Shown: piece by piece, positions 1 to 45,297 of the stretch
Layout of the letters: the number at the start of each line of letters is the position of its first letter
Numbering within the stretch: the first letter of the stretch is position 1
Source of the DNA: Kiritimatiellia bacterium
Lineage (GTDB): Bacteria; Verrucomicrobiota; Kiritimatiellia; CAIQIC01; Lenti-01
Assembly (NCBI GenBank): GCA_017527155.1
Contig: JAFXQI010000051.1
Location: 1 to 45,297, forward strand
Direction of reading: 5' to 3'
DNA: 45,297 nucleotides
Notes under the pieces: model-generated
What the model saw: only the letters and a program-made list of their open reading frames with translations
Database searches by the model: none
What the model was told of the DNA's origin: nothing
Made by a program: the position numbers and the translations under genes

Positions 1-26
1 GGAGGGGGAGGGGGAGGGGGAGGGGG

Positions 27-103
27 GGCGGGCTGACAGCCCGCCGTCAGGAGGGAGGGAGGGGGGCGGCACGGGGGCCGCCCGTGCAGGACGGGGACAG
101 GGG
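27..103. repeat. G-rich palindromic repeat unit, left copy
   Basis: Two palindromes lie in tandem. The first (27-45) is a perfect 9-bp inverted repeat, GGCGGGCTG and CAGCCCGCC around one A, followed by GTCAGG. The second (69-87) pairs GCACGGG with CCCGTGC and is followed by the shared tail AGGACGGGGACAGGGG. Both reappear in the same orientation at 623-791, on the other side of the DUF2357 fragment. The surrounding 1-150 is almost pure G/A on this strand and has no gene. Confidence 0.75.
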
Positions 104-155
104 GCGAGAGGGGGGGAGAGGAGGGACGAGAGAGGAGATGGGGGGCGGGAGGGGA

Positions 156-533
156 GTGTTCTTCCGAAATCGTCAGGACCATCGAGGAGCACGCGCCGGG
201 AAGGACGCCTCCCCGGCGGAGCCCATCAACGACATGCACCGGTACCGGGACGCGATCCTCTACCGGGCGCAGGAGGGGGAGAGGCGGCTGTCGCGGCAGG
301 TGGTCGGGGCGTACGTGCTCTATCCGGGGCGGCCGGCGCCGCAGAGCTACGACTACGCCGGGCTCATCCGCGAGGAGAACATCGGCGCCATCCCGCTGCT
401 GCCCGGCGGGGAGGGCGGCGCCGCGCTCAAGGCCTTCCTCGGCGAAATCCTCGCCAAGCGGACCCCCGAGGACCCCGCCGGCGACGACAGCAAGCCATAC
501 TGGCTCTGGGAACTGGTGCCGCCGGACGAGTGA
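156..533 (+). pseudogene. 3' fragment of a DUF2357 (DUF524) PD-(D/E)XK-type nuclease gene
   Basis: From about 219 to the stop at 531-533 the reading frame looks like the C-terminal end of the DUF2357/DUF524 family. These are large McrC-like restriction-associated proteins with a PD-(D/E)XK domain. Visible landmarks are INDMHRYRDAIL, then AYVLYPGRP, then IGAIPLLPGG, in the order expected from that family. The full proteins are several hundred residues long, so only about 105-125 residues remain here and the catalytic Asp/Lys region is missing. Upstream the frame runs into low-complexity G-rich repeat DNA. A GTG at 156 behind a purine-rich GGAGGGGA could start a 125-residue product, but I favour a decayed remnant. 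The stretch 160-215 may also be frameshifted, because frame +1 reads more protein-like there. Identical palindromic repeats on both sides suggest recombination deleted the 5' part. Confidence 0.6.
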
Positions 534-622
534 CGGGTTTGCGGTGCGCGCGCTCGCGGGCGGGGAGTGGGAGGGAAAAGGGGTGGGGGCGCCCCGGCAG
601 GGAGGGGACGGGCGGGGGGCGG

Positions 623-791
623 GCGGCACGGGGGGCGCCCGTGCAGGACGGGGACAGGGGAGGGGAGAGGTGCGCCCGAGGAGGGCGAAAGGGGGCGGTG
701 GGGGGAGGGAGGGGCGGCGGGTTGACAACTCGCCGTCAGGAGGGGGAGGGGGGAGGGGGGCGGGCGGCGCGGGGGCGCCCGTTGTGCGCGG
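623..791. repeat. G-rich palindromic repeat units, right copies
   Basis: The second palindrome type recurs at 623-660 with the same tail as the left copy. The first type recurs at 716-734 as GGCGGGTTG / CAACTCGCC, followed by the same GTCAGG, and a diverged copy of the second type sits at 762-791. The C-to-T and G-to-A changes in the first palindrome occur in both arms, so pairing is preserved. This points to selection or copying of the folded form. No coding sequence is supported from 534 to 850. Confidence 0.7.
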
Positions 792-853
792 CTGGAGGGG
801 GACGCCGGCGGGCATCGTGGGTTTTCGTGCCACCGGTTCGGGCGGCAACTCCG

Positions 854-882
854 TTGAACCCCGTTTCCCGCTGTGCTAGGAT
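854..882 (+). promoter_or_regulatory. sigma70-like promoter for the GHL10 gene
   Basis: TTGAAC (854-859), 17 nt, TAGGAT (877-882). The expected transcript start near 889 lies after the ATG at 881, which argues against that ATG as the start codon. Confidence 0.55.
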
Positions 883-937
883 GGCTCCTGGACCGGACTC
901 CGGTCCTGCCTACAACCGATACACGACGGAACACTTC

Positions 938-3442
938 TTGCATCCGATTACTTCCATCATTCCCACGGCGATCCCATCCGCACCGACACCCTGCTCCCGG
1001 CCGCATTCCCGTTGCCGTTTTTTCCGTTTACCCCTCCTCTTCGCCCTGCTCCTGGTCTCGCTCGTCCTTTCCTCCGTCTCCCGCGCGGCGCGGCTGGTGG
1101 ACGACTTCCGCCCCGCGAGCGCCGGGGCCTGGACCCCCGTGTACGGCTCCCCCGCGCCCAAGCCCGTGCCCGACGGAATCGCCTTCCCGCTGCCCTTCGG
1201 CAAGCCCGGGTTCTTCTTCCACCGCACCGTCCCCGACCGCGCCGTGTGGGACAAGCCGATCCGCCTCGACCTCTCCCAGACCGTCGCCTTCGAACTGACC
1301 GTCTTCTGCGCCCGCCCCGATACTGTCCGCGCGATGGGCCTCTACCTCAAGAGCGGCAACGGCTGGTACGTCGCCGACCAGCCCCTCCGCGCCGCGGGAC
1401 TCCAGACCCTCGTCTTCCACAAGAGCGACTTCACCACCCAGGACAAGCCCGCCGGATGGAACCGCATCGACGGCCTCCGCCTCTCCCCCTGGCGCGGAAC
1501 GGGGCAGGCGGCGACCGACCTCGTCGTGCGGCGCCTCGCGGCGCTGGGTGACGGCGCGCTCGTCGTCGTGGCAGGCACCGCCTCCTGCACCGACCCCGCC
1601 GAACGCCCCATCGCGGCCAAGACCGCCAACCGCGTCAGCCGCCTGCTCCTCGAAGCCGGCATCGAGCACCGCCTCGCCACCGACGACGAAATCATGGCGT
1701 CCGGCCTCGGCACCGCCCGCCTCGCCCTCCTCCCCTACAACCCCGAGCCGCCCGCCCGCGAACTGACCGCCCTGCGCGCCTTTCTCGGACGCGGCGGCAA
1801 GCTCGGCGTGTTTTATGGAACCTCCGCCGGCCTCGCCACCTCCATGCACCTGCGCCTCGGCAAGTACGCCAAGGCCGACCGCCCCGACCGCTGGCGCGCC
1901 ATCGCCTTCCCGGACGCCGCCGCCCGCGGCCTCCCCGAGCGCATCGGCCAGAAATCCCCCAACCTCTACACCGTCGCCCCCGTCCCCCCTTCCTCCTTCG
2001 TCGCCGCCCGCTGGCTCGACGCCCGCGGCGTGCCCCAGCCCGAGCCGGCCATCCTCTTCTCGCCGGAAGGCTTCTGGATGACCCACATCCTGATGCCCGA
2101 CAACTGGACCGCCAAGCGCGACCTCCTGTGCCACCTCTGCTGCCGCTACGCCCCCGAACTCTGGATCCCCGCCGCCCGCCGCGCCCAGGCCGAAGCCGGC
2201 CATGTCAACGACTGGCTCACCCTCCCCTCCGCCATTTCCGGCATCCACGCCGCCGCCGCCCGCGCCCGCGATCCGAGCGCCGTCAACGCCCTCCTCGCGC
2301 AGGCCGAAGCCCTCGTCCCGCAGATCGCCGCCGCCCTCACCGGCGGCCGCCCCCAGGACGCTTGGCTCCTGGCCCGCCGCCAGCGCGACCTCCTCCTCCG
2401 CGCCGACGCCGCCACCCTCCCGCCGCGCCCCGGCGAAATCGTCGGCGTATGGGACCACGACGGCACCGGCCTGGTTCCCGGCGACTGGCCCGCCACCGCC
2501 CGCCTCCTTGCCGCCAACGGCGTCAACGCCATCTTCCCGAATGTCGCCTGGGGCGGACAGGCCCTGTATCCCTCCAAAGTCCTCCCCGCGTCCGCGAGCC
2601 TCAAACTCTACGGCGACTCCCTCGCCGCCTGCCTGGCCGCCGCCGCCCCCTACCGCCAGCAGGTCCACGCCTGGTTCGTCCTCTGGAAACTCGACAACGC
2701 CCCCGCCGACTTCACCGCCCGCATGAAGAAGGAAGGCCGCCTCCAGACCACCGCCTCCGGTGCCACCCGCCCCTGGCTCTCCCCCCACCATCCCGCCAAC
2801 CGCAAACTCATGCTCGACGCCATCGAGGAGATGGCCCGCAACTATCCCGCCCTTTCCGGTATCCACCTCGACTACATCCGCCTGCCCGACTCCCTCTCCT
2901 GCTACTCCCCGACCACCCGCGCCCGCTTCGAAGCCGCTCTCGGCAAGAAAGTCCCCCACTGGCCCGCCGACGTCCAGCCCAAGGGCGCCCTGAACGCCCG
3001 GTTCCGCCGCTGGCGCAGCGACGACATCTCCGCCTTCGTCGCCGAAGCCCGCCAGCGGCTCAAGACCGTCGCCCCCCGCATGAAACTCTCCTGCGCCGTC
3101 TACGGCGTCCCGGCGCCCGACGGCGGCAACATCGCCCAGGACTGGCCTTCCTGGCTGAAGCGGAACCTCGTCGACTTCCTCGTCCCCATGAACTACACCG
3201 AATCCCCGGCCACGGCCGCCGCCTGGCTCAAGGCCCAGACGGGCCTCCCGGGCGCCGCCGGCCGCATCTGGTCGGGCATCGGAGTGACCGCCGACGAATC
3301 CCGCCTCGACGCCGCCTCCACCGCCCGCCAGATCGCCCTCGCCCGCCAATACGGCTGCCCCGGCTACGTCCTCTTCTCCCTCAACGACACCCTCGCCCGC
3401 GACATCCTCCCCCCCCTCCGCCAAGGCCCCCTCCGTCCCTGA
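938..3442 (+). CDS. Secreted GHL10-type (DUF187) family 10-like glycosyl hydrolase
   Basis: An exported protein of about 834 residues. A hydrophobic stretch (LLFALLLVSLVLSSVSRA, about residues 32-50) followed by ARLVDD looks like a signal peptide with a long basic n-region. The middle (about 55-490) has no domain I can name; the first part could be a carbohydrate-binding-like beta domain. From about residue 499 the sequence follows the GHL10/DUF187 TIM-barrel family: GVNAIFPNVAWGG, the HAWFVLWKLDN strand, PWLSPHHPANRKLMLDAIEEM, the acidic GIHLDYIRLPDS motif near 643-650, and LVDFLVPMNYTES near the end. These proteins are thought to act on peptidoglycan or other glycans, but the substrate here is unknown. 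I chose TTG 938 because it is the only ordinary in-frame start between the predicted transcript start and the signal peptide. ATG 881 is the alternative and overlaps the -10. The gene seems monocistronic; glf has its own promoter. Confidence 0.85.
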   Translation: MHPITSIIPTAIPSAPTPCSRPHSRCRFFRLPLLFALLLVSLVLSSVSRAARLVDDFRPASAGAWTPVYGSPAPKPVPDGIAFPLPFGKPGFFFHRTVPDRAVWDKPIRLDLSQTVAFELTVFCARPDTVRAMGLYLKSGNGWYVADQPLRAAGLQTLVFHKSDFTTQDKPAGWNRIDGLRLSPWRGTGQAATDLVVRRLAALGDGALVVVAGTASCTDPAERPIAAKTANRVSRLLLEAGIEHRLATDDEIMASGLGTARLALLPYNPEPPARELTALRAFLGRGGKLGVFYGTSAGLATSMHLRLGKYAKADRPDRWRAIAFPDAAARGLPERIGQKSPNLYTVAPVPPSSFVAARWLDARGVPQPEPAILFSPEGFWMTHILMPDNWTAKRDLLCHLCCRYAPELWIPAARRAQAEAGHVNDWLTLPSAISGIHAAAARARDPSAVNALLAQAEALVPQIAAALTGGRPQDAWLLARRQRDLLLRADAATLPPRPGEIVGVWDHDGTGLVPGDWPATARLLAANGVNAIFPNVAWGGQALYPSKVLPASASLKLYGDSLAACLAAAAPYRQQVHAWFVLWKLDNAPADFTARMKKEGRLQTTASGATRPWLSPHHPANRKLMLDAIEEMARNYPALSGIHLDYIRLPDSLSCYSPTTRARFEAALGKKVPHWPADVQPKGALNARFRRWRSDDISAFVAEARQRLKTVAPRMKLSCAVYGVPAPDGGNIAQDWPSWLKRNLVDFLVPMNYTESPATAAAWLKAQTGLPGAAGRIWSGIGVTADESRLDAASTARQIALARQYGCPGYVLFSLNDTLARDILPPLRQGPLRP

Positions 3443-3469
3443 CCCGCCCCCGTCCGTTGCGATTGCGGT

Positions 3470-3498
3470 TTGACGCCCGCGCCGCGGCCCGCTACGCT
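3470..3498 (+). promoter_or_regulatory. Promoter of glf, leaderless geometry
   Basis: TTGACG (3470-3475), 17 nt, TACGCT (3493-3498), then 8 nt to the ATG at 3507. Transcription would begin at or within about 2 nt of the start codon. No purine-rich ribosome-binding site precedes the ATG. Confidence 0.65.
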
Positions 3499-3506
3499 GT
3501 GGCCCC

Positions 3507-4664
3507 ATGAACACGAATGCGATGGAACAACCCGTGGTGATCGTCGGCGCCGGCTTCTACGGCGCGGTGATGGCGGAGCGGTTCGCGAGCGCGGGCCGCC
3601 GCGTCCTGGTGCTGGACAAGCGGCCCCACGTCGGCGGCAACAGCTGGTCGCGGCCCGACCCGGACACCGGCGTCGAGGAACACGTGTACGGCCCGCACAT
3701 CTTCCACACCTCCGACGAGACGGTCTGGGAGTACGCGAACCGCTTCACGACCTTCAACGGCTACCGCCACACCGTCTGGGCGCGCCGCCGCGGCAAGATC
3801 TATCCGCTCCCCTTCGGCCTGGCCGCGATCAACCTCCTCCTCGGCCGCTCGATGGGCCCCGCCGAGGCCCGCGCGTGGGTTGCGGAAGAAGTCGCCCGCG
3901 AAGGTATCTCCGAGCCGCGCAACCTCGAAGAAAAGGCGCTGTCGCTCGTCGGCCGCACCCTCTACGACGCCTTCGTCAAGGAATACACCGAAAAGCACTG
4001 GGGCCGCCCCGCCACCGAGCTGCCCGCCTACATCATCACGCGCCTGCCCCTCCGCTGGACCTTCGACACCAACTACTACTCCTCCCGCCGCCAGGGCATC
4101 CCGACCGACGGCTACGGCGCCTGGTTCCACCGCATGCTCGCGCACCCGAACATCGAGCTGCGCCTCTCCACCGACTATTTCGACGTCCGCGGCACCCTCC
4201 CCGCCGGCGCCCCGCTGATCTACACCGGCCCCATCGACCGCTTCTTCGGCTACAAGCACGGCCGCCTCGGCTGGCGCAGCGTCCGGTGGGAGAAGGAAGT
4301 CAAGGACACGCCCGACTGGCAGGGCACCTCCGTCATCAACGAATGCGACGGCTCGGTCCCCTGCACGCGCGTCTACGAGTACGCCCACTTCACGCCCGAG
4401 CGCCGCTTCGAGCGGACGATCGTGCACCGCGAATACTCCTTTGCGCCCGGCCCGGACGACGACACCTTCTACCCCGTCGGCACCCCCGAAGACGCGGCCA
4501 TCCTCGCCAAATACCGCGCCGAAGCCGCCGCCACCTGCCCCGGCACCGTCTTCGGCGGCCGCCTCGGCCGCTACTCCTACTGGGACATGGACAAAGCCAT
4601 CGCCGTCGCCCTCGCCGACTACCAGAAACTCGCCTCGGGCGCCCCCGGCGGCATCCGCGAATGA
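3507..4664 (+). CDS. glf: UDP-galactopyranose mutase
   Basis: This flavoenzyme interconverts UDP-galactopyranose and UDP-galactofuranose in the cytoplasm, supplying Galf for surface glycans. The 385 residues are close to the 370-390 usual for the family. The N-terminus has the FAD dinucleotide fold (VVIVGAGFYGAVMAERF, about 10-26) and the acidic strand end VLVLDKRPHVGGN. The family motifs EEHVYGPHIFHT and KYTEKHWG-like EYTEKHWGRP follow, then YTGPIDRFFGYKHGRLGWRS and, at the C-terminus, YSYWDMDKAIAVAL. All are typical of bacterial Glf. Its stop overlaps the ATG of the next gene (ATGA at 4661-4664), so the two are translationally coupled. A Galf-containing polymer is therefore likely in this organism, though no dedicated galactofuranosyltransferase is identified here. 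Confidence 0.96.
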   Translation: MNTNAMEQPVVIVGAGFYGAVMAERFASAGRRVLVLDKRPHVGGNSWSRPDPDTGVEEHVYGPHIFHTSDETVWEYANRFTTFNGYRHTVWARRRGKIYPLPFGLAAINLLLGRSMGPAEARAWVAEEVAREGISEPRNLEEKALSLVGRTLYDAFVKEYTEKHWGRPATELPAYIITRLPLRWTFDTNYYSSRRQGIPTDGYGAWFHRMLAHPNIELRLSTDYFDVRGTLPAGAPLIYTGPIDRFFGYKHGRLGWRSVRWEKEVKDTPDWQGTSVINECDGSVPCTRVYEYAHFTPERRFERTIVHREYSFAPGPDDDTFYPVGTPEDAAILAKYRAEAAATCPGTVFGGRLGRYSYWDMDKAIAVALADYQKLASGAPGGIRE

Positions 4665-5836
4665 CCCCCGGCGGCGGCAGCCCGCGCCCGCGCGCGACCT
4701 TCCTCTGCTCGAACCTCGCGTCCAACAGCGTCGGCGCCGTCGTCCGCCTCGCCCGCTACCTCCAGCCCGAGTTCGACGTCCAGATCGCCGGCCCGTGCCT
4801 CTGGGGCGAACCCAACGCCATGTACCGGCGCGAATTCCCCTTCACCGTCGTCGACGCCCCGCGCATCTACCGCTTTCCCGACTTCTTCGCCGGCGTCCGC
4901 AAGCTGGCCGACGCCGCGACCGGCGACCTCCTCGTCGTCATGAAAGCCTTCGCTCCGGCCCTTCCCGCCGCTCTTTATGCCAAGCGCCGCCGCGGCGCGC
5001 GCGTCGCCGTCTACCTCGACGAATGGGACGGCGCCACCCCCGCCGCCTGGACGCCCCGCGAACGCCTCCGCCGACTGGCCCGCGACTGGATGCATCCCTG
5101 CGACGACCTCTGGACCCCGTACTGGGAGCGGAGCCTCAAGCAGGCCGACCTCGTCCTCGGCACCACCACCTTCCTCGCGAAGAAGTTCGGCGCTGTCCGC
5201 TACGACCTCGGCGCCGACACCACCTTCTTCCGCCCCCAGCCCCCCGACGCCACCGCCGCGCTCAAGCGCGACCTCGGACTCGACGGCGCCCGCCTTCTCG
5301 TCTTCGGCGGCGTCGCCCGCGCCCACAAAGGCCTCGAAACCTTCGCCGCCGCCGTCGCCTCCATGCCCGAATCCGACAACTGGCGCCTACTGGTCGCCGG
5401 CCCGCACAACGAATGCACCGACGCCCTCGTCCGCGACGGCGCCTACCGCGGCCGCATCCATTGCACCGGCGCCATCCCCCATCCCGACATGCCCAAATAC
5501 CTCGCCCTCGCCGACGTCCTCGCCGTCCCCCTCGGCACCGGCCTCATGGCGTCCTCCCAGATGCCCTGCAAAGTCTACGAAGCGATGGCGATGGAGAAAC
5601 CCGTCCTGGCGAGCGCCGTCAGCGACGTCCCCGCCGTCCTCGACGGCTGTGGCTGGACCGTCCCCCCCGGCGACTCCGCCGCCGTCGCCGCCGCCCTCCG
5701 CGGAATCGCGGCCGACCCCGCCGCCGCCGCCCGCCGCACCGCCGCCGCCCGCGCCCGCGCCGTTGCCGAATACGACTCCACCGTCGCCGCCGCGCGGTTG
5801 CGCGGGCTCTTGCGGCCCCTCCTTGCCGGGGGATGA
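4661..5836 (+). CDS. GT4-family glycosyltransferase
   Basis: A 391-residue GT-B-fold glycosyltransferase, probably cytoplasmic or membrane-associated, adding a sugar to a lipid-linked or surface glycan. The C-terminal donor-binding half starts near residue 210 with LLVFGGVARAHKGLETFAAAV, continues through LLVAGPHNE and HCTGAIPHPDMPKYLALADVLAVPL, and has the GT4 E-x7-E-like segment KVYEAMAMEKPVLAS near 303-315. The N-terminal acceptor half opens with TFLCSNLASNSVGAVVRLARYL, typical of these enzymes. The start is fixed by the ATGA overlap with glf. The pairing suggests the acceptor or product contains galactofuranose, but the donor cannot be read from sequence. Its stop codon lies inside the left arm of a long inverted repeat. 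Confidence 0.88.
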   Translation: MTPGGGSPRPRATFLCSNLASNSVGAVVRLARYLQPEFDVQIAGPCLWGEPNAMYRREFPFTVVDAPRIYRFPDFFAGVRKLADAATGDLLVVMKAFAPALPAALYAKRRRGARVAVYLDEWDGATPAAWTPRERLRRLARDWMHPCDDLWTPYWERSLKQADLVLGTTTFLAKKFGAVRYDLGADTTFFRPQPPDATAALKRDLGLDGARLLVFGGVARAHKGLETFAAAVASMPESDNWRLLVAGPHNECTDALVRDGAYRGRIHCTGAIPHPDMPKYLALADVLAVPLGTGLMASSQMPCKVYEAMAMEKPVLASAVSDVPAVLDGCGWTVPPGDSAAVAAALRGIAADPAAAARRTAAARARAVAEYDSTVAAARLRGLLRPLLAGG

Positions 5837-5889
5837 CTTGCGACTTGCGACTTGGGCGCCGGGGCCATCCAAGTCGCAAGTCGCAAGTC
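5835..5889. terminator. Perfect 21-bp inverted repeat between convergent genes
   Basis: The left arm (5835-5855) is built from tandem GACTTGC heptads ending in GG; the right arm (5869-5889) is its exact complement, around a 13-nt GC-rich loop. It begins inside the stop codon of the glycosyltransferase and ends 19 bp before the stop of the convergent minus-strand gene, so it could serve as a bidirectional terminator. No U-tract follows on the plus side other than TTTCCCCCC. The heptad substructure is unusual for a terminator. Confidence 0.6.
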
Positions 5890-5907
5890 GCCAAGTCGTT
5901 TCCCCCC

Positions 5908-7914
5908 TCAGCCGCCCACCGCCACCCCGAGGCGCCCGAGCGCCTTGATGGCGTCGGCGTTGCCTTGGGCGGCGGCCTTGCGGTACCACTCGATGGCGGG
6001 GGCGTTGTCGCCGGTCTTGCGGGCGCGGAGTTCGGCCTTGCGGCCGACGACGAACTGCGCGGCGGCATTCCCGGCCTCCGCCTGCGCGTCGAGCCACTCG
6101 GGCGCGCCTTCGGAGCCGTGGTTGCCGGCGATCAGGACCCATCGGACGGACTTGGCATCGTACCCGGCGGGCCCCTTGCCGGCGAGGAAGAGGCGGCCGA
6201 GGGCGGCTTGGGCTTCCGCGTCGCCGGCGCCCGCCTTCGCGGCGAGCCAGAGCGCGGCCTGGGGCTGATGGCGGGCGGCGGCATCGACCATGAGGCGCAG
6301 GGCCTCTTCGGGGTTGCGGTCGCCGCCCTTGCCTTCGTCGAGCATGCGGGCGACGATGTAGCGGGCGGCCGGATCGCCGCTGTCGGAGAGCCTCCGCACG
6401 TGGCGGACGACGCCGTGGAACTGGGCGATGTCGGCGGGCCGGGCGTACGTCCAGCGGCAGGCGTCGAAATCGGCCGCGGCGTCTCCGGGATCGCTCCGGC
6501 CGTCGGCTCCGGCGAGCCGGACGTGGACGAGGGCGAGGTCGGCCCCGGCGGCCCGGTACTTGCGGGCGGAGAGCAGCGCCTTGCGCGCGTCGTCGGGGCG
6601 GATGGCGGAGATGCGCAGCCCGCGGTCGAGGCAGTGGCGGCCGTAGGCGCGGCGCGCGGCGGGCAACCCGTAATGGAAGGCCAGCGCGAGCACGACGGCG
6701 GCCAGCAACCACGGCAGATGCCGCATCAGGCGCCGGAAGAACCGCTTGTTGGGGGTGTGGCGCCCGCCGTGGCGGTGGTGGTGGTGGTGATGGTAGGAGG
6801 CGGACGGGGCGCTGCCTCCCCCGGAACCCGCCGCGGCGGCCGCCGTACGCTTCCCCGCCTCCTGCGCGGAGTGCGAATGCGGTCGCGAACCGCCGCGCGA
6901 ATGCGTCCGCGGCGGGATTTCGCGCTTGGGCGCGGGCGCGGACAGCAGCGGGAAGGCGGCTTTCAGCGCGTCCGCGACGGTTCCGTCCGCCGGCGGTTCG
7001 TCCGCGAAGCGGCGCAGGGCGTCCGCCACCTCCGGCGCGAAAAACAGCGCGTGGCTTCCCCGGGCGTACCACGGCGCCTGCCCGCGCAGGGCATCCAGAC
7101 GCCCGGCGGCCGCGCGCAGGGCGTCCGCATCGGGGGCGGGGTCGGCGAGGAGCGGCGCCCAGACGCGGCGCGCTTCGTCGAGCAGCCCGTCGAGCGGCGC
7201 GGTTTTCCCGAACATCGAAAACAGCAGCGGCTGGAGCCCCACCTCCGGGTCCTCGGGCTTCACCGACGACACCGCGAACCCCGGCAGCGCCGGATAGTTG
7301 TCCGCCAGCAGCGGCAGCCGCCTGCGCAGGATGCCGGCGAAATCGTTCCCCGACGCCGGATCCCGGTCCGCGTGCGTCAGCACCAGCGCGACCGCCGGAG
7401 GGTAGGGGAGGGCGAGCAGATGGCGGATGCAGGCGTTGGTGGCCCATACCGTGTCGAGGTGCGCCGCCTGGTCCTCCCCGTCCCCGCGGATCGTCGACAC
7501 GTCGAACAGCACCAGCACGCGCGTGGCCCCGGCGATGCGCGCCTTCAGGGCCTCCAGGTCCGGATGCAACGCCTCCGCGCGGGCGGCGAAGGCGGCGGGA
7601 TCGTCCTGCCCGGCGGCCTCCTGGAACGCGGTGCGGAACAGCTCCGGCGGGCATTCCGGCACGTCGAGCGCGAACAGCTCCTCCTGTCCGCGGCAGACGG
7701 TGAAGCGCAGGTCGGCGTAGCGGCCGGGCTGTTCGGGCGGGCGCGGCACGGCGTAGAGGGACGCGGGCATCTGTTCGAGGAAGCGGAACGCGGCCTGGTT
7801 TTCCGGCTTGAGCCGCAACCCGGCATCGGCATGGCCCGCGAAGACCTTGGCCAGCGCCATGGCCAGCACGGTCTTGCCCGAACCTTCCACGCCCAATATC
7901 AGGATGTCGTCCAT
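5908..7914 (-). CDS. Membrane-anchored GTPase-like protein with Sel1 repeats
   Basis: I do not recognise a named orthologue of this 668-residue protein. The N-terminal 240 residues look like a TRAFAC-type GTPase: P-loop GVEGSGKT (8-15), a G3-like LFALDVPE (80-87), a G4-like LTHAD (179-183, for NKxD) and a G5-like SSVK (216-219). A low-complexity linker (about 325-395) is rich in His, Ser and Ala and includes six consecutive histidines (375-380) flanked by Arg/His. One transmembrane helix follows (about 399-416, LPWLLAAVVLALAFHYG). The C-terminus (about 500-668) has Sel1-like repeats such as GDAEAQAALGRLFLAGKG and APAIEWYRKAAAQGNADAIKALG. The GTPase part would be cytoplasmic and the Sel1 part periplasmic. 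Start 7914 is chosen because AAAGGA lies 7 nt upstream; the longer in-frame ATG at 7962 lacks this. The gene is single and diverges from ftsH. Confidence 0.75.
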   Translation of the reverse strand: MDDILILGVEGSGKTVLAMALAKVFAGHADAGLRLKPENQAAFRFLEQMPASLYAVPRPPEQPGRYADLRFTVCRGQEELFALDVPECPPELFRTAFQEAAGQDDPAAFAARAEALHPDLEALKARIAGATRVLVLFDVSTIRGDGEDQAAHLDTVWATNACIRHLLALPYPPAVALVLTHADRDPASGNDFAGILRRRLPLLADNYPALPGFAVSSVKPEDPEVGLQPLLFSMFGKTAPLDGLLDEARRVWAPLLADPAPDADALRAAAGRLDALRGQAPWYARGSHALFFAPEVADALRRFADEPPADGTVADALKAAFPLLSAPAPKREIPPRTHSRGGSRPHSHSAQEAGKRTAAAAAGSGGGSAPSASYHHHHHHRHGGRHTPNKRFFRRLMRHLPWLLAAVVLALAFHYGLPAARRAYGRHCLDRGLRISAIRPDDARKALLSARKYRAAGADLALVHVRLAGADGRSDPGDAAADFDACRWTYARPADIAQFHGVVRHVRRLSDSGDPAARYIVARMLDEGKGGDRNPEEALRLMVDAAARHQPQAALWLAAKAGAGDAEAQAALGRLFLAGKGPAGYDAKSVRWVLIAGNHGSEGAPEWLDAQAEAGNAAAQFVVGRKAELRARKTGDNAPAIEWYRKAAAQGNADAIKALGRLGVAVGG

Positions 7915-7994
7915 CTGCGATTCCTTTCCGATTTCACGATATCCCATCCATCCTAAGCGCATCCGCCCTTTTCCGCAACGGATTTTCCGCGCAC

Positions 7995-8022
7995 TTGCGT
8001 TTTGGGCGGGGGGTGGTAGATT
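7995..8022 (+). promoter_or_regulatory. Promoter of ftsH
   Basis: TTGCGT (7995-8000), 16 nt, TAGATT (8017-8022). This gives a leader of about 24 nt containing ACGGAAA before the ATG at 8053. Confidence 0.5.
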
Positions 8023-8052
8023 GGCGGGGCATTTTTACCCCACGGAAACAAC

Positions 8053-10068
<2,016 letters not shown>

Positions 10069-10106
10069 CGGACGGCGGACGCCGGGCCGCCACGCTCGCT
10101 TTAGGC

Positions 10107-10134
10107 TTGTTTCGGCGGCGCAGGGTGGCACTAT
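10107..10134 (+). promoter_or_regulatory. Promoter of manA, leaderless geometry
   Basis: TTGTTT (10107-10112), 16 nt, CACTAT (10129-10134), 7 nt before ATG 10142. It overlaps the earlier ATG at 10133, which supports 10142 as the start. The -10 match is only moderate. Confidence 0.4.
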
Positions 10135-10141
10135 GCGGGGC

Positions 10142-11155
10142 ATGGAGGCGCGATTCCACATGCCGATGCTGTTGCAGCCCGTGTACAAGGAGTACATCTG
10201 GGGCGGCGACCGCTTCGTCACCGAGTTCCACCGCCCTCTCAACCCCGGCCGCTACGCCGAATCCTGGGAAATCGCCGACCACCCCGACGGCCGCACCCGC
10301 ATCCTCAACGGCCCCTGCACCGGCCAGACCCTGTCGGAGGCCATTGCCGCGCACGGCCCCGACATCCTCGGACCCGCCCTGGCCGGCGCCGACCGCTTTC
10401 CCCTGCTGATCAAGCTCATCGACGCCAAGGAAACCCTCTCCGTCCAGGTCCACCCCGACGACGTGGCCGCGGCCCGCTTCGGCGGCGAAGCCAAGAGCGA
10501 GATGTGGTACGTCCTCTCCGCGACCCCCGACGCCCACATCTACTCCGGCTTCCGTCCCGGCGTCACCGCCGCCGACTTCGAACGCGCCCGCGCCGCCGGC
10601 ACCATCCCCTCCCTCCTCCAGCGCTTTCCGGCCAAGCCCGGGATGGTCTTCAACACCCCCGGCGGGCGCGTCCATGCCATCGGCGCCGGCTGCCTCCTCC
10701 TCGAAGTCCAGCAGGACGCCAACACCACCTACCGCCTCTACGACTGGGACCGCGTCGATTCCCGCACCGGCCTCCCCCGCCCCCTCCACACCCGGCAGGC
10801 CCTCGAAGTCATCGACTGGACCCAGACCGCCAGCCCCGTCTCGCCCATCCTGCCCGACATCCCCGTGTCCGACGCCCTCTCCGTCCGCCTGCTGCTCGAC
10901 GATCCCCGTTTCCACGTCGAAGAATGGACCCTCCGCGCCCGCTCCGACGTCGCCTTCCCCGGCGACCGCTTCCACATCCTCTTCCCCATCAACGCGAACC
11001 TGCGCATCCGCACCCCCGGCCAGCCCGCGATGATCCTCCAGCGCAACTCCACCTGCCTCCTCCCCGCGGTCCTCGACCGGTTCGTCCTCCAGCCCGCCGA
11101 CGACCCGTCCCCGGATGCCGGCCCCGTCCGCTTCCTCGTCGCCAAGACCCCCTGA
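10142..11155 (+). CDS. manA: Mannose-6-phosphate isomerase, class I
   Basis: A zinc-dependent cupin enzyme that interconverts mannose-6-phosphate and fructose-6-phosphate, linking glycolysis to GDP-mannose and surface glycan synthesis. At 337 residues it matches the short Bacillus-type class I enzymes. Motifs in order: LLQPVYKEYIWGGDRF near the N-terminus, YAESWEIADHPDG, FPLLIKLIDAKETLSVQVHPDD with the first zinc ligands, KSEMWYVL with the glutamate ligand, and TPGGRVHAIGAGCLLLEVQQ with the last His and the catalytic region. The C-terminal half (RFHVEEWTL onward) is the second cupin. ATG 10142 is chosen because the predicted -10 covers ATG 10133; using 10133 would add three residues. It lies near glf and the GT4 gene, but with other genes between, so a shared pathway is only suggestive. 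Confidence 0.93.
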   Translation: MEARFHMPMLLQPVYKEYIWGGDRFVTEFHRPLNPGRYAESWEIADHPDGRTRILNGPCTGQTLSEAIAAHGPDILGPALAGADRFPLLIKLIDAKETLSVQVHPDDVAAARFGGEAKSEMWYVLSATPDAHIYSGFRPGVTAADFERARAAGTIPSLLQRFPAKPGMVFNTPGGRVHAIGAGCLLLEVQQDANTTYRLYDWDRVDSRTGLPRPLHTRQALEVIDWTQTASPVSPILPDIPVSDALSVRLLLDDPRFHVEEWTLRARSDVAFPGDRFHILFPINANLRIRTPGQPAMILQRNSTCLLPAVLDRFVLQPADDPSPDAGPVRFLVAKTP

Positions 11156-11197
11156 CCCAGGTCCCCCGGCCCTCCTCCCCCTCCCTTTTCCTCCCCG

Positions 11198-11255
11198 TCG
11201 TGAGATTACGGAAAACCACCCGAAAATCCACGGTTTTCCGCCCATCCTTCCCCCC
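11198..11255 (+). repeat. Dispersed GGAAAA element, GTGAGATTAC variant
   Basis: GTGAGATTACGGAAAA (11200-11215) is followed by AAAATCC and GGTTTTCCG. This is the same layout as the GATATCAAGGAAAA copies at 14549, 17344 and 21341, and close to the copy at 44981. An ATGAA follows at 11256, about 58 bp from the element start, but the reading frame from it does not resemble a protein before the STAS gene. Confidence 0.6.
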
Positions 11256-11313
11256 ATGAATTCCTCCCTTGGTTGCAGGACCCCGGCCAGAACGACCGAC
11301 CGCGGATTCCGGC

Positions 11314-11341
11314 TTGCAGGCGGGGAGGGCTGTGGTAGAGT
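11314..11341 (+). promoter_or_regulatory. Promoter of the STAS operon
   Basis: TTGCAG (11314-11319), 16 nt, TAGAGT (11336-11341). This leaves a leader of about 45 nt before the STAS start, with AAAGGA at 11375-11380. Confidence 0.5.
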
Positions 11342-11393
11342 CGGAGGGAAATGGGGCCGATGGTCGGTCCCGGGAAAGGACATGGGCCGAGCG

Positions 11394-11753
11394 ATGGCGG
11401 AAGCGGTACTGACAATCCAGCTGGAAAACACCAACGGCGTCCAACTGATCCGCGTTTCGGGTCCGCTGGATTCCGTGACGCACGACCAGTTCCGCAGCCA
11501 GCTCGACCCGCTCGTCAACGAGTCCGGCGTCCGGCTCGTCCTCGACTGCGCCAACCTCTCCTACGTCAACTCCAAGGGCCTCGCCCTCCTCGGCCGCTAC
11601 CAGCAGATTTGCATGAAAAACCTTTCCTTCTTCGGCGTCGCCGGCCTCAACAAGCGCATCATGAAGACCATCGAACTGCTCGGCCTCTCCCGGATCGTCA
11701 AGATCTACCCGTCGGTCGACGAGGCGGTGGAGGCCTCGCTCAAGCTGGTCTGA
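11394..11753 (+). CDS. STAS-domain protein (anti-sigma factor antagonist type)
   Basis: A 119-residue single-domain STAS protein. The core follows the SpoIIAA/RsbV pattern: LTIQLENTNGVQLIRVSGPLDS as the first strands, then VRLVLDCANLSYVNSKGLALL. Ser60 in YVNSKGL occupies the phospho-acceptor position of anti-anti-sigma factors, and the helix SRIVKIYPSVDEAVEASL closes the domain. Classic members are switched by a kinase (anti-sigma factor) and a PP2C phosphatase. Neither is encoded nearby, so the partner is unknown. ATG 11394 and ATG 11382 are both possible; AAAGGA at 11375 is too close to 11382 and rather far from 11394. Two membrane-anchored proteins follow on the same strand, 33 bp downstream, suggesting an operon. 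Confidence 0.88.
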   Translation: MAEAVLTIQLENTNGVQLIRVSGPLDSVTHDQFRSQLDPLVNESGVRLVLDCANLSYVNSKGLALLGRYQQICMKNLSFFGVAGLNKRIMKTIELLGLSRIVKIYPSVDEAVEASLKLV

Positions 11754-11786
11754 CGCCCCCGCGCGGGGCCCTCTCGCTCATTCGCC

Positions 11787-12734
11787 ATGGTAGGCCGCGA
11801 CATCGCCGGCAAATGCCTCTGGACGCTGCTCGGGACGCTGGCCGTCGCGGGCGCCGCGTGGGGGCTGTCGGCCATGGTCGCGGGCAGCGCCGGGGGAGGC
11901 ACCGCCGTGCGCGCCGCGCCGCGCCGCGCCGCCGCCGAAGCCCCCGCGCAGACAATCGGACGGCGTCCCGCCGTCCAGCGTCCTTCCGAAGCCGCGGCCG
12001 CCGAAACCGCCGCCGCCGCCGCGCCGTCCGCCCCCGCCGACCGCGACGCCGCGCGCGAACTCTTCCGCCTGCAATCCGAGAACCAGCGCCTCCGCGCGCG
12101 CTTGGACGACGTTCTGAACTGGCTGCTCGAAAACGTCCGCGGCACCTTCCCGCTCCCCGAGGACCAGATGGCGAACCTCCGCATCGAGCCGGTGGACGAC
12201 GCGCTGGCGGTCAATCCCGACCTCGCCCGCCTGCTGCGCCTGACCGACGAGGAGACCGCGCGCCTGGGGACCGCCTTCGCGGAATCGCGCGAAGTCCTGC
12301 AGGAGCTGGAGACGGAGAACATATCGGTGGAAAACCCGGCCGAGTACCAGGTCGTCCTCTCGATCCCCCCTTACGCCGACACCGCCGAACCCGTGCGCGA
12401 AGCCCTCTTCGGCGACCTCCTGCGCACGCTCGGCCGCGCCCGCTACGACCGCTTCCTGCAAGTCGCCGGCGCCGGGCTGGAGGAGCGCTTCGCCCACTTC
12501 GGGGCCGAGGACCGCACGCTCAGCTTCGAAGCCTTCGCCGACGAAGCCTCCGGCGCGGCCCGCCTCTTCGTGCGCGACGAACGCGCCCTCCCCGACGCGG
12601 CGGACCCCGACCGCGTGAACGTCACCGCCTCCGAGCGCGTCGTCGCGACGCTGCCCGAGGAATACGAGCCCTACTGGGCCTGGCTGCCCGACTACGTCCA
12701 GGCCTTCTCCGGCGCCGCCACCGGCACCGACTGA
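11787..12734 (+). CDS. Membrane-anchored protein of unknown function with coiled-coil segment
   Basis: I do not recognise this 315-residue protein. It has one N-terminal hydrophobic segment (about 9-32, CLWTLLGTLAVAGAAWGLSAMV) that is a TM anchor or uncleaved signal. An Ala/Pro-rich linker runs to about 88. A short coiled coil follows (AARELFRLQSENQRLRARLDDVLNWLLENVRG, about 88-118), as in small periplasmic anchors. The C-terminal 190 residues are acidic and soluble, with LLRLTDEETARLGTAFAESREVLQELE and a tail ending near PEEYEPYWAWLPDYVQAF. The large domain most likely sits in the periplasm. It lies 33 bp after the STAS gene and 4 bp before the next gene, so it is probably co-transcribed with both. 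Confidence 0.75.
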   Translation: MVGRDIAGKCLWTLLGTLAVAGAAWGLSAMVAGSAGGGTAVRAAPRRAAAEAPAQTIGRRPAVQRPSEAAAAETAAAAAPSAPADRDAARELFRLQSENQRLRARLDDVLNWLLENVRGTFPLPEDQMANLRIEPVDDALAVNPDLARLLRLTDEETARLGTAFAESREVLQELETENISVENPAEYQVVLSIPPYADTAEPVREALFGDLLRTLGRARYDRFLQVAGAGLEERFAHFGAEDRTLSFEAFADEASGAARLFVRDERALPDAADPDRVNVTASERVVATLPEEYEPYWAWLPDYVQAFSGAATGTD

Positions 12735-12738
12735 CCCC

Positions 12739-13479
12739 ATGCCGCTGCGCCTCCCCAGCGACGAGGACCTCCTCGCCTCGAAGCGGCGCGCCGCCCGCGC
12801 GGCCCGCGCCGAAGAAAAGCGCCTGGAGGCGCGCCGCCGGCTGGTGCGCGTCGGGCTGGTGGGCGGGTTCGCGGCGGTGCTGCTGGTCGCCCTCTTCGTC
12901 GACATGCGGCACCTGACCACGCGCATGGACCGCTTCGGCCGCAGCGGCAAGGAAGCGCGCCGCGGCGACGCCACCGACATCGCGGCGGGCATCGACGGCG
13001 GCGACGCCCGCTACGCCGACCCTTCTGGCCTCTTCAGCCTCGTCCCGCCGCGCGGCTGGGTGCGCGTGAAGAAGCCGGTGCGCGGAATGTTCAACGCCTA
13101 CTTCCGCGGCCCCTACGGCATGGACCTGGGCATCCAGGCCGTCGAGAACCGCGGGGCGACCTTCGACAGCCTCGTCTCGCGCCTCAAGCTCGTCGAACGC
13201 AACCTCGCCGCCGACACCCACATGGAGATCGCCTACGTCGGCCCGCACCGCGCCGTCCGCCGCACCGCGCAGCTCTTCAAGAACAAAGTCCTGACCCTCG
13301 ACTTCCTGACCGGCGACCTCGCCCACCACATCCAGTTCGCGGCCCCGCCCGAACTCTTCGACGAATACGAACCCGTCATCCTCCGCCTCCTCGGAACCTA
13401 CGAACCCGGCACCCTCCTCCCCCCCGCCGCCGCCCCCGCGCCGGAGGAGCCCCCAACCCCCTCCCCCCTAGATACCTAG
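12739..13479 (+). CDS. Membrane-anchored protein of unknown function; stop codon supplied by a CTAG repeat
   Basis: An unrecognised 246-residue protein. The first 35 residues are strongly charged (KRRAARAARAEEKRLEARRRL) and cytoplasmic. A single TM helix follows (about 37-54, VGLVGGFAAVLLVALFVDM), and a periplasmic domain of about 140 residues begins at DPSGLFSLVPPRGWVRV. That opening resembles the start of small lipid- or protein-binding domains that carry 'F.l..P.gW' signatures (PsbP/DUF1795-like), but I cannot assign it. The C-terminus is Pro-rich. The last three residues (LDT) and the TAG stop lie inside the CTAG octamer array at 13468-13495, so the repeat has inserted at or expanded into the 3' end. 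Four base pairs separate it from the upstream gene. Confidence 0.75.
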   Translation: MPLRLPSDEDLLASKRRAARAARAEEKRLEARRRLVRVGLVGGFAAVLLVALFVDMRHLTTRMDRFGRSGKEARRGDATDIAAGIDGGDARYADPSGLFSLVPPRGWVRVKKPVRGMFNAYFRGPYGMDLGIQAVENRGATFDSLVSRLKLVERNLAADTHMEIAYVGPHRAVRRTAQLFKNKVLTLDFLTGDLAHHIQFAAPPELFDEYEPVILRLLGTYEPGTLLPPAAAPAPEEPPTPSPLDT

Positions 13480-13495
13480 ATATCTAGATACCTAG
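13468..13495. repeat. CTAG octamer array, copy 1
   Basis: Units CTAGATAC, CTAGATAT, CTAGATAC plus a final CTAG: three and a half octamers. Internal ATATCTAGATAT is self-complementary. Related arrays lie at 23217-23244 and 23597-23632; the reverse complement of this one reads in CTAGGTAT/CTAGATAT units like theirs. Confidence 0.85.
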
Positions 13496-13530
13496 TTCCC
13501 CCCCATCCACCCCGAACCCAAGGCCCCACC

Positions 13531-14463
13531 ATGCCCATCGACCTCTCCACCCGCCCCTTCACCGCCGTCCTGATGGGCGGCCCCTCCTCCGAGCGCGAAG
13601 TCTCCCTCCGCTCCGGCCACTCCGTCGCCGAGGCCCTGCGCAGCGCCGGACTGCCCGTCGCCGAAGTCGAAGTCGGCCGCGACGGCTCCTTCGAGCTCCC
13701 GGCGGAGACGCAGGTCGCATTCGTGGCCCTCCACGGCCAGTTCGGCGAAGACGGCCAGATCCAGGCCCTCCTCGAAGCCCGCGGCATCCCCCATACCGGC
13801 TCCTCGCCCGCCGCCAGCGCCAACGCCTTCGACAAATCCAGAAGCAAACCCATCCTCGCCGCCGCCGGCGTCCCCACGGCCCCCTACCAACTCCTCCGCC
13901 GCGGCGCCCCCGCCGCGCGCGAACTCCCCCTTCCGCTCGTCGTCAAGCCCACGCGGCAGGGGTCGAGCGTCGGCGTCAGCCGCGTCTTCCGCGAAGAAGA
14001 CTGGGCGCCCGCCCTCTCCGCCGCCTTCGCCTACGACGAAACCATCCTGGCCGAGACCTTCATTCCCGGACGCGAACTCACCGTCCCGGTCATCGCCAGC
14101 GACCCCATGCCGGTGGTGGAGATCGTCGCCCCGAACGACAACTACGACTACGACACCAAATACTCCGAAGACCCCGCCACTGCCGCGAAGCACCTCATTC
14201 CGGCGCCCCTCGACGAAGCGACCACCGCCCGCGCCCAATCCGCGGCCCTGGCCGCCTACCGCGCCCTGGGCATCACGGGCATGGGCCGCGTGGACATGCG
14301 CCTGCGCCCCGACGGCGGCCTCTACGTCCTGGAACTCAACAACATCCCCGGCCTGACGCCGGTGAGCCTGGTTCCCGACGCTGCCCGCGCCGTCGGCTGG
14401 ACCTTCCCCGACCTCTGCCTGCGCATCCTCTCCCAGGCGCGCAATTTCGCGGCGGAAGCGTGA
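13531..14463 (+). CDS. ddl: D-alanine--D-alanine ligase
   Basis: A cytoplasmic ATP-grasp enzyme that joins two D-alanines for the peptidoglycan precursor. The 310 residues fit the short DdlB type. The N-terminus has AVLMGGPSSEREVSLRSG with the serine and glutamate that bind substrate, followed by FVALHGQFGEDGQIQALLE. The ATP-grasp core has PLVVKPTRQGSSVGVSRV and LAETFIPGRELTVPV. The metal-binding end is GMGRVDMRLRPDGGLYVLELNNIPGLTPVSLVP, where the family usually has EvNtlPGmT.hSLvP. ELNNIPG keeps the Glu and Asn ligands. An alternative ATP-grasp substrate is unlikely given the complete set of motifs. It is 51 bp after the preceding gene, with a CTAG array between, and may belong to the STAS operon or have a weak promoter of its own. 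Confidence 0.95.
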   Translation: MPIDLSTRPFTAVLMGGPSSEREVSLRSGHSVAEALRSAGLPVAEVEVGRDGSFELPAETQVAFVALHGQFGEDGQIQALLEARGIPHTGSSPAASANAFDKSRSKPILAAAGVPTAPYQLLRRGAPAARELPLPLVVKPTRQGSSVGVSRVFREEDWAPALSAAFAYDETILAETFIPGRELTVPVIASDPMPVVEIVAPNDNYDYDTKYSEDPATAAKHLIPAPLDEATTARAQSAALAAYRALGITGMGRVDMRLRPDGGLYVLELNNIPGLTPVSLVPDAARAVGWTFPDLCLRILSQARNFAAEA

Positions 14464-14548
14464 ACCGACCTCCCGCCCCGCCCCCGCGACGGAGCGGGTC
14501 GGGATAGGCGGCCCCACCCCTCAAAATTTTCCCGTCCCGTCACCCATG

Positions 14549-14580
14549 CGCGATATCAAGGAAAACACGCGATTTTCCAA
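14549..14580 (+). repeat. Dispersed GATATCAAGGAAAA element
   Basis: GCGATATCAAGGAAAACAC is followed by GCGATTTTCCAATGG. It lies between the convergent ddl and DUF5131 genes. The 175-bp gap holds nothing else I can support; an ATGAAAAAA at 14605 lies at the same relative place as start codons after other copies but opens no recognisable frame. Confidence 0.75.
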
Positions 14581-14638
14581 TGGTTTCCCATACACTTCCT
14601 TCGCATGAAAAAAATTCCGGCCGGCCGGCCGTGTCCCC

Positions 14639-15508
14639 TCAGGAGCAGGCGCCGCAGTGGCTGCAGCCGTTGCAGGTGGGGCGGGAGCCGCAGGTGGCGC
14701 AGGTGTCCCGGAAGGGCCCCGTGCACCGGATGACGGGGTCTGCGAAGAGCGTCGGTTCGGGATGCCGGAGACGGTACTCGATGGGGCGCCCCGGATGGCT
14801 CAGCCCCGAAAGATGCGCCTGGCGGCTCTGGAGGCGCTTGTCCGGCAGATGGTAGGTCTTGCCGTCTTTGACGTAGACGGTGCCGGTTTCGATGAAGTCG
14901 AACTGGACGTCGTGGCGGCGGCACTGCTCCGACAGCGACGCCACCCATTCGTGGTGGCAGGGGCGGGCGCCGTCGTAGTTTTCCCCTCCGCAGAGGACTT
15001 GTTCGAGTAGGCCGGTCGCGAGATGGCGCTCGGCATCGACGGGGCCGATGAGCGGAGCGGCCATGAAGCCGCGGTGCTTGGCGGGGATGCCCAGCAACAG
15101 CGGGAGGCGTTCGTCGGCGCGCGCCTGGTTCTCGGTGGTGACCTGCAGCATGACGTTCTCGTAACCGTCCCCCCAGTCCGGCGGCAGGCAACCGCGGATG
15201 CGGTGGGCGCGCTTGGTCAGGAGCCGGAACGCGACGTCGGGGCGCCGCCGGATGATGTCCCACGCCGCCGGACGCCAGGGATCGGCTTCCTCGACGAAGA
15301 AGTCGGTGGAGAGGCCGACGAAGAGTTCGAGTCCGGCCGGGATCTTCCACCCGCCGCCGCGGGTGCGGGCGAGGGGGAGGTCGAAATTTTGCGTACGGCA
15401 GACGTGCGAGGTGTCGATGCCGCGGCGGGCGTCGAGGGTGTACATGTAGCAGTGGTCGCAGCCTTCGCTGATGCGGTGGCAGCCATGCCAGGGGTTCCAG
15501 ATGATCAT
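14639..15508 (-). CDS. DUF5131 (phage Gp37/Gp68-like) protein with Cys-rich tail
   Basis: A 289-residue member of the DUF5131/Gp37-Gp68 family, which has a radical-SAM-like cysteine motif. The N-terminus reads WNPWHGCHRISEGCDHCYMY, giving Cys10, Cys17 and Cys20 (C-x6-C-x2-C), the spacing typical of the family and likely a [4Fe-4S] site. FRLLTKRAHRI, NVMLQVTTENQARADERLPLL and EQVLCGGENYDGARP are the other family motifs. The last 28 residues add seven cysteines (262, 270, 273, 279, 282, 285, 288), a second likely metal site. The biochemical role of the family is unknown. The start overlaps the stop of the Dtd-GNAT gene by ATGA (15505-15508), so it is the last gene of a three-gene minus-strand operon. 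Confidence 0.88.
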   Translation of the reverse strand: MIIWNPWHGCHRISEGCDHCYMYTLDARRGIDTSHVCRTQNFDLPLARTRGGGWKIPAGLELFVGLSTDFFVEEADPWRPAAWDIIRRRPDVAFRLLTKRAHRIRGCLPPDWGDGYENVMLQVTTENQARADERLPLLLGIPAKHRGFMAAPLIGPVDAERHLATGLLEQVLCGGENYDGARPCHHEWVASLSEQCRRHDVQFDFIETGTVYVKDGKTYHLPDKRLQSRQAHLSGLSHPGRPIEYRLRHPEPTLFADPVIRCTGPFRDTCATCGSRPTCNGCSHCGACS

Positions 15509-16506
15509 GGGGCGAGGCGGCGGGCGTAGACGTAGTCGTCCATGACGAAGCCGCCGCCGATGTCGGTGCAGATGGCCCGGACGCAGGCGAACCCGGCCGC
15601 CTTGTAGGCCTTCTGCGCGCGGACGTTGCCCTTGTTGACGCGCAGCCAGAGGCTCGCGGCGCCGGCGGCGCGGGCGCGGTCCGCCATCCCGTCGAGGAGC
15701 CAGCGGCCGATGCCGCGGCCCCAGTAGGCGGGACGGAGGTAGACCTTGTGGAGCTCGGCGGAGGCGTTTTCGCCGCGCTTGGCGAGGTCGAAGGAGCAGA
15801 TGCCGGCGTCGCGTCCGTCGGCGAGGAGGAGGAAGAAGGGTGAGCCTTCGGCGGTCTCGCGGCGGATGGTCTCCGGGGCGTACATGCGGGAAATCATGTA
15901 GGGAATCTGGGCGTCGGGGATGAGGCCGCGGTAGGTTTCCGGCCAGGACGCTTCGGCCACCGCCCGTGCCCGCGCTTCGCGGTCCGGCGAGTCCACCGGC
16001 AGCAACTCCAGCGCCGGCAGCGGCAGGCGGGGGCGCGGCGAGGAGGACGGCGACGACGCCGTCTCGCTCAGCAGCTCGATCGTGCAGGGACCGTCGTTGA
16101 CCAGCGCGACCCGCATGTCGGCACCGAAGCGGCCCTCGGCGACGCGGTCCGGCCCCAGCAGGGAGCGCAGGTCGGCGGCGAAGCGCTCGCACAGGATGGC
16201 GGCCTTCGCCGGGTCGCCCGCGTGCACGAAGCTCGGGCGGTTGCCCTTGCGCGTGTCGGCGTAGAGGGTGAACTGCGACACCGCCAGCACCGAGCCGCCG
16301 ATGTCCGCCACCGACCGGTTCATGCGCCCGGCGTCGTCCGGGAAGATGCGCAATGCGGCGGCCCGCACCGCCAGGCGGTCGGCGTCTTCGGGCGTGTCCC
16401 CTTCGCGGCAGCCGACGAACGCGAGCAGGCCGGGGCCGATGGCGCCCACGGTTTCGCCGCCGACCTCCACCGAGGCCTCCGCCACCCGCTGGAGCAGCAG
16501 TTTCAT
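15505..16506 (-). CDS. dtd: D-aminoacyl-tRNA deacylase fused to a GNAT acetyltransferase
   Basis: A 333-residue two-domain protein. Residues 1-146 are a complete Dtd: MKLLLQRVAEASVEV, GLLAFVGCREGDT, MNRSVADIGGSVLAVSQFTLYAD with catalytic SQFT (77-80), KGNRPSF, and the chirality-selecting GP motif NDGPCTIEL (137-145). Free Dtd is normally about 145-150 residues and hydrolyses D-amino acids (and glycine) from tRNA. After a Ser/Pro linker (151-165), residues 178-333 form a GNAT domain: WPETYRGLIPDAQIPYMI, VYLRPAYWGRGIGRWLL with the acetyl-CoA loop RGIG (264-267), and LRVNKGNVRAQKAYKAAGF. No frameshift or internal start separates the halves. The gene lies 4 bp after the upstream HTH-like gene and overlaps the DUF5131 gene. 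The acetyl acceptor is unknown; a freed D-amino acid or a tRNA-linked amine are possibilities only. Confidence 0.92.
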   Translation of the reverse strand: MKLLLQRVAEASVEVGGETVGAIGPGLLAFVGCREGDTPEDADRLAVRAAALRIFPDDAGRMNRSVADIGGSVLAVSQFTLYADTRKGNRPSFVHAGDPAKAAILCERFAADLRSLLGPDRVAEGRFGADMRVALVNDGPCTIELLSETASSPSSSPRPRLPLPALELLPVDSPDREARARAVAEASWPETYRGLIPDAQIPYMISRMYAPETIRRETAEGSPFFLLLADGRDAGICSFDLAKRGENASAELHKVYLRPAYWGRGIGRWLLDGMADRARAAGAASLWLRVNKGNVRAQKAYKAAGFACVRAICTDIGGGFVMDDYVYARRLAP

Positions 16507-16510
16507 GCAA

Positions 16511-17218
16511 TCAGAGGGCGGAGAGCGCGATCACGATGGCCTTCAGGCGGTCGGTCATGCGCTTCTTGAGCTGGTACACCGTGTACAGGGCCTTGCCCGT
16601 CTCCGCCGCGACCTGCTTCGGGCGTTTCCCTTCGAGCATGATGCTCGAAAAGACATCCCACGTCGGGCGCCGCCGCGTCGCGTCGTCCAGTTCCAGCAGG
16701 GCGATCTGCGTCTTGGCCACATGCACGTCCCATTGCGCCCGCCAGACCGCCAGCGCGCGCTTGGCCTCTTCCACTTCTTCCTCCGTGAATCCCGTCCAGG
16801 CGAAGTCGCCGTCCCGGATCGTCTCCTTCCGCTCCGCCTTGGCGGCGGGGACCTTCTTGGCGGCGGCGGGCCGGATGGGGGCGGCGGGCGCGGCCGCCTT
16901 GGGGGCCTTGTGGCGCAACACGTCCTGGAGGAAGCGGTTGAAGACCTCGTCCTCGCCGGGATGGTAACGGTAGTGGGGGAGGGCCGAGGCGAGGCCGTCC
17001 AGGAGTTTCCCGATGACGGCTCCCGCGTTCGCGAGGGACGGAACCTCTTCCGCCGCAAATCGTTCCATCATGGGAAGGTAGCGTTCGCCGAGCTGCCGGC
17101 GGGCTTCCTGCCGGGACTCTTCCGCCCGACGGGCCATGGCTGCGGCCCGGGCGGCTACGGCCTTCGACGCGGCCTTCGGCGGGGTCTTCTTTTTCGCGGG
17201 CGATTTCTTCTTCTGCAT
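16511..17218 (-). CDS. Lys/Ala-rich protein with C-terminal HTH-like segment
   Basis: A 235-residue protein with no firm family. The first 35 residues are a basic Lys/Ala/Pro tail (MQKKKSPAKKKTPPKAASK), as in histone-H1-like DNA-binding tails. Residues 40-105 are helical (RRQLGERYLPMMERF, GKLLDGLASALPHYRYHPGEDEVFNRFL), then a second Ala/Lys/Pro linker. The C-terminus (about 150-235) ends in FSSIMLEGKRPKQVAAETGKALYTVYQLKKRMTDRLKAI. This resembles sigma-70 region 4 or similar helix-turn-helix segments in which 'K..Va.e.g.s...V...k.r' marks the turn. A DNA-binding regulator is plausible but unproven. Start 17218 is supported by AAGGAG 8 nt upstream. It is the first gene of the operon with dtd-GNAT and DUF5131. 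Confidence 0.75.
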   Translation of the reverse strand: MQKKKSPAKKKTPPKAASKAVAARAAAMARRAEESRQEARRQLGERYLPMMERFAAEEVPSLANAGAVIGKLLDGLASALPHYRYHPGEDEVFNRFLQDVLRHKAPKAAAPAAPIRPAAAKKVPAAKAERKETIRDGDFAWTGFTEEEVEEAKRALAVWRAQWDVHVAKTQIALLELDDATRRRPTWDVFSSIMLEGKRPKQVAAETGKALYTVYQLKKRMTDRLKAIVIALSAL

Positions 17219-17343
17219 TCTGGACTCCTTTTCCCGCCTCCGGATGCGGGAACGGCGGCATGATAGCAGGCTCCGCCGGGTTTTCAAAAAATTCTTTCCG
17301 CCCCTACCCCCTCCTCCCTCTTCGCCGCCCCCGTCCCTCCCAC

Positions 17344-17400
17344 TCGCGATATCAAGGAAAACCCCCGCATTTCCCACGCTTTCCCTCCCGCTCCCCCACC
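17344..17400 (+). repeat. Dispersed GATATCAAGGAAAA element
   Basis: CTCGCGATATCAAGGAAAAC, then CGCATTTCCC, a pyrimidine run, and ATGAAC at 17401. It sits between divergent genes. The ORF from 17401 has 26 codons and ends at 17481; it is more likely decayed or chance. Confidence 0.75.
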
Positions 17401-17425
17401 ATGAACACAACCCGCGATTTTGAGG

Positions 17426-17455
17426 TTGAGGGACCCGGTGGAAATGGGGTAGCGT
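17426..17455 (+). promoter_or_regulatory. Promoter of the CotH gene, leaderless geometry
   Basis: TTGAGG (17426-17431), 18 nt, TAGCGT (17450-17455), 7 nt to ATG 17463. Confidence 0.5.
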
Positions 17456-17462
17456 TGGCCCC

Positions 17463-20400
17463 ATGCGGAGGTGCAGGATGAATGGATGGTGGCGACAGGC
17501 GGCAGCAGCGGTTTGCGCGGTGCTGGCGGGTACGCTTGCGGCAACGGCGGCGGACGCCCCGGGGGCGGTGTCCATCGATCCGCCGGCGGGGGTGTACCCG
17601 GAGGCGGGGGAGGGAATCGCCGTCACCCTCTCGGCGGCGGAGGGCTGCGCGATCTACTACACGCTCGACGGGTCGCGTCCCGTCTGCACCAACGCCGCCG
17701 GGGAGGTGCTGTGGAGCCCGACGGTGCAGGAGTACACCGGGCCGCTCGCCCTCGCGAACGGCCGCGACGACGGGCCGGACGCCATCAGCCGCATCATGAC
17801 CGGCGCCAACGAGCAGGACATCTACGATCCCTGGTACCCGCCCGCCGAGCCGCCCCGCACCATCCCCGTCCTGCGCGCCGCCGCGGTGGATGCGGAGGGG
17901 CGGGTCGGGCCCATCGCCACGGCCAGCTACCTGCTCGGCTCCATGGCGACGCGCCACGGATCGGCGCCGGTCGTCTCGCTCTGCGCGGAGTGGGCGGACC
18001 TCTTCGACAACGTCAACGGCCCCGGCATCTACCGGCACCCGACGGCGGCCAACAAGTCCAAGGTCCCGAACGCGCACGTGGAGTACTTCGCGGACGGCGC
18101 GCGCCGGGTCGCGAAGTGGTGCGAGCTGCGCGTGCAGGGCACGAGCACGGTGGGCCGCCCCAAGAAGTCGCTCCGCCTGACGGGCTGGAAGGACTACAAC
18201 CCGGTGAAGGGCAAGAAGGACCCGTTCGACCACCCCTTCTTCGCGGACAAGCCCGACGTCCGAAAGCACGCGTGCCTCATCGTGCGGATGGGCGGCAACG
18301 ACTGGAACAAGGCCATCCTGCGCGACCGCCTCGCGGAGCTCCTCCTCGCGGACCCGGAGGTGGAGTGGGAGGCGGGCGCGACGTGCGTGCTCTATCTCGA
18401 CGGCGTCTACTGGGGCGTCCACGAGCTCCGCGAGCGCTACGAATCCGGCTTCTTCAAGAACCAGCTCGGCATCGCCGATTCCGACGCCTTCACGCTGCTC
18501 GAATACGCCGACGGCAAGCCCTTCCCGCAGGTCAACGAAGGCCTTGGCGAGGACGACGAAGAGCGCACGTCCGCCGCATACGCCGACTTCGACGCGATCC
18601 TCCGCCAGCTCGAAGCCTGGGACGACGATCTCTCCGACCCCGCCCGCTGGACATGGTTCACGAACCGGATCAACCCCGACTCCCTCCTCCGCCACTTCGC
18701 CGGCGAACTCTACGCCGGCAACTCCGACTGGCCGCAGAACAACCAGCGCTGGTGGCGCGCCTGGCCGGACGGCGACGCCGGCTCCGCGGTGGACCGCGCC
18801 CGCCCGCGCAACGACGGCCGCTGGAACTGGACCTTCCACGACCTCGACTTCGCGTTCACGCTCCCCTTCGACTACGTCCCCGACCACGCCGACGGCCTCG
18901 GCGCCGCCCACGACCCCTACACCGGCCTCTTCCCCGGCGAAGGCCCCTACGTCGGCGACTGGTTTCCCGACGCCGTCCGCCCCTTCTTCGCGGCCATGAC
19001 GAACCCCGCCTTCCGCGACCGCTACCTCGCGCACCTCCACCTCCGCCTCGCCACCGCCTGGTCCGCCCCGGCCGCCACCGCCGCCCTCGACCGCATCGCC
19101 GCCGAACTCCGCGACGCCGGGATGGACGACAACGGCGCCCGCTGGCGCCAGCCCCAGACCGCGACCGACTTCGACCGGCGCATCGACGACATCCGCCGCT
19201 GGCTCCTCGCCCGCCCCGAAGCCTTCGCCTGGCACACCCGCAAACGCTATGGCCTCGGCCCCCTGCGCGACGTCGCGCTCGCCGCCGGCGGCACCGGATG
19301 CGGCACCATCCGCCTCGCCGGTTCGGACGTGCCTCTCCCCCTCCGCGCAACCTTCCCCAGCGACCTCCCGCTCGAACTCCAGGCCGTGCCCGCGCCCGGC
19401 AACGCCTTCGCCGGATGGTACGCCACCCCCGGCCTCCTCCCGCCCACCGACCCCGCCCCGCGCGCCGCCGACTGCGCCGCCAACTACACCCCCGCCGCCT
19501 CCTTCCCCGCCTCCTCCCTCGGCACCGGCTGGGGCCCGTGGCAGGCCACCTACTACGGCGACGGCACCCGCACCGCCTTCGTCGGCACCTCCGCCATGCC
19601 CCTCCACGGACGCAGCGAAAACGGCACCGCCTTCGCCCTCCGCGCCGGCGACGGCGGCTACGTCACCCTCCTCCGCGAACTCGACGGCGGCTCCGTGCTG
19701 GCCGTCGGCGAAGAAATGTCCATCGACGTCGCCTTCGGCCTCTCCGGCGGCAACGGCGGGGCCGGCGTCGCCTTCATCACCGCGGGCGGCGCCAGCAAAC
19801 CCGTCCAGCTCATCCTCACCGACGAAGGCGGTGAAGGCGAAACCTACCGCCTCCGCATCGCCGGCACCACCTACCTCGCCTCCAACTTCCCGCACATCCC
19901 CGGAATGCCCATCCGCATGACCCTCGCCCACACCGCCGCCGACGCCTGGCAGCTGCGCCTCGCCCGTGGCGACACCACCTACCTCGCCGACGTCGCCCTT
20001 CCCGCCGACACCGCCATCACCGGCGTCCGCCTCTACAAAAACCCCGACCCCGCCCGCCCCGCCGGACCCGCCACCGACCTCCTCTTCGACCGCCTCCGCA
20101 CCGCCCCCGATTCCGGCGCGCCCGACGCCGACGCCACCGTCCCCCTCGACGCCCCCCTCCAGCGCACCACCCTCTTCTACGAAGACGGCGCCTCCTTCGA
20201 CGCCTGGACCCTCGACACCACCGGCTCCGCCGGAGCCTGGCGCAACACCGACCTCCTCTGCAACATCGGCACCCCCTCCTTCGGACTCTGGGCCAACAAC
20301 GGCGGCACCTCCACCCTCCGCCGCCGCTTCGGCTTCGCCCTCGCCACCGGATGCGACCTCTCCTTCTCCTTCCAGAACAACACCCTCGACGACCCCGCCG

Positions 20401-21257
20401 CCTGCGCCGGGGCCATCCTCCTGACCGACACCGGCGAATCCTTCGTCCTCCTCGCCGCCGCCGGCGTGCCTGACTACATGCTGATTCCCGCCGGCACCGG
20501 CACCTCCCTCGACACCGGCATCCCCGTCGTGAAAACCGGCCTCGACGTCACCGTCGCCCCCGCCGCCGACGGCACCCTCGCCGTCACCGTCGCCGGACGC
20601 CCCTTCGCCCTCTCCGCCCCGACCGCCATCTCCGGCATCGAATTCTTCAACTACACCGCCGGTCCCGGCACCCCCTGCAACGTCTACGCCAACCGCGTCT
20701 GGGTCCGCGCCGACCCCGGCGTCTCCCTCTCCTCCCCCGTCCGCGGCAGCGGCTCCCTGAACCGGATGCCCACCTCCGGCACCGGACGCCACCTCCTCTT
20801 CAACGACGCCCCCGGCCCCCTCCTCTCGACCAACACCGTCTTCACCCTCGTCCCGACCAACCCCATCGCCGTGACCGCCCTTTTCGTCCCGCGCGAAGGC
20901 ACCGACTTCGAGATCTGGGCCGCCGACCGCGGCATCGATACCCCGTGGACGACCAACCCGGCCACGGGCCGCGGCTATCCCGAAGAATACCTTCTCGAAA
21001 CCAACGCCGTGGCAACCCTCCACCAGACCCTCCCCGACGGCACCTACGCCCTCTCCTTCACCCCCGGCGACCACGGCATCGCCGCCGACATCCAGGTCAC
21101 CGACACCCTGACCCCGCCCGCCTGGCGCCTCCCCACCTCAGAAGAACTCCCCCCCGTGGAAAGCGCCGAATCCGCCCTCCCCCGCTTCCGTCCCACCCCC
21201 ACCAACACCCCTCCCCGCCTCTTCCTCCGCCTCGTCCTCCGCCCCCTCCCCGAGTAG
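17463..21257 (+). CDS. Large secreted CotH-kinase-family protein with chitobiase-like domain
   Basis: A 1264-residue exported protein. A signal peptide spans about 1-30 (QAAAAVCAVLAGTLAATAADA). A chitobiase/hexosaminidase C-terminal-like domain follows (about 35-165), marked by CAIYYTLDGSRP and IPVLRAAAVDAEGRVGP. The CotH-type kinase fold is at about 165-560: WCELRVQGTSTVGRPKKSLRL, GNDWNKAILRDRLAELLL, YLDGVYWGVHELRERYESGF, and the catalytic-like WTFHDLDFAF with Asp residues near 458-461. CotH proteins phosphorylate secreted proteins in Bacillus and fungi; whether this one is active is untested. The C-terminal 650 residues are Thr/Ser/Gly-rich beta repeats, probably adhesive or glycan-binding, with two similar LamG-like stretches (about 680-885 and 900-1100). 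ATG 17463 fits the promoter geometry; ATG 17478, with GGAGG 6 nt upstream, is the alternative and loses five residues. Confidence 0.9.
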   Translation: MRRCRMNGWWRQAAAAVCAVLAGTLAATAADAPGAVSIDPPAGVYPEAGEGIAVTLSAAEGCAIYYTLDGSRPVCTNAAGEVLWSPTVQEYTGPLALANGRDDGPDAISRIMTGANEQDIYDPWYPPAEPPRTIPVLRAAAVDAEGRVGPIATASYLLGSMATRHGSAPVVSLCAEWADLFDNVNGPGIYRHPTAANKSKVPNAHVEYFADGARRVAKWCELRVQGTSTVGRPKKSLRLTGWKDYNPVKGKKDPFDHPFFADKPDVRKHACLIVRMGGNDWNKAILRDRLAELLLADPEVEWEAGATCVLYLDGVYWGVHELRERYESGFFKNQLGIADSDAFTLLEYADGKPFPQVNEGLGEDDEERTSAAYADFDAILRQLEAWDDDLSDPARWTWFTNRINPDSLLRHFAGELYAGNSDWPQNNQRWWRAWPDGDAGSAVDRARPRNDGRWNWTFHDLDFAFTLPFDYVPDHADGLGAAHDPYTGLFPGEGPYVGDWFPDAVRPFFAAMTNPAFRDRYLAHLHLRLATAWSAPAATAALDRIAAELRDAGMDDNGARWRQPQTATDFDRRIDDIRRWLLARPEAFAWHTRKRYGLGPLRDVALAAGGTGCGTIRLAGSDVPLPLRATFPSDLPLELQAVPAPGNAFAGWYATPGLLPPTDPAPRAADCAANYTPAASFPASSLGTGWGPWQATYYGDGTRTAFVGTSAMPLHGRSENGTAFALRAGDGGYVTLLRELDGGSVLAVGEEMSIDVAFGLSGGNGGAGVAFITAGGASKPVQLILTDEGGEGETYRLRIAGTTYLASNFPHIPGMPIRMTLAHTAADAWQLRLARGDTTYLADVALPADTAITGVRLYKNPDPARPAGPATDLLFDRLRTAPDSGAPDADATVPLDAPLQRTTLFYEDGASFDAWTLDTTGSAGAWRNTDLLCNIGTPSFGLWANNGGTSTLRRRFGFALATGCDLSFSFQNNTLDDPAACAGAILLTDTGESFVLLAAAGVPDYMLIPAGTGTSLDTGIPVVKTGLDVTVAPAADGTLAVTVAGRPFALSAPTAISGIEFFNYTAGPGTPCNVYANRVWVRADPGVSLSSPVRGSGSLNRMPTSGTGRHLLFNDAPGPLLSTNTVFTLVPTNPIAVTALFVPREGTDFEIWAADRGIDTPWTTNPATGRGYPEEYLLETNAVATLHQTLPDGTYALSFTPGDHGIAADIQVTDTLTPPAWRLPTSEELPPVESAESALPRFRPTPTNTPPRLFLRLVLRPLPE

Positions 21258-21340
21258 CGCCCCCTCCCGCAGATCATCCGCCCCTCCCCCTCTCCGCCCC
21301 TTTTTTCCCCCCGCCCCTTTCCTCCCCCGCGTCCAACCCA

Positions 21341-21398
21341 CTCGCGATATCAAGGAAAATTCTTGCATTCCCCCCATCTTTCCCCCATTCTGTTCCCC
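21341..21398 (+). repeat. Dispersed GATATCAAGGAAAA element containing a promoter
   Basis: CTCGCGATATCAAGGAAAAT is followed by TTGCAT (21363-21368), 17 nt, CATTCT (21386-21391), then 7 nt to ATG 21399. The repeat therefore carries or abuts a leaderless promoter for the next gene. The same geometry precedes the paralogue at 31665. Confidence 0.65.
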
Positions 21399-22373
21399 AT
21401 GAACAACGAACCCATCTTCCCTCCCGGCTACCTCAACGCCCTCGCCCGCGACTGCTTCGGCCCCACCTGCAGCCGCGCGCCCACGGCCATCCTTCTCCAG
21501 ACCGTCGGCTCCCTCGCCCTCTTCACCGGCGCGCTCGCCGCCCATCTCGCCTGGTACGGCGGGAAACGCATCCTCGCCCGCCTCCGCCGCCGCGTCTCGC
21601 CCCCCGAGCCGCTCCCGCCCGCGGCCCCGCAGGCGCCGGTCTCCCTCCGCGGCATCCCCGCGCCCGAAGACATCGAAGACGTCTGGGACCTCGACCCGCG
21701 CACCCTCTGCGGCCGCCTCCGCATCGGCTCCCGACTGGCCGACTTGGAACCCACGCTCGACTCCCGCTTCCTCTTCAAGAAAACCCGCCACGGCTCCCGC
21801 CGCATCTGCGCCCGCCAGCCCGGCCTCAAGGGGTGGATGCGCAAGAACGTGCCCGCGGTCAAGTACTCCACCGCCATGCACTACAAGAAGCTCGCGACGC
21901 GCCTCCGCCAGCTGATCGGCCTCGACGCCCGCATCCCGCTCGAATGGCTCCTGCCCGACAACGAAGAGCCCCTCCCGGCCCTCTCCGCCGCCGACCGCCA
22001 GGCGACCGCCAAGGCCCGGACCAAGCTCGCCCGCCTGCTGGCCGACCACCCGAAGGTCACGCGCCTGACGCGGGCGGTGGAGCAGAAGCTCGGCATCATG
22101 CGGATGGTGACGATCCGGCGGATCCAGCCGCCGGAACCGGGGCGCGGGCGTCGGCGGAAACAGGGAGAAACCCCCGGTAATTCCTTGATATCGCGAGTAT
22201 CCTTCGCCGGGCGGACCGTTACGGCGGACGCGGAGCGCACGCGGGCGTTCTGGGACGCCATACGGCGGGTTCTGGGCGACCCCGCCCCGGATGCGGAGAC
22301 GCGGCGCTTGCAGTCGGACATCCGCGACTGGCTCAATGCGCCGCTCCAGGCGCGCCGGAACCGGCGCCGGTAG
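21399..22373 (+). CDS. TM-anchored protein of an unrecognised paralogous family, member 1
   Basis: A 324-residue protein with no family I can name, clearly paralogous to the gene at 31665-32540. One TM helix lies at about 29-50, a basic linker follows, then a conserved cytoplasmic block: SLRGIPAPEDI (82-92), RLRIGSRLADLEPTLD (106-121), PGLKGWMRKN (141-150), YSTAMHYKKLATRLRQL (156-172) and PLEWLLPD (180-187). The GW..., then YSTA..YKKLA arrangement recalls DUF3102-like domains of mobile elements (G-W...N...S..TA.RYM.LA), so nucleic-acid binding is possible. The C-terminal third (residues about 250-324) is absent from the paralogue's alignment, and its reading frame passes through an inverted GATATC element at 22160-22196 that encodes NSLISRVS. 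The gene may have been extended by the insertion. Expression is probably from the repeat-borne promoter immediately upstream. Confidence 0.75.
   Translation: MNNEPIFPPGYLNALARDCFGPTCSRAPTAILLQTVGSLALFTGALAAHLAWYGGKRILARLRRRVSPPEPLPPAAPQAPVSLRGIPAPEDIEDVWDLDPRTLCGRLRIGSRLADLEPTLDSRFLFKKTRHGSRRICARQPGLKGWMRKNVPAVKYSTAMHYKKLATRLRQLIGLDARIPLEWLLPDNEEPLPALSAADRQATAKARTKLARLLADHPKVTRLTRAVEQKLGIMRMVTIRRIQPPEPGRGRRRKQGETPGNSLISRVSFAGRTVTADAERTRAFWDAIRRVLGDPAPDAETRRLQSDIRDWLNAPLQARRNRRR
22160..22196 (-). repeat. Dispersed GATATCAAGGAAAA element inside a gene
   Basis: On the minus strand CTCGCGATATCAAGGAA (from 22196) is followed by CCGGGGGTTTC and TTTCCGCC. It lies within the 3' part of the preceding coding sequence, in the opposite orientation to the copy in front of that gene, so the two form an inverted pair around it. 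Confidence 0.7.
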
Positions 22374-22396
22374 CGGCGGAACGCCGGCCGGTGGGC

Positions 22397-22426
22397 TTGA
22401 CGCGGGGGGGCGCGGCGCTGCAAGAT
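22397..22426 (+). promoter_or_regulatory. Promoter, leaderless geometry
   Basis: TTGACG (22397-22402), 18 nt, CAAGAT (22421-22426), 9 nt to ATG 22436. The -10 is weak; the -35 is good. Confidence 0.45.
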
Positions 22427-22435
22427 GGTTGCGTC

Positions 22436-23206
22436 ATGAAAAAGATTGCCCAGATCCTTTTCGATACGGTGTGGGGGGCGCCCGCCGCCTTTGCCTCCGC
22501 CCTGTTCCTGTACGCCATCCGCTTCATCTTCCGCGGCCCCCTCCTGCGCTGTGGGACGGGGGTGGCTGCCATGCTGGAGATCGCGAACGACGGGTACCTG
22601 CTGCTGTGCGCGGTCATCCTGCTGGCGTCGTTTGTCCTGTTGCTGGTCCGGCGGCGTTGGTGGGCGCTCGCCCAATTGGGGTTGGTGCTTGGAATCCTCT
22701 TCGCCTTCGGCCTGCTCCAGGTTCCGGTGGCGTTGGCGTCCGCGTACGTCTCGTACCACGGCCCCGGCGGCCGCGACTGGCACGCCACGCCGGCGGACGC
22801 GCCGTTCCCCTTCGCCATCGAGTGCCGGCGGAACAATCCGGTCGCCGTCGAATACGACAAACGCGTCGCGTTCCCGTCCGGCAAGCGCGTCGGGCTGTAC
22901 CTGGACACCGGCGGCTACGCCCGGACCACGGTCCATGCCATCGGCGGCGGCGGCTACGCCCTCGTCGAAGGCGGGACCCCGCCGCACACCTACCGCGTCG
23001 ATCCCGGTGCCGAAACCGTCGAAGTCCTCATCGACCGCCACTGGTACCGGCTGCCCGACGGCGAAACGCCCATCGCAGGCTGGGACGCCGCCATTCCCCG
23101 CGATTCCGGCCGGCCGGCCGGCAATTCCCCGTCCGGCTGGCGCCGGCTCGGCACGGCCATGCCGGACGGCCGCTTCGAACCCGAGCGGCACGTTTCCGGC
23201 GGGTGA
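22436..23206 (+). CDS. Three-TM membrane protein of unknown function
   Basis: An unrecognised 256-residue protein. Three hydrophobic segments occupy the N-terminal half: about 15-32 (AAFASALFLYAIRFIF), 48-70 (YLLLCAVILLASFVLLLV) and 77-103 (LAQLGLVLGILFAFGLLQVPVALASA). The remaining 150 residues are hydrophilic and Gly/Pro-rich (RRNNPVAVEYDKRVAFPSGKRVGLYLDTGGY, then VHAIGGGGYALVEGG), like a small beta domain outside or inside the membrane. No catalytic motif stands out. ATG 22436 lies 9 nt after a -10-like box, which fits the leaderless pattern of its neighbours. The final residues border a CTAG array that begins 10 bp after the stop codon. Confidence 0.75.
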   Translation: MKKIAQILFDTVWGAPAAFASALFLYAIRFIFRGPLLRCGTGVAAMLEIANDGYLLLCAVILLASFVLLLVRRRWWALAQLGLVLGILFAFGLLQVPVALASAYVSYHGPGGRDWHATPADAPFPFAIECRRNNPVAVEYDKRVAFPSGKRVGLYLDTGGYARTTVHAIGGGGYALVEGGTPPHTYRVDPGAETVEVLIDRHWYRLPDGETPIAGWDAAIPRDSGRPAGNSPSGWRRLGTAMPDGRFEPERHVSGG

Positions 23207-23216
23207 CGGAGGGGGC

Positions 23217-23244
23217 CTAGATATCTAGGTTTCTAGGTATCTAG
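23217..23244. repeat. CTAG octamer array, copy 2
   Basis: Units CTAGATAT, CTAGGTTT, CTAGGTAT and a final CTAG, 10 bp after the stop of the preceding gene. Together with copy 3 it brackets the tRNA-Gln locus. Confidence 0.85.
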
Positions 23245-23352
23245 GGGGGCCGGCGGGCGGGGGAACTTTCCCTCTTGCAGGGGGGCGGGGGGGGCGGTAC
23301 AATCCCGCGCACGATGGACAGGTCGGCTACAGGTCAGGCGGTGGAAAAAGGG

Positions 23353-23398
23353 TTTTCCAACCATTGGAAAAAAAGTTTCCAATCGTTGGAAACTTTTC
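23353..23398. repeat. TTGGAAA double palindrome, copy 1
   Basis: Two adjoining palindromes: TTTTCCAA-CCA-TTGGAAAA (23353-23371) and AAAAGTTTCCAA-TCG-TTGGAAACTTTT (about 23371-23397). The reverse complement matches the element at 29439-29481 over about 29 bp, except that the CCA loop is inverted there. It lies downstream of tRNA-Gln on the minus strand and might end its transcript, but no U-tract typical of a terminator is clear. Confidence 0.75.
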
Positions 23399-23452
23399 CG
23401 GCGGGCCGCGGCGGGGCACGGAAAAGGCCGGACGCGCGGTCCGACCGAAGGG

Positions 23453-23526
23453 TGGTTGCCCGATCAGGATTTGAACCTGAACAAACAGATCCAGAGTCTG
23501 CTGTGCTACCGTTACACCATCGGGCA
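23453..23526 (-). tRNA. tRNA-Gln (CTG anticodon), CCA encoded
   Basis: Read on the minus strand from 23526. Acceptor stem TGCCCGA pairs with TCGGGCA. The D arm is GTGT-AACGGTA-GCAC. The anticodon arm is GCAGA-CTCTGGA-TCTGT, with anticodon CTG reading CAG codons. The T arm is TCAGG-TTCAAAT-CCTGA. Discriminator A is followed by a genomically encoded CCA. All stems pair over 74 nt. A consensus promoter lies just upstream. Confidence 0.96.
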
Positions 23527-23539
23527 GGCAACTCACACC

Positions 23540-23567
23540 ACCTTACTCTTTCGCGGGGCGTTGTCAA
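23540..23567 (-). promoter_or_regulatory. Promoter of tRNA-Gln
   Basis: On the minus strand TTGACA (23567-23562), 16 nt, TAAGGT (23545-23540), about 14 nt before the mature tRNA 5' end. Confidence 0.65.
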
Positions 23568-23596
23568 GCGGGGTTTGCATGGGGGGAGGGAGGAGT

Positions 23597-23632
23597 CTAG
23601 ATTTCTAGATATCTAGGTATCTAGGTATCTAG
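23597..23632. repeat. CTAG octamer array, copy 3
   Basis: Units CTAGATTT, CTAGATAT, CTAGGTAT, CTAGGTAT and a final CTAG, the longest of the three arrays at four and a half octamers. It ends 26 bp before the ptsP start, where the promoter of that gene would be expected. Confidence 0.85.
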
Positions 23633-23658
23633 GTGGCGTGGATGGAGCGGCATAAGGC

Positions 23659-25980
23659 ATGAGCGATTTCCAGAAAGATCCGGTCGCGCTGATGTGCGAC
23701 ATCGGGGAGTTGGTCGGGTTGTTCGATTTCGAGAGCGGGCTGGACTCGTTCCTGAAGCGCGCGGTGTCGATGGTCGCCTGGCACATGCGCGCCGCCGTGT
23801 GCTCGATCTACCTCTACGAGGCGAAAACCCAGGACCTCGTGCTCCGCGCCAACCAGGGGCTCAATCCGGCGCTCGTCGGGCGGTTGCGCTTCGCGCTCGG
23901 CGAGGGGCTCGTCGGGACCAGCCTCAAGACGTTGAAACCCATCTGCGAGGCGAACGGGTGCGACAACCCGAATTACAAGTACGTGCCCGACAGCGGCGAG
24001 GAGGCGTTCGTCTCCTACCTCGCGGTCCCCATCACGCGCAAGATGAACCCCGTGGGCGTGATCGTGGTCCAGGACCCGCAGTACAACTACTTCACGGCGA
24101 ACGACATCCAGGCGCTGCGCGTCATCGCCTCGCAGCTCGCCGGCGTCGTCGAGAACGCCCACCTGCTCCTCGCCCTCCGCAAGAACCAGGACGCCGTCTC
24201 CACTTCCGCCGACGGCCCCGGCGGCAAGCTCGAAACCGACGGCCCCGAAGCGCTGCTGCTCGCCACCGGCACGCACTGCATACCGGGCATCTGGGCCGCC
24301 GGCGGGATGGCGATGGGCCTGTCCACCCGCATCGGCCACTACCTAGAGCGCACCGCCCTCAACGACCTCGCGCCGGAAGGGCTCACGGAGGCCGACTTCG
24401 ACCGCGCGGCCGCCCTCACGGAGCGCCAGCTGCTGGAGCTGCAGCGGCGGCTCCAGGACAAGATCCAGGACGCCGCGTCGATGATCTTCGGCGCGCACGT
24501 GCTGATGCTCAAGGACGACGCGTTCGCCGGCGAAATCCGCCTCAAGATCCGCGCGGGCAAGAACCCGTGGGACGCGGTCATGGAGGAAATCCGCCACTAC
24601 GCCGACCTCTTCGAGCACAGCCCCAACTCCCTCATGCGCGAAAAGGTCCTCGACGTCGAGGATCTCGGCCACCGCCTGCTGCACAACCTCAACCCCGCCG
24701 CCGCCGAGGCCGACATGCCCGACTACACCGGGCAGATCGTCATCGCCGAAAGCCTCCTGCCGTCCGACATCCTGAAACTCTCCGCCGAGGGCGCCGCCGG
24801 GCTCATCCTGCTCGGAACCGGACAGCACTCCCACGTCGCCATCCTCGCCAAGGCCCTCGACCTGCCCCTCGTCGTCTGCGGCGACCGGCGGCTCCTCGCC
24901 GTCCCCGAAAAGACCCCCGTGCTCCTCGACGCCAAGGGCGGGCAGATCGTCATCCGTCCCGGCGAGGAGGCCATCCAGACCATGCGCGAACTGCTGCGCA
25001 ACCTCGCCACCACCGAGCAGCTCGCCCGCCGCAGCAAGCCCGAGACCCGCACCCTCGACGGCACCCGCGTCACCCTCATGGCCAACCTCAACCTCGTCAG
25101 CGAACTCGACCTCGCGATGAGCGCCAAGGTCGAAGGCATCGGGCTCTACCGCACCGAATTCCCCTTCATCATCCGCAACGCCTTCCCGACCGAGGAAGAA
25201 CAGTACGTCGGCTACAAGAGCGTCCTCGAGCGCATGGCCGGCAAGCCCGTCGTCTTCCGCACCCTCGACATCGGCGGCGACAAGGCGCTGTCGTACTTCC
25301 CCACGCCGCACGAATCCAACCCCTTCCTGGGCCTGCGCGCCCTGCGCTTCTCCCTGCGCAACCCCGAAATCTTCAAGCAGCAGCTGCGGGCCCTCCTGCG
25401 GGCCGCGCACGTGTCCGAGCGGGCCAAGATCATGTTCCCGCTGGTCGCCTCCCTCGACGAATACTGGACCGCCAAGGAAATCACCCTCGCCTGCTACCGC
25501 GATTTGCGGGCCGAAGGCATTCCCTGCCGCCTGCCCGAGATCGGCGTCATGATCGAGATCCCCGCGACCGCCATGCTCGCGGCCGACTTCGCGAAAGCGG
25601 CCGACTTCCTGAGCATCGGCACCAACGACCTCATCCAGTACCTGCTCGCGGTGGACCGCACCAACAGCGCCGTCTCGAGCTTCTTCTCCCCGCACCACCC
25701 GGCCGTCCTGCGGACCCTGGCGCGAATCGCCGAAGCCGTCAAGCCCACCGGCAAGGCCCTTTCCCTCTGCGGCAACCTGGGCAGCGACGTCCAGATGCTC
25801 TCCTTCCTGCTGGGCATCGGCCTGCGTACCATCAGCATCGACTCTGCGAGCATCCCGGCCGTCCAGGAAGCCATCGGCAAAATCAACATCGACGAAGCCG
25901 AATGGCAGGCCCGCGAAATGCTCACCTTCACCCGCATCTCCGAAGTCGAAGCCTACCTCGAAGACCTCCGCAAGTCCTGA
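23659..25980 (+). CDS. ptsP: GAF-domain phosphoenolpyruvate--protein phosphotransferase (PtsP/EI-Ntr type)
   Basis: A 773-residue cytoplasmic enzyme I of the nitrogen-type phosphotransferase system. It takes phosphate from PEP and passes it to an NPr/HPr partner. Residues about 15-165 are a GAF sensor domain (SIYLYEAKTQDLVLRANQG, ALGEGLVG, YLAVPITRK). The EI N-terminal domain follows (AAGGMAMG, LQDKIQDAASMIFGAHVLML). The phospho-His is His392 in GTGQHSHVAILAKAL, where the family usually has GGRTSHAAIlAR. The PEP-binding barrel (about 455-770) has GIGLYRTEFPF, RTLDIGGDKAL, NPFLGLRALRFSL, LSIGTNDLIQYLLAVDR and LCGNLGSDVQMLSFLLGIG. The active-site Cys is kept, but the usual Glu of CGE is Asn. 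No ptsN, NPr or HPr gene lies nearby. ATG 23659 follows CATAAGG; I see no convincing -35. Confidence 0.93.
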   Translation: MSDFQKDPVALMCDIGELVGLFDFESGLDSFLKRAVSMVAWHMRAAVCSIYLYEAKTQDLVLRANQGLNPALVGRLRFALGEGLVGTSLKTLKPICEANGCDNPNYKYVPDSGEEAFVSYLAVPITRKMNPVGVIVVQDPQYNYFTANDIQALRVIASQLAGVVENAHLLLALRKNQDAVSTSADGPGGKLETDGPEALLLATGTHCIPGIWAAGGMAMGLSTRIGHYLERTALNDLAPEGLTEADFDRAAALTERQLLELQRRLQDKIQDAASMIFGAHVLMLKDDAFAGEIRLKIRAGKNPWDAVMEEIRHYADLFEHSPNSLMREKVLDVEDLGHRLLHNLNPAAAEADMPDYTGQIVIAESLLPSDILKLSAEGAAGLILLGTGQHSHVAILAKALDLPLVVCGDRRLLAVPEKTPVLLDAKGGQIVIRPGEEAIQTMRELLRNLATTEQLARRSKPETRTLDGTRVTLMANLNLVSELDLAMSAKVEGIGLYRTEFPFIIRNAFPTEEEQYVGYKSVLERMAGKPVVFRTLDIGGDKALSYFPTPHESNPFLGLRALRFSLRNPEIFKQQLRALLRAAHVSERAKIMFPLVASLDEYWTAKEITLACYRDLRAEGIPCRLPEIGVMIEIPATAMLAADFAKAADFLSIGTNDLIQYLLAVDRTNSAVSSFFSPHHPAVLRTLARIAEAVKPTGKALSLCGNLGSDVQMLSFLLGIGLRTISIDSASIPAVQEAIGKINIDEAEWQAREMLTFTRISEVEAYLEDLRKS

Positions 25981-26066
25981 CGCGGGCAGGCTGCGCCCGC
26001 CGTGACGGGAAACGGGATGCGGTGCTCCCGCTGCGCGGGCGGTCTCCTCTTGTCGGAGCGCACACG
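25981..26066. terminator. GC-rich hairpins downstream of ptsP
   Basis: CGGGC-AGGCTGC-GCCCG (from 25983) and CCCGC-TGC-GCGGG (26028-26040) follow the ptsP stop. They could end the transcript in the 269-bp gap before the convergent nuclease gene. No T-run is present. Confidence 0.35.
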
Positions 26067-26125
26067 GCCCGCCCGCTTGGACCCCAAGACACTCCTGCCC
26101 CCATTCCACTGCCCCCATGCGTTCA

Positions 26126-26185
26126 TGGCAATCGCCATGCCGGAAAACGGCATGATTTCCGCGGTTTTTCCTTGATATCGCGAAT
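26126..26185 (-). repeat. Dispersed GATATCAAGGAAAA element
   Basis: On the minus strand TCGCGATATCAAGGAAAAAC is followed by GCGGAAATC, CCGTTTTCCGG and ATGAACGC (ATG at 26126), the same order as the plus-strand copies. The 57-codon frame after it has no recognisable similarity. It lies between convergent genes. Confidence 0.7.
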
Positions 26186-26249
26186 GGCTTCGGAACCCCG
26201 GGAAACCCGGATGCCGGGAGGGGAAAGGGGGGAGGGGAGGGGGGCGGAC

Positions 26250-27208
26250 TCAGCGGTGCCAGCGTGGGCAGGCGCGGAGGAAGGGGCAGTCGGTGCAGGA
26301 GGCCGGGTCGGCGGTGCAGTCGAAGGAATCGGGCGTCGGCGCCAGGTTGTGCGCGGGGTCTTCCAGCGGGAAGAGCATCTCTTCGGCGCTGTCGCGGACG
26401 AACGACCGGATGTCTTCGACGTCCTCCGCCGTGTACGTGAACTCCGCGGTCTCCCCCGTCACCGGATTGCACGCGGTCGCGCGGACCGCCGCCGGGTCCT
26501 CCGTCCAGCGGCCGAGCGCGAGCAGGAGGTAGGTTCCGAGTTCGAGGCGGTGCTCGGCCAGGGGCAGCCGGTCGGACTTCCAGTCGTAGAGGCACAGGTG
26601 GCCGCCGTCGCGGAAGGCCAGGTCGGGGTGCGCCCGGACGGCCAGGCCGTCGATCTCGAACGTGGTCTTGCGGTCGATGGGCAGGATCGCGCCCTCCGGA
26701 AGCGCCCGCAGCCGCTGCCAGAGAAGGGAGGCGCAGAAGGCGGTGACGGCGGCCGCGACGCGATCGGCGGCGGCTTTCCATTCGAGAAGGGGGACGTCGA
26801 TGCGGTATTCGTGTTCGAAAAGCCCGGACATGGCCGCCTGCGGCGGCTGCACGGCCTCGGCGCGGGAGTCGCGGAATTCGTCGCGCATGAAGTCGAGTTC
26901 GCGGGAAGCGGCGCGCGCGGCGAGTTCGGCCGGCGGGGCGGGGTCGGCGATGTGGTGGGTGACGAGGCGGTCGAGGGCCTGGTGGATGTGGCGGCCGGTC
27001 CACTGCTGGCGGGTGAAGAGACGTTTCAGGCGGTAGAGCTCGCGGACGGTGGCCGGGGCGTCGGCGCGCCAGCCGCCCCATGCGCCGTAGTAGGAGTACC
27101 AGTAGCGGCGGAGGCAGGTCTGGAAGGTTTCGTGCCGCGCGAAGGACCAGACGAAGGGCGGCGCGGCGGGGCGCGCGGGGGCGGGGGTGGGGGTGTCGGC
27201 GGGGGTGT

Positions 27209-27212
<4 letters not shown>
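26250..27212 (-). CDS. PD-(D/E)XK nuclease with AddB/Cas4-like iron-sulfur motif
   Basis: A 320-residue RecB/Cas4-like exonuclease-type protein. The nuclease motifs are the H of GRHIHQALDRL (His75), Asp197 in VRAHPDLAF, and DWK at 210-212 in CLYDWKSDRLPL, followed by a Q-x3-Y-like LELGTYLLLAL. Four cysteines match the AddB/Cas4 iron-staple pattern: Cys33 near the N-terminus (ETFQTCLRRYWY) and C-x2-C-x5-C at 306, 309 and 315 near the C-terminus. It has no helicase domain, so it is a stand-alone nuclease of the PDDEXK_1 type. Its DNA substrate is unknown, and no cas1, cas2 or addA is present here. The start is fixed by the ATGA overlap with sdaA (27209-27212), with AAGGAG 6 nt upstream. It is the last gene of a five-gene operon. 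Confidence 0.88.
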
Positions 27213-28479
<1,267 letters not shown>

Positions 28480-28483
<4 letters not shown>

Positions 28484-28941
28484 GGGTTCTCCGGGGACGG
28501 GGTGCGGCGGCGGCGGTCGAAGAAGGCGTCGGCGAACACGGCGGCGGCCAGCGCGAAGAGCGCGGCGTTGCGGGCGAGCGTGGTCCATCCGCCGGCCGCC
28601 GCGTCGGCGCGGAGCGTGAAGCATCCGCACGCGATGGAAAGCCCGCGGGCGAGCGCGGCGGCGTAGGCCGCGGTGAAGGCCGCCAGCATTCCGGCCGCCA
28701 GCGCCGCGCCCGCCGCGCGCCAGCGGCGTCCCGGCGCCAGCAGCGCGAGCGCCGCCAGCACCTCGATCCACGGCAGCCAGAGCGCGAACGCGTTGACCGC
28801 CCACGACGGCAGGATGCGGTAGCGGTACACCGCCAGCGCGAAGGCATCCGGGGCCGCGATCTTCCCCCACGCCGCCCAAAGGAACACCCCCGCCAGCGCC
28901 AGCCGCGCCAGCAGCAGAACAATGCGGAGCGCGCGCCTCAC
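28480..28941 (-). CDS. MauE/DoxX-like integral membrane protein
   Basis: A 153-residue four-TM protein. The segment LARLALAGVFLWAAWGKIAAPDAFALAVYRYRILP is typical of MauE/DoxX-type proteins, in which the first helix is followed by K-x-P-F/A and the next by the R-Y-x-L-P loop. Further helices are ALWLPWIEVLAALALLAPG, AGAALAAGMLAAFTAAYAAALA and ARNAALFALAAAVFADAFF. The loop RGLSIACGCFT carries a C-x-C pair on the periplasmic side, as in MauE-like proteins that handle thiols. Family members are linked to disulfide or methylamine-dehydrogenase maturation. Start GTG 28941 overlaps the rhodanese stop (GTGA). Its neighbours, a rhodanese and DUF1573, are a combination I associate with periplasmic redox or sulfur handling, but the reaction is unknown. 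Confidence 0.85.
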
Positions 28942-29495
28942 GGTGCGGCCTCCGTTTCCCCCGTCTCCACCGCCCCGCCGTTCGCCGTCCACTCGCTCCA
29001 GCCCCCCGGATACAGCCCCACGCGCGCGAACCCGCGCGCCTTCAATTCCAGCGCCACCTCCAGCGAATCCGCGCAGGCGGCCCCGTCGCAGTAGACCGCC
29101 ACCGGCGCCGCCGGGTCCAGGTCCGCCACGTGCTCCGCGAGCGACGCGTCGACGTCCCCCGCCGGACACGGCCACGCGCCCGGCACGTGCCCCGCCCGGT
29201 ACAGCTCCCGCGGCCGCGCGTCGAGCACCGCCGACGGCACCCGGTCCGCCAGCTCGCGCATCGTCACGATGCCGATCCCCGCCGCGAGCGCCTTCGACTC
29301 CACGTACGAATCCCAGTCGCCGGCCCACGGGAGGCCGCCGCTTCCGCCGCCGCGCAGCTTCCACGCATTCACCCCCGCCGCGAGCGCCGCGGCCAGCGCC
29401 AGCAGCACCGCCGCGTCCACCGCCGTGCGCCACGCCCATTTTTCCAACGATTGGAAACTTTTTTTCCAACCATTGGAAAAATCCCCGCGCCGCAT
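28938..29495 (-). CDS. TM-anchored rhodanese-domain protein
   Basis: A 185-residue protein with a single TM helix (about 24-44, TAVDAAVLLALAAALAAGVNAW) and a C-terminal rhodanese domain (about 75-172). The domain shows VTMRELADRVPSAVLDARPRELYRAGHVPGAW, then the active-site loop VYCDGAACADS with Cys136, then LELKARGFARVGLYPGGWSEW. It would transfer sulfane sulfur, probably in the periplasm, or bind thiols. The first 20 residues (FSNGWKKSFQSLEKW) are encoded by the TTGGAAA palindrome at 29439-29481, so the repeat either created the N-terminus or was captured by it. ATG 29495 lies 14 bp after the DUF1573 stop; TTG 29447 is an alternative start that would exclude most of the repeat. Confidence 0.82.
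   Translation of the reverse strand: MRRGDFSNGWKKSFQSLEKWAWRTAVDAAVLLALAAALAAGVNAWKLRGGGSGGLPWAGDWDSYVESKALAAGIGIVTMRELADRVPSAVLDARPRELYRAGHVPGAWPCPAGDVDASLAEHVADLDPAAPVAVYCDGAACADSLEVALELKARGFARVGLYPGGWSEWTANGGAVETGETEAAP
29439..29481. repeat. TTGGAAA double palindrome, copy 2, inside a coding sequence
   Basis: TTTCCAACGATTGGAAAC is joined to TTTTTTCCAA-CCA-TTGGAAAA. It is the inverted counterpart of 23353-23398 and encodes residues 6-19 of the rhodanese protein. Confidence 0.75.
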
Positions 29496-29509
29496 GACGT
29501 CCCCGTCCG

Positions 29510-30241
29510 TCACGGCTCCCCGGCCGCCGCCGCCGGCGCCGCTTCCGGCGCCACGAACGCCTGCACCGGCACCGACACCACCTTCTCCAGGCCGTCCACC
29601 AGCACCCGTATGCTCACCGTGCCGCGGACGTCGCCCGCGGGCGCGCCGTCGGCCAGCGACACGCGGTACGACTTCACCGCCGGGTCCGGATTCTCCTCCC
29701 CCTCCTCCAGCGAAAGCCACTGCGAATCCACCTCCGCCGAGAGCACGCCGAAGCGACCCTTCGACGACACCACCTCGAACGTCCTCGACCGCACCGCCCC
29801 CGCCCCCACGCGCCCGAAGAACACCGACGAGGGCACCGCCCGCACCGACTGCACCGCCGTCCCGTGGAGGCGCAGCAGCAGCGTCGGCCGCGCCGGGTCG
29901 TTGCAGGTCACCGTGATGCTCTTGTCCTGGTAGCCGCTGCGGTTCTGGAGCCCGAACGACGCATGCACGCTCCCCTCGCCGCCGGGCGGGATGATCTTCT
30001 GCGACGGCGACGCCGCCGTGCATCCGCACGACGGCTTCACGCTCAGGATTTCCAGCGACAGCTCCCCCTCGTTGCGGATCACGTAATCATGCTCGACGGT
30101 CTCCGTGTTCTCCAGCTCGCCGAAATCGTAATCCGGCTCCGGGCACACCGCCCTGGGCGCCAGCGCATCCGCCGCCGCCGCACCCGACACCGCCAACCCG
30201 CACGCGCACACGCACGCGACCACAATCTGTTTCGCATTCAT
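29510..30241 (-). CDS. DUF1573 secreted protein, first gene of the operon
   Basis: A 243-residue exported protein of the DUF1573 family (Ig-like/MSP-type domain). The signal peptide is about 1-24 (IVVACVCACGLAVSGAAAA). The DUF1573 core follows: DYDFGELENTETVEHDYVIRNEG, ILSVKPSCGCTAASPSQKIIPPGGEG with the hallmark C-x-C (Cys72, Cys74), and VTCNDPARPTLLLRLHG. A second, less conserved beta domain follows (about 120-220). Function is unknown; members are frequent in Bacteroidetes and PVC genomes and are often next to thiol-redox genes. ATG 30241 is 6 nt after a good -10 and lacks a Shine-Dalgarno, fitting a leaderless start. It heads the operon with rhodanese, MauE-like, sdaA and nuclease. Confidence 0.9.
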   Translation of the reverse strand: MNAKQIVVACVCACGLAVSGAAAADALAPRAVCPEPDYDFGELENTETVEHDYVIRNEGELSLEILSVKPSCGCTAASPSQKIIPPGGEGSVHASFGLQNRSGYQDKSITVTCNDPARPTLLLRLHGTAVQSVRAVPSSVFFGRVGAGAVRSRTFEVVSSKGRFGVLSAEVDSQWLSLEEGEENPDPAVKSYRVSLADGAPAGDVRGTVSIRVLVDGLEKVVSVPVQAFVAPEAAPAAAAGEP

Positions 30242-30247
30242 GCCGCC

Positions 30248-30276
30248 AGCATACCCCACCCCGCCCCATTCCGCAA
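30248..30276 (-). promoter_or_regulatory. Promoter of the DUF1573 operon, leaderless geometry
   Basis: On the minus strand TTGCGG (30276-30271), 17 nt, TATGCT (30253-30248), 6 nt to ATG 30241. Confidence 0.65.
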
Positions 30277-30317
30277 CGTCCCAAACACGCCCGGATGCCG
30301 GCCGTTGCCGCGACCGG

Positions 30318-31526
30318 CTAACCGATGATGCGGACGCGCGCGAAGCCGCGCTTGCCGCTGCGGATCACCAGGCCGTCGGTCGGGGTGACCTGCGCGCGCA
30401 CGTCGGTGACCTTGTCGTCGCCGAGGCGGACCGCCCCCGCCGCGACCAGGCGGCGCGCTTCGCCCGTGCCGGCGGCCAGACCCGCCTTCACCATCAGGTT
30501 CAGCAGGCCGATCGGTTCCGCGGGAACCGCCACCTCCGGCATGTCGTCCGGCAGCTGCGCCTGCGAGAACACGCGCTTGAACTCGTCCGACGCCTCCTGC
30601 GCGGCCGCCGCGCCGTGGAACTTCTCCACGATGCGCCGGCCGAGTTCGTCCTTGACGTCGCGCGGATGCCGCGAGCCGTCCGCCACCGCCGCGCGCATCG
30701 CCGCGATCTCGTCCTCCGGCATGCAGAGGACCAGCGAGAAGTAGCGCCACATCAGCTCGTCGCTCACGCTCATCGTCTTGCCGAACGTCTCGCGCGGCGT
30801 GTCGTTGACCGCGATGTAGTTGCCGAGGCTCTTGCTCATCTTGTGGACGCCGTCGAGGCCTTCGAGGAGCGGCAGGGTCATCACGATCTGCGGGTCAAGG
30901 CCGTGCGCCTTCTGGATTTCGCGGCCGAGCAGCAGGTTGAAGAGCTGGTCGGTGCCGCCGAGTTCCACGTCCGCCTTCACCATCACCGAGTCGTACGCCT
31001 GCACCAGCGGGTACAGGAACTCCACCAGTGAAATCGGCTGGCGGGCGGCGTAGCGCTTGGCGAAGTCGTCCCGCGCCAGCAGCTGCGCCACCGTCACGTG
31101 CGCGCTCAGCCGGATCACGTGCTCGAACGTCATCGGGCTGAACCACTCCGAGTTGAACCGGATTTCCGTCTGCGCCGGGTCGAGGATCTTGAACACCTGC
31201 TCCTGGTAGCTCTTCGCGTTCTCCTTCACCTGTTCGCGCGAGAGCTGCGGGCGGGTCGCCGACTTCCCCGACGGGTCGCCGATCATCCCCGTGAAGTCCC
31301 CGATGATGAACACCACCGTGTGCCCGCATTCCTGGAACTCGCGCAGCTTGTTGAGCGCCACGCAGTGCCCGAGGTGGAGGTCCGGCGCCGACGGATCGGC
31401 CCCCAGCTTGATGCGCAGCGGACGCTTCTCGGCCGCCGCCTTCTCCAGGCGGGCCTTGAGTTCCTCCGCGCTGTGAAGGTCCACGGTGCGGGCGGTGAGT
31501 TTCCGTATTTGTTCGTCCAAGGTCAT
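30318..31526 (-). CDS. tyrS: Tyrosyl-tRNA synthetase (TyrZ type)
   Basis: A 402-residue class I synthetase that charges tRNA-Tyr. The HIGH-type motif is HLGH (51-54) in the context RIKLGADPSAPDLHLGH, which is diagnostic of the TyrZ subgroup rather than the Bacillus TyrS subgroup. FIIGDFTGMIGDPSGKSATRP follows. Tyr/Asp contacts of the pocket are in YPLVQAYDSVMVKADVELGGTDQLFNLLLGR. KMSKS is intact in GVHKMSKSLGNYI. The C-terminal S4 RNA-binding domain starts near 340 (TGEARRLVAAGAVRLGDDKV). ATG 31526 has AAAGGA 8 nt upstream, and a promoter lies at 31557-31584. The gene is convergent with nothing; the DUF1573 operon follows on the same strand with its own promoter. Confidence 0.96.
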   Translation of the reverse strand: MTLDEQIRKLTARTVDLHSAEELKARLEKAAAEKRPLRIKLGADPSAPDLHLGHCVALNKLREFQECGHTVVFIIGDFTGMIGDPSGKSATRPQLSREQVKENAKSYQEQVFKILDPAQTEIRFNSEWFSPMTFEHVIRLSAHVTVAQLLARDDFAKRYAARQPISLVEFLYPLVQAYDSVMVKADVELGGTDQLFNLLLGREIQKAHGLDPQIVMTLPLLEGLDGVHKMSKSLGNYIAVNDTPRETFGKTMSVSDELMWRYFSLVLCMPEDEIAAMRAAVADGSRHPRDVKDELGRRIVEKFHGAAAAQEASDEFKRVFSQAQLPDDMPEVAVPAEPIGLLNLMVKAGLAAGTGEARRLVAAGAVRLGDDKVTDVRAQVTPTDGLVIRSGKRGFARVRIIG

Positions 31527-31556
31527 GGGGGCATCCTTTCGGTCAAAACTCCCGCC

Positions 31557-31584
31557 ACCCTACCGCCTCCCCCCCGGAAAGCAA
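31557..31584 (-). promoter_or_regulatory. Promoter of tyrS
   Basis: On the minus strand TTGCTT (31584-31579), 16 nt, TAGGGT (31562-31557), with a leader of about 24-30 nt that holds AAAGGA. Confidence 0.5.
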
Positions 31585-31603
31585 TCCAATTCCGCCCCCG
31601 CCC

Positions 31604-31664
31604 GCATTTGCAATCACGTGAAATCCCTTGACATCCCCCCCTTCCTCCCCCACACTCCCCACCC
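31604..31664 (+). repeat. CACGTG element with leaderless promoter
   Basis: An 18-bp segment TTTGCAATCACGTGAAAT (31607-31624) recurs exactly, inverted, at 35917-35934. It is followed by TTGACA (31628-31633), 17 nt, CACACT (31651-31656) and 8 nt to ATG 31665. The layout parallels 21341-21398. Confidence 0.65.
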
Positions 31665-32540
31665 ATGGACATCCTGAAGACCGCCTCCTCCCGCACCACC
31701 CCCGTCACCAAGGGCGCCCTCTCGGTCGCCGCCTCCCAGCGTCCCGGCATCGCCCTCGGTCTCGTCCCCCTCGTCCTCGGCGTGAGCCTCGCCGCCTTCG
31801 CGGTCTTCGCCGCCACCGAGACCGGCCTTGCGATCGTCCGCGAACTCAAGCGCCGCCAGCGCCTCCGCGAAAAATTCCCCGACAGCCCGTCGCTGCGCGG
31901 CGCCCCCACGCCCGCCGAACTCGCGGCCGACATCGGAACCGTCCCCCGCACCCTCCACGTCCGCCTGCGCCTCGGCTCCCGCCTGGCCGACCTCGAACCG
32001 ACGCTCGACGCCTCGACCATCGGCTTCAGGAAACTCCGCAACGGCCAGAAACGCATCCGGTCCCGCGCTCCCGGCATGAAAGGCTGGCTGGCCGACCGCC
32101 GCGTCCCGGCCAACTATTCCACCCTCGTCCGCTACAAGAAACTCGCCCAGCGCCTCCGCCAGCTCCTCGCCCTCGACGACCGTCTCCCGCTGGAATGGCT
32201 CCTCCCCGGAGCGACGCCCGAACGCCCCATCCCGCCGGAGCTGCTCGCCGCCTACTCCACCGCCCGCCGCCGTCTCGCCCGGCTCCTCCGCGACCACTGG
32301 AACTTCGCGCGCCTGAAGGCCTACGTCGAAGCCAAACTCGACATCCCGCAGCTCCTGAGCGCCCGCCGCAGCAAGCGCCGCCCCAGAGCCCAATCCACGC
32401 TGCCGCCGCCTTGCCCCGAACGCGTGGACGCCACCAAACGCGAACTCATCCGTTTCCTGCGCGAAAAGGAACTGCCTCCGAAGCACATGCGCCTCCGCGA
32501 ACAGGCCCTCGCCTGGCTCCGCTCCGCCCCGGCCGACTGA
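31665..32540 (+). CDS. TM-anchored protein of an unrecognised paralogous family, member 2
   Basis: A 291-residue paralogue of the 21399-22373 product. The TM helix is at about 29-50, the same position as in member 1. Conserved blocks are SLRGAPTPAEL (76-86), RLRLGSRLADLEPTLD (100-115), PGMKGWLADRR (136-146), YSTLVRYKKLAQRLRQL (151-167) and PLEWLLPGA (175-183), then a similar region ending VEAKLDIPQLL. The C-terminal 70 residues are Arg/Lys-rich and differ from member 1. Codon use matches the neighbours, so a recent foreign origin is not evident. Function is unknown; the conserved cytoplasmic block is basic and may bind nucleic acid. It lies between tyrS (divergent) and recN, which has its own promoter 24 bp after this stop. 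Confidence 0.78.
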   Translation: MDILKTASSRTTPVTKGALSVAASQRPGIALGLVPLVLGVSLAAFAVFAATETGLAIVRELKRRQRLREKFPDSPSLRGAPTPAELAADIGTVPRTLHVRLRLGSRLADLEPTLDASTIGFRKLRNGQKRIRSRAPGMKGWLADRRVPANYSTLVRYKKLAQRLRQLLALDDRLPLEWLLPGATPERPIPPELLAAYSTARRRLARLLRDHWNFARLKAYVEAKLDIPQLLSARRSKRRPRAQSTLPPPCPERVDATKRELIRFLREKELPPKHMRLREQALAWLRSAPAD

Positions 32541-32563
32541 CCGCGCCCGGTCCGCATCGACAC

Positions 32564-32592
32564 TTGCCAGCGGGTGGCGAAAGGGATAACTT
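32564..32592 (+). promoter_or_regulatory. Promoter of recN, leaderless geometry
   Basis: TTGCCA (32564-32569), 17 nt, TAACTT (32587-32592), 8 nt to ATG 32601. Confidence 0.6.
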
Positions 32593-32600
32593 CTGCGGCC

Positions 32601-34286
32601 ATGATTTCCCTGCTCAAAGTGCGCAACCTGGCGCTGGTGGAAGAGGCCGACGTGGCGTTCGGTCCGGGGCTGAACATCGTCTCGGGCGAGACCGGCGCCG
32701 GCAAGTCGGTGCTGATCGGCGCGCTGTACCTGCTGCTGGGCGAGCGGGCGGACACGGGGGCTGTGCGCGCCGGCGCCGCACAGTGTTCCGTCGAGGCCGT
32801 TTTCGCGCTCGAACCGGATGTCCTCGCGGCGGTCGATGCCGTCCTCGCCGAAGCCGGGATGCCGCCCTGCGAGGATGCCACGCTGGTCATCCGCCGCACG
32901 GTCCGGGCCTCGGGCGGCGGCCAGATCCACGTCAACGACGCCCCGGCCACCGCGGGCCTCCTGCGCCGGATCGGGACCTCGCTCGTGGACCTCCACGGCC
33001 CGCACGACCACCAGCTCCTGTTCCATCCCGCCGAGCAGCTCGCCATCCTCGACGCCTACGCCCACGACGGAGCCGAGCGCGCCGCCTACGCCGCCGCCTG
33101 GGAACGCCGTGCCGCCCTGCTGGCGCGCAAGGCCGCCCTCGAAGCCGCCGGCGGCCCCGATGCCGCCGCCCAGGCCGACCTGCTTGCCTCCCGCGTCAAG
33201 GAAATCGAAGACGCCGCGCTCGAAGAGGGCGAAGAGGAGTCCGTGCGTGCCGAGCAGCAGACCGCCGGCAACGCCCAGCGCATCCTCGAACTCGGCCAGC
33301 TGGCCACCCAGACCCTCAGCGAGGGGGAGGATTCCATCCTCCAGCGGCTCGCGCCCGTGCGCAAGGCCCTCGAAGAACTCGCCCGCCTCACGCCGGCCGC
33401 CGCCGACTGGCCGGCCACCCTCAAGCCGCTCGCGGACGGCCTGGCCGCGCTGTCGGTCGGCATCCAGCGCGATCTTTCCTCCATCGAGGCCGATCCGGCA
33501 CGCCTGGAATGGCTCGACCGGCGCCTCTGGGAGTACGAGCGGATCAAGCGCAAGTACGGGCCGGAGCTCGCCGACGTCCGCCGCGTCCTGTCCGATGCCA
33601 AGGCCCGCCTCGACGAAATCGAGAACCGCGGCGCCCGCCTCGAAGAACTCGCGCTCGAACTCGTCGCCGCCGATGCCGACCTGCGCCTCGCCGGCACCGC
33701 CCTGCGCGCCCGCCGCACCGCCGCGGCCGCCGCGCTCGCCCCGGCCATCCTCGGCGAACTGCGCGCCATCGGTTTCGAGAACGCCGCCTTCGACATCCCG
33801 CTCGTCGAAGCGCCCGAGCCGCAGGCCGACGGGCTCGACACCACCGACTTCGGCTTCGCCCCCAACCGCGGCGAACCCATGCGCCCGCTGCGGGCAATCG
33901 CCTCATCCGGCGAAATCTCGCGCGTGATGCTCGCGGTCAAGGCGGTGCTTGCCGGCGCCGACCGCGTGGGAACCCTGGTCTTCGACGAAATCGACGCGAA
34001 CATCGGCGGCGAGACGGCGCCGGCCGTCGGCCGCAAGCTCGCGCAGGTCGGCCGGGGACGCCAGGTCGTGGCCATCACGCACCTGCCGGCGGTGGCGGCC
34101 TGCGGCACCACGCAGTTCGCGGTGAACAAGGACGTCGGCGAAGACGGCCGCACCCGCACGCACGTGCGCCGGCTGGACGACGCCGAACGGGTAGAGGAAC
34201 TGGCCCGCATGCTCGGCGGCCGCGACAGCACGTCCGTGGCCCTCCGGCACGCCCGCGAACTGCTCAGGAACGCGGCCGGCGCCTGA
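32601..34286 (+). CDS. recN: DNA repair protein RecN
   Basis: A 561-residue SMC-like ATPase that acts at DNA double-strand breaks. Walker A GETGAGKS is at 29-36 (LNIVSGETGAGKSVLIGAL). Residues about 150-380 form the coiled-coil arms. The ABC signature is IASSGEISRVMLAVKA, where the family usually has SGGELSR; the Gly-to-Ser change keeps the second Gly, Glu and Ser-Arg. Walker B is TLVFDEIDANIGGETA. The D-loop/H-region VVAITHLPAVAACGTTQFAV and DDAERVEELARMLGG complete the family. ATG 32601 is 8 nt from the -10 and has no Shine-Dalgarno, which suggests leaderless translation. No LexA box is obvious. It ends 21 bp before the convergent zincin gene. Confidence 0.95.
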   Translation: MISLLKVRNLALVEEADVAFGPGLNIVSGETGAGKSVLIGALYLLLGERADTGAVRAGAAQCSVEAVFALEPDVLAAVDAVLAEAGMPPCEDATLVIRRTVRASGGGQIHVNDAPATAGLLRRIGTSLVDLHGPHDHQLLFHPAEQLAILDAYAHDGAERAAYAAAWERRAALLARKAALEAAGGPDAAAQADLLASRVKEIEDAALEEGEEESVRAEQQTAGNAQRILELGQLATQTLSEGEDSILQRLAPVRKALEELARLTPAAADWPATLKPLADGLAALSVGIQRDLSSIEADPARLEWLDRRLWEYERIKRKYGPELADVRRVLSDAKARLDEIENRGARLEELALELVAADADLRLAGTALRARRTAAAAALAPAILGELRAIGFENAAFDIPLVEAPEPQADGLDTTDFGFAPNRGEPMRPLRAIASSGEISRVMLAVKAVLAGADRVGTLVFDEIDANIGGETAPAVGRKLAQVGRGRQVVAITHLPAVAACGTTQFAVNKDVGEDGRTRTHVRRLDDAERVEELARMLGGRDSTSVALRHARELLRNAAGA

Positions 34287-34306
34287 GTCCGTCCGCCGCT
34301 GGCCGT

Positions 34307-34681
34307 TCAGTCCAGGTCGCGGGGGGCCATGTCGTCCTCTTCGAGACCGAGGTAGTGGCCGAGTTCGTGGAGGTAGGTGCGGCGGACTTCCTCGCGGAAC
34401 GTTTCCGGGTCCTCTTCGGCGTAGTCCCAGAGGTTTTCCAGGAAGAGGAGGATTTCCGGCGGGAGGGGGTCGTCCAGTCCTTCCGCTTCGTCGAGGGCGG
34501 GGCCGACGAAGAGACCGAGAAGGTCGGGTTCGATGCCTTCGTCCTCCACCATCTCCCGGGTGGGGGCGGGAAAACACACGACGGGAATGCCGTCGGCATG
34601 GCGCGCGATTTCGGGGGAGAGCTTGCGGCGCAGGGCGCCGACCTCGCGCTCGGCCCACTGCTCGAGGCGGGAGTACTTCAT
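34307..34681 (-). CDS. Zincin_1-type metallopeptidase (DUF1025)
   Basis: A 124-residue minimal metallopeptidase of the Zincin_1 (formerly DUF1025) family. The conserved end is RRTYLHELGHYLGLEEDDM, giving the HExxHxxGxxE-D-D site with His105, Glu106 and His109. The middle segment VVCFPAPTREM...LGLFVGPAL is the family's beta sheet, and LPPEILLFLENLWDYA precedes the catalytic helix. The usual length is about 110-140, so it is complete. The substrate is unknown. It overlaps the stop of the upstream secreted-protein gene by ATGA (34678-34681) and shares its promoter at 35796-35824. Confidence 0.9.
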   Translation of the reverse strand: MKYSRLEQWAEREVGALRRKLSPEIARHADGIPVVCFPAPTREMVEDEGIEPDLLGLFVGPALDEAEGLDDPLPPEILLFLENLWDYAEEDPETFREEVRRTYLHELGHYLGLEEDDMAPRDLD

Positions 34682-35766
34682 TCGGGACCGATCGGCTTCT
34701 CGGGGCCCTTGAATACCGGGAAGGCGGACGGGGCGTCGTCGGGATCGGCAGGCGCGGCGAGCGCAGGCGCCGGAGCGGATGGCGTGACGGTCGCGGCGGC
34801 GGCGGCATGGGCCTTGGACTGGGCGGCGGCGTTGTTGCCGGCGGAAGGGGGACGGAACTGGGCGTCGTCGAGAACCCAGGTCAGGCCCATCTTGCGGAAG
34901 GTCATGATGGCGTCGGTCCTGTCCTTGCCGCCAACGACTTCGATGCCGAGGCCGATGCGGTCGCCGGGCAGCGGGCGGCAGACGTCGATGCTCCAGCTCG
35001 CCGGGACGCCGATGCGTTCGACGAGCTCCTGGTAGATGCCGAGGAAGCCGAGCAACGGGATGCGGGAACGGTAGTCGGGGCCGAAGAGGGCGTATGCGGT
35101 CTCGGGGTCGCCCGCCTTGCACGCGTTCCAGAAGGCGGTCGCGAGCGCGGATACCGGCTCCGGGACCGGCGCGCTGGAGGGGAGCCCCTTGCGGGCGGCG
35201 GCGATGCGGAAGGAGAGGTCCATGGGGATTTCCGGCGCGACGGCCCACTGGTCGCCGAGGGACTTGAGACCGACGAGAACGGTCTTGGGGGCACCCGATG
35301 GATCGGTCGCGGCGATCTGCGCGACGTAGCCCTGGAGGGGCCCGGGGGCGGGCGCGAAGACGGCGGATTCCCACTTCAGGCCGGTGTAGCGGCCCTGGAC
35401 GAGGCTTTCGCCGACGATGGCGGCGAGGTTGGCGGGGGCGAGGTTGTTGGTCTGGTAGAAGGCGGAGAGCTCCTGCTCCTGCTCGGGAGTCATGTCGGGG
35501 AGCTTGGCCTTCATCTCGCGCATGCGGGTATCGAGCAGGTACTGCCGGAAGCCGCGCAGGTCGGTGAGGGCGAGCGCCTGCTGGATGTCGTTGGCGGCAA
35601 GCGCCGGGAAATACGCGTCGCGCAGGAACGCGAGCGCCTCGGGAGCGGGCGGCTCGGACGTGAAGAGGGGATTGGCGGCGGCCTCGCCGGCGCGCGCGGC
35701 AACCGGAGCGGCCACCAGCAGCAGGGCGGCGGCGGCGGGCAGGAAGAAGGAGATGCGATAGTTCAT
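34678..35766 (-). CDS. Secreted protein of unknown function
   Basis: An unrecognised 362-residue exported protein. The signal peptide is about 1-26 (FFLPAAAALLLVAAPVAARAGEA). Residues 40-150 are helical (LRDAYFPALAANDIQQALAL, MTPEQEQELSAFYQTNN). Residues about 205-300 look like an NTF2-like or DUF-type cone domain (ATAFWNACKAGDPETAYALFGPDYRSRIPLLGFLGIYQELVERIG, then MTFRKMGLTWVLDDAQFRPP). This would be a small ligand-binding fold, but no catalytic motif is visible. The C-terminal 60 residues are Ala/Pro-rich. It is followed by the zincin gene with a 4-bp overlap, so the two may work together. Confidence 0.78.
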   Translation of the reverse strand: MNYRISFFLPAAAALLLVAAPVAARAGEAAANPLFTSEPPAPEALAFLRDAYFPALAANDIQQALALTDLRGFRQYLLDTRMREMKAKLPDMTPEQEQELSAFYQTNNLAPANLAAIVGESLVQGRYTGLKWESAVFAPAPGPLQGYVAQIAATDPSGAPKTVLVGLKSLGDQWAVAPEIPMDLSFRIAAARKGLPSSAPVPEPVSALATAFWNACKAGDPETAYALFGPDYRSRIPLLGFLGIYQELVERIGVPASWSIDVCRPLPGDRIGLGIEVVGGKDRTDAIMTFRKMGLTWVLDDAQFRPPSAGNNAAAQSKAHAAAAATVTPSAPAPALAAPADPDDAPSAFPVFKGPEKPIGPE

Positions 35767-35795
35767 GGACGTCCTCTTGGGGGTTGGTGGGGCCG

Positions 35796-35824
35796 AGAGT
35801 AAGACGCGTTCCCCGGCAAGTCAA
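35796..35824 (-). promoter_or_regulatory. Promoter of the secreted protein-zincin operon
   Basis: On the minus strand TTGACT (35824-35819), 17 nt, TACTCT (35801-35796). The leader carries AAGAGGA 8 nt before the ATG at 35766. This is one of the best matches in the window. Confidence 0.7.
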
Positions 35825-35904
35825 TGCGCGGTTGCCGCCGGAGCCCGGAAGGGGCCCCGGCGGGGGGCTGCTTTTCATGGGCGGGAGAAGGACGGTCGAA
35901 GGCC

Positions 35905-35940
35905 GGAAAACATGGCATTTCACGTGATTGCAAAAGACAT
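35905..35940 (-). repeat. CACGTG element, second copy
   Basis: The segment 35917-35934 equals 31607-31624 inverted, preceded by GGAAAACATGGC. On the minus strand it is followed, after about 45 nt, by CCTTCT-N7-ATGAAA (ATG near 35878), as with other copies, but the frame runs into the promoter region of the secreted-protein gene. The 306-bp gap 35767-36072 holds this element and two divergent promoters. Confidence 0.65.
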
Positions 35941-36006
35941 GGAGAAGGGCGGGGGACGGGAAGGAGCCACGCGTGCCGGAATAGAGGCCGCCCACACGTT
36001 TTCGGC

Positions 36007-36035
36007 TTGCCGTGGAGGAGGGTGGGGCATACTCT
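36007..36035 (+). promoter_or_regulatory. Promoter of argS-typA
   Basis: TTGCCG (36007-36012), 17 nt, TACTCT (36030-36035), with a leader of about 30 nt containing CGGAG before ATG 36073. Confidence 0.6.
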
Positions 36036-36072
36036 TTCGCGGCTTTTCACACGAAACACCCGGAGTCCGAAC

Positions 36073-37806
36073 ATGCAGACCATCCAGCAAATCCTCACCG
36101 CCCAGGTACGCGATGCCTTCGCCGCCGCCTTCCCGGAGGCCGACCTGTCGTCGCTGCCGCTCGACGTCCTGCCGGCCGCCAACGAGGCGTTCGGCGACTA
36201 CCAGTGCAATGCCGCCATGGCCGCCGCGCGCGCCCTGCGCAAGCCGCCGCGCGCCATCGCGGAGGCCGTCGCGTCGCGGCTTGCGGCGGGCGGGGCGGAC
36301 GACTGGCTGGCGAAGGTCGAGGTGGCCGGGCCCGGGTTCCTGAACCTGACGCTCTCCGACGCGGCCCTCGCGCGGCATCTGGCCGGCGTGCAGGCCGACC
36401 CCCACGCCGGGCTCCCGCAGCCGGGCGCCGGCAAGCGGATCGTCGTGGACTACTCGTCGCCGAACGTCGCCAAGCCGATGCACATCGCGCACATCCGTTC
36501 GACGGTCATCGGCGACGCCCTCAAGCGCATCCACCGCGCGCTCGGATGGGACGCGCTCGGCGACAACCATCTCGGCGACTGGGGCACGCAGTTCGGCATC
36601 CTGATCATGGGCTACCGCCATTTCCTCGACGAAAAGGCGCTCGCCGCCGCCCCCGTGGACGAGCTCCAGCGCATCTACGTCCTCTCCCACCAGAAGGCCT
36701 CCGACGACCCGGCCTGGAAGGACGCCTGCCGCGCCGAGCTGGTCAAGCTCCAGGCGGGCGACCCGGAGAACCGGGCGCTCTGGAAGAAGTTCATCGACCT
36801 CTCGCTCGCCGAGTTCGACCGCGTGTACAAGCGGCTCGACGTGGAGTTCGAGCTGGTCCGCGGCGAATCCTACTACAACGACGCCCTCCCCGGCGTCGTG
36901 GAAAAGCTGCAGTCCCTCGGCCTGGTCCGCGAGAGCGAGGGCGCGCTGGTGGCGTTCCTGGACGACGAGAAGCTCCCGCCCTGCATCGTCCGCAAGTCCG
37001 ACGGCGGCTTCAACTACGCGACGACGGACCTCGCGACGGTCTTCTCGCGCGAAAGCGAGTTCCATCCCGACCTCGTTTTGTACGTCACCGACGAGCGCCA
37101 GCAGCTGCACTTCCGCCAATTCTTCGCGCTGGCGCGCAAGGCGGGGGCGTCGGTGGCGCTGCGCCACGTCTGGTTCGGCCTGATGCGCCTGCCCGAGGGG
37201 CTGCTCTCGACGCGCAACGGCACCGCCATCAAGCTCGACCTGCTCCTCGACGAATCGGTCCGCCGCGCCCGCGAGCTGGTGGACGCCTCCTCGCCGGACA
37301 TGCCCGAAGCCGACCGCGCGGCCGTGGCGGAAGCCATCGGCATCGGCGCCGTCAAGTACGCGGACCTCTCGCAGAACCCGCAGTCGGCGGTGAACTTCAC
37401 GTGGGAGAAGGCGCTCTCGATGGACGGCAACAGCGCCCCGTACCTCCAGTACGCCTGCGCGCGCATCGCGTCCGTCCTCGACAAATACCGCGAGCGCTTC
37501 CCCGGCGCCGACCCCCTCGCCGCGCCGCTCCTCCCCGGCGAGACCCCGCAGGGACGCCGCCTCGCCCTGCGCATCGCGCGCATCCCCGACGCCGTGCTCG
37601 ACGCCGCCGCGCAGATGAAGCCCTCCCTCTTGGCCGACGCCCTCTACGAGCTCGCCCAATCCTACTCCTCCTTCTACCAGAACGTCCCCTTCCTGAAGGC
37701 CGACCCCGGCGTCCGCGAAGCCCGCGTGCGCCTCTGCGCCATCGCCGCCCGCGCCCTCCGCACCGGCCTGCACATCCTCGGCATCCGTACCCCCGAGCGC
37801 ATCTGA
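36073..37806 (+). CDS. argS: Arginyl-tRNA synthetase
   Basis: A 577-residue class I synthetase that charges tRNA-Arg. The N-terminal Add-1 domain (EAFGDYQCNAAMAAARAL, GPGFLNLTLSD) is followed by VDYSSPNVAKPMHIAHIRSTVIGDAL, where the HIGH signature reads HIAH rather than HVGH/HIGH. NHLGDWGTQFGILI and the pocket TTDLATVF follow. The KMSKS-equivalent LMRLPEGLLSTRNGTAIKL is degenerate, as is common in ArgRS. The C-terminal anticodon domain has MDGNSAPYLQYACARIASVL and ends RALRTGLHILGI. The length is normal (550-590). CGGAG lies 8 nt before the ATG. typA follows after 25 bp and is probably co-transcribed. Confidence 0.95.
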   Translation: MQTIQQILTAQVRDAFAAAFPEADLSSLPLDVLPAANEAFGDYQCNAAMAAARALRKPPRAIAEAVASRLAAGGADDWLAKVEVAGPGFLNLTLSDAALARHLAGVQADPHAGLPQPGAGKRIVVDYSSPNVAKPMHIAHIRSTVIGDALKRIHRALGWDALGDNHLGDWGTQFGILIMGYRHFLDEKALAAAPVDELQRIYVLSHQKASDDPAWKDACRAELVKLQAGDPENRALWKKFIDLSLAEFDRVYKRLDVEFELVRGESYYNDALPGVVEKLQSLGLVRESEGALVAFLDDEKLPPCIVRKSDGGFNYATTDLATVFSRESEFHPDLVLYVTDERQQLHFRQFFALARKAGASVALRHVWFGLMRLPEGLLSTRNGTAIKLDLLLDESVRRARELVDASSPDMPEADRAAVAEAIGIGAVKYADLSQNPQSAVNFTWEKALSMDGNSAPYLQYACARIASVLDKYRERFPGADPLAAPLLPGETPQGRRLALRIARIPDAVLDAAAQMKPSLLADALYELAQSYSSFYQNVPFLKADPGVREARVRLCAIAARALRTGLHILGIRTPERI

Positions 37807-37831
37807 ACCGCCCGCATCCAGGAGGTCCCCC

Positions 37832-39679
<1,848 letters not shown>

Positions 39680-39796
39680 GCGCGCCCTCCTCGCTCCAGT
39701 CCACCGCATCCCGGGGGCTCGGGTTCCCCCCGTCGCTCGCCCCCATGGATGGACCGGCGTTCCTATCCCGGCGGTGGATAATGTCGTCGCTCCTTT

Positions 39797-40381
39797 TCAG
39801 TCTGCCGCGCCATCCAGCCGCTTGATGATCCGCGCCGGATTCCCGCCGACCATCACATTGTCCGGGACGTCCTTCGTCACGACCGCCCCGGCGGCGACCA
39901 CCGCGTTTTTCCCGATCGTCACCCCCGGGCACACGATCGCCCCGATGCAGATCCACGCGTTGTCCTTCACCGTGACCTTCGCGAAATGGAGGCAATTCAT
40001 CCGGTCCCGGAGATCGTGGTCCACCGTCACGATCTTGACGTCGGGCGCGATCAGGACGTTGTCCCCGATCTCCACCCTCCCGGCGGAAAATATCGTCGCC
40101 CCCTTGTTGATGATGATGTTCTTCCCGAGGCGGAGCCGGCATCCGCAATCGCAGTAAAACGGCGAAACGATGGCCACGCTCCCGTCGATTTCCCGTCCCA
40201 GCAGTTCTTCCAGCAACCCCTTGTACTCCGGGTCCGTCGGTTTCCTGGCCGAAATTTCCAGGCACAGCGCATGGGAGCGGATGAGCTCCCCCTCCAGCTC
40301 GCCGAACCCCGGCTCCCCCCTCCGCACCGTCCCGGTCTCATCGATCTGCCTGAATATCGCATCCTTTTCGGACTCGCTCAT
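39797..40381 (-). CDS. Hexapeptide-repeat O-acetyltransferase (maltose/NodL-like)
   Basis: A 194-residue left-handed beta-helix acetyltransferase close to the maltose/galactoside O-acetyltransferase family. The N-terminal MAC-type helix region (LIRSHALCLEISARKPTDPEYKGLLEELLG) is followed by PFYCDCGCRLRLGKNIIINKGATIF. Hexapeptide turns continue through GDNVLIAPDVKIVTVDHDL, where the His is the catalytic base. They end with AWICIGAIVCPGVTIGKNAVVAAGAVVTKDVPDNVMVGGNPARIIKRL. The acceptor sugar is unknown; nearby glycan genes do not fix it. ATG 40381 has GAGGAGG 7 nt upstream and its own promoter. Complete by length. Confidence 0.92.
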   Translation of the reverse strand: MSESEKDAIFRQIDETGTVRRGEPGFGELEGELIRSHALCLEISARKPTDPEYKGLLEELLGREIDGSVAIVSPFYCDCGCRLRLGKNIIINKGATIFSAGRVEIGDNVLIAPDVKIVTVDHDLRDRMNCLHFAKVTVKDNAWICIGAIVCPGVTIGKNAVVAAGAVVTKDVPDNVMVGGNPARIIKRLDGAAD

Positions 40382-40401
40382 TTTCTGCCTCCTCTCCCCG
40401 G

Positions 40402-40430
40402 AAAATACCCGCCCCGAAACGGCCCGTCAA
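40402..40430 (-). promoter_or_regulatory. Promoter of the hexapeptide acetyltransferase
   Basis: On the minus strand TTGACG (40430-40425), 17 nt, TATTTT (40407-40402), with a leader that holds GAGGAGG. Confidence 0.6.
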
Positions 40431-40526
40431 GGTCCCGTCCCTCCCGCGCCCGCCGCGAGGATGCGGCAGGGGGTAGGGGATGGCAGGGGGGACTCCGCGC
40501 CCGGGCTGGATATGGAAATCTTCATG

Positions 40527-40590
40527 ACGGGGAGAATGGGGAAAAACGGGCATGAATGTCCATGGTTTCCGTATTGCCAAAAGACAGGGA
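40527..40590 (-). repeat. Dispersed promoter-like element
   Basis: On the minus strand CTTTTGGCAATACGGAAACC is followed by GTTTTTCCC, then CATTCT-N7-ATGAAG (ATG near 40526). The CATTCT-N7-ATG end equals that at 21386-21401. The 32-codon frame after it has no recognisable similarity. Confidence 0.5.
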
Positions 40591-40641
40591 GAGGGTGGGG
40601 GACGGCAGCGGGCCGCAGCGGGCAGCGGGCCGAAATCGCGC

Positions 40642-40671
40642 TTGTCGGAAGGGGAGGGCGGTTGCTACATT
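40642..40671 (+). promoter_or_regulatory. Promoter of the purU leader ORF
   Basis: TTGTCG (40642-40647), 18 nt, TACATT (40666-40671), 7 nt to ATG 40679. Confidence 0.5.
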
Positions 40672-40678
40672 TGACCGC

Positions 40679-40777
40679 ATGGCCGCCGTTCCCGGACCTT
40701 CCGGCGTTGGAAGGAGCCGGCGGGATGGCGTCCACCCGGATTACCGGCATTCCAGCCCCGAAAGGCCCCCATCATGA
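40679..40777 (+). CDS. Possible 32-codon leader ORF overlapping purU
   Basis: An ATG 7 nt after a -10-like box opens a 32-codon frame (MAAVPGPSGVGRSRRDGV...) that ends in ATGA with the purU start (40774-40777). Such an overlap would couple purU translation to a leaderless upstream ORF. The peptide is Pro/Arg/Ser-rich with no recognisable domain. It could equally be an untranslated leader, and conservation cannot be judged from one genome. Confidence 0.35.
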   Translation: MAAVPGPSGVGRSRRDGVHPDYRHSSPERPPS

Positions 40778-41637
40778 CCCCTGCCAAACCCACCGCCATC
40801 CTCCTCGTCTCCTGCCCCGACCGGCAGGGCATCATCGCCGCGCTGGCCGGATTCATCACCGCGCACCGCGGCAACATCATCGCCCTCGACCAGTACGTCG
40901 ACCACGCCGAGGAAACCTTCTTCGCGCGCATCGAGTGGGAAATCGACTCCTTCGCCATCCCCTACGACGGCATCCCCGCCGCCTTCCGGCCCCTCGCCGA
41001 CCAGTACGACATCCAGTGGTCCCTCCACCGCTCCGACCGGCGCCTGCGCATGGGCCTGATGTTCTCCAAGCAGCCCCACTGCCTCTACGACGTCCTCTCC
41101 CGCACCGACAGCGGCGAATGGCCCGTCGACATCGCGCTGGCCATCTCGAACCATCCCGACCACCGCGACCTCATCGAGCGGAGGGGCATCCCCTTCAAGC
41201 TCATCCCGGTCACGGCCGCCGACAAGCACGAGACCGAGCCCGCGCAGATCGAGGCCATGAAGGCGGCCGGCGTGGACTTCATCGTCCTGGCGCGCTACAT
41301 GCAGATCCTCTCGCCGGCGTTCGTGGAGGCGTGGCCGATGCGGATCATCAACATCCACCACTCCTTCCTGCCGGCGTTCGCGGGGGCGAAACCCTACCAC
41401 GCGGCGCACGACCGCGGCGTCAAGATCATCGGCGCGACGGCCCACTACGTGACCGAGCACCTCGACGAAGGCCCGATCATCGAACAGGATGTCCAGCGCG
41501 TCTCGCACCGCCAGGGCGTCTCCGACCTGATCCGCCTGGGCCGCGACCTCGAAAAGATCGTCCTCGCCCGCGCTGTCTACTGGCACCTCCAGCACCGCAT
41601 CCTCCCCTACAAGAACCGCACCGTCGTCTTCTCCTGA
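40774..41637 (+). CDS. purU: Formyltetrahydrofolate deformylase
   Basis: A 287-residue cytoplasmic hydrolase that converts 10-formyl-THF to formate and THF, balancing one-carbon pools and feeding formate to PurT. The N-terminal ACT domain (about 1-85) shows ILLVSCPDRQGIIAALAGFITAHRGNIIALDQYVD. The catalytic domain has the PurN-like fold: VDIALAISNHPDHRDL, FIVLARYMQILSPAFV, the active-site NIHHSFLPAFAGAKPYHAAHDRGVKIIGATAHYV with Asn and His, and LDEGPIIEQDV with the Asp. Length and motifs match E. coli PurU (280). AAAGG is 8 nt upstream of ATG 40774. The stop overlaps a possible CTG start of the next gene. Confidence 0.95.
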   Translation: MTPAKPTAILLVSCPDRQGIIAALAGFITAHRGNIIALDQYVDHAEETFFARIEWEIDSFAIPYDGIPAAFRPLADQYDIQWSLHRSDRRLRMGLMFSKQPHCLYDVLSRTDSGEWPVDIALAISNHPDHRDLIERRGIPFKLIPVTAADKHETEPAQIEAMKAAGVDFIVLARYMQILSPAFVEAWPMRIINIHHSFLPAFAGAKPYHAAHDRGVKIIGATAHYVTEHLDEGPIIEQDVQRVSHRQGVSDLIRLGRDLEKIVLARAVYWHLQHRILPYKNRTVVFS

Positions 41638-41708
41638 CCGCCGCCGACCAGCCCCGCCCGCCGCTCCGCAGGCCGTCCCTTCCGGTCGTCGGCCTGTTGC
41701 TGTATTCG

Positions 41709-43577
41709 ATGTTCGTCTTCTGCCGGTTCGCGTTCTTCGAACCGCCGCGGCCCTACGGGGACGGCCTCGAATACAATTACGTCGCCGAATCCCTCTTCCG
41801 CCACGGCACCCCCGCAGTCCTCGACGCCGACATCGCGGCCGCGCAGGCCGGACTGGCCGCCCAAAGCGGCATCCGCGACTTCCCCGACCCGCGCACCGGG
41901 CTCTTCAAGACCGGCTCCGGCCACCGCTACAGCTACCACTTCTGGCTCTACCCCCTCCTCGCCACCCCCGCGAAGGCCGTCCTCGCCGCCCTGCACGGAG
42001 AGGAATTCAAGGCGTTCGGCATCGTCAACGCCCTCCTCTACATCGCCATGCTGTGGGTCGTTTACCTCTTCTCCCCCAATGAAAAACGACTCGCCGCGAC
42101 CGCCCTCTCCCTCTTCTCCCCCATGGTCCCCTACATCGTCTGGCCCTCTCCCGAAGCGTACAGCGCCGCCCTCGCCACCATCGCCATCGTCTTCCATCTG
42201 CGCCGGAACCCCGCCCGCGCCGCCCTCGTCTCCGCCCTGGCCTCGTGCCAGAATCCGCCCATCGCGTTCTTCACCCTCTGCGTCGGCCTCGCTGCCCTCC
42301 GCGACGCCGCGCTCCGCTGGCGGCGGACCCGCCGCCCGTCCGCTCTCCTCCCCCTCCTCCGCACCGCCCTCTGCTCCCTGCCCGTGCTCGCCGCGCCGCT
42401 CTTCTACTACCGCCACTTCGGCACCTTCAACCTCATCCACAAGGTCGGCGCCGCCGACTTCTCCCTCATCACTTTCCACAAACTCCTCAGCTACTTCTTC
42501 GACATCAATCAGGGCGCCGTCCTCTACTCCGGGCTCCTCCTCTTCGTCTTCCTCTTCGGTTTCGCGAGGAACCTCCTCCGCCTCGACTTCCGCCACCTCG
42601 ACCTCGCCCTTTCCGTATTTGCCCTGGCCATCCTGAGCCTACCCGCGCCCAACTGGAACTGCGGACTGTCCGTCGCCATCCGCTACTTCGCGTGGTGTTA
42701 TCCCTTCCTCGCCTTCTACGTCCTCTGCGCCGTCCCCTTCCGCCGCCCCCGCCTCGGACACGCCATCCTCGCCGCCAACATGGCGCTGCTCTTCGCCGTC
42801 AACAACGCCTTCGCCGGCAAGATGAACAACCTTCACCACACGAACCTCGCCGAAAAAATCCTCACCCACGCCCCCTGGCTCTACAACCCCGAACCCGACA
42901 TCTTCGCCGAACGCATCGCCCACGCCGAAGGCCGCCCCTCGTACCCCGTCGCCTACATCTCCCGCAACGGCCGCCTCACCAAGATTCTCACCACCCAAGG
43001 CGGCTGGCTACGCCTTGCCGCCGACCCCGACTTCCACATCGCCGACCCCGGTTTCCACGCCCGCCAGCTCGCCAAGTTCACCCCAAAACACCCCCTCCGA
43101 TACATCAACATAACCCGCGGCCAGATCACCTGGGCTCCGACCCTCGTCCTTCGCGACCGAATCGACTTCGCCACCCTCTGCAAGGACATCCCCGGGCTCG
43201 GCAAAACAGCCCCCCGGGGACGCTGGACCACCCACAAGCGCGTCACCTTCGCCCTTCGCCTCGACGGAACCCCGTCCGGCTCCGATCCCGCCCTCCGTTT
43301 CGACGTCACCCCCCACCTCTCCCCCTCCCACCCCGACCAGACCGTCGAAATCCGCGCCAACGACCACCCCCTTCCTCCTTGGACCTTCCGGTACGGCCAC
43401 CCCGCCCCCGACACCACCCTCCGCATCCCCCGCACCCTCCTCGCCGACGGCGCCCTCCTGATCCTCAACTTCCGCATCGCCGCTCCCCATTCCCCCCGCG
43501 ACCTCGGCCTCGGCTCCGACACCCAAAAACTCGGCATCGCCATCAACACCATCGAACTCCTGGACCACACCCCGTAA
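41709..43577 (+). CDS. Polytopic membrane protein, GT-C-like
   Basis: A protein of about 622 residues with roughly ten TM helices and a soluble C-terminal domain. Just after the first hydrophobic stretch comes PPRPYGDGLEYNYVAESL. An acidic motif in the first extracytoplasmic loop is typical of GT-C glycosyltransferases (ArnT/PMT type), but D-G-L-E-Y alone does not prove it. Later helices include FKAFGIVNALLYIAMLWVVYLF, IAFFTLCVGLAAL, AVLYSGLLLFVFLFGF, LALSVFALAILSLP and YFAWCYPFLAFYVLCAVPF. From about residue 410 it is soluble, with a jelly-roll-like C-terminus (VTFALRLDGTPSGSDPALRFDVTPHLS). The first TM begins before ATG 41709, so the true start may be TTG 41697 or CTG 41634, which overlaps the purU stop. 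It may be co-transcribed with purU. Confidence 0.72.
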   Translation: MFVFCRFAFFEPPRPYGDGLEYNYVAESLFRHGTPAVLDADIAAAQAGLAAQSGIRDFPDPRTGLFKTGSGHRYSYHFWLYPLLATPAKAVLAALHGEEFKAFGIVNALLYIAMLWVVYLFSPNEKRLAATALSLFSPMVPYIVWPSPEAYSAALATIAIVFHLRRNPARAALVSALASCQNPPIAFFTLCVGLAALRDAALRWRRTRRPSALLPLLRTALCSLPVLAAPLFYYRHFGTFNLIHKVGAADFSLITFHKLLSYFFDINQGAVLYSGLLLFVFLFGFARNLLRLDFRHLDLALSVFALAILSLPAPNWNCGLSVAIRYFAWCYPFLAFYVLCAVPFRRPRLGHAILAANMALLFAVNNAFAGKMNNLHHTNLAEKILTHAPWLYNPEPDIFAERIAHAEGRPSYPVAYISRNGRLTKILTTQGGWLRLAADPDFHIADPGFHARQLAKFTPKHPLRYINITRGQITWAPTLVLRDRIDFATLCKDIPGLGKTAPRGRWTTHKRVTFALRLDGTPSGSDPALRFDVTPHLSPSHPDQTVEIRANDHPLPPWTFRYGHPAPDTTLRIPRTLLADGALLILNFRIAAPHSPRDLGLGSDTQKLGIAINTIELLDHTP

Positions 43578-43635
43578 GGCCCGCCCCGTTCCGGGCTCCG
43601 CATTGGCCGCGCCGTCGGCCACCCTTTGGAGTTGC

Positions 43636-43871
43636 CAGGCGAAAACCTTGCGATTTCCCAGGCGCAGTGGTAGGGCGGGCAGTCCCTGCCCGCCGGAGCC
43701 CGTCATGCCAAAGGGAATGGCCGGAAATGTGCGGACGCATTTTCCCCAGATTCTGCCCGACTTGCATCCGCACATCCCATGGCATTCACTTGCACGTCCC
43801 GGTTTCCGGCGGCGAAGGGACTCGCCGCCCTACCACGTTTTTCACGAATGAAACCACAAGTTCTTTGCCTG
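43636..43871. mobile_element. REP doublet / MITE-like element with imperfect terminal inverted repeats
   Basis: GTAG-type REPs stand in inverted orientation: GTAG-GGCGGGCAG-TCC-CTGCCCGCC at 43670-43694, and on the minus strand GTAG-GGCGGCGA-GTCCCT-TCGCCGCC (43833-43808). Outside them, CAGGCGAAAACCTTGCGATTTC (43636 on) matches the right end at 17 of 22 positions. The whole forms an inverted repeat of about 236 bp. This resembles REP pairs mobilised by RAYT transposases, but no RAYT gene is in the window. It fills most of the 314-bp gap before the convergent gene, which ends 20 bp to the right. Confidence 0.65.
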
Positions 43872-43891
43872 ACATCTCCTTTCCCTCCCGC

Positions 43892-44878
43892 CTACCGTTC
43901 CCCCTCCCTCTCGACGATGTTCCCCGCCCTCATGTAGTACTCCTTGGCCCCGCTCCACGCTGGGTCCAGCTCCGCCGCCCGCCTGGCATCCCAATACGCA
44001 TCCATCACCATCTGGTTCCTGAAAAACACCTCCGCCCGCCCCAGATACAGCACCGGAACCTCCGGTGCCAGCCGGATCGCCTCGTTCCAGTCGCGCAACG
44101 CCGCCTCGTCGTTCATCGTCCCTTCGAGTTGCGCCCGGATGGCAAACCCCTCTGCCCGCTCCGGATGCTCGCGGATGGCCGCCTCCGCATATCCGAACTC
44201 CCGCGGATAGAACGTCGCCGGCCGCGGCGGCGAATCCGAACCGCCGGCAACCGCCGGACGCACCCCGCCGCCGGACACCTCCGCCGGCAGCCCGCCGAGC
44301 GCCGACCACCAGGGCTCGAACCACCCCTCTAGGTTCCGCAGCGGAATCCACTCTCCCTTGTACCGGACACGCTCGATGCCTTCCACTTCCATCCCTTCCG
44401 GCAGCGCCAGCAGCGTCTTGAGCAGGTTGGCGGATTCCCAACCCTCCACCTTCGACCGCAGCAGCCACGGTCCCGGCGTCCACGCGCGGGGCTCCTTCCG
44501 CAACCACTCGTACAAAAACACGTCTCCTTGCAGCAGATTCCCCTCCCCGTACGGAAGCTCCACCTCGTCCAGCCGGAAAACCTCCCCGCTCCGCGAAACC
44601 CTCGGCCACGCCGGGAACGTCCCCAGCCGCACCAACCCGTTCCACGGTGGCACCACGTCGTAGTCCAGCACGAAAATCCCCGCCGCCCTCCCGCCGTTCG
44701 GCACCGCACACTCCGCCCACTTCCGGTGGACCTGATCCAAGGCCTGCGCATCGGACGACACCACGAACAACCTCGCCCCGTCCAGCCACGCATACCGCGT
44801 CGCCGCCTCCCCCCGTCCCGCCAGCCCCGCCGCCAGCAAACAACCCGCGACCAACAACACCCTTGCACCCTTCATCAT
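43892..44878 (-). CDS. Secreted protein with C-terminal TPR-like region
   Basis: A 328-residue exported protein. The signal peptide is about 1-25 (VLLVAGCLLAAGLAGRGEA). The main domain (about 27-225) is not recognised: RYAWLDGARLFVVSSDAQ, GIFVLDYDVVPPWNGLVRLG, LLQGDVFLYEWLRKEPRAWTPGPWLLRSKVEGWES and FEPWWSALGGLPAE. The C-terminus (about 235-325) has two to three TPR-like helix pairs: EFGYAEAAIREHPERAEGFAIRAQLEGTMNDEAALRDWNEAI, RLAPEVPVLYLGRAEVFF and AYWDARRAAELDPAWSGAKEYYMRAG. It may bind a partner protein in the periplasm. Two adjacent Met codons start the frame; ATG 44878 has AAAGGAG 5-6 nt upstream. No clear promoter was found. Confidence 0.8.
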   Translation of the reverse strand: MMKGARVLLVAGCLLAAGLAGRGEAATRYAWLDGARLFVVSSDAQALDQVHRKWAECAVPNGGRAAGIFVLDYDVVPPWNGLVRLGTFPAWPRVSRSGEVFRLDEVELPYGEGNLLQGDVFLYEWLRKEPRAWTPGPWLLRSKVEGWESANLLKTLLALPEGMEVEGIERVRYKGEWIPLRNLEGWFEPWWSALGGLPAEVSGGGVRPAVAGGSDSPPRPATFYPREFGYAEAAIREHPERAEGFAIRAQLEGTMNDEAALRDWNEAIRLAPEVPVLYLGRAEVFFRNQMVMDAYWDARRAAELDPAWSGAKEYYMRAGNIVEREGER

Positions 44879-44980
44879 TCCATCTCCTTTCATCGCGCCC
44901 CCATTCCATACCCCAAAATCCCCCCCCGCAATCCTTTTTTTGCCCTCCCGCCCTCCCCGCCCCCCAAGCCTTCCCCCCCT

Positions 44981-45025
44981 GCGTGAGATTACAGAAAACA
45001 TTGGCATTTTCTCCAATTTTCCACC
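44981..45025 (+). repeat. Dispersed GGAAAA element, GTGAGATTAC variant
   Basis: GCGTGAGATTACAGAAAACA is followed by GGCATTTTC and AATTTTCC, closely matching 11198-11255. It lies about 160 bp upstream of the gene at the right edge. The rest of 44879-45100 is pyrimidine-rich and shows nothing I can support. Confidence 0.6.
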
Positions 45026-45101
45026 TTGCCCGGGGGCTCGGGGGCCCCGCCCCCGTCCTTGCGCACCCCTCGCCCCCCTCGCCCCTCCCTTTGGAGTTTG
45101 G

Positions 45102-45130
45102 TTGCCCTCGCCCCTCCCATCCATTATGCT
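45102..45130 (+). promoter_or_regulatory. Promoter of the right-edge gene
   Basis: TTGCCC (45102-45107), 17 nt, TATGCT (45125-45130), 12 nt to ATG 45143, so the leader would be at most a few nucleotides. Confidence 0.55.
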
Positions 45131-45142
45131 TCCGCCCCACCA

Positions 45143-45297
45143 ATGAACACCCCCTCCCAACCCCAACACCCCCCGCGGGAAGCCCCCCCCTCCGCCCTTC
45201 CCGACCTCGACCTCTTTCGCGAGACCATCCGCAAAAACGACCTCCAGGTCCTCCTCGACCTCTTCGCCCGCCTCCGCGCCCATACCCCCCTTCCCCC
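45143..45297 (+). CDS. Partial CDS, start of an unrecognised protein (cut by window edge)
   Basis: An open frame of 51 full codons from ATG 45143 continues to the edge. It begins with a Pro/Gln-rich tail, then PDLDLFRETIRKND and LQVLLDLFARLRAHT, amphipathic helices without a recognisable family. A good promoter with a nearly leaderless start supports it as a real gene. The protein cannot be classified from this part. Confidence 0.5.
   Translation, partial: MNTPSQPQHPPREAPPSALPDLDLFRETIRKNDLQVLLDLFARLRAHTPLP

Follow-up and report, generated by a model that had tools for sequence, protein, structure and literature searches.

A Dtd-GNAT fusion protein in Kiritimatiellae, derived from a pair of neighboring genes and shared between families

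The D-aminoacyl-tRNA deacylase Dtd is otherwise, to our knowledge, a stand-alone protein of about 145 to 150 residues, and the locus described here raises the question of what a Dtd joined in frame to a GNAT acetyltransferase does and how such a protein came about. The gene lies in a 45,297-nucleotide stretch of a Kiritimatiellia genome (the window, i.e., all of the DNA analyzed) at positions 15505 to 16506, where an open frame encodes 333 amino acids plus the stop codon. The first-pass annotation had placed it correctly and left its strand unstated; it is the minus strand, and the plus strand contains a stop within the same coordinates. The Dtd domain (residues 1 to 148; 16063 to 16506) is followed by a proline-rich linker of the PRLPLP type (residues 149 to 165; 16012 to 16062) and by a GNAT domain (residues 166 to 333; 15508 to 16011), all on the minus strand, as are the three motifs SQFT (residues 77 to 80; 16267 to 16278), NDGPCT (137 to 142; 16081 to 16098), and RGIG (264 to 267; 15706 to 15717). 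These sit exactly where they had been reported and, with the exception of Cys141 and Ile266, are invariant in an alignment of eight fusions. An AlphaFold2 model of the full fusion as a single chain reached a mean pLDDT of 95.4 and a pTM of 0.91.

The N-terminal half belongs to the Dtd family, with residues 1 to 145 scoring 154.2 bits against the equivalog TIGR00256 (cut-off, 101.5) and 172.3 bits against PF02580 (cut-off, 25). The modeled half has the DTD fold, matching the structures of the Haemophilus influenzae and Escherichia coli enzymes (1j7g, Z of 25.3 and rmsd of 0.8 over 144 residues; 1jke, Z of 24.8). In Dtd, SQFTL and NXGP(V/F)T motifs form the active site across the dimer (PMC3845328). 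Here, SQFTL is exact at residues 77 to 81, and the cross-subunit Gly-Pro motif NDGPCT has Cys at the V/F position, while Asn137, Asp138, Gly139, Pro140, and Thr142 are invariant; Arg7 is conserved as well in the eight-fusion alignment. Compared with DTD1 proteins (TIGR00256, PF02580) such as E. coli Dtd (1jke; 48% identity over the structural alignment), the whole fold, both motifs, and the domain length are the same, the difference being the C-terminal GNAT, since known DTD1 proteins stand alone. We infer that this half is an active deacylase, which would act as a normal chiral proofreader, a dimer hydrolyzing D-aminoacyl-tRNA and Gly-tRNA(Ala).

The second half belongs to the GNAT family (residues 190 to 306 against PF00583, 55.8 bits; cut-off, 20.7), and its nearest relatives of known function are PaiA-type spermidine/spermine N-acetyltransferases. 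PaiA (1tiq) was the best PDB match of the GNAT profile (E of 1.7e-17), and the modeled half aligned to 3f0a with a Z of 21.1 and to 1tiq with a Z of 20.4. It shares the fold, a putative acetyl-CoA loop, and the conserved Tyr with PaiA-type enzymes (1tiq; Ta0374, 3f0a/3k9u), which are its closest sequence-profile match, but is only 19 to 23% identical to them and differs in having its own C-terminal DIGxGFVMDD motif and in being fused to Dtd. The pyrophosphate loop reads WGRGIG, with Trp at the Q/R position of (Q/R)xxGx(G/A) and with Arg264 and both glycines (Gly265 and Gly267) invariant in the eight fusions. Tyr301 (15604 to 15606, minus strand; alignment column Y136), presumably the general acid of catalysis, does not vary among 22 GNATs, fused and stand-alone. 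The retention of the RGxG loop and of the usual catalytic Tyr makes it likely that this half binds acetyl-CoA and argues, so far, against the suggestion that it might lack cofactor binding. Its substrate is another matter. None of the curated GNAT equivalog cut-offs was reached: the window protein scored 28.3 bits against the PaiA equivalog NF053587 (cut-off, 250), for which relatives gave 27 to 54 bits, and 38.6 bits against TIGR01575 (RimI, the ribosomal S18-alanine N-acetyltransferase; cut-off, 86.4). Falling so far below every cut-off, the GNAT half can be given a substrate class only as a guess. It is probably a PaiA-like, acetyl-CoA-dependent N-acetyltransferase whose acceptor would most likely be a free small amine (a polyamine, an amino acid, or a related compound), and the polyamine acetyltransferases PaiA and Ta0374 as nearest characterized relatives may tilt this slightly away from amino acids.

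To evaluate how widespread the fusion is, we searched 346 Kiritimatiellae genomes, mostly metagenome assembled (G numbers below denote genomes; f and g numbers, family and genus groups). It was found in 17 of them and is full-length in 15, namely, G000, G001, and G003 in f1, the family of the window; G281, G285, G286, and G289 to G295 in f35; and G184 and G185 in f34. The in-frame, full-length proteins of the 14 further genomes are 59 to 97% identical to that of the window. The PRLPLP-type linker occurs in most of the 15, being common to the genus of the window, G003, and most copies of f35 genus g94, while G279 and G280 (f35) have different, longer linkers, G280 being interrupted by a contig end. 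Some of the records point to the ruminant gut (RUG isolates and goat abomasum). Outside Kiritimatiellae, the fusion was found neither in 388 genomes sampled from the phylum (E of 1e-50) nor in 392 from the phylum of a Bacteroidales record (E of 1e-52), cut-offs that could miss a fusion whose GNAT is very different. We also inspected 74 dtd loci that either came from outside Kiritimatiellae or had no relation to the fusion; a weak match to the GNAT profile adjoined dtd in two of them, both times on the opposite strand. Two candidates, G376 and G380, have long open frames around Dtd and were rejected, as the extra open sequence is only upstream. Our search of the open-access literature found no published Dtd-GNAT fusion. 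Two genomes, G276 (C90 and C55) and G166 (C182 and C14), carry two separate Dtd copies each, possibly through contamination or as paralogues.

Such a distribution rules out an assembly or binning artefact. The largely metagenomic origin of the genomes speaks for this explanation, but the same architecture in 15 separately assembled genomes, the family-typical Ddl gene beside the window's copy (see below), and purifying selection on both halves leave it a negligible probability, and a sequencing or assembly error confined to one genome, by which the fusion might have been refuted, can be dismissed. Close pairs gave dN/dS values of 0.02 to 0.09 in both halves, except for a GNAT pair with 0.23; two more distant, less reliable pairs gave 0.16 to 0.21 for Dtd and 0.37 to 0.53 for GNAT. 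The GNAT half is therefore the faster evolving of the two, yet constrained.

The fusion derives from a pair of neighboring genes, since dtd and the GNAT gene adjoin as separate genes in four related genomes of f35 (G277, G282, G283, and G284), overlapping by 4 nt in G277 and separated by 9 nt in G283 and by 20 nt in G282. In G277, G282, and G283, the pair is preceded by hisC-hisB, which was seen wherever the flank sufficed, and followed by an uncharacterized protein and a Methyltransf_32 gene; the fused G279 and G280 have the same downstream neighbor as the unfused pairs. The ancestral order in this family would thus be hisC-hisB-dtd-GNAT. The last two genes presumably became joined when the dtd stop codon was lost, or by a comparable change, and fusion or splitting has occurred more than once. 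The Dtd tree places G279 among unfused copies, and a single clade of all fusions was rejected (p-AU of 0.002), so that there were either two fusions or a single one followed by splitting. The end of the Dtd domain in G279 (SDSQQWHGK) resembles that of the unfused proteins (SDSCAWHKE), which would favor a separate fusion event there. G204 and G288 have detached GNATs, 60 to 61% identical to the fused one and with no adjoining dtd (loci L145, 1498 to 2034, minus strand, in G204, and L146, 1510 to 1995, minus strand). The GNAT of L145 starts with RRPLPRLEL, and this resemblance to the fusion linker suggests that it arose by fission. Most Kiritimatiellae have the two genes unlinked, which, together with the detached GNATs, indicates that coupling is not obligatory. 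A hisB relative also lies beside dtd in gammaproteobacterial loci L064, L098, and L102, on the same strand and directly downstream, as opposed to directly upstream in f35.

The copy in the window was acquired horizontally, to judge from sequence comparisons. Native f1 Dtds make up a clade from which the f1 fusions are absent, these grouping with the fusions of f35 instead, and f1 as one Dtd clade was rejected (p-AU of 0.004). The Ddl gene of the window, about 1 kb from the fusion, is 62 to 66% identical to its counterparts in G003, G004, G006, G009, and G013 (five of the six f1 genomes that gave a long match) and 51% identical to that of G002 (f1), against 42 to 52% for f35 genomes; being f1-like, it shows that the contig is not a misbinned f35 contig. 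In f34 genus g81, the fusion is present in two of four genomes, and the other two gave only a Dtd match, near 1e-40. Where flanks were compared across genera, the fusion alone was shared, bar one weak match of 30%. It is the sole Dtd found in the window's genome and, in all 15 genomes with a full-length copy (those of f1 searched at E of 1e-3), the sole match to Dtd and to the related GNAT, an absence of second copies that carries less weight than it would in finished genomes because these are metagenome assembled. A separate Dtd and a separate GNAT of 34 to 46% identity were found in 9 of 14 other f1 genomes searched. The short-linker fusion then moved into other Kiritimatiellae families, that of the window included, replacing native, separate dtd and GNAT genes.

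As to what the fusion does, the first-pass annotation had described the architecture as unusual, which our analysis supports, and had proposed that the two activities could be coupled. Some functional link is suggested indirectly by the adjacency before fusion, by fusion or fission having occurred more than once, by the joint transfer, and by the replacement of both native genes. We think that two largely independent activities kept together are the most likely reading, the fusion serving mainly, we infer, to keep both enzymes coexpressed and coinherited rather than to channel an intermediate, and that coupled acetylation of D-amino acids is a serious minority reading. The complete proposition, a bifunctional protein of a Dtd proofreader and a PaiA-like GNAT that arose from two fused neighboring genes and later moved between families, seems to us evenly poised. 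Under coupled acetylation, Dtd would free the D-amino acid from tRNA and GNAT would N-acetylate it, blocking its recharging. The adjacency, the repeated events, and the joint replacement of native genes agree with this, and a precedent exists in yeast Hpa3, a GNAT reported to act on free D-amino acids in passages of PMC12273574 that cite Yow 2004 and Sampath 2013, although Hpa3 is eukaryotic and stand-alone and the likeness is a functional analogy only. Against it, we found no sequence signal of D-amino-acid specificity, the nearest characterized GNATs acetylate polyamines, most Kiritimatiellae have their GNAT relatives away from dtd and two genomes have them detached, and the Dtd flux is probably small relative to free D-amino-acid pools, so that linkage would gain little. 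Coupled detoxification is thus unlikely in our estimation, and the wider claim of a two-step disposal enzyme that arose on more than one occasion from adjacent genes and has spread through gut bacteria is to be entertained only tentatively.

The fusion might also be neutral, the GNAT having a job unrelated to Dtd (e.g., polyamine N-acetylation) and a tolerated loss of the stop codon having spread with dtd. Genes that already overlapped or lay 9 to 20 nt apart, a PaiA-like GNAT that is detached in two genomes, and linkers differing in length and sequence are what one would expect in this case, but a pair that has fused or split more than once, a gene order conserved across genera, and constraint on both halves are not, and we regard neutrality as possible but doubtful. 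GNAT toxins that acetylate aminoacyl-tRNA, such as TacT and AtaT, exist, and the fused GNAT could likewise acetylate the alpha-amino group of aminoacyl-tRNA (the first-pass annotation had mentioned a mischarged aminoacyl group), with Dtd as the matching hydrolase or tRNA-binding part. The partner is indeed a tRNA editing enzyme, but no recognizable antitoxin gene adjoins, the neighbors being a DUF5131 gene and a lysine-rich gene (below), there is no PADLOC match in its favor, and in many genomes the stand-alone relatives occur as single genes, all of which makes this very improbable. Hpa2/Hpa3, TacT, and AtaT were absent among the matches listed from the structure and PDB profile searches, which carries no weight either way. 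Whether its activities prove independent, as we favor, or coupled, a conserved, repeatedly formed, and horizontally spread fusion with GNAT departs from the small stand-alone proofreader that Dtd is known as; it suggests that chiral proofreading is followed by a second step, or that tRNA editing is linked in a novel way to the acetylation of small amines, and a single protein offers a direct test case for the coupling of both reactions.

The gene is probably part of an operon, because the upstream gene, an open frame for a lysine-rich protein of 235 amino acids without any Pfam match (16511 to 17218, minus strand), ends 4 nt before the fusion starts, and the downstream DUF5131 gene (14639 to 15508, minus strand; PF07505, 132 bits) overlaps the fusion stop codon in the sequence ATGA. 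The DUF5131 gene, which is probably translationally coupled to the fusion and is also retained next to it in G001, matched the PADLOC candidate models PDC-M30B (86.7 bits) and PDC-M41B (84.6 bits). On the opposite strand, adjoining the putative operon, there is an open frame of 1,264 amino acids (17463 to 21257, plus strand) that looks secreted.
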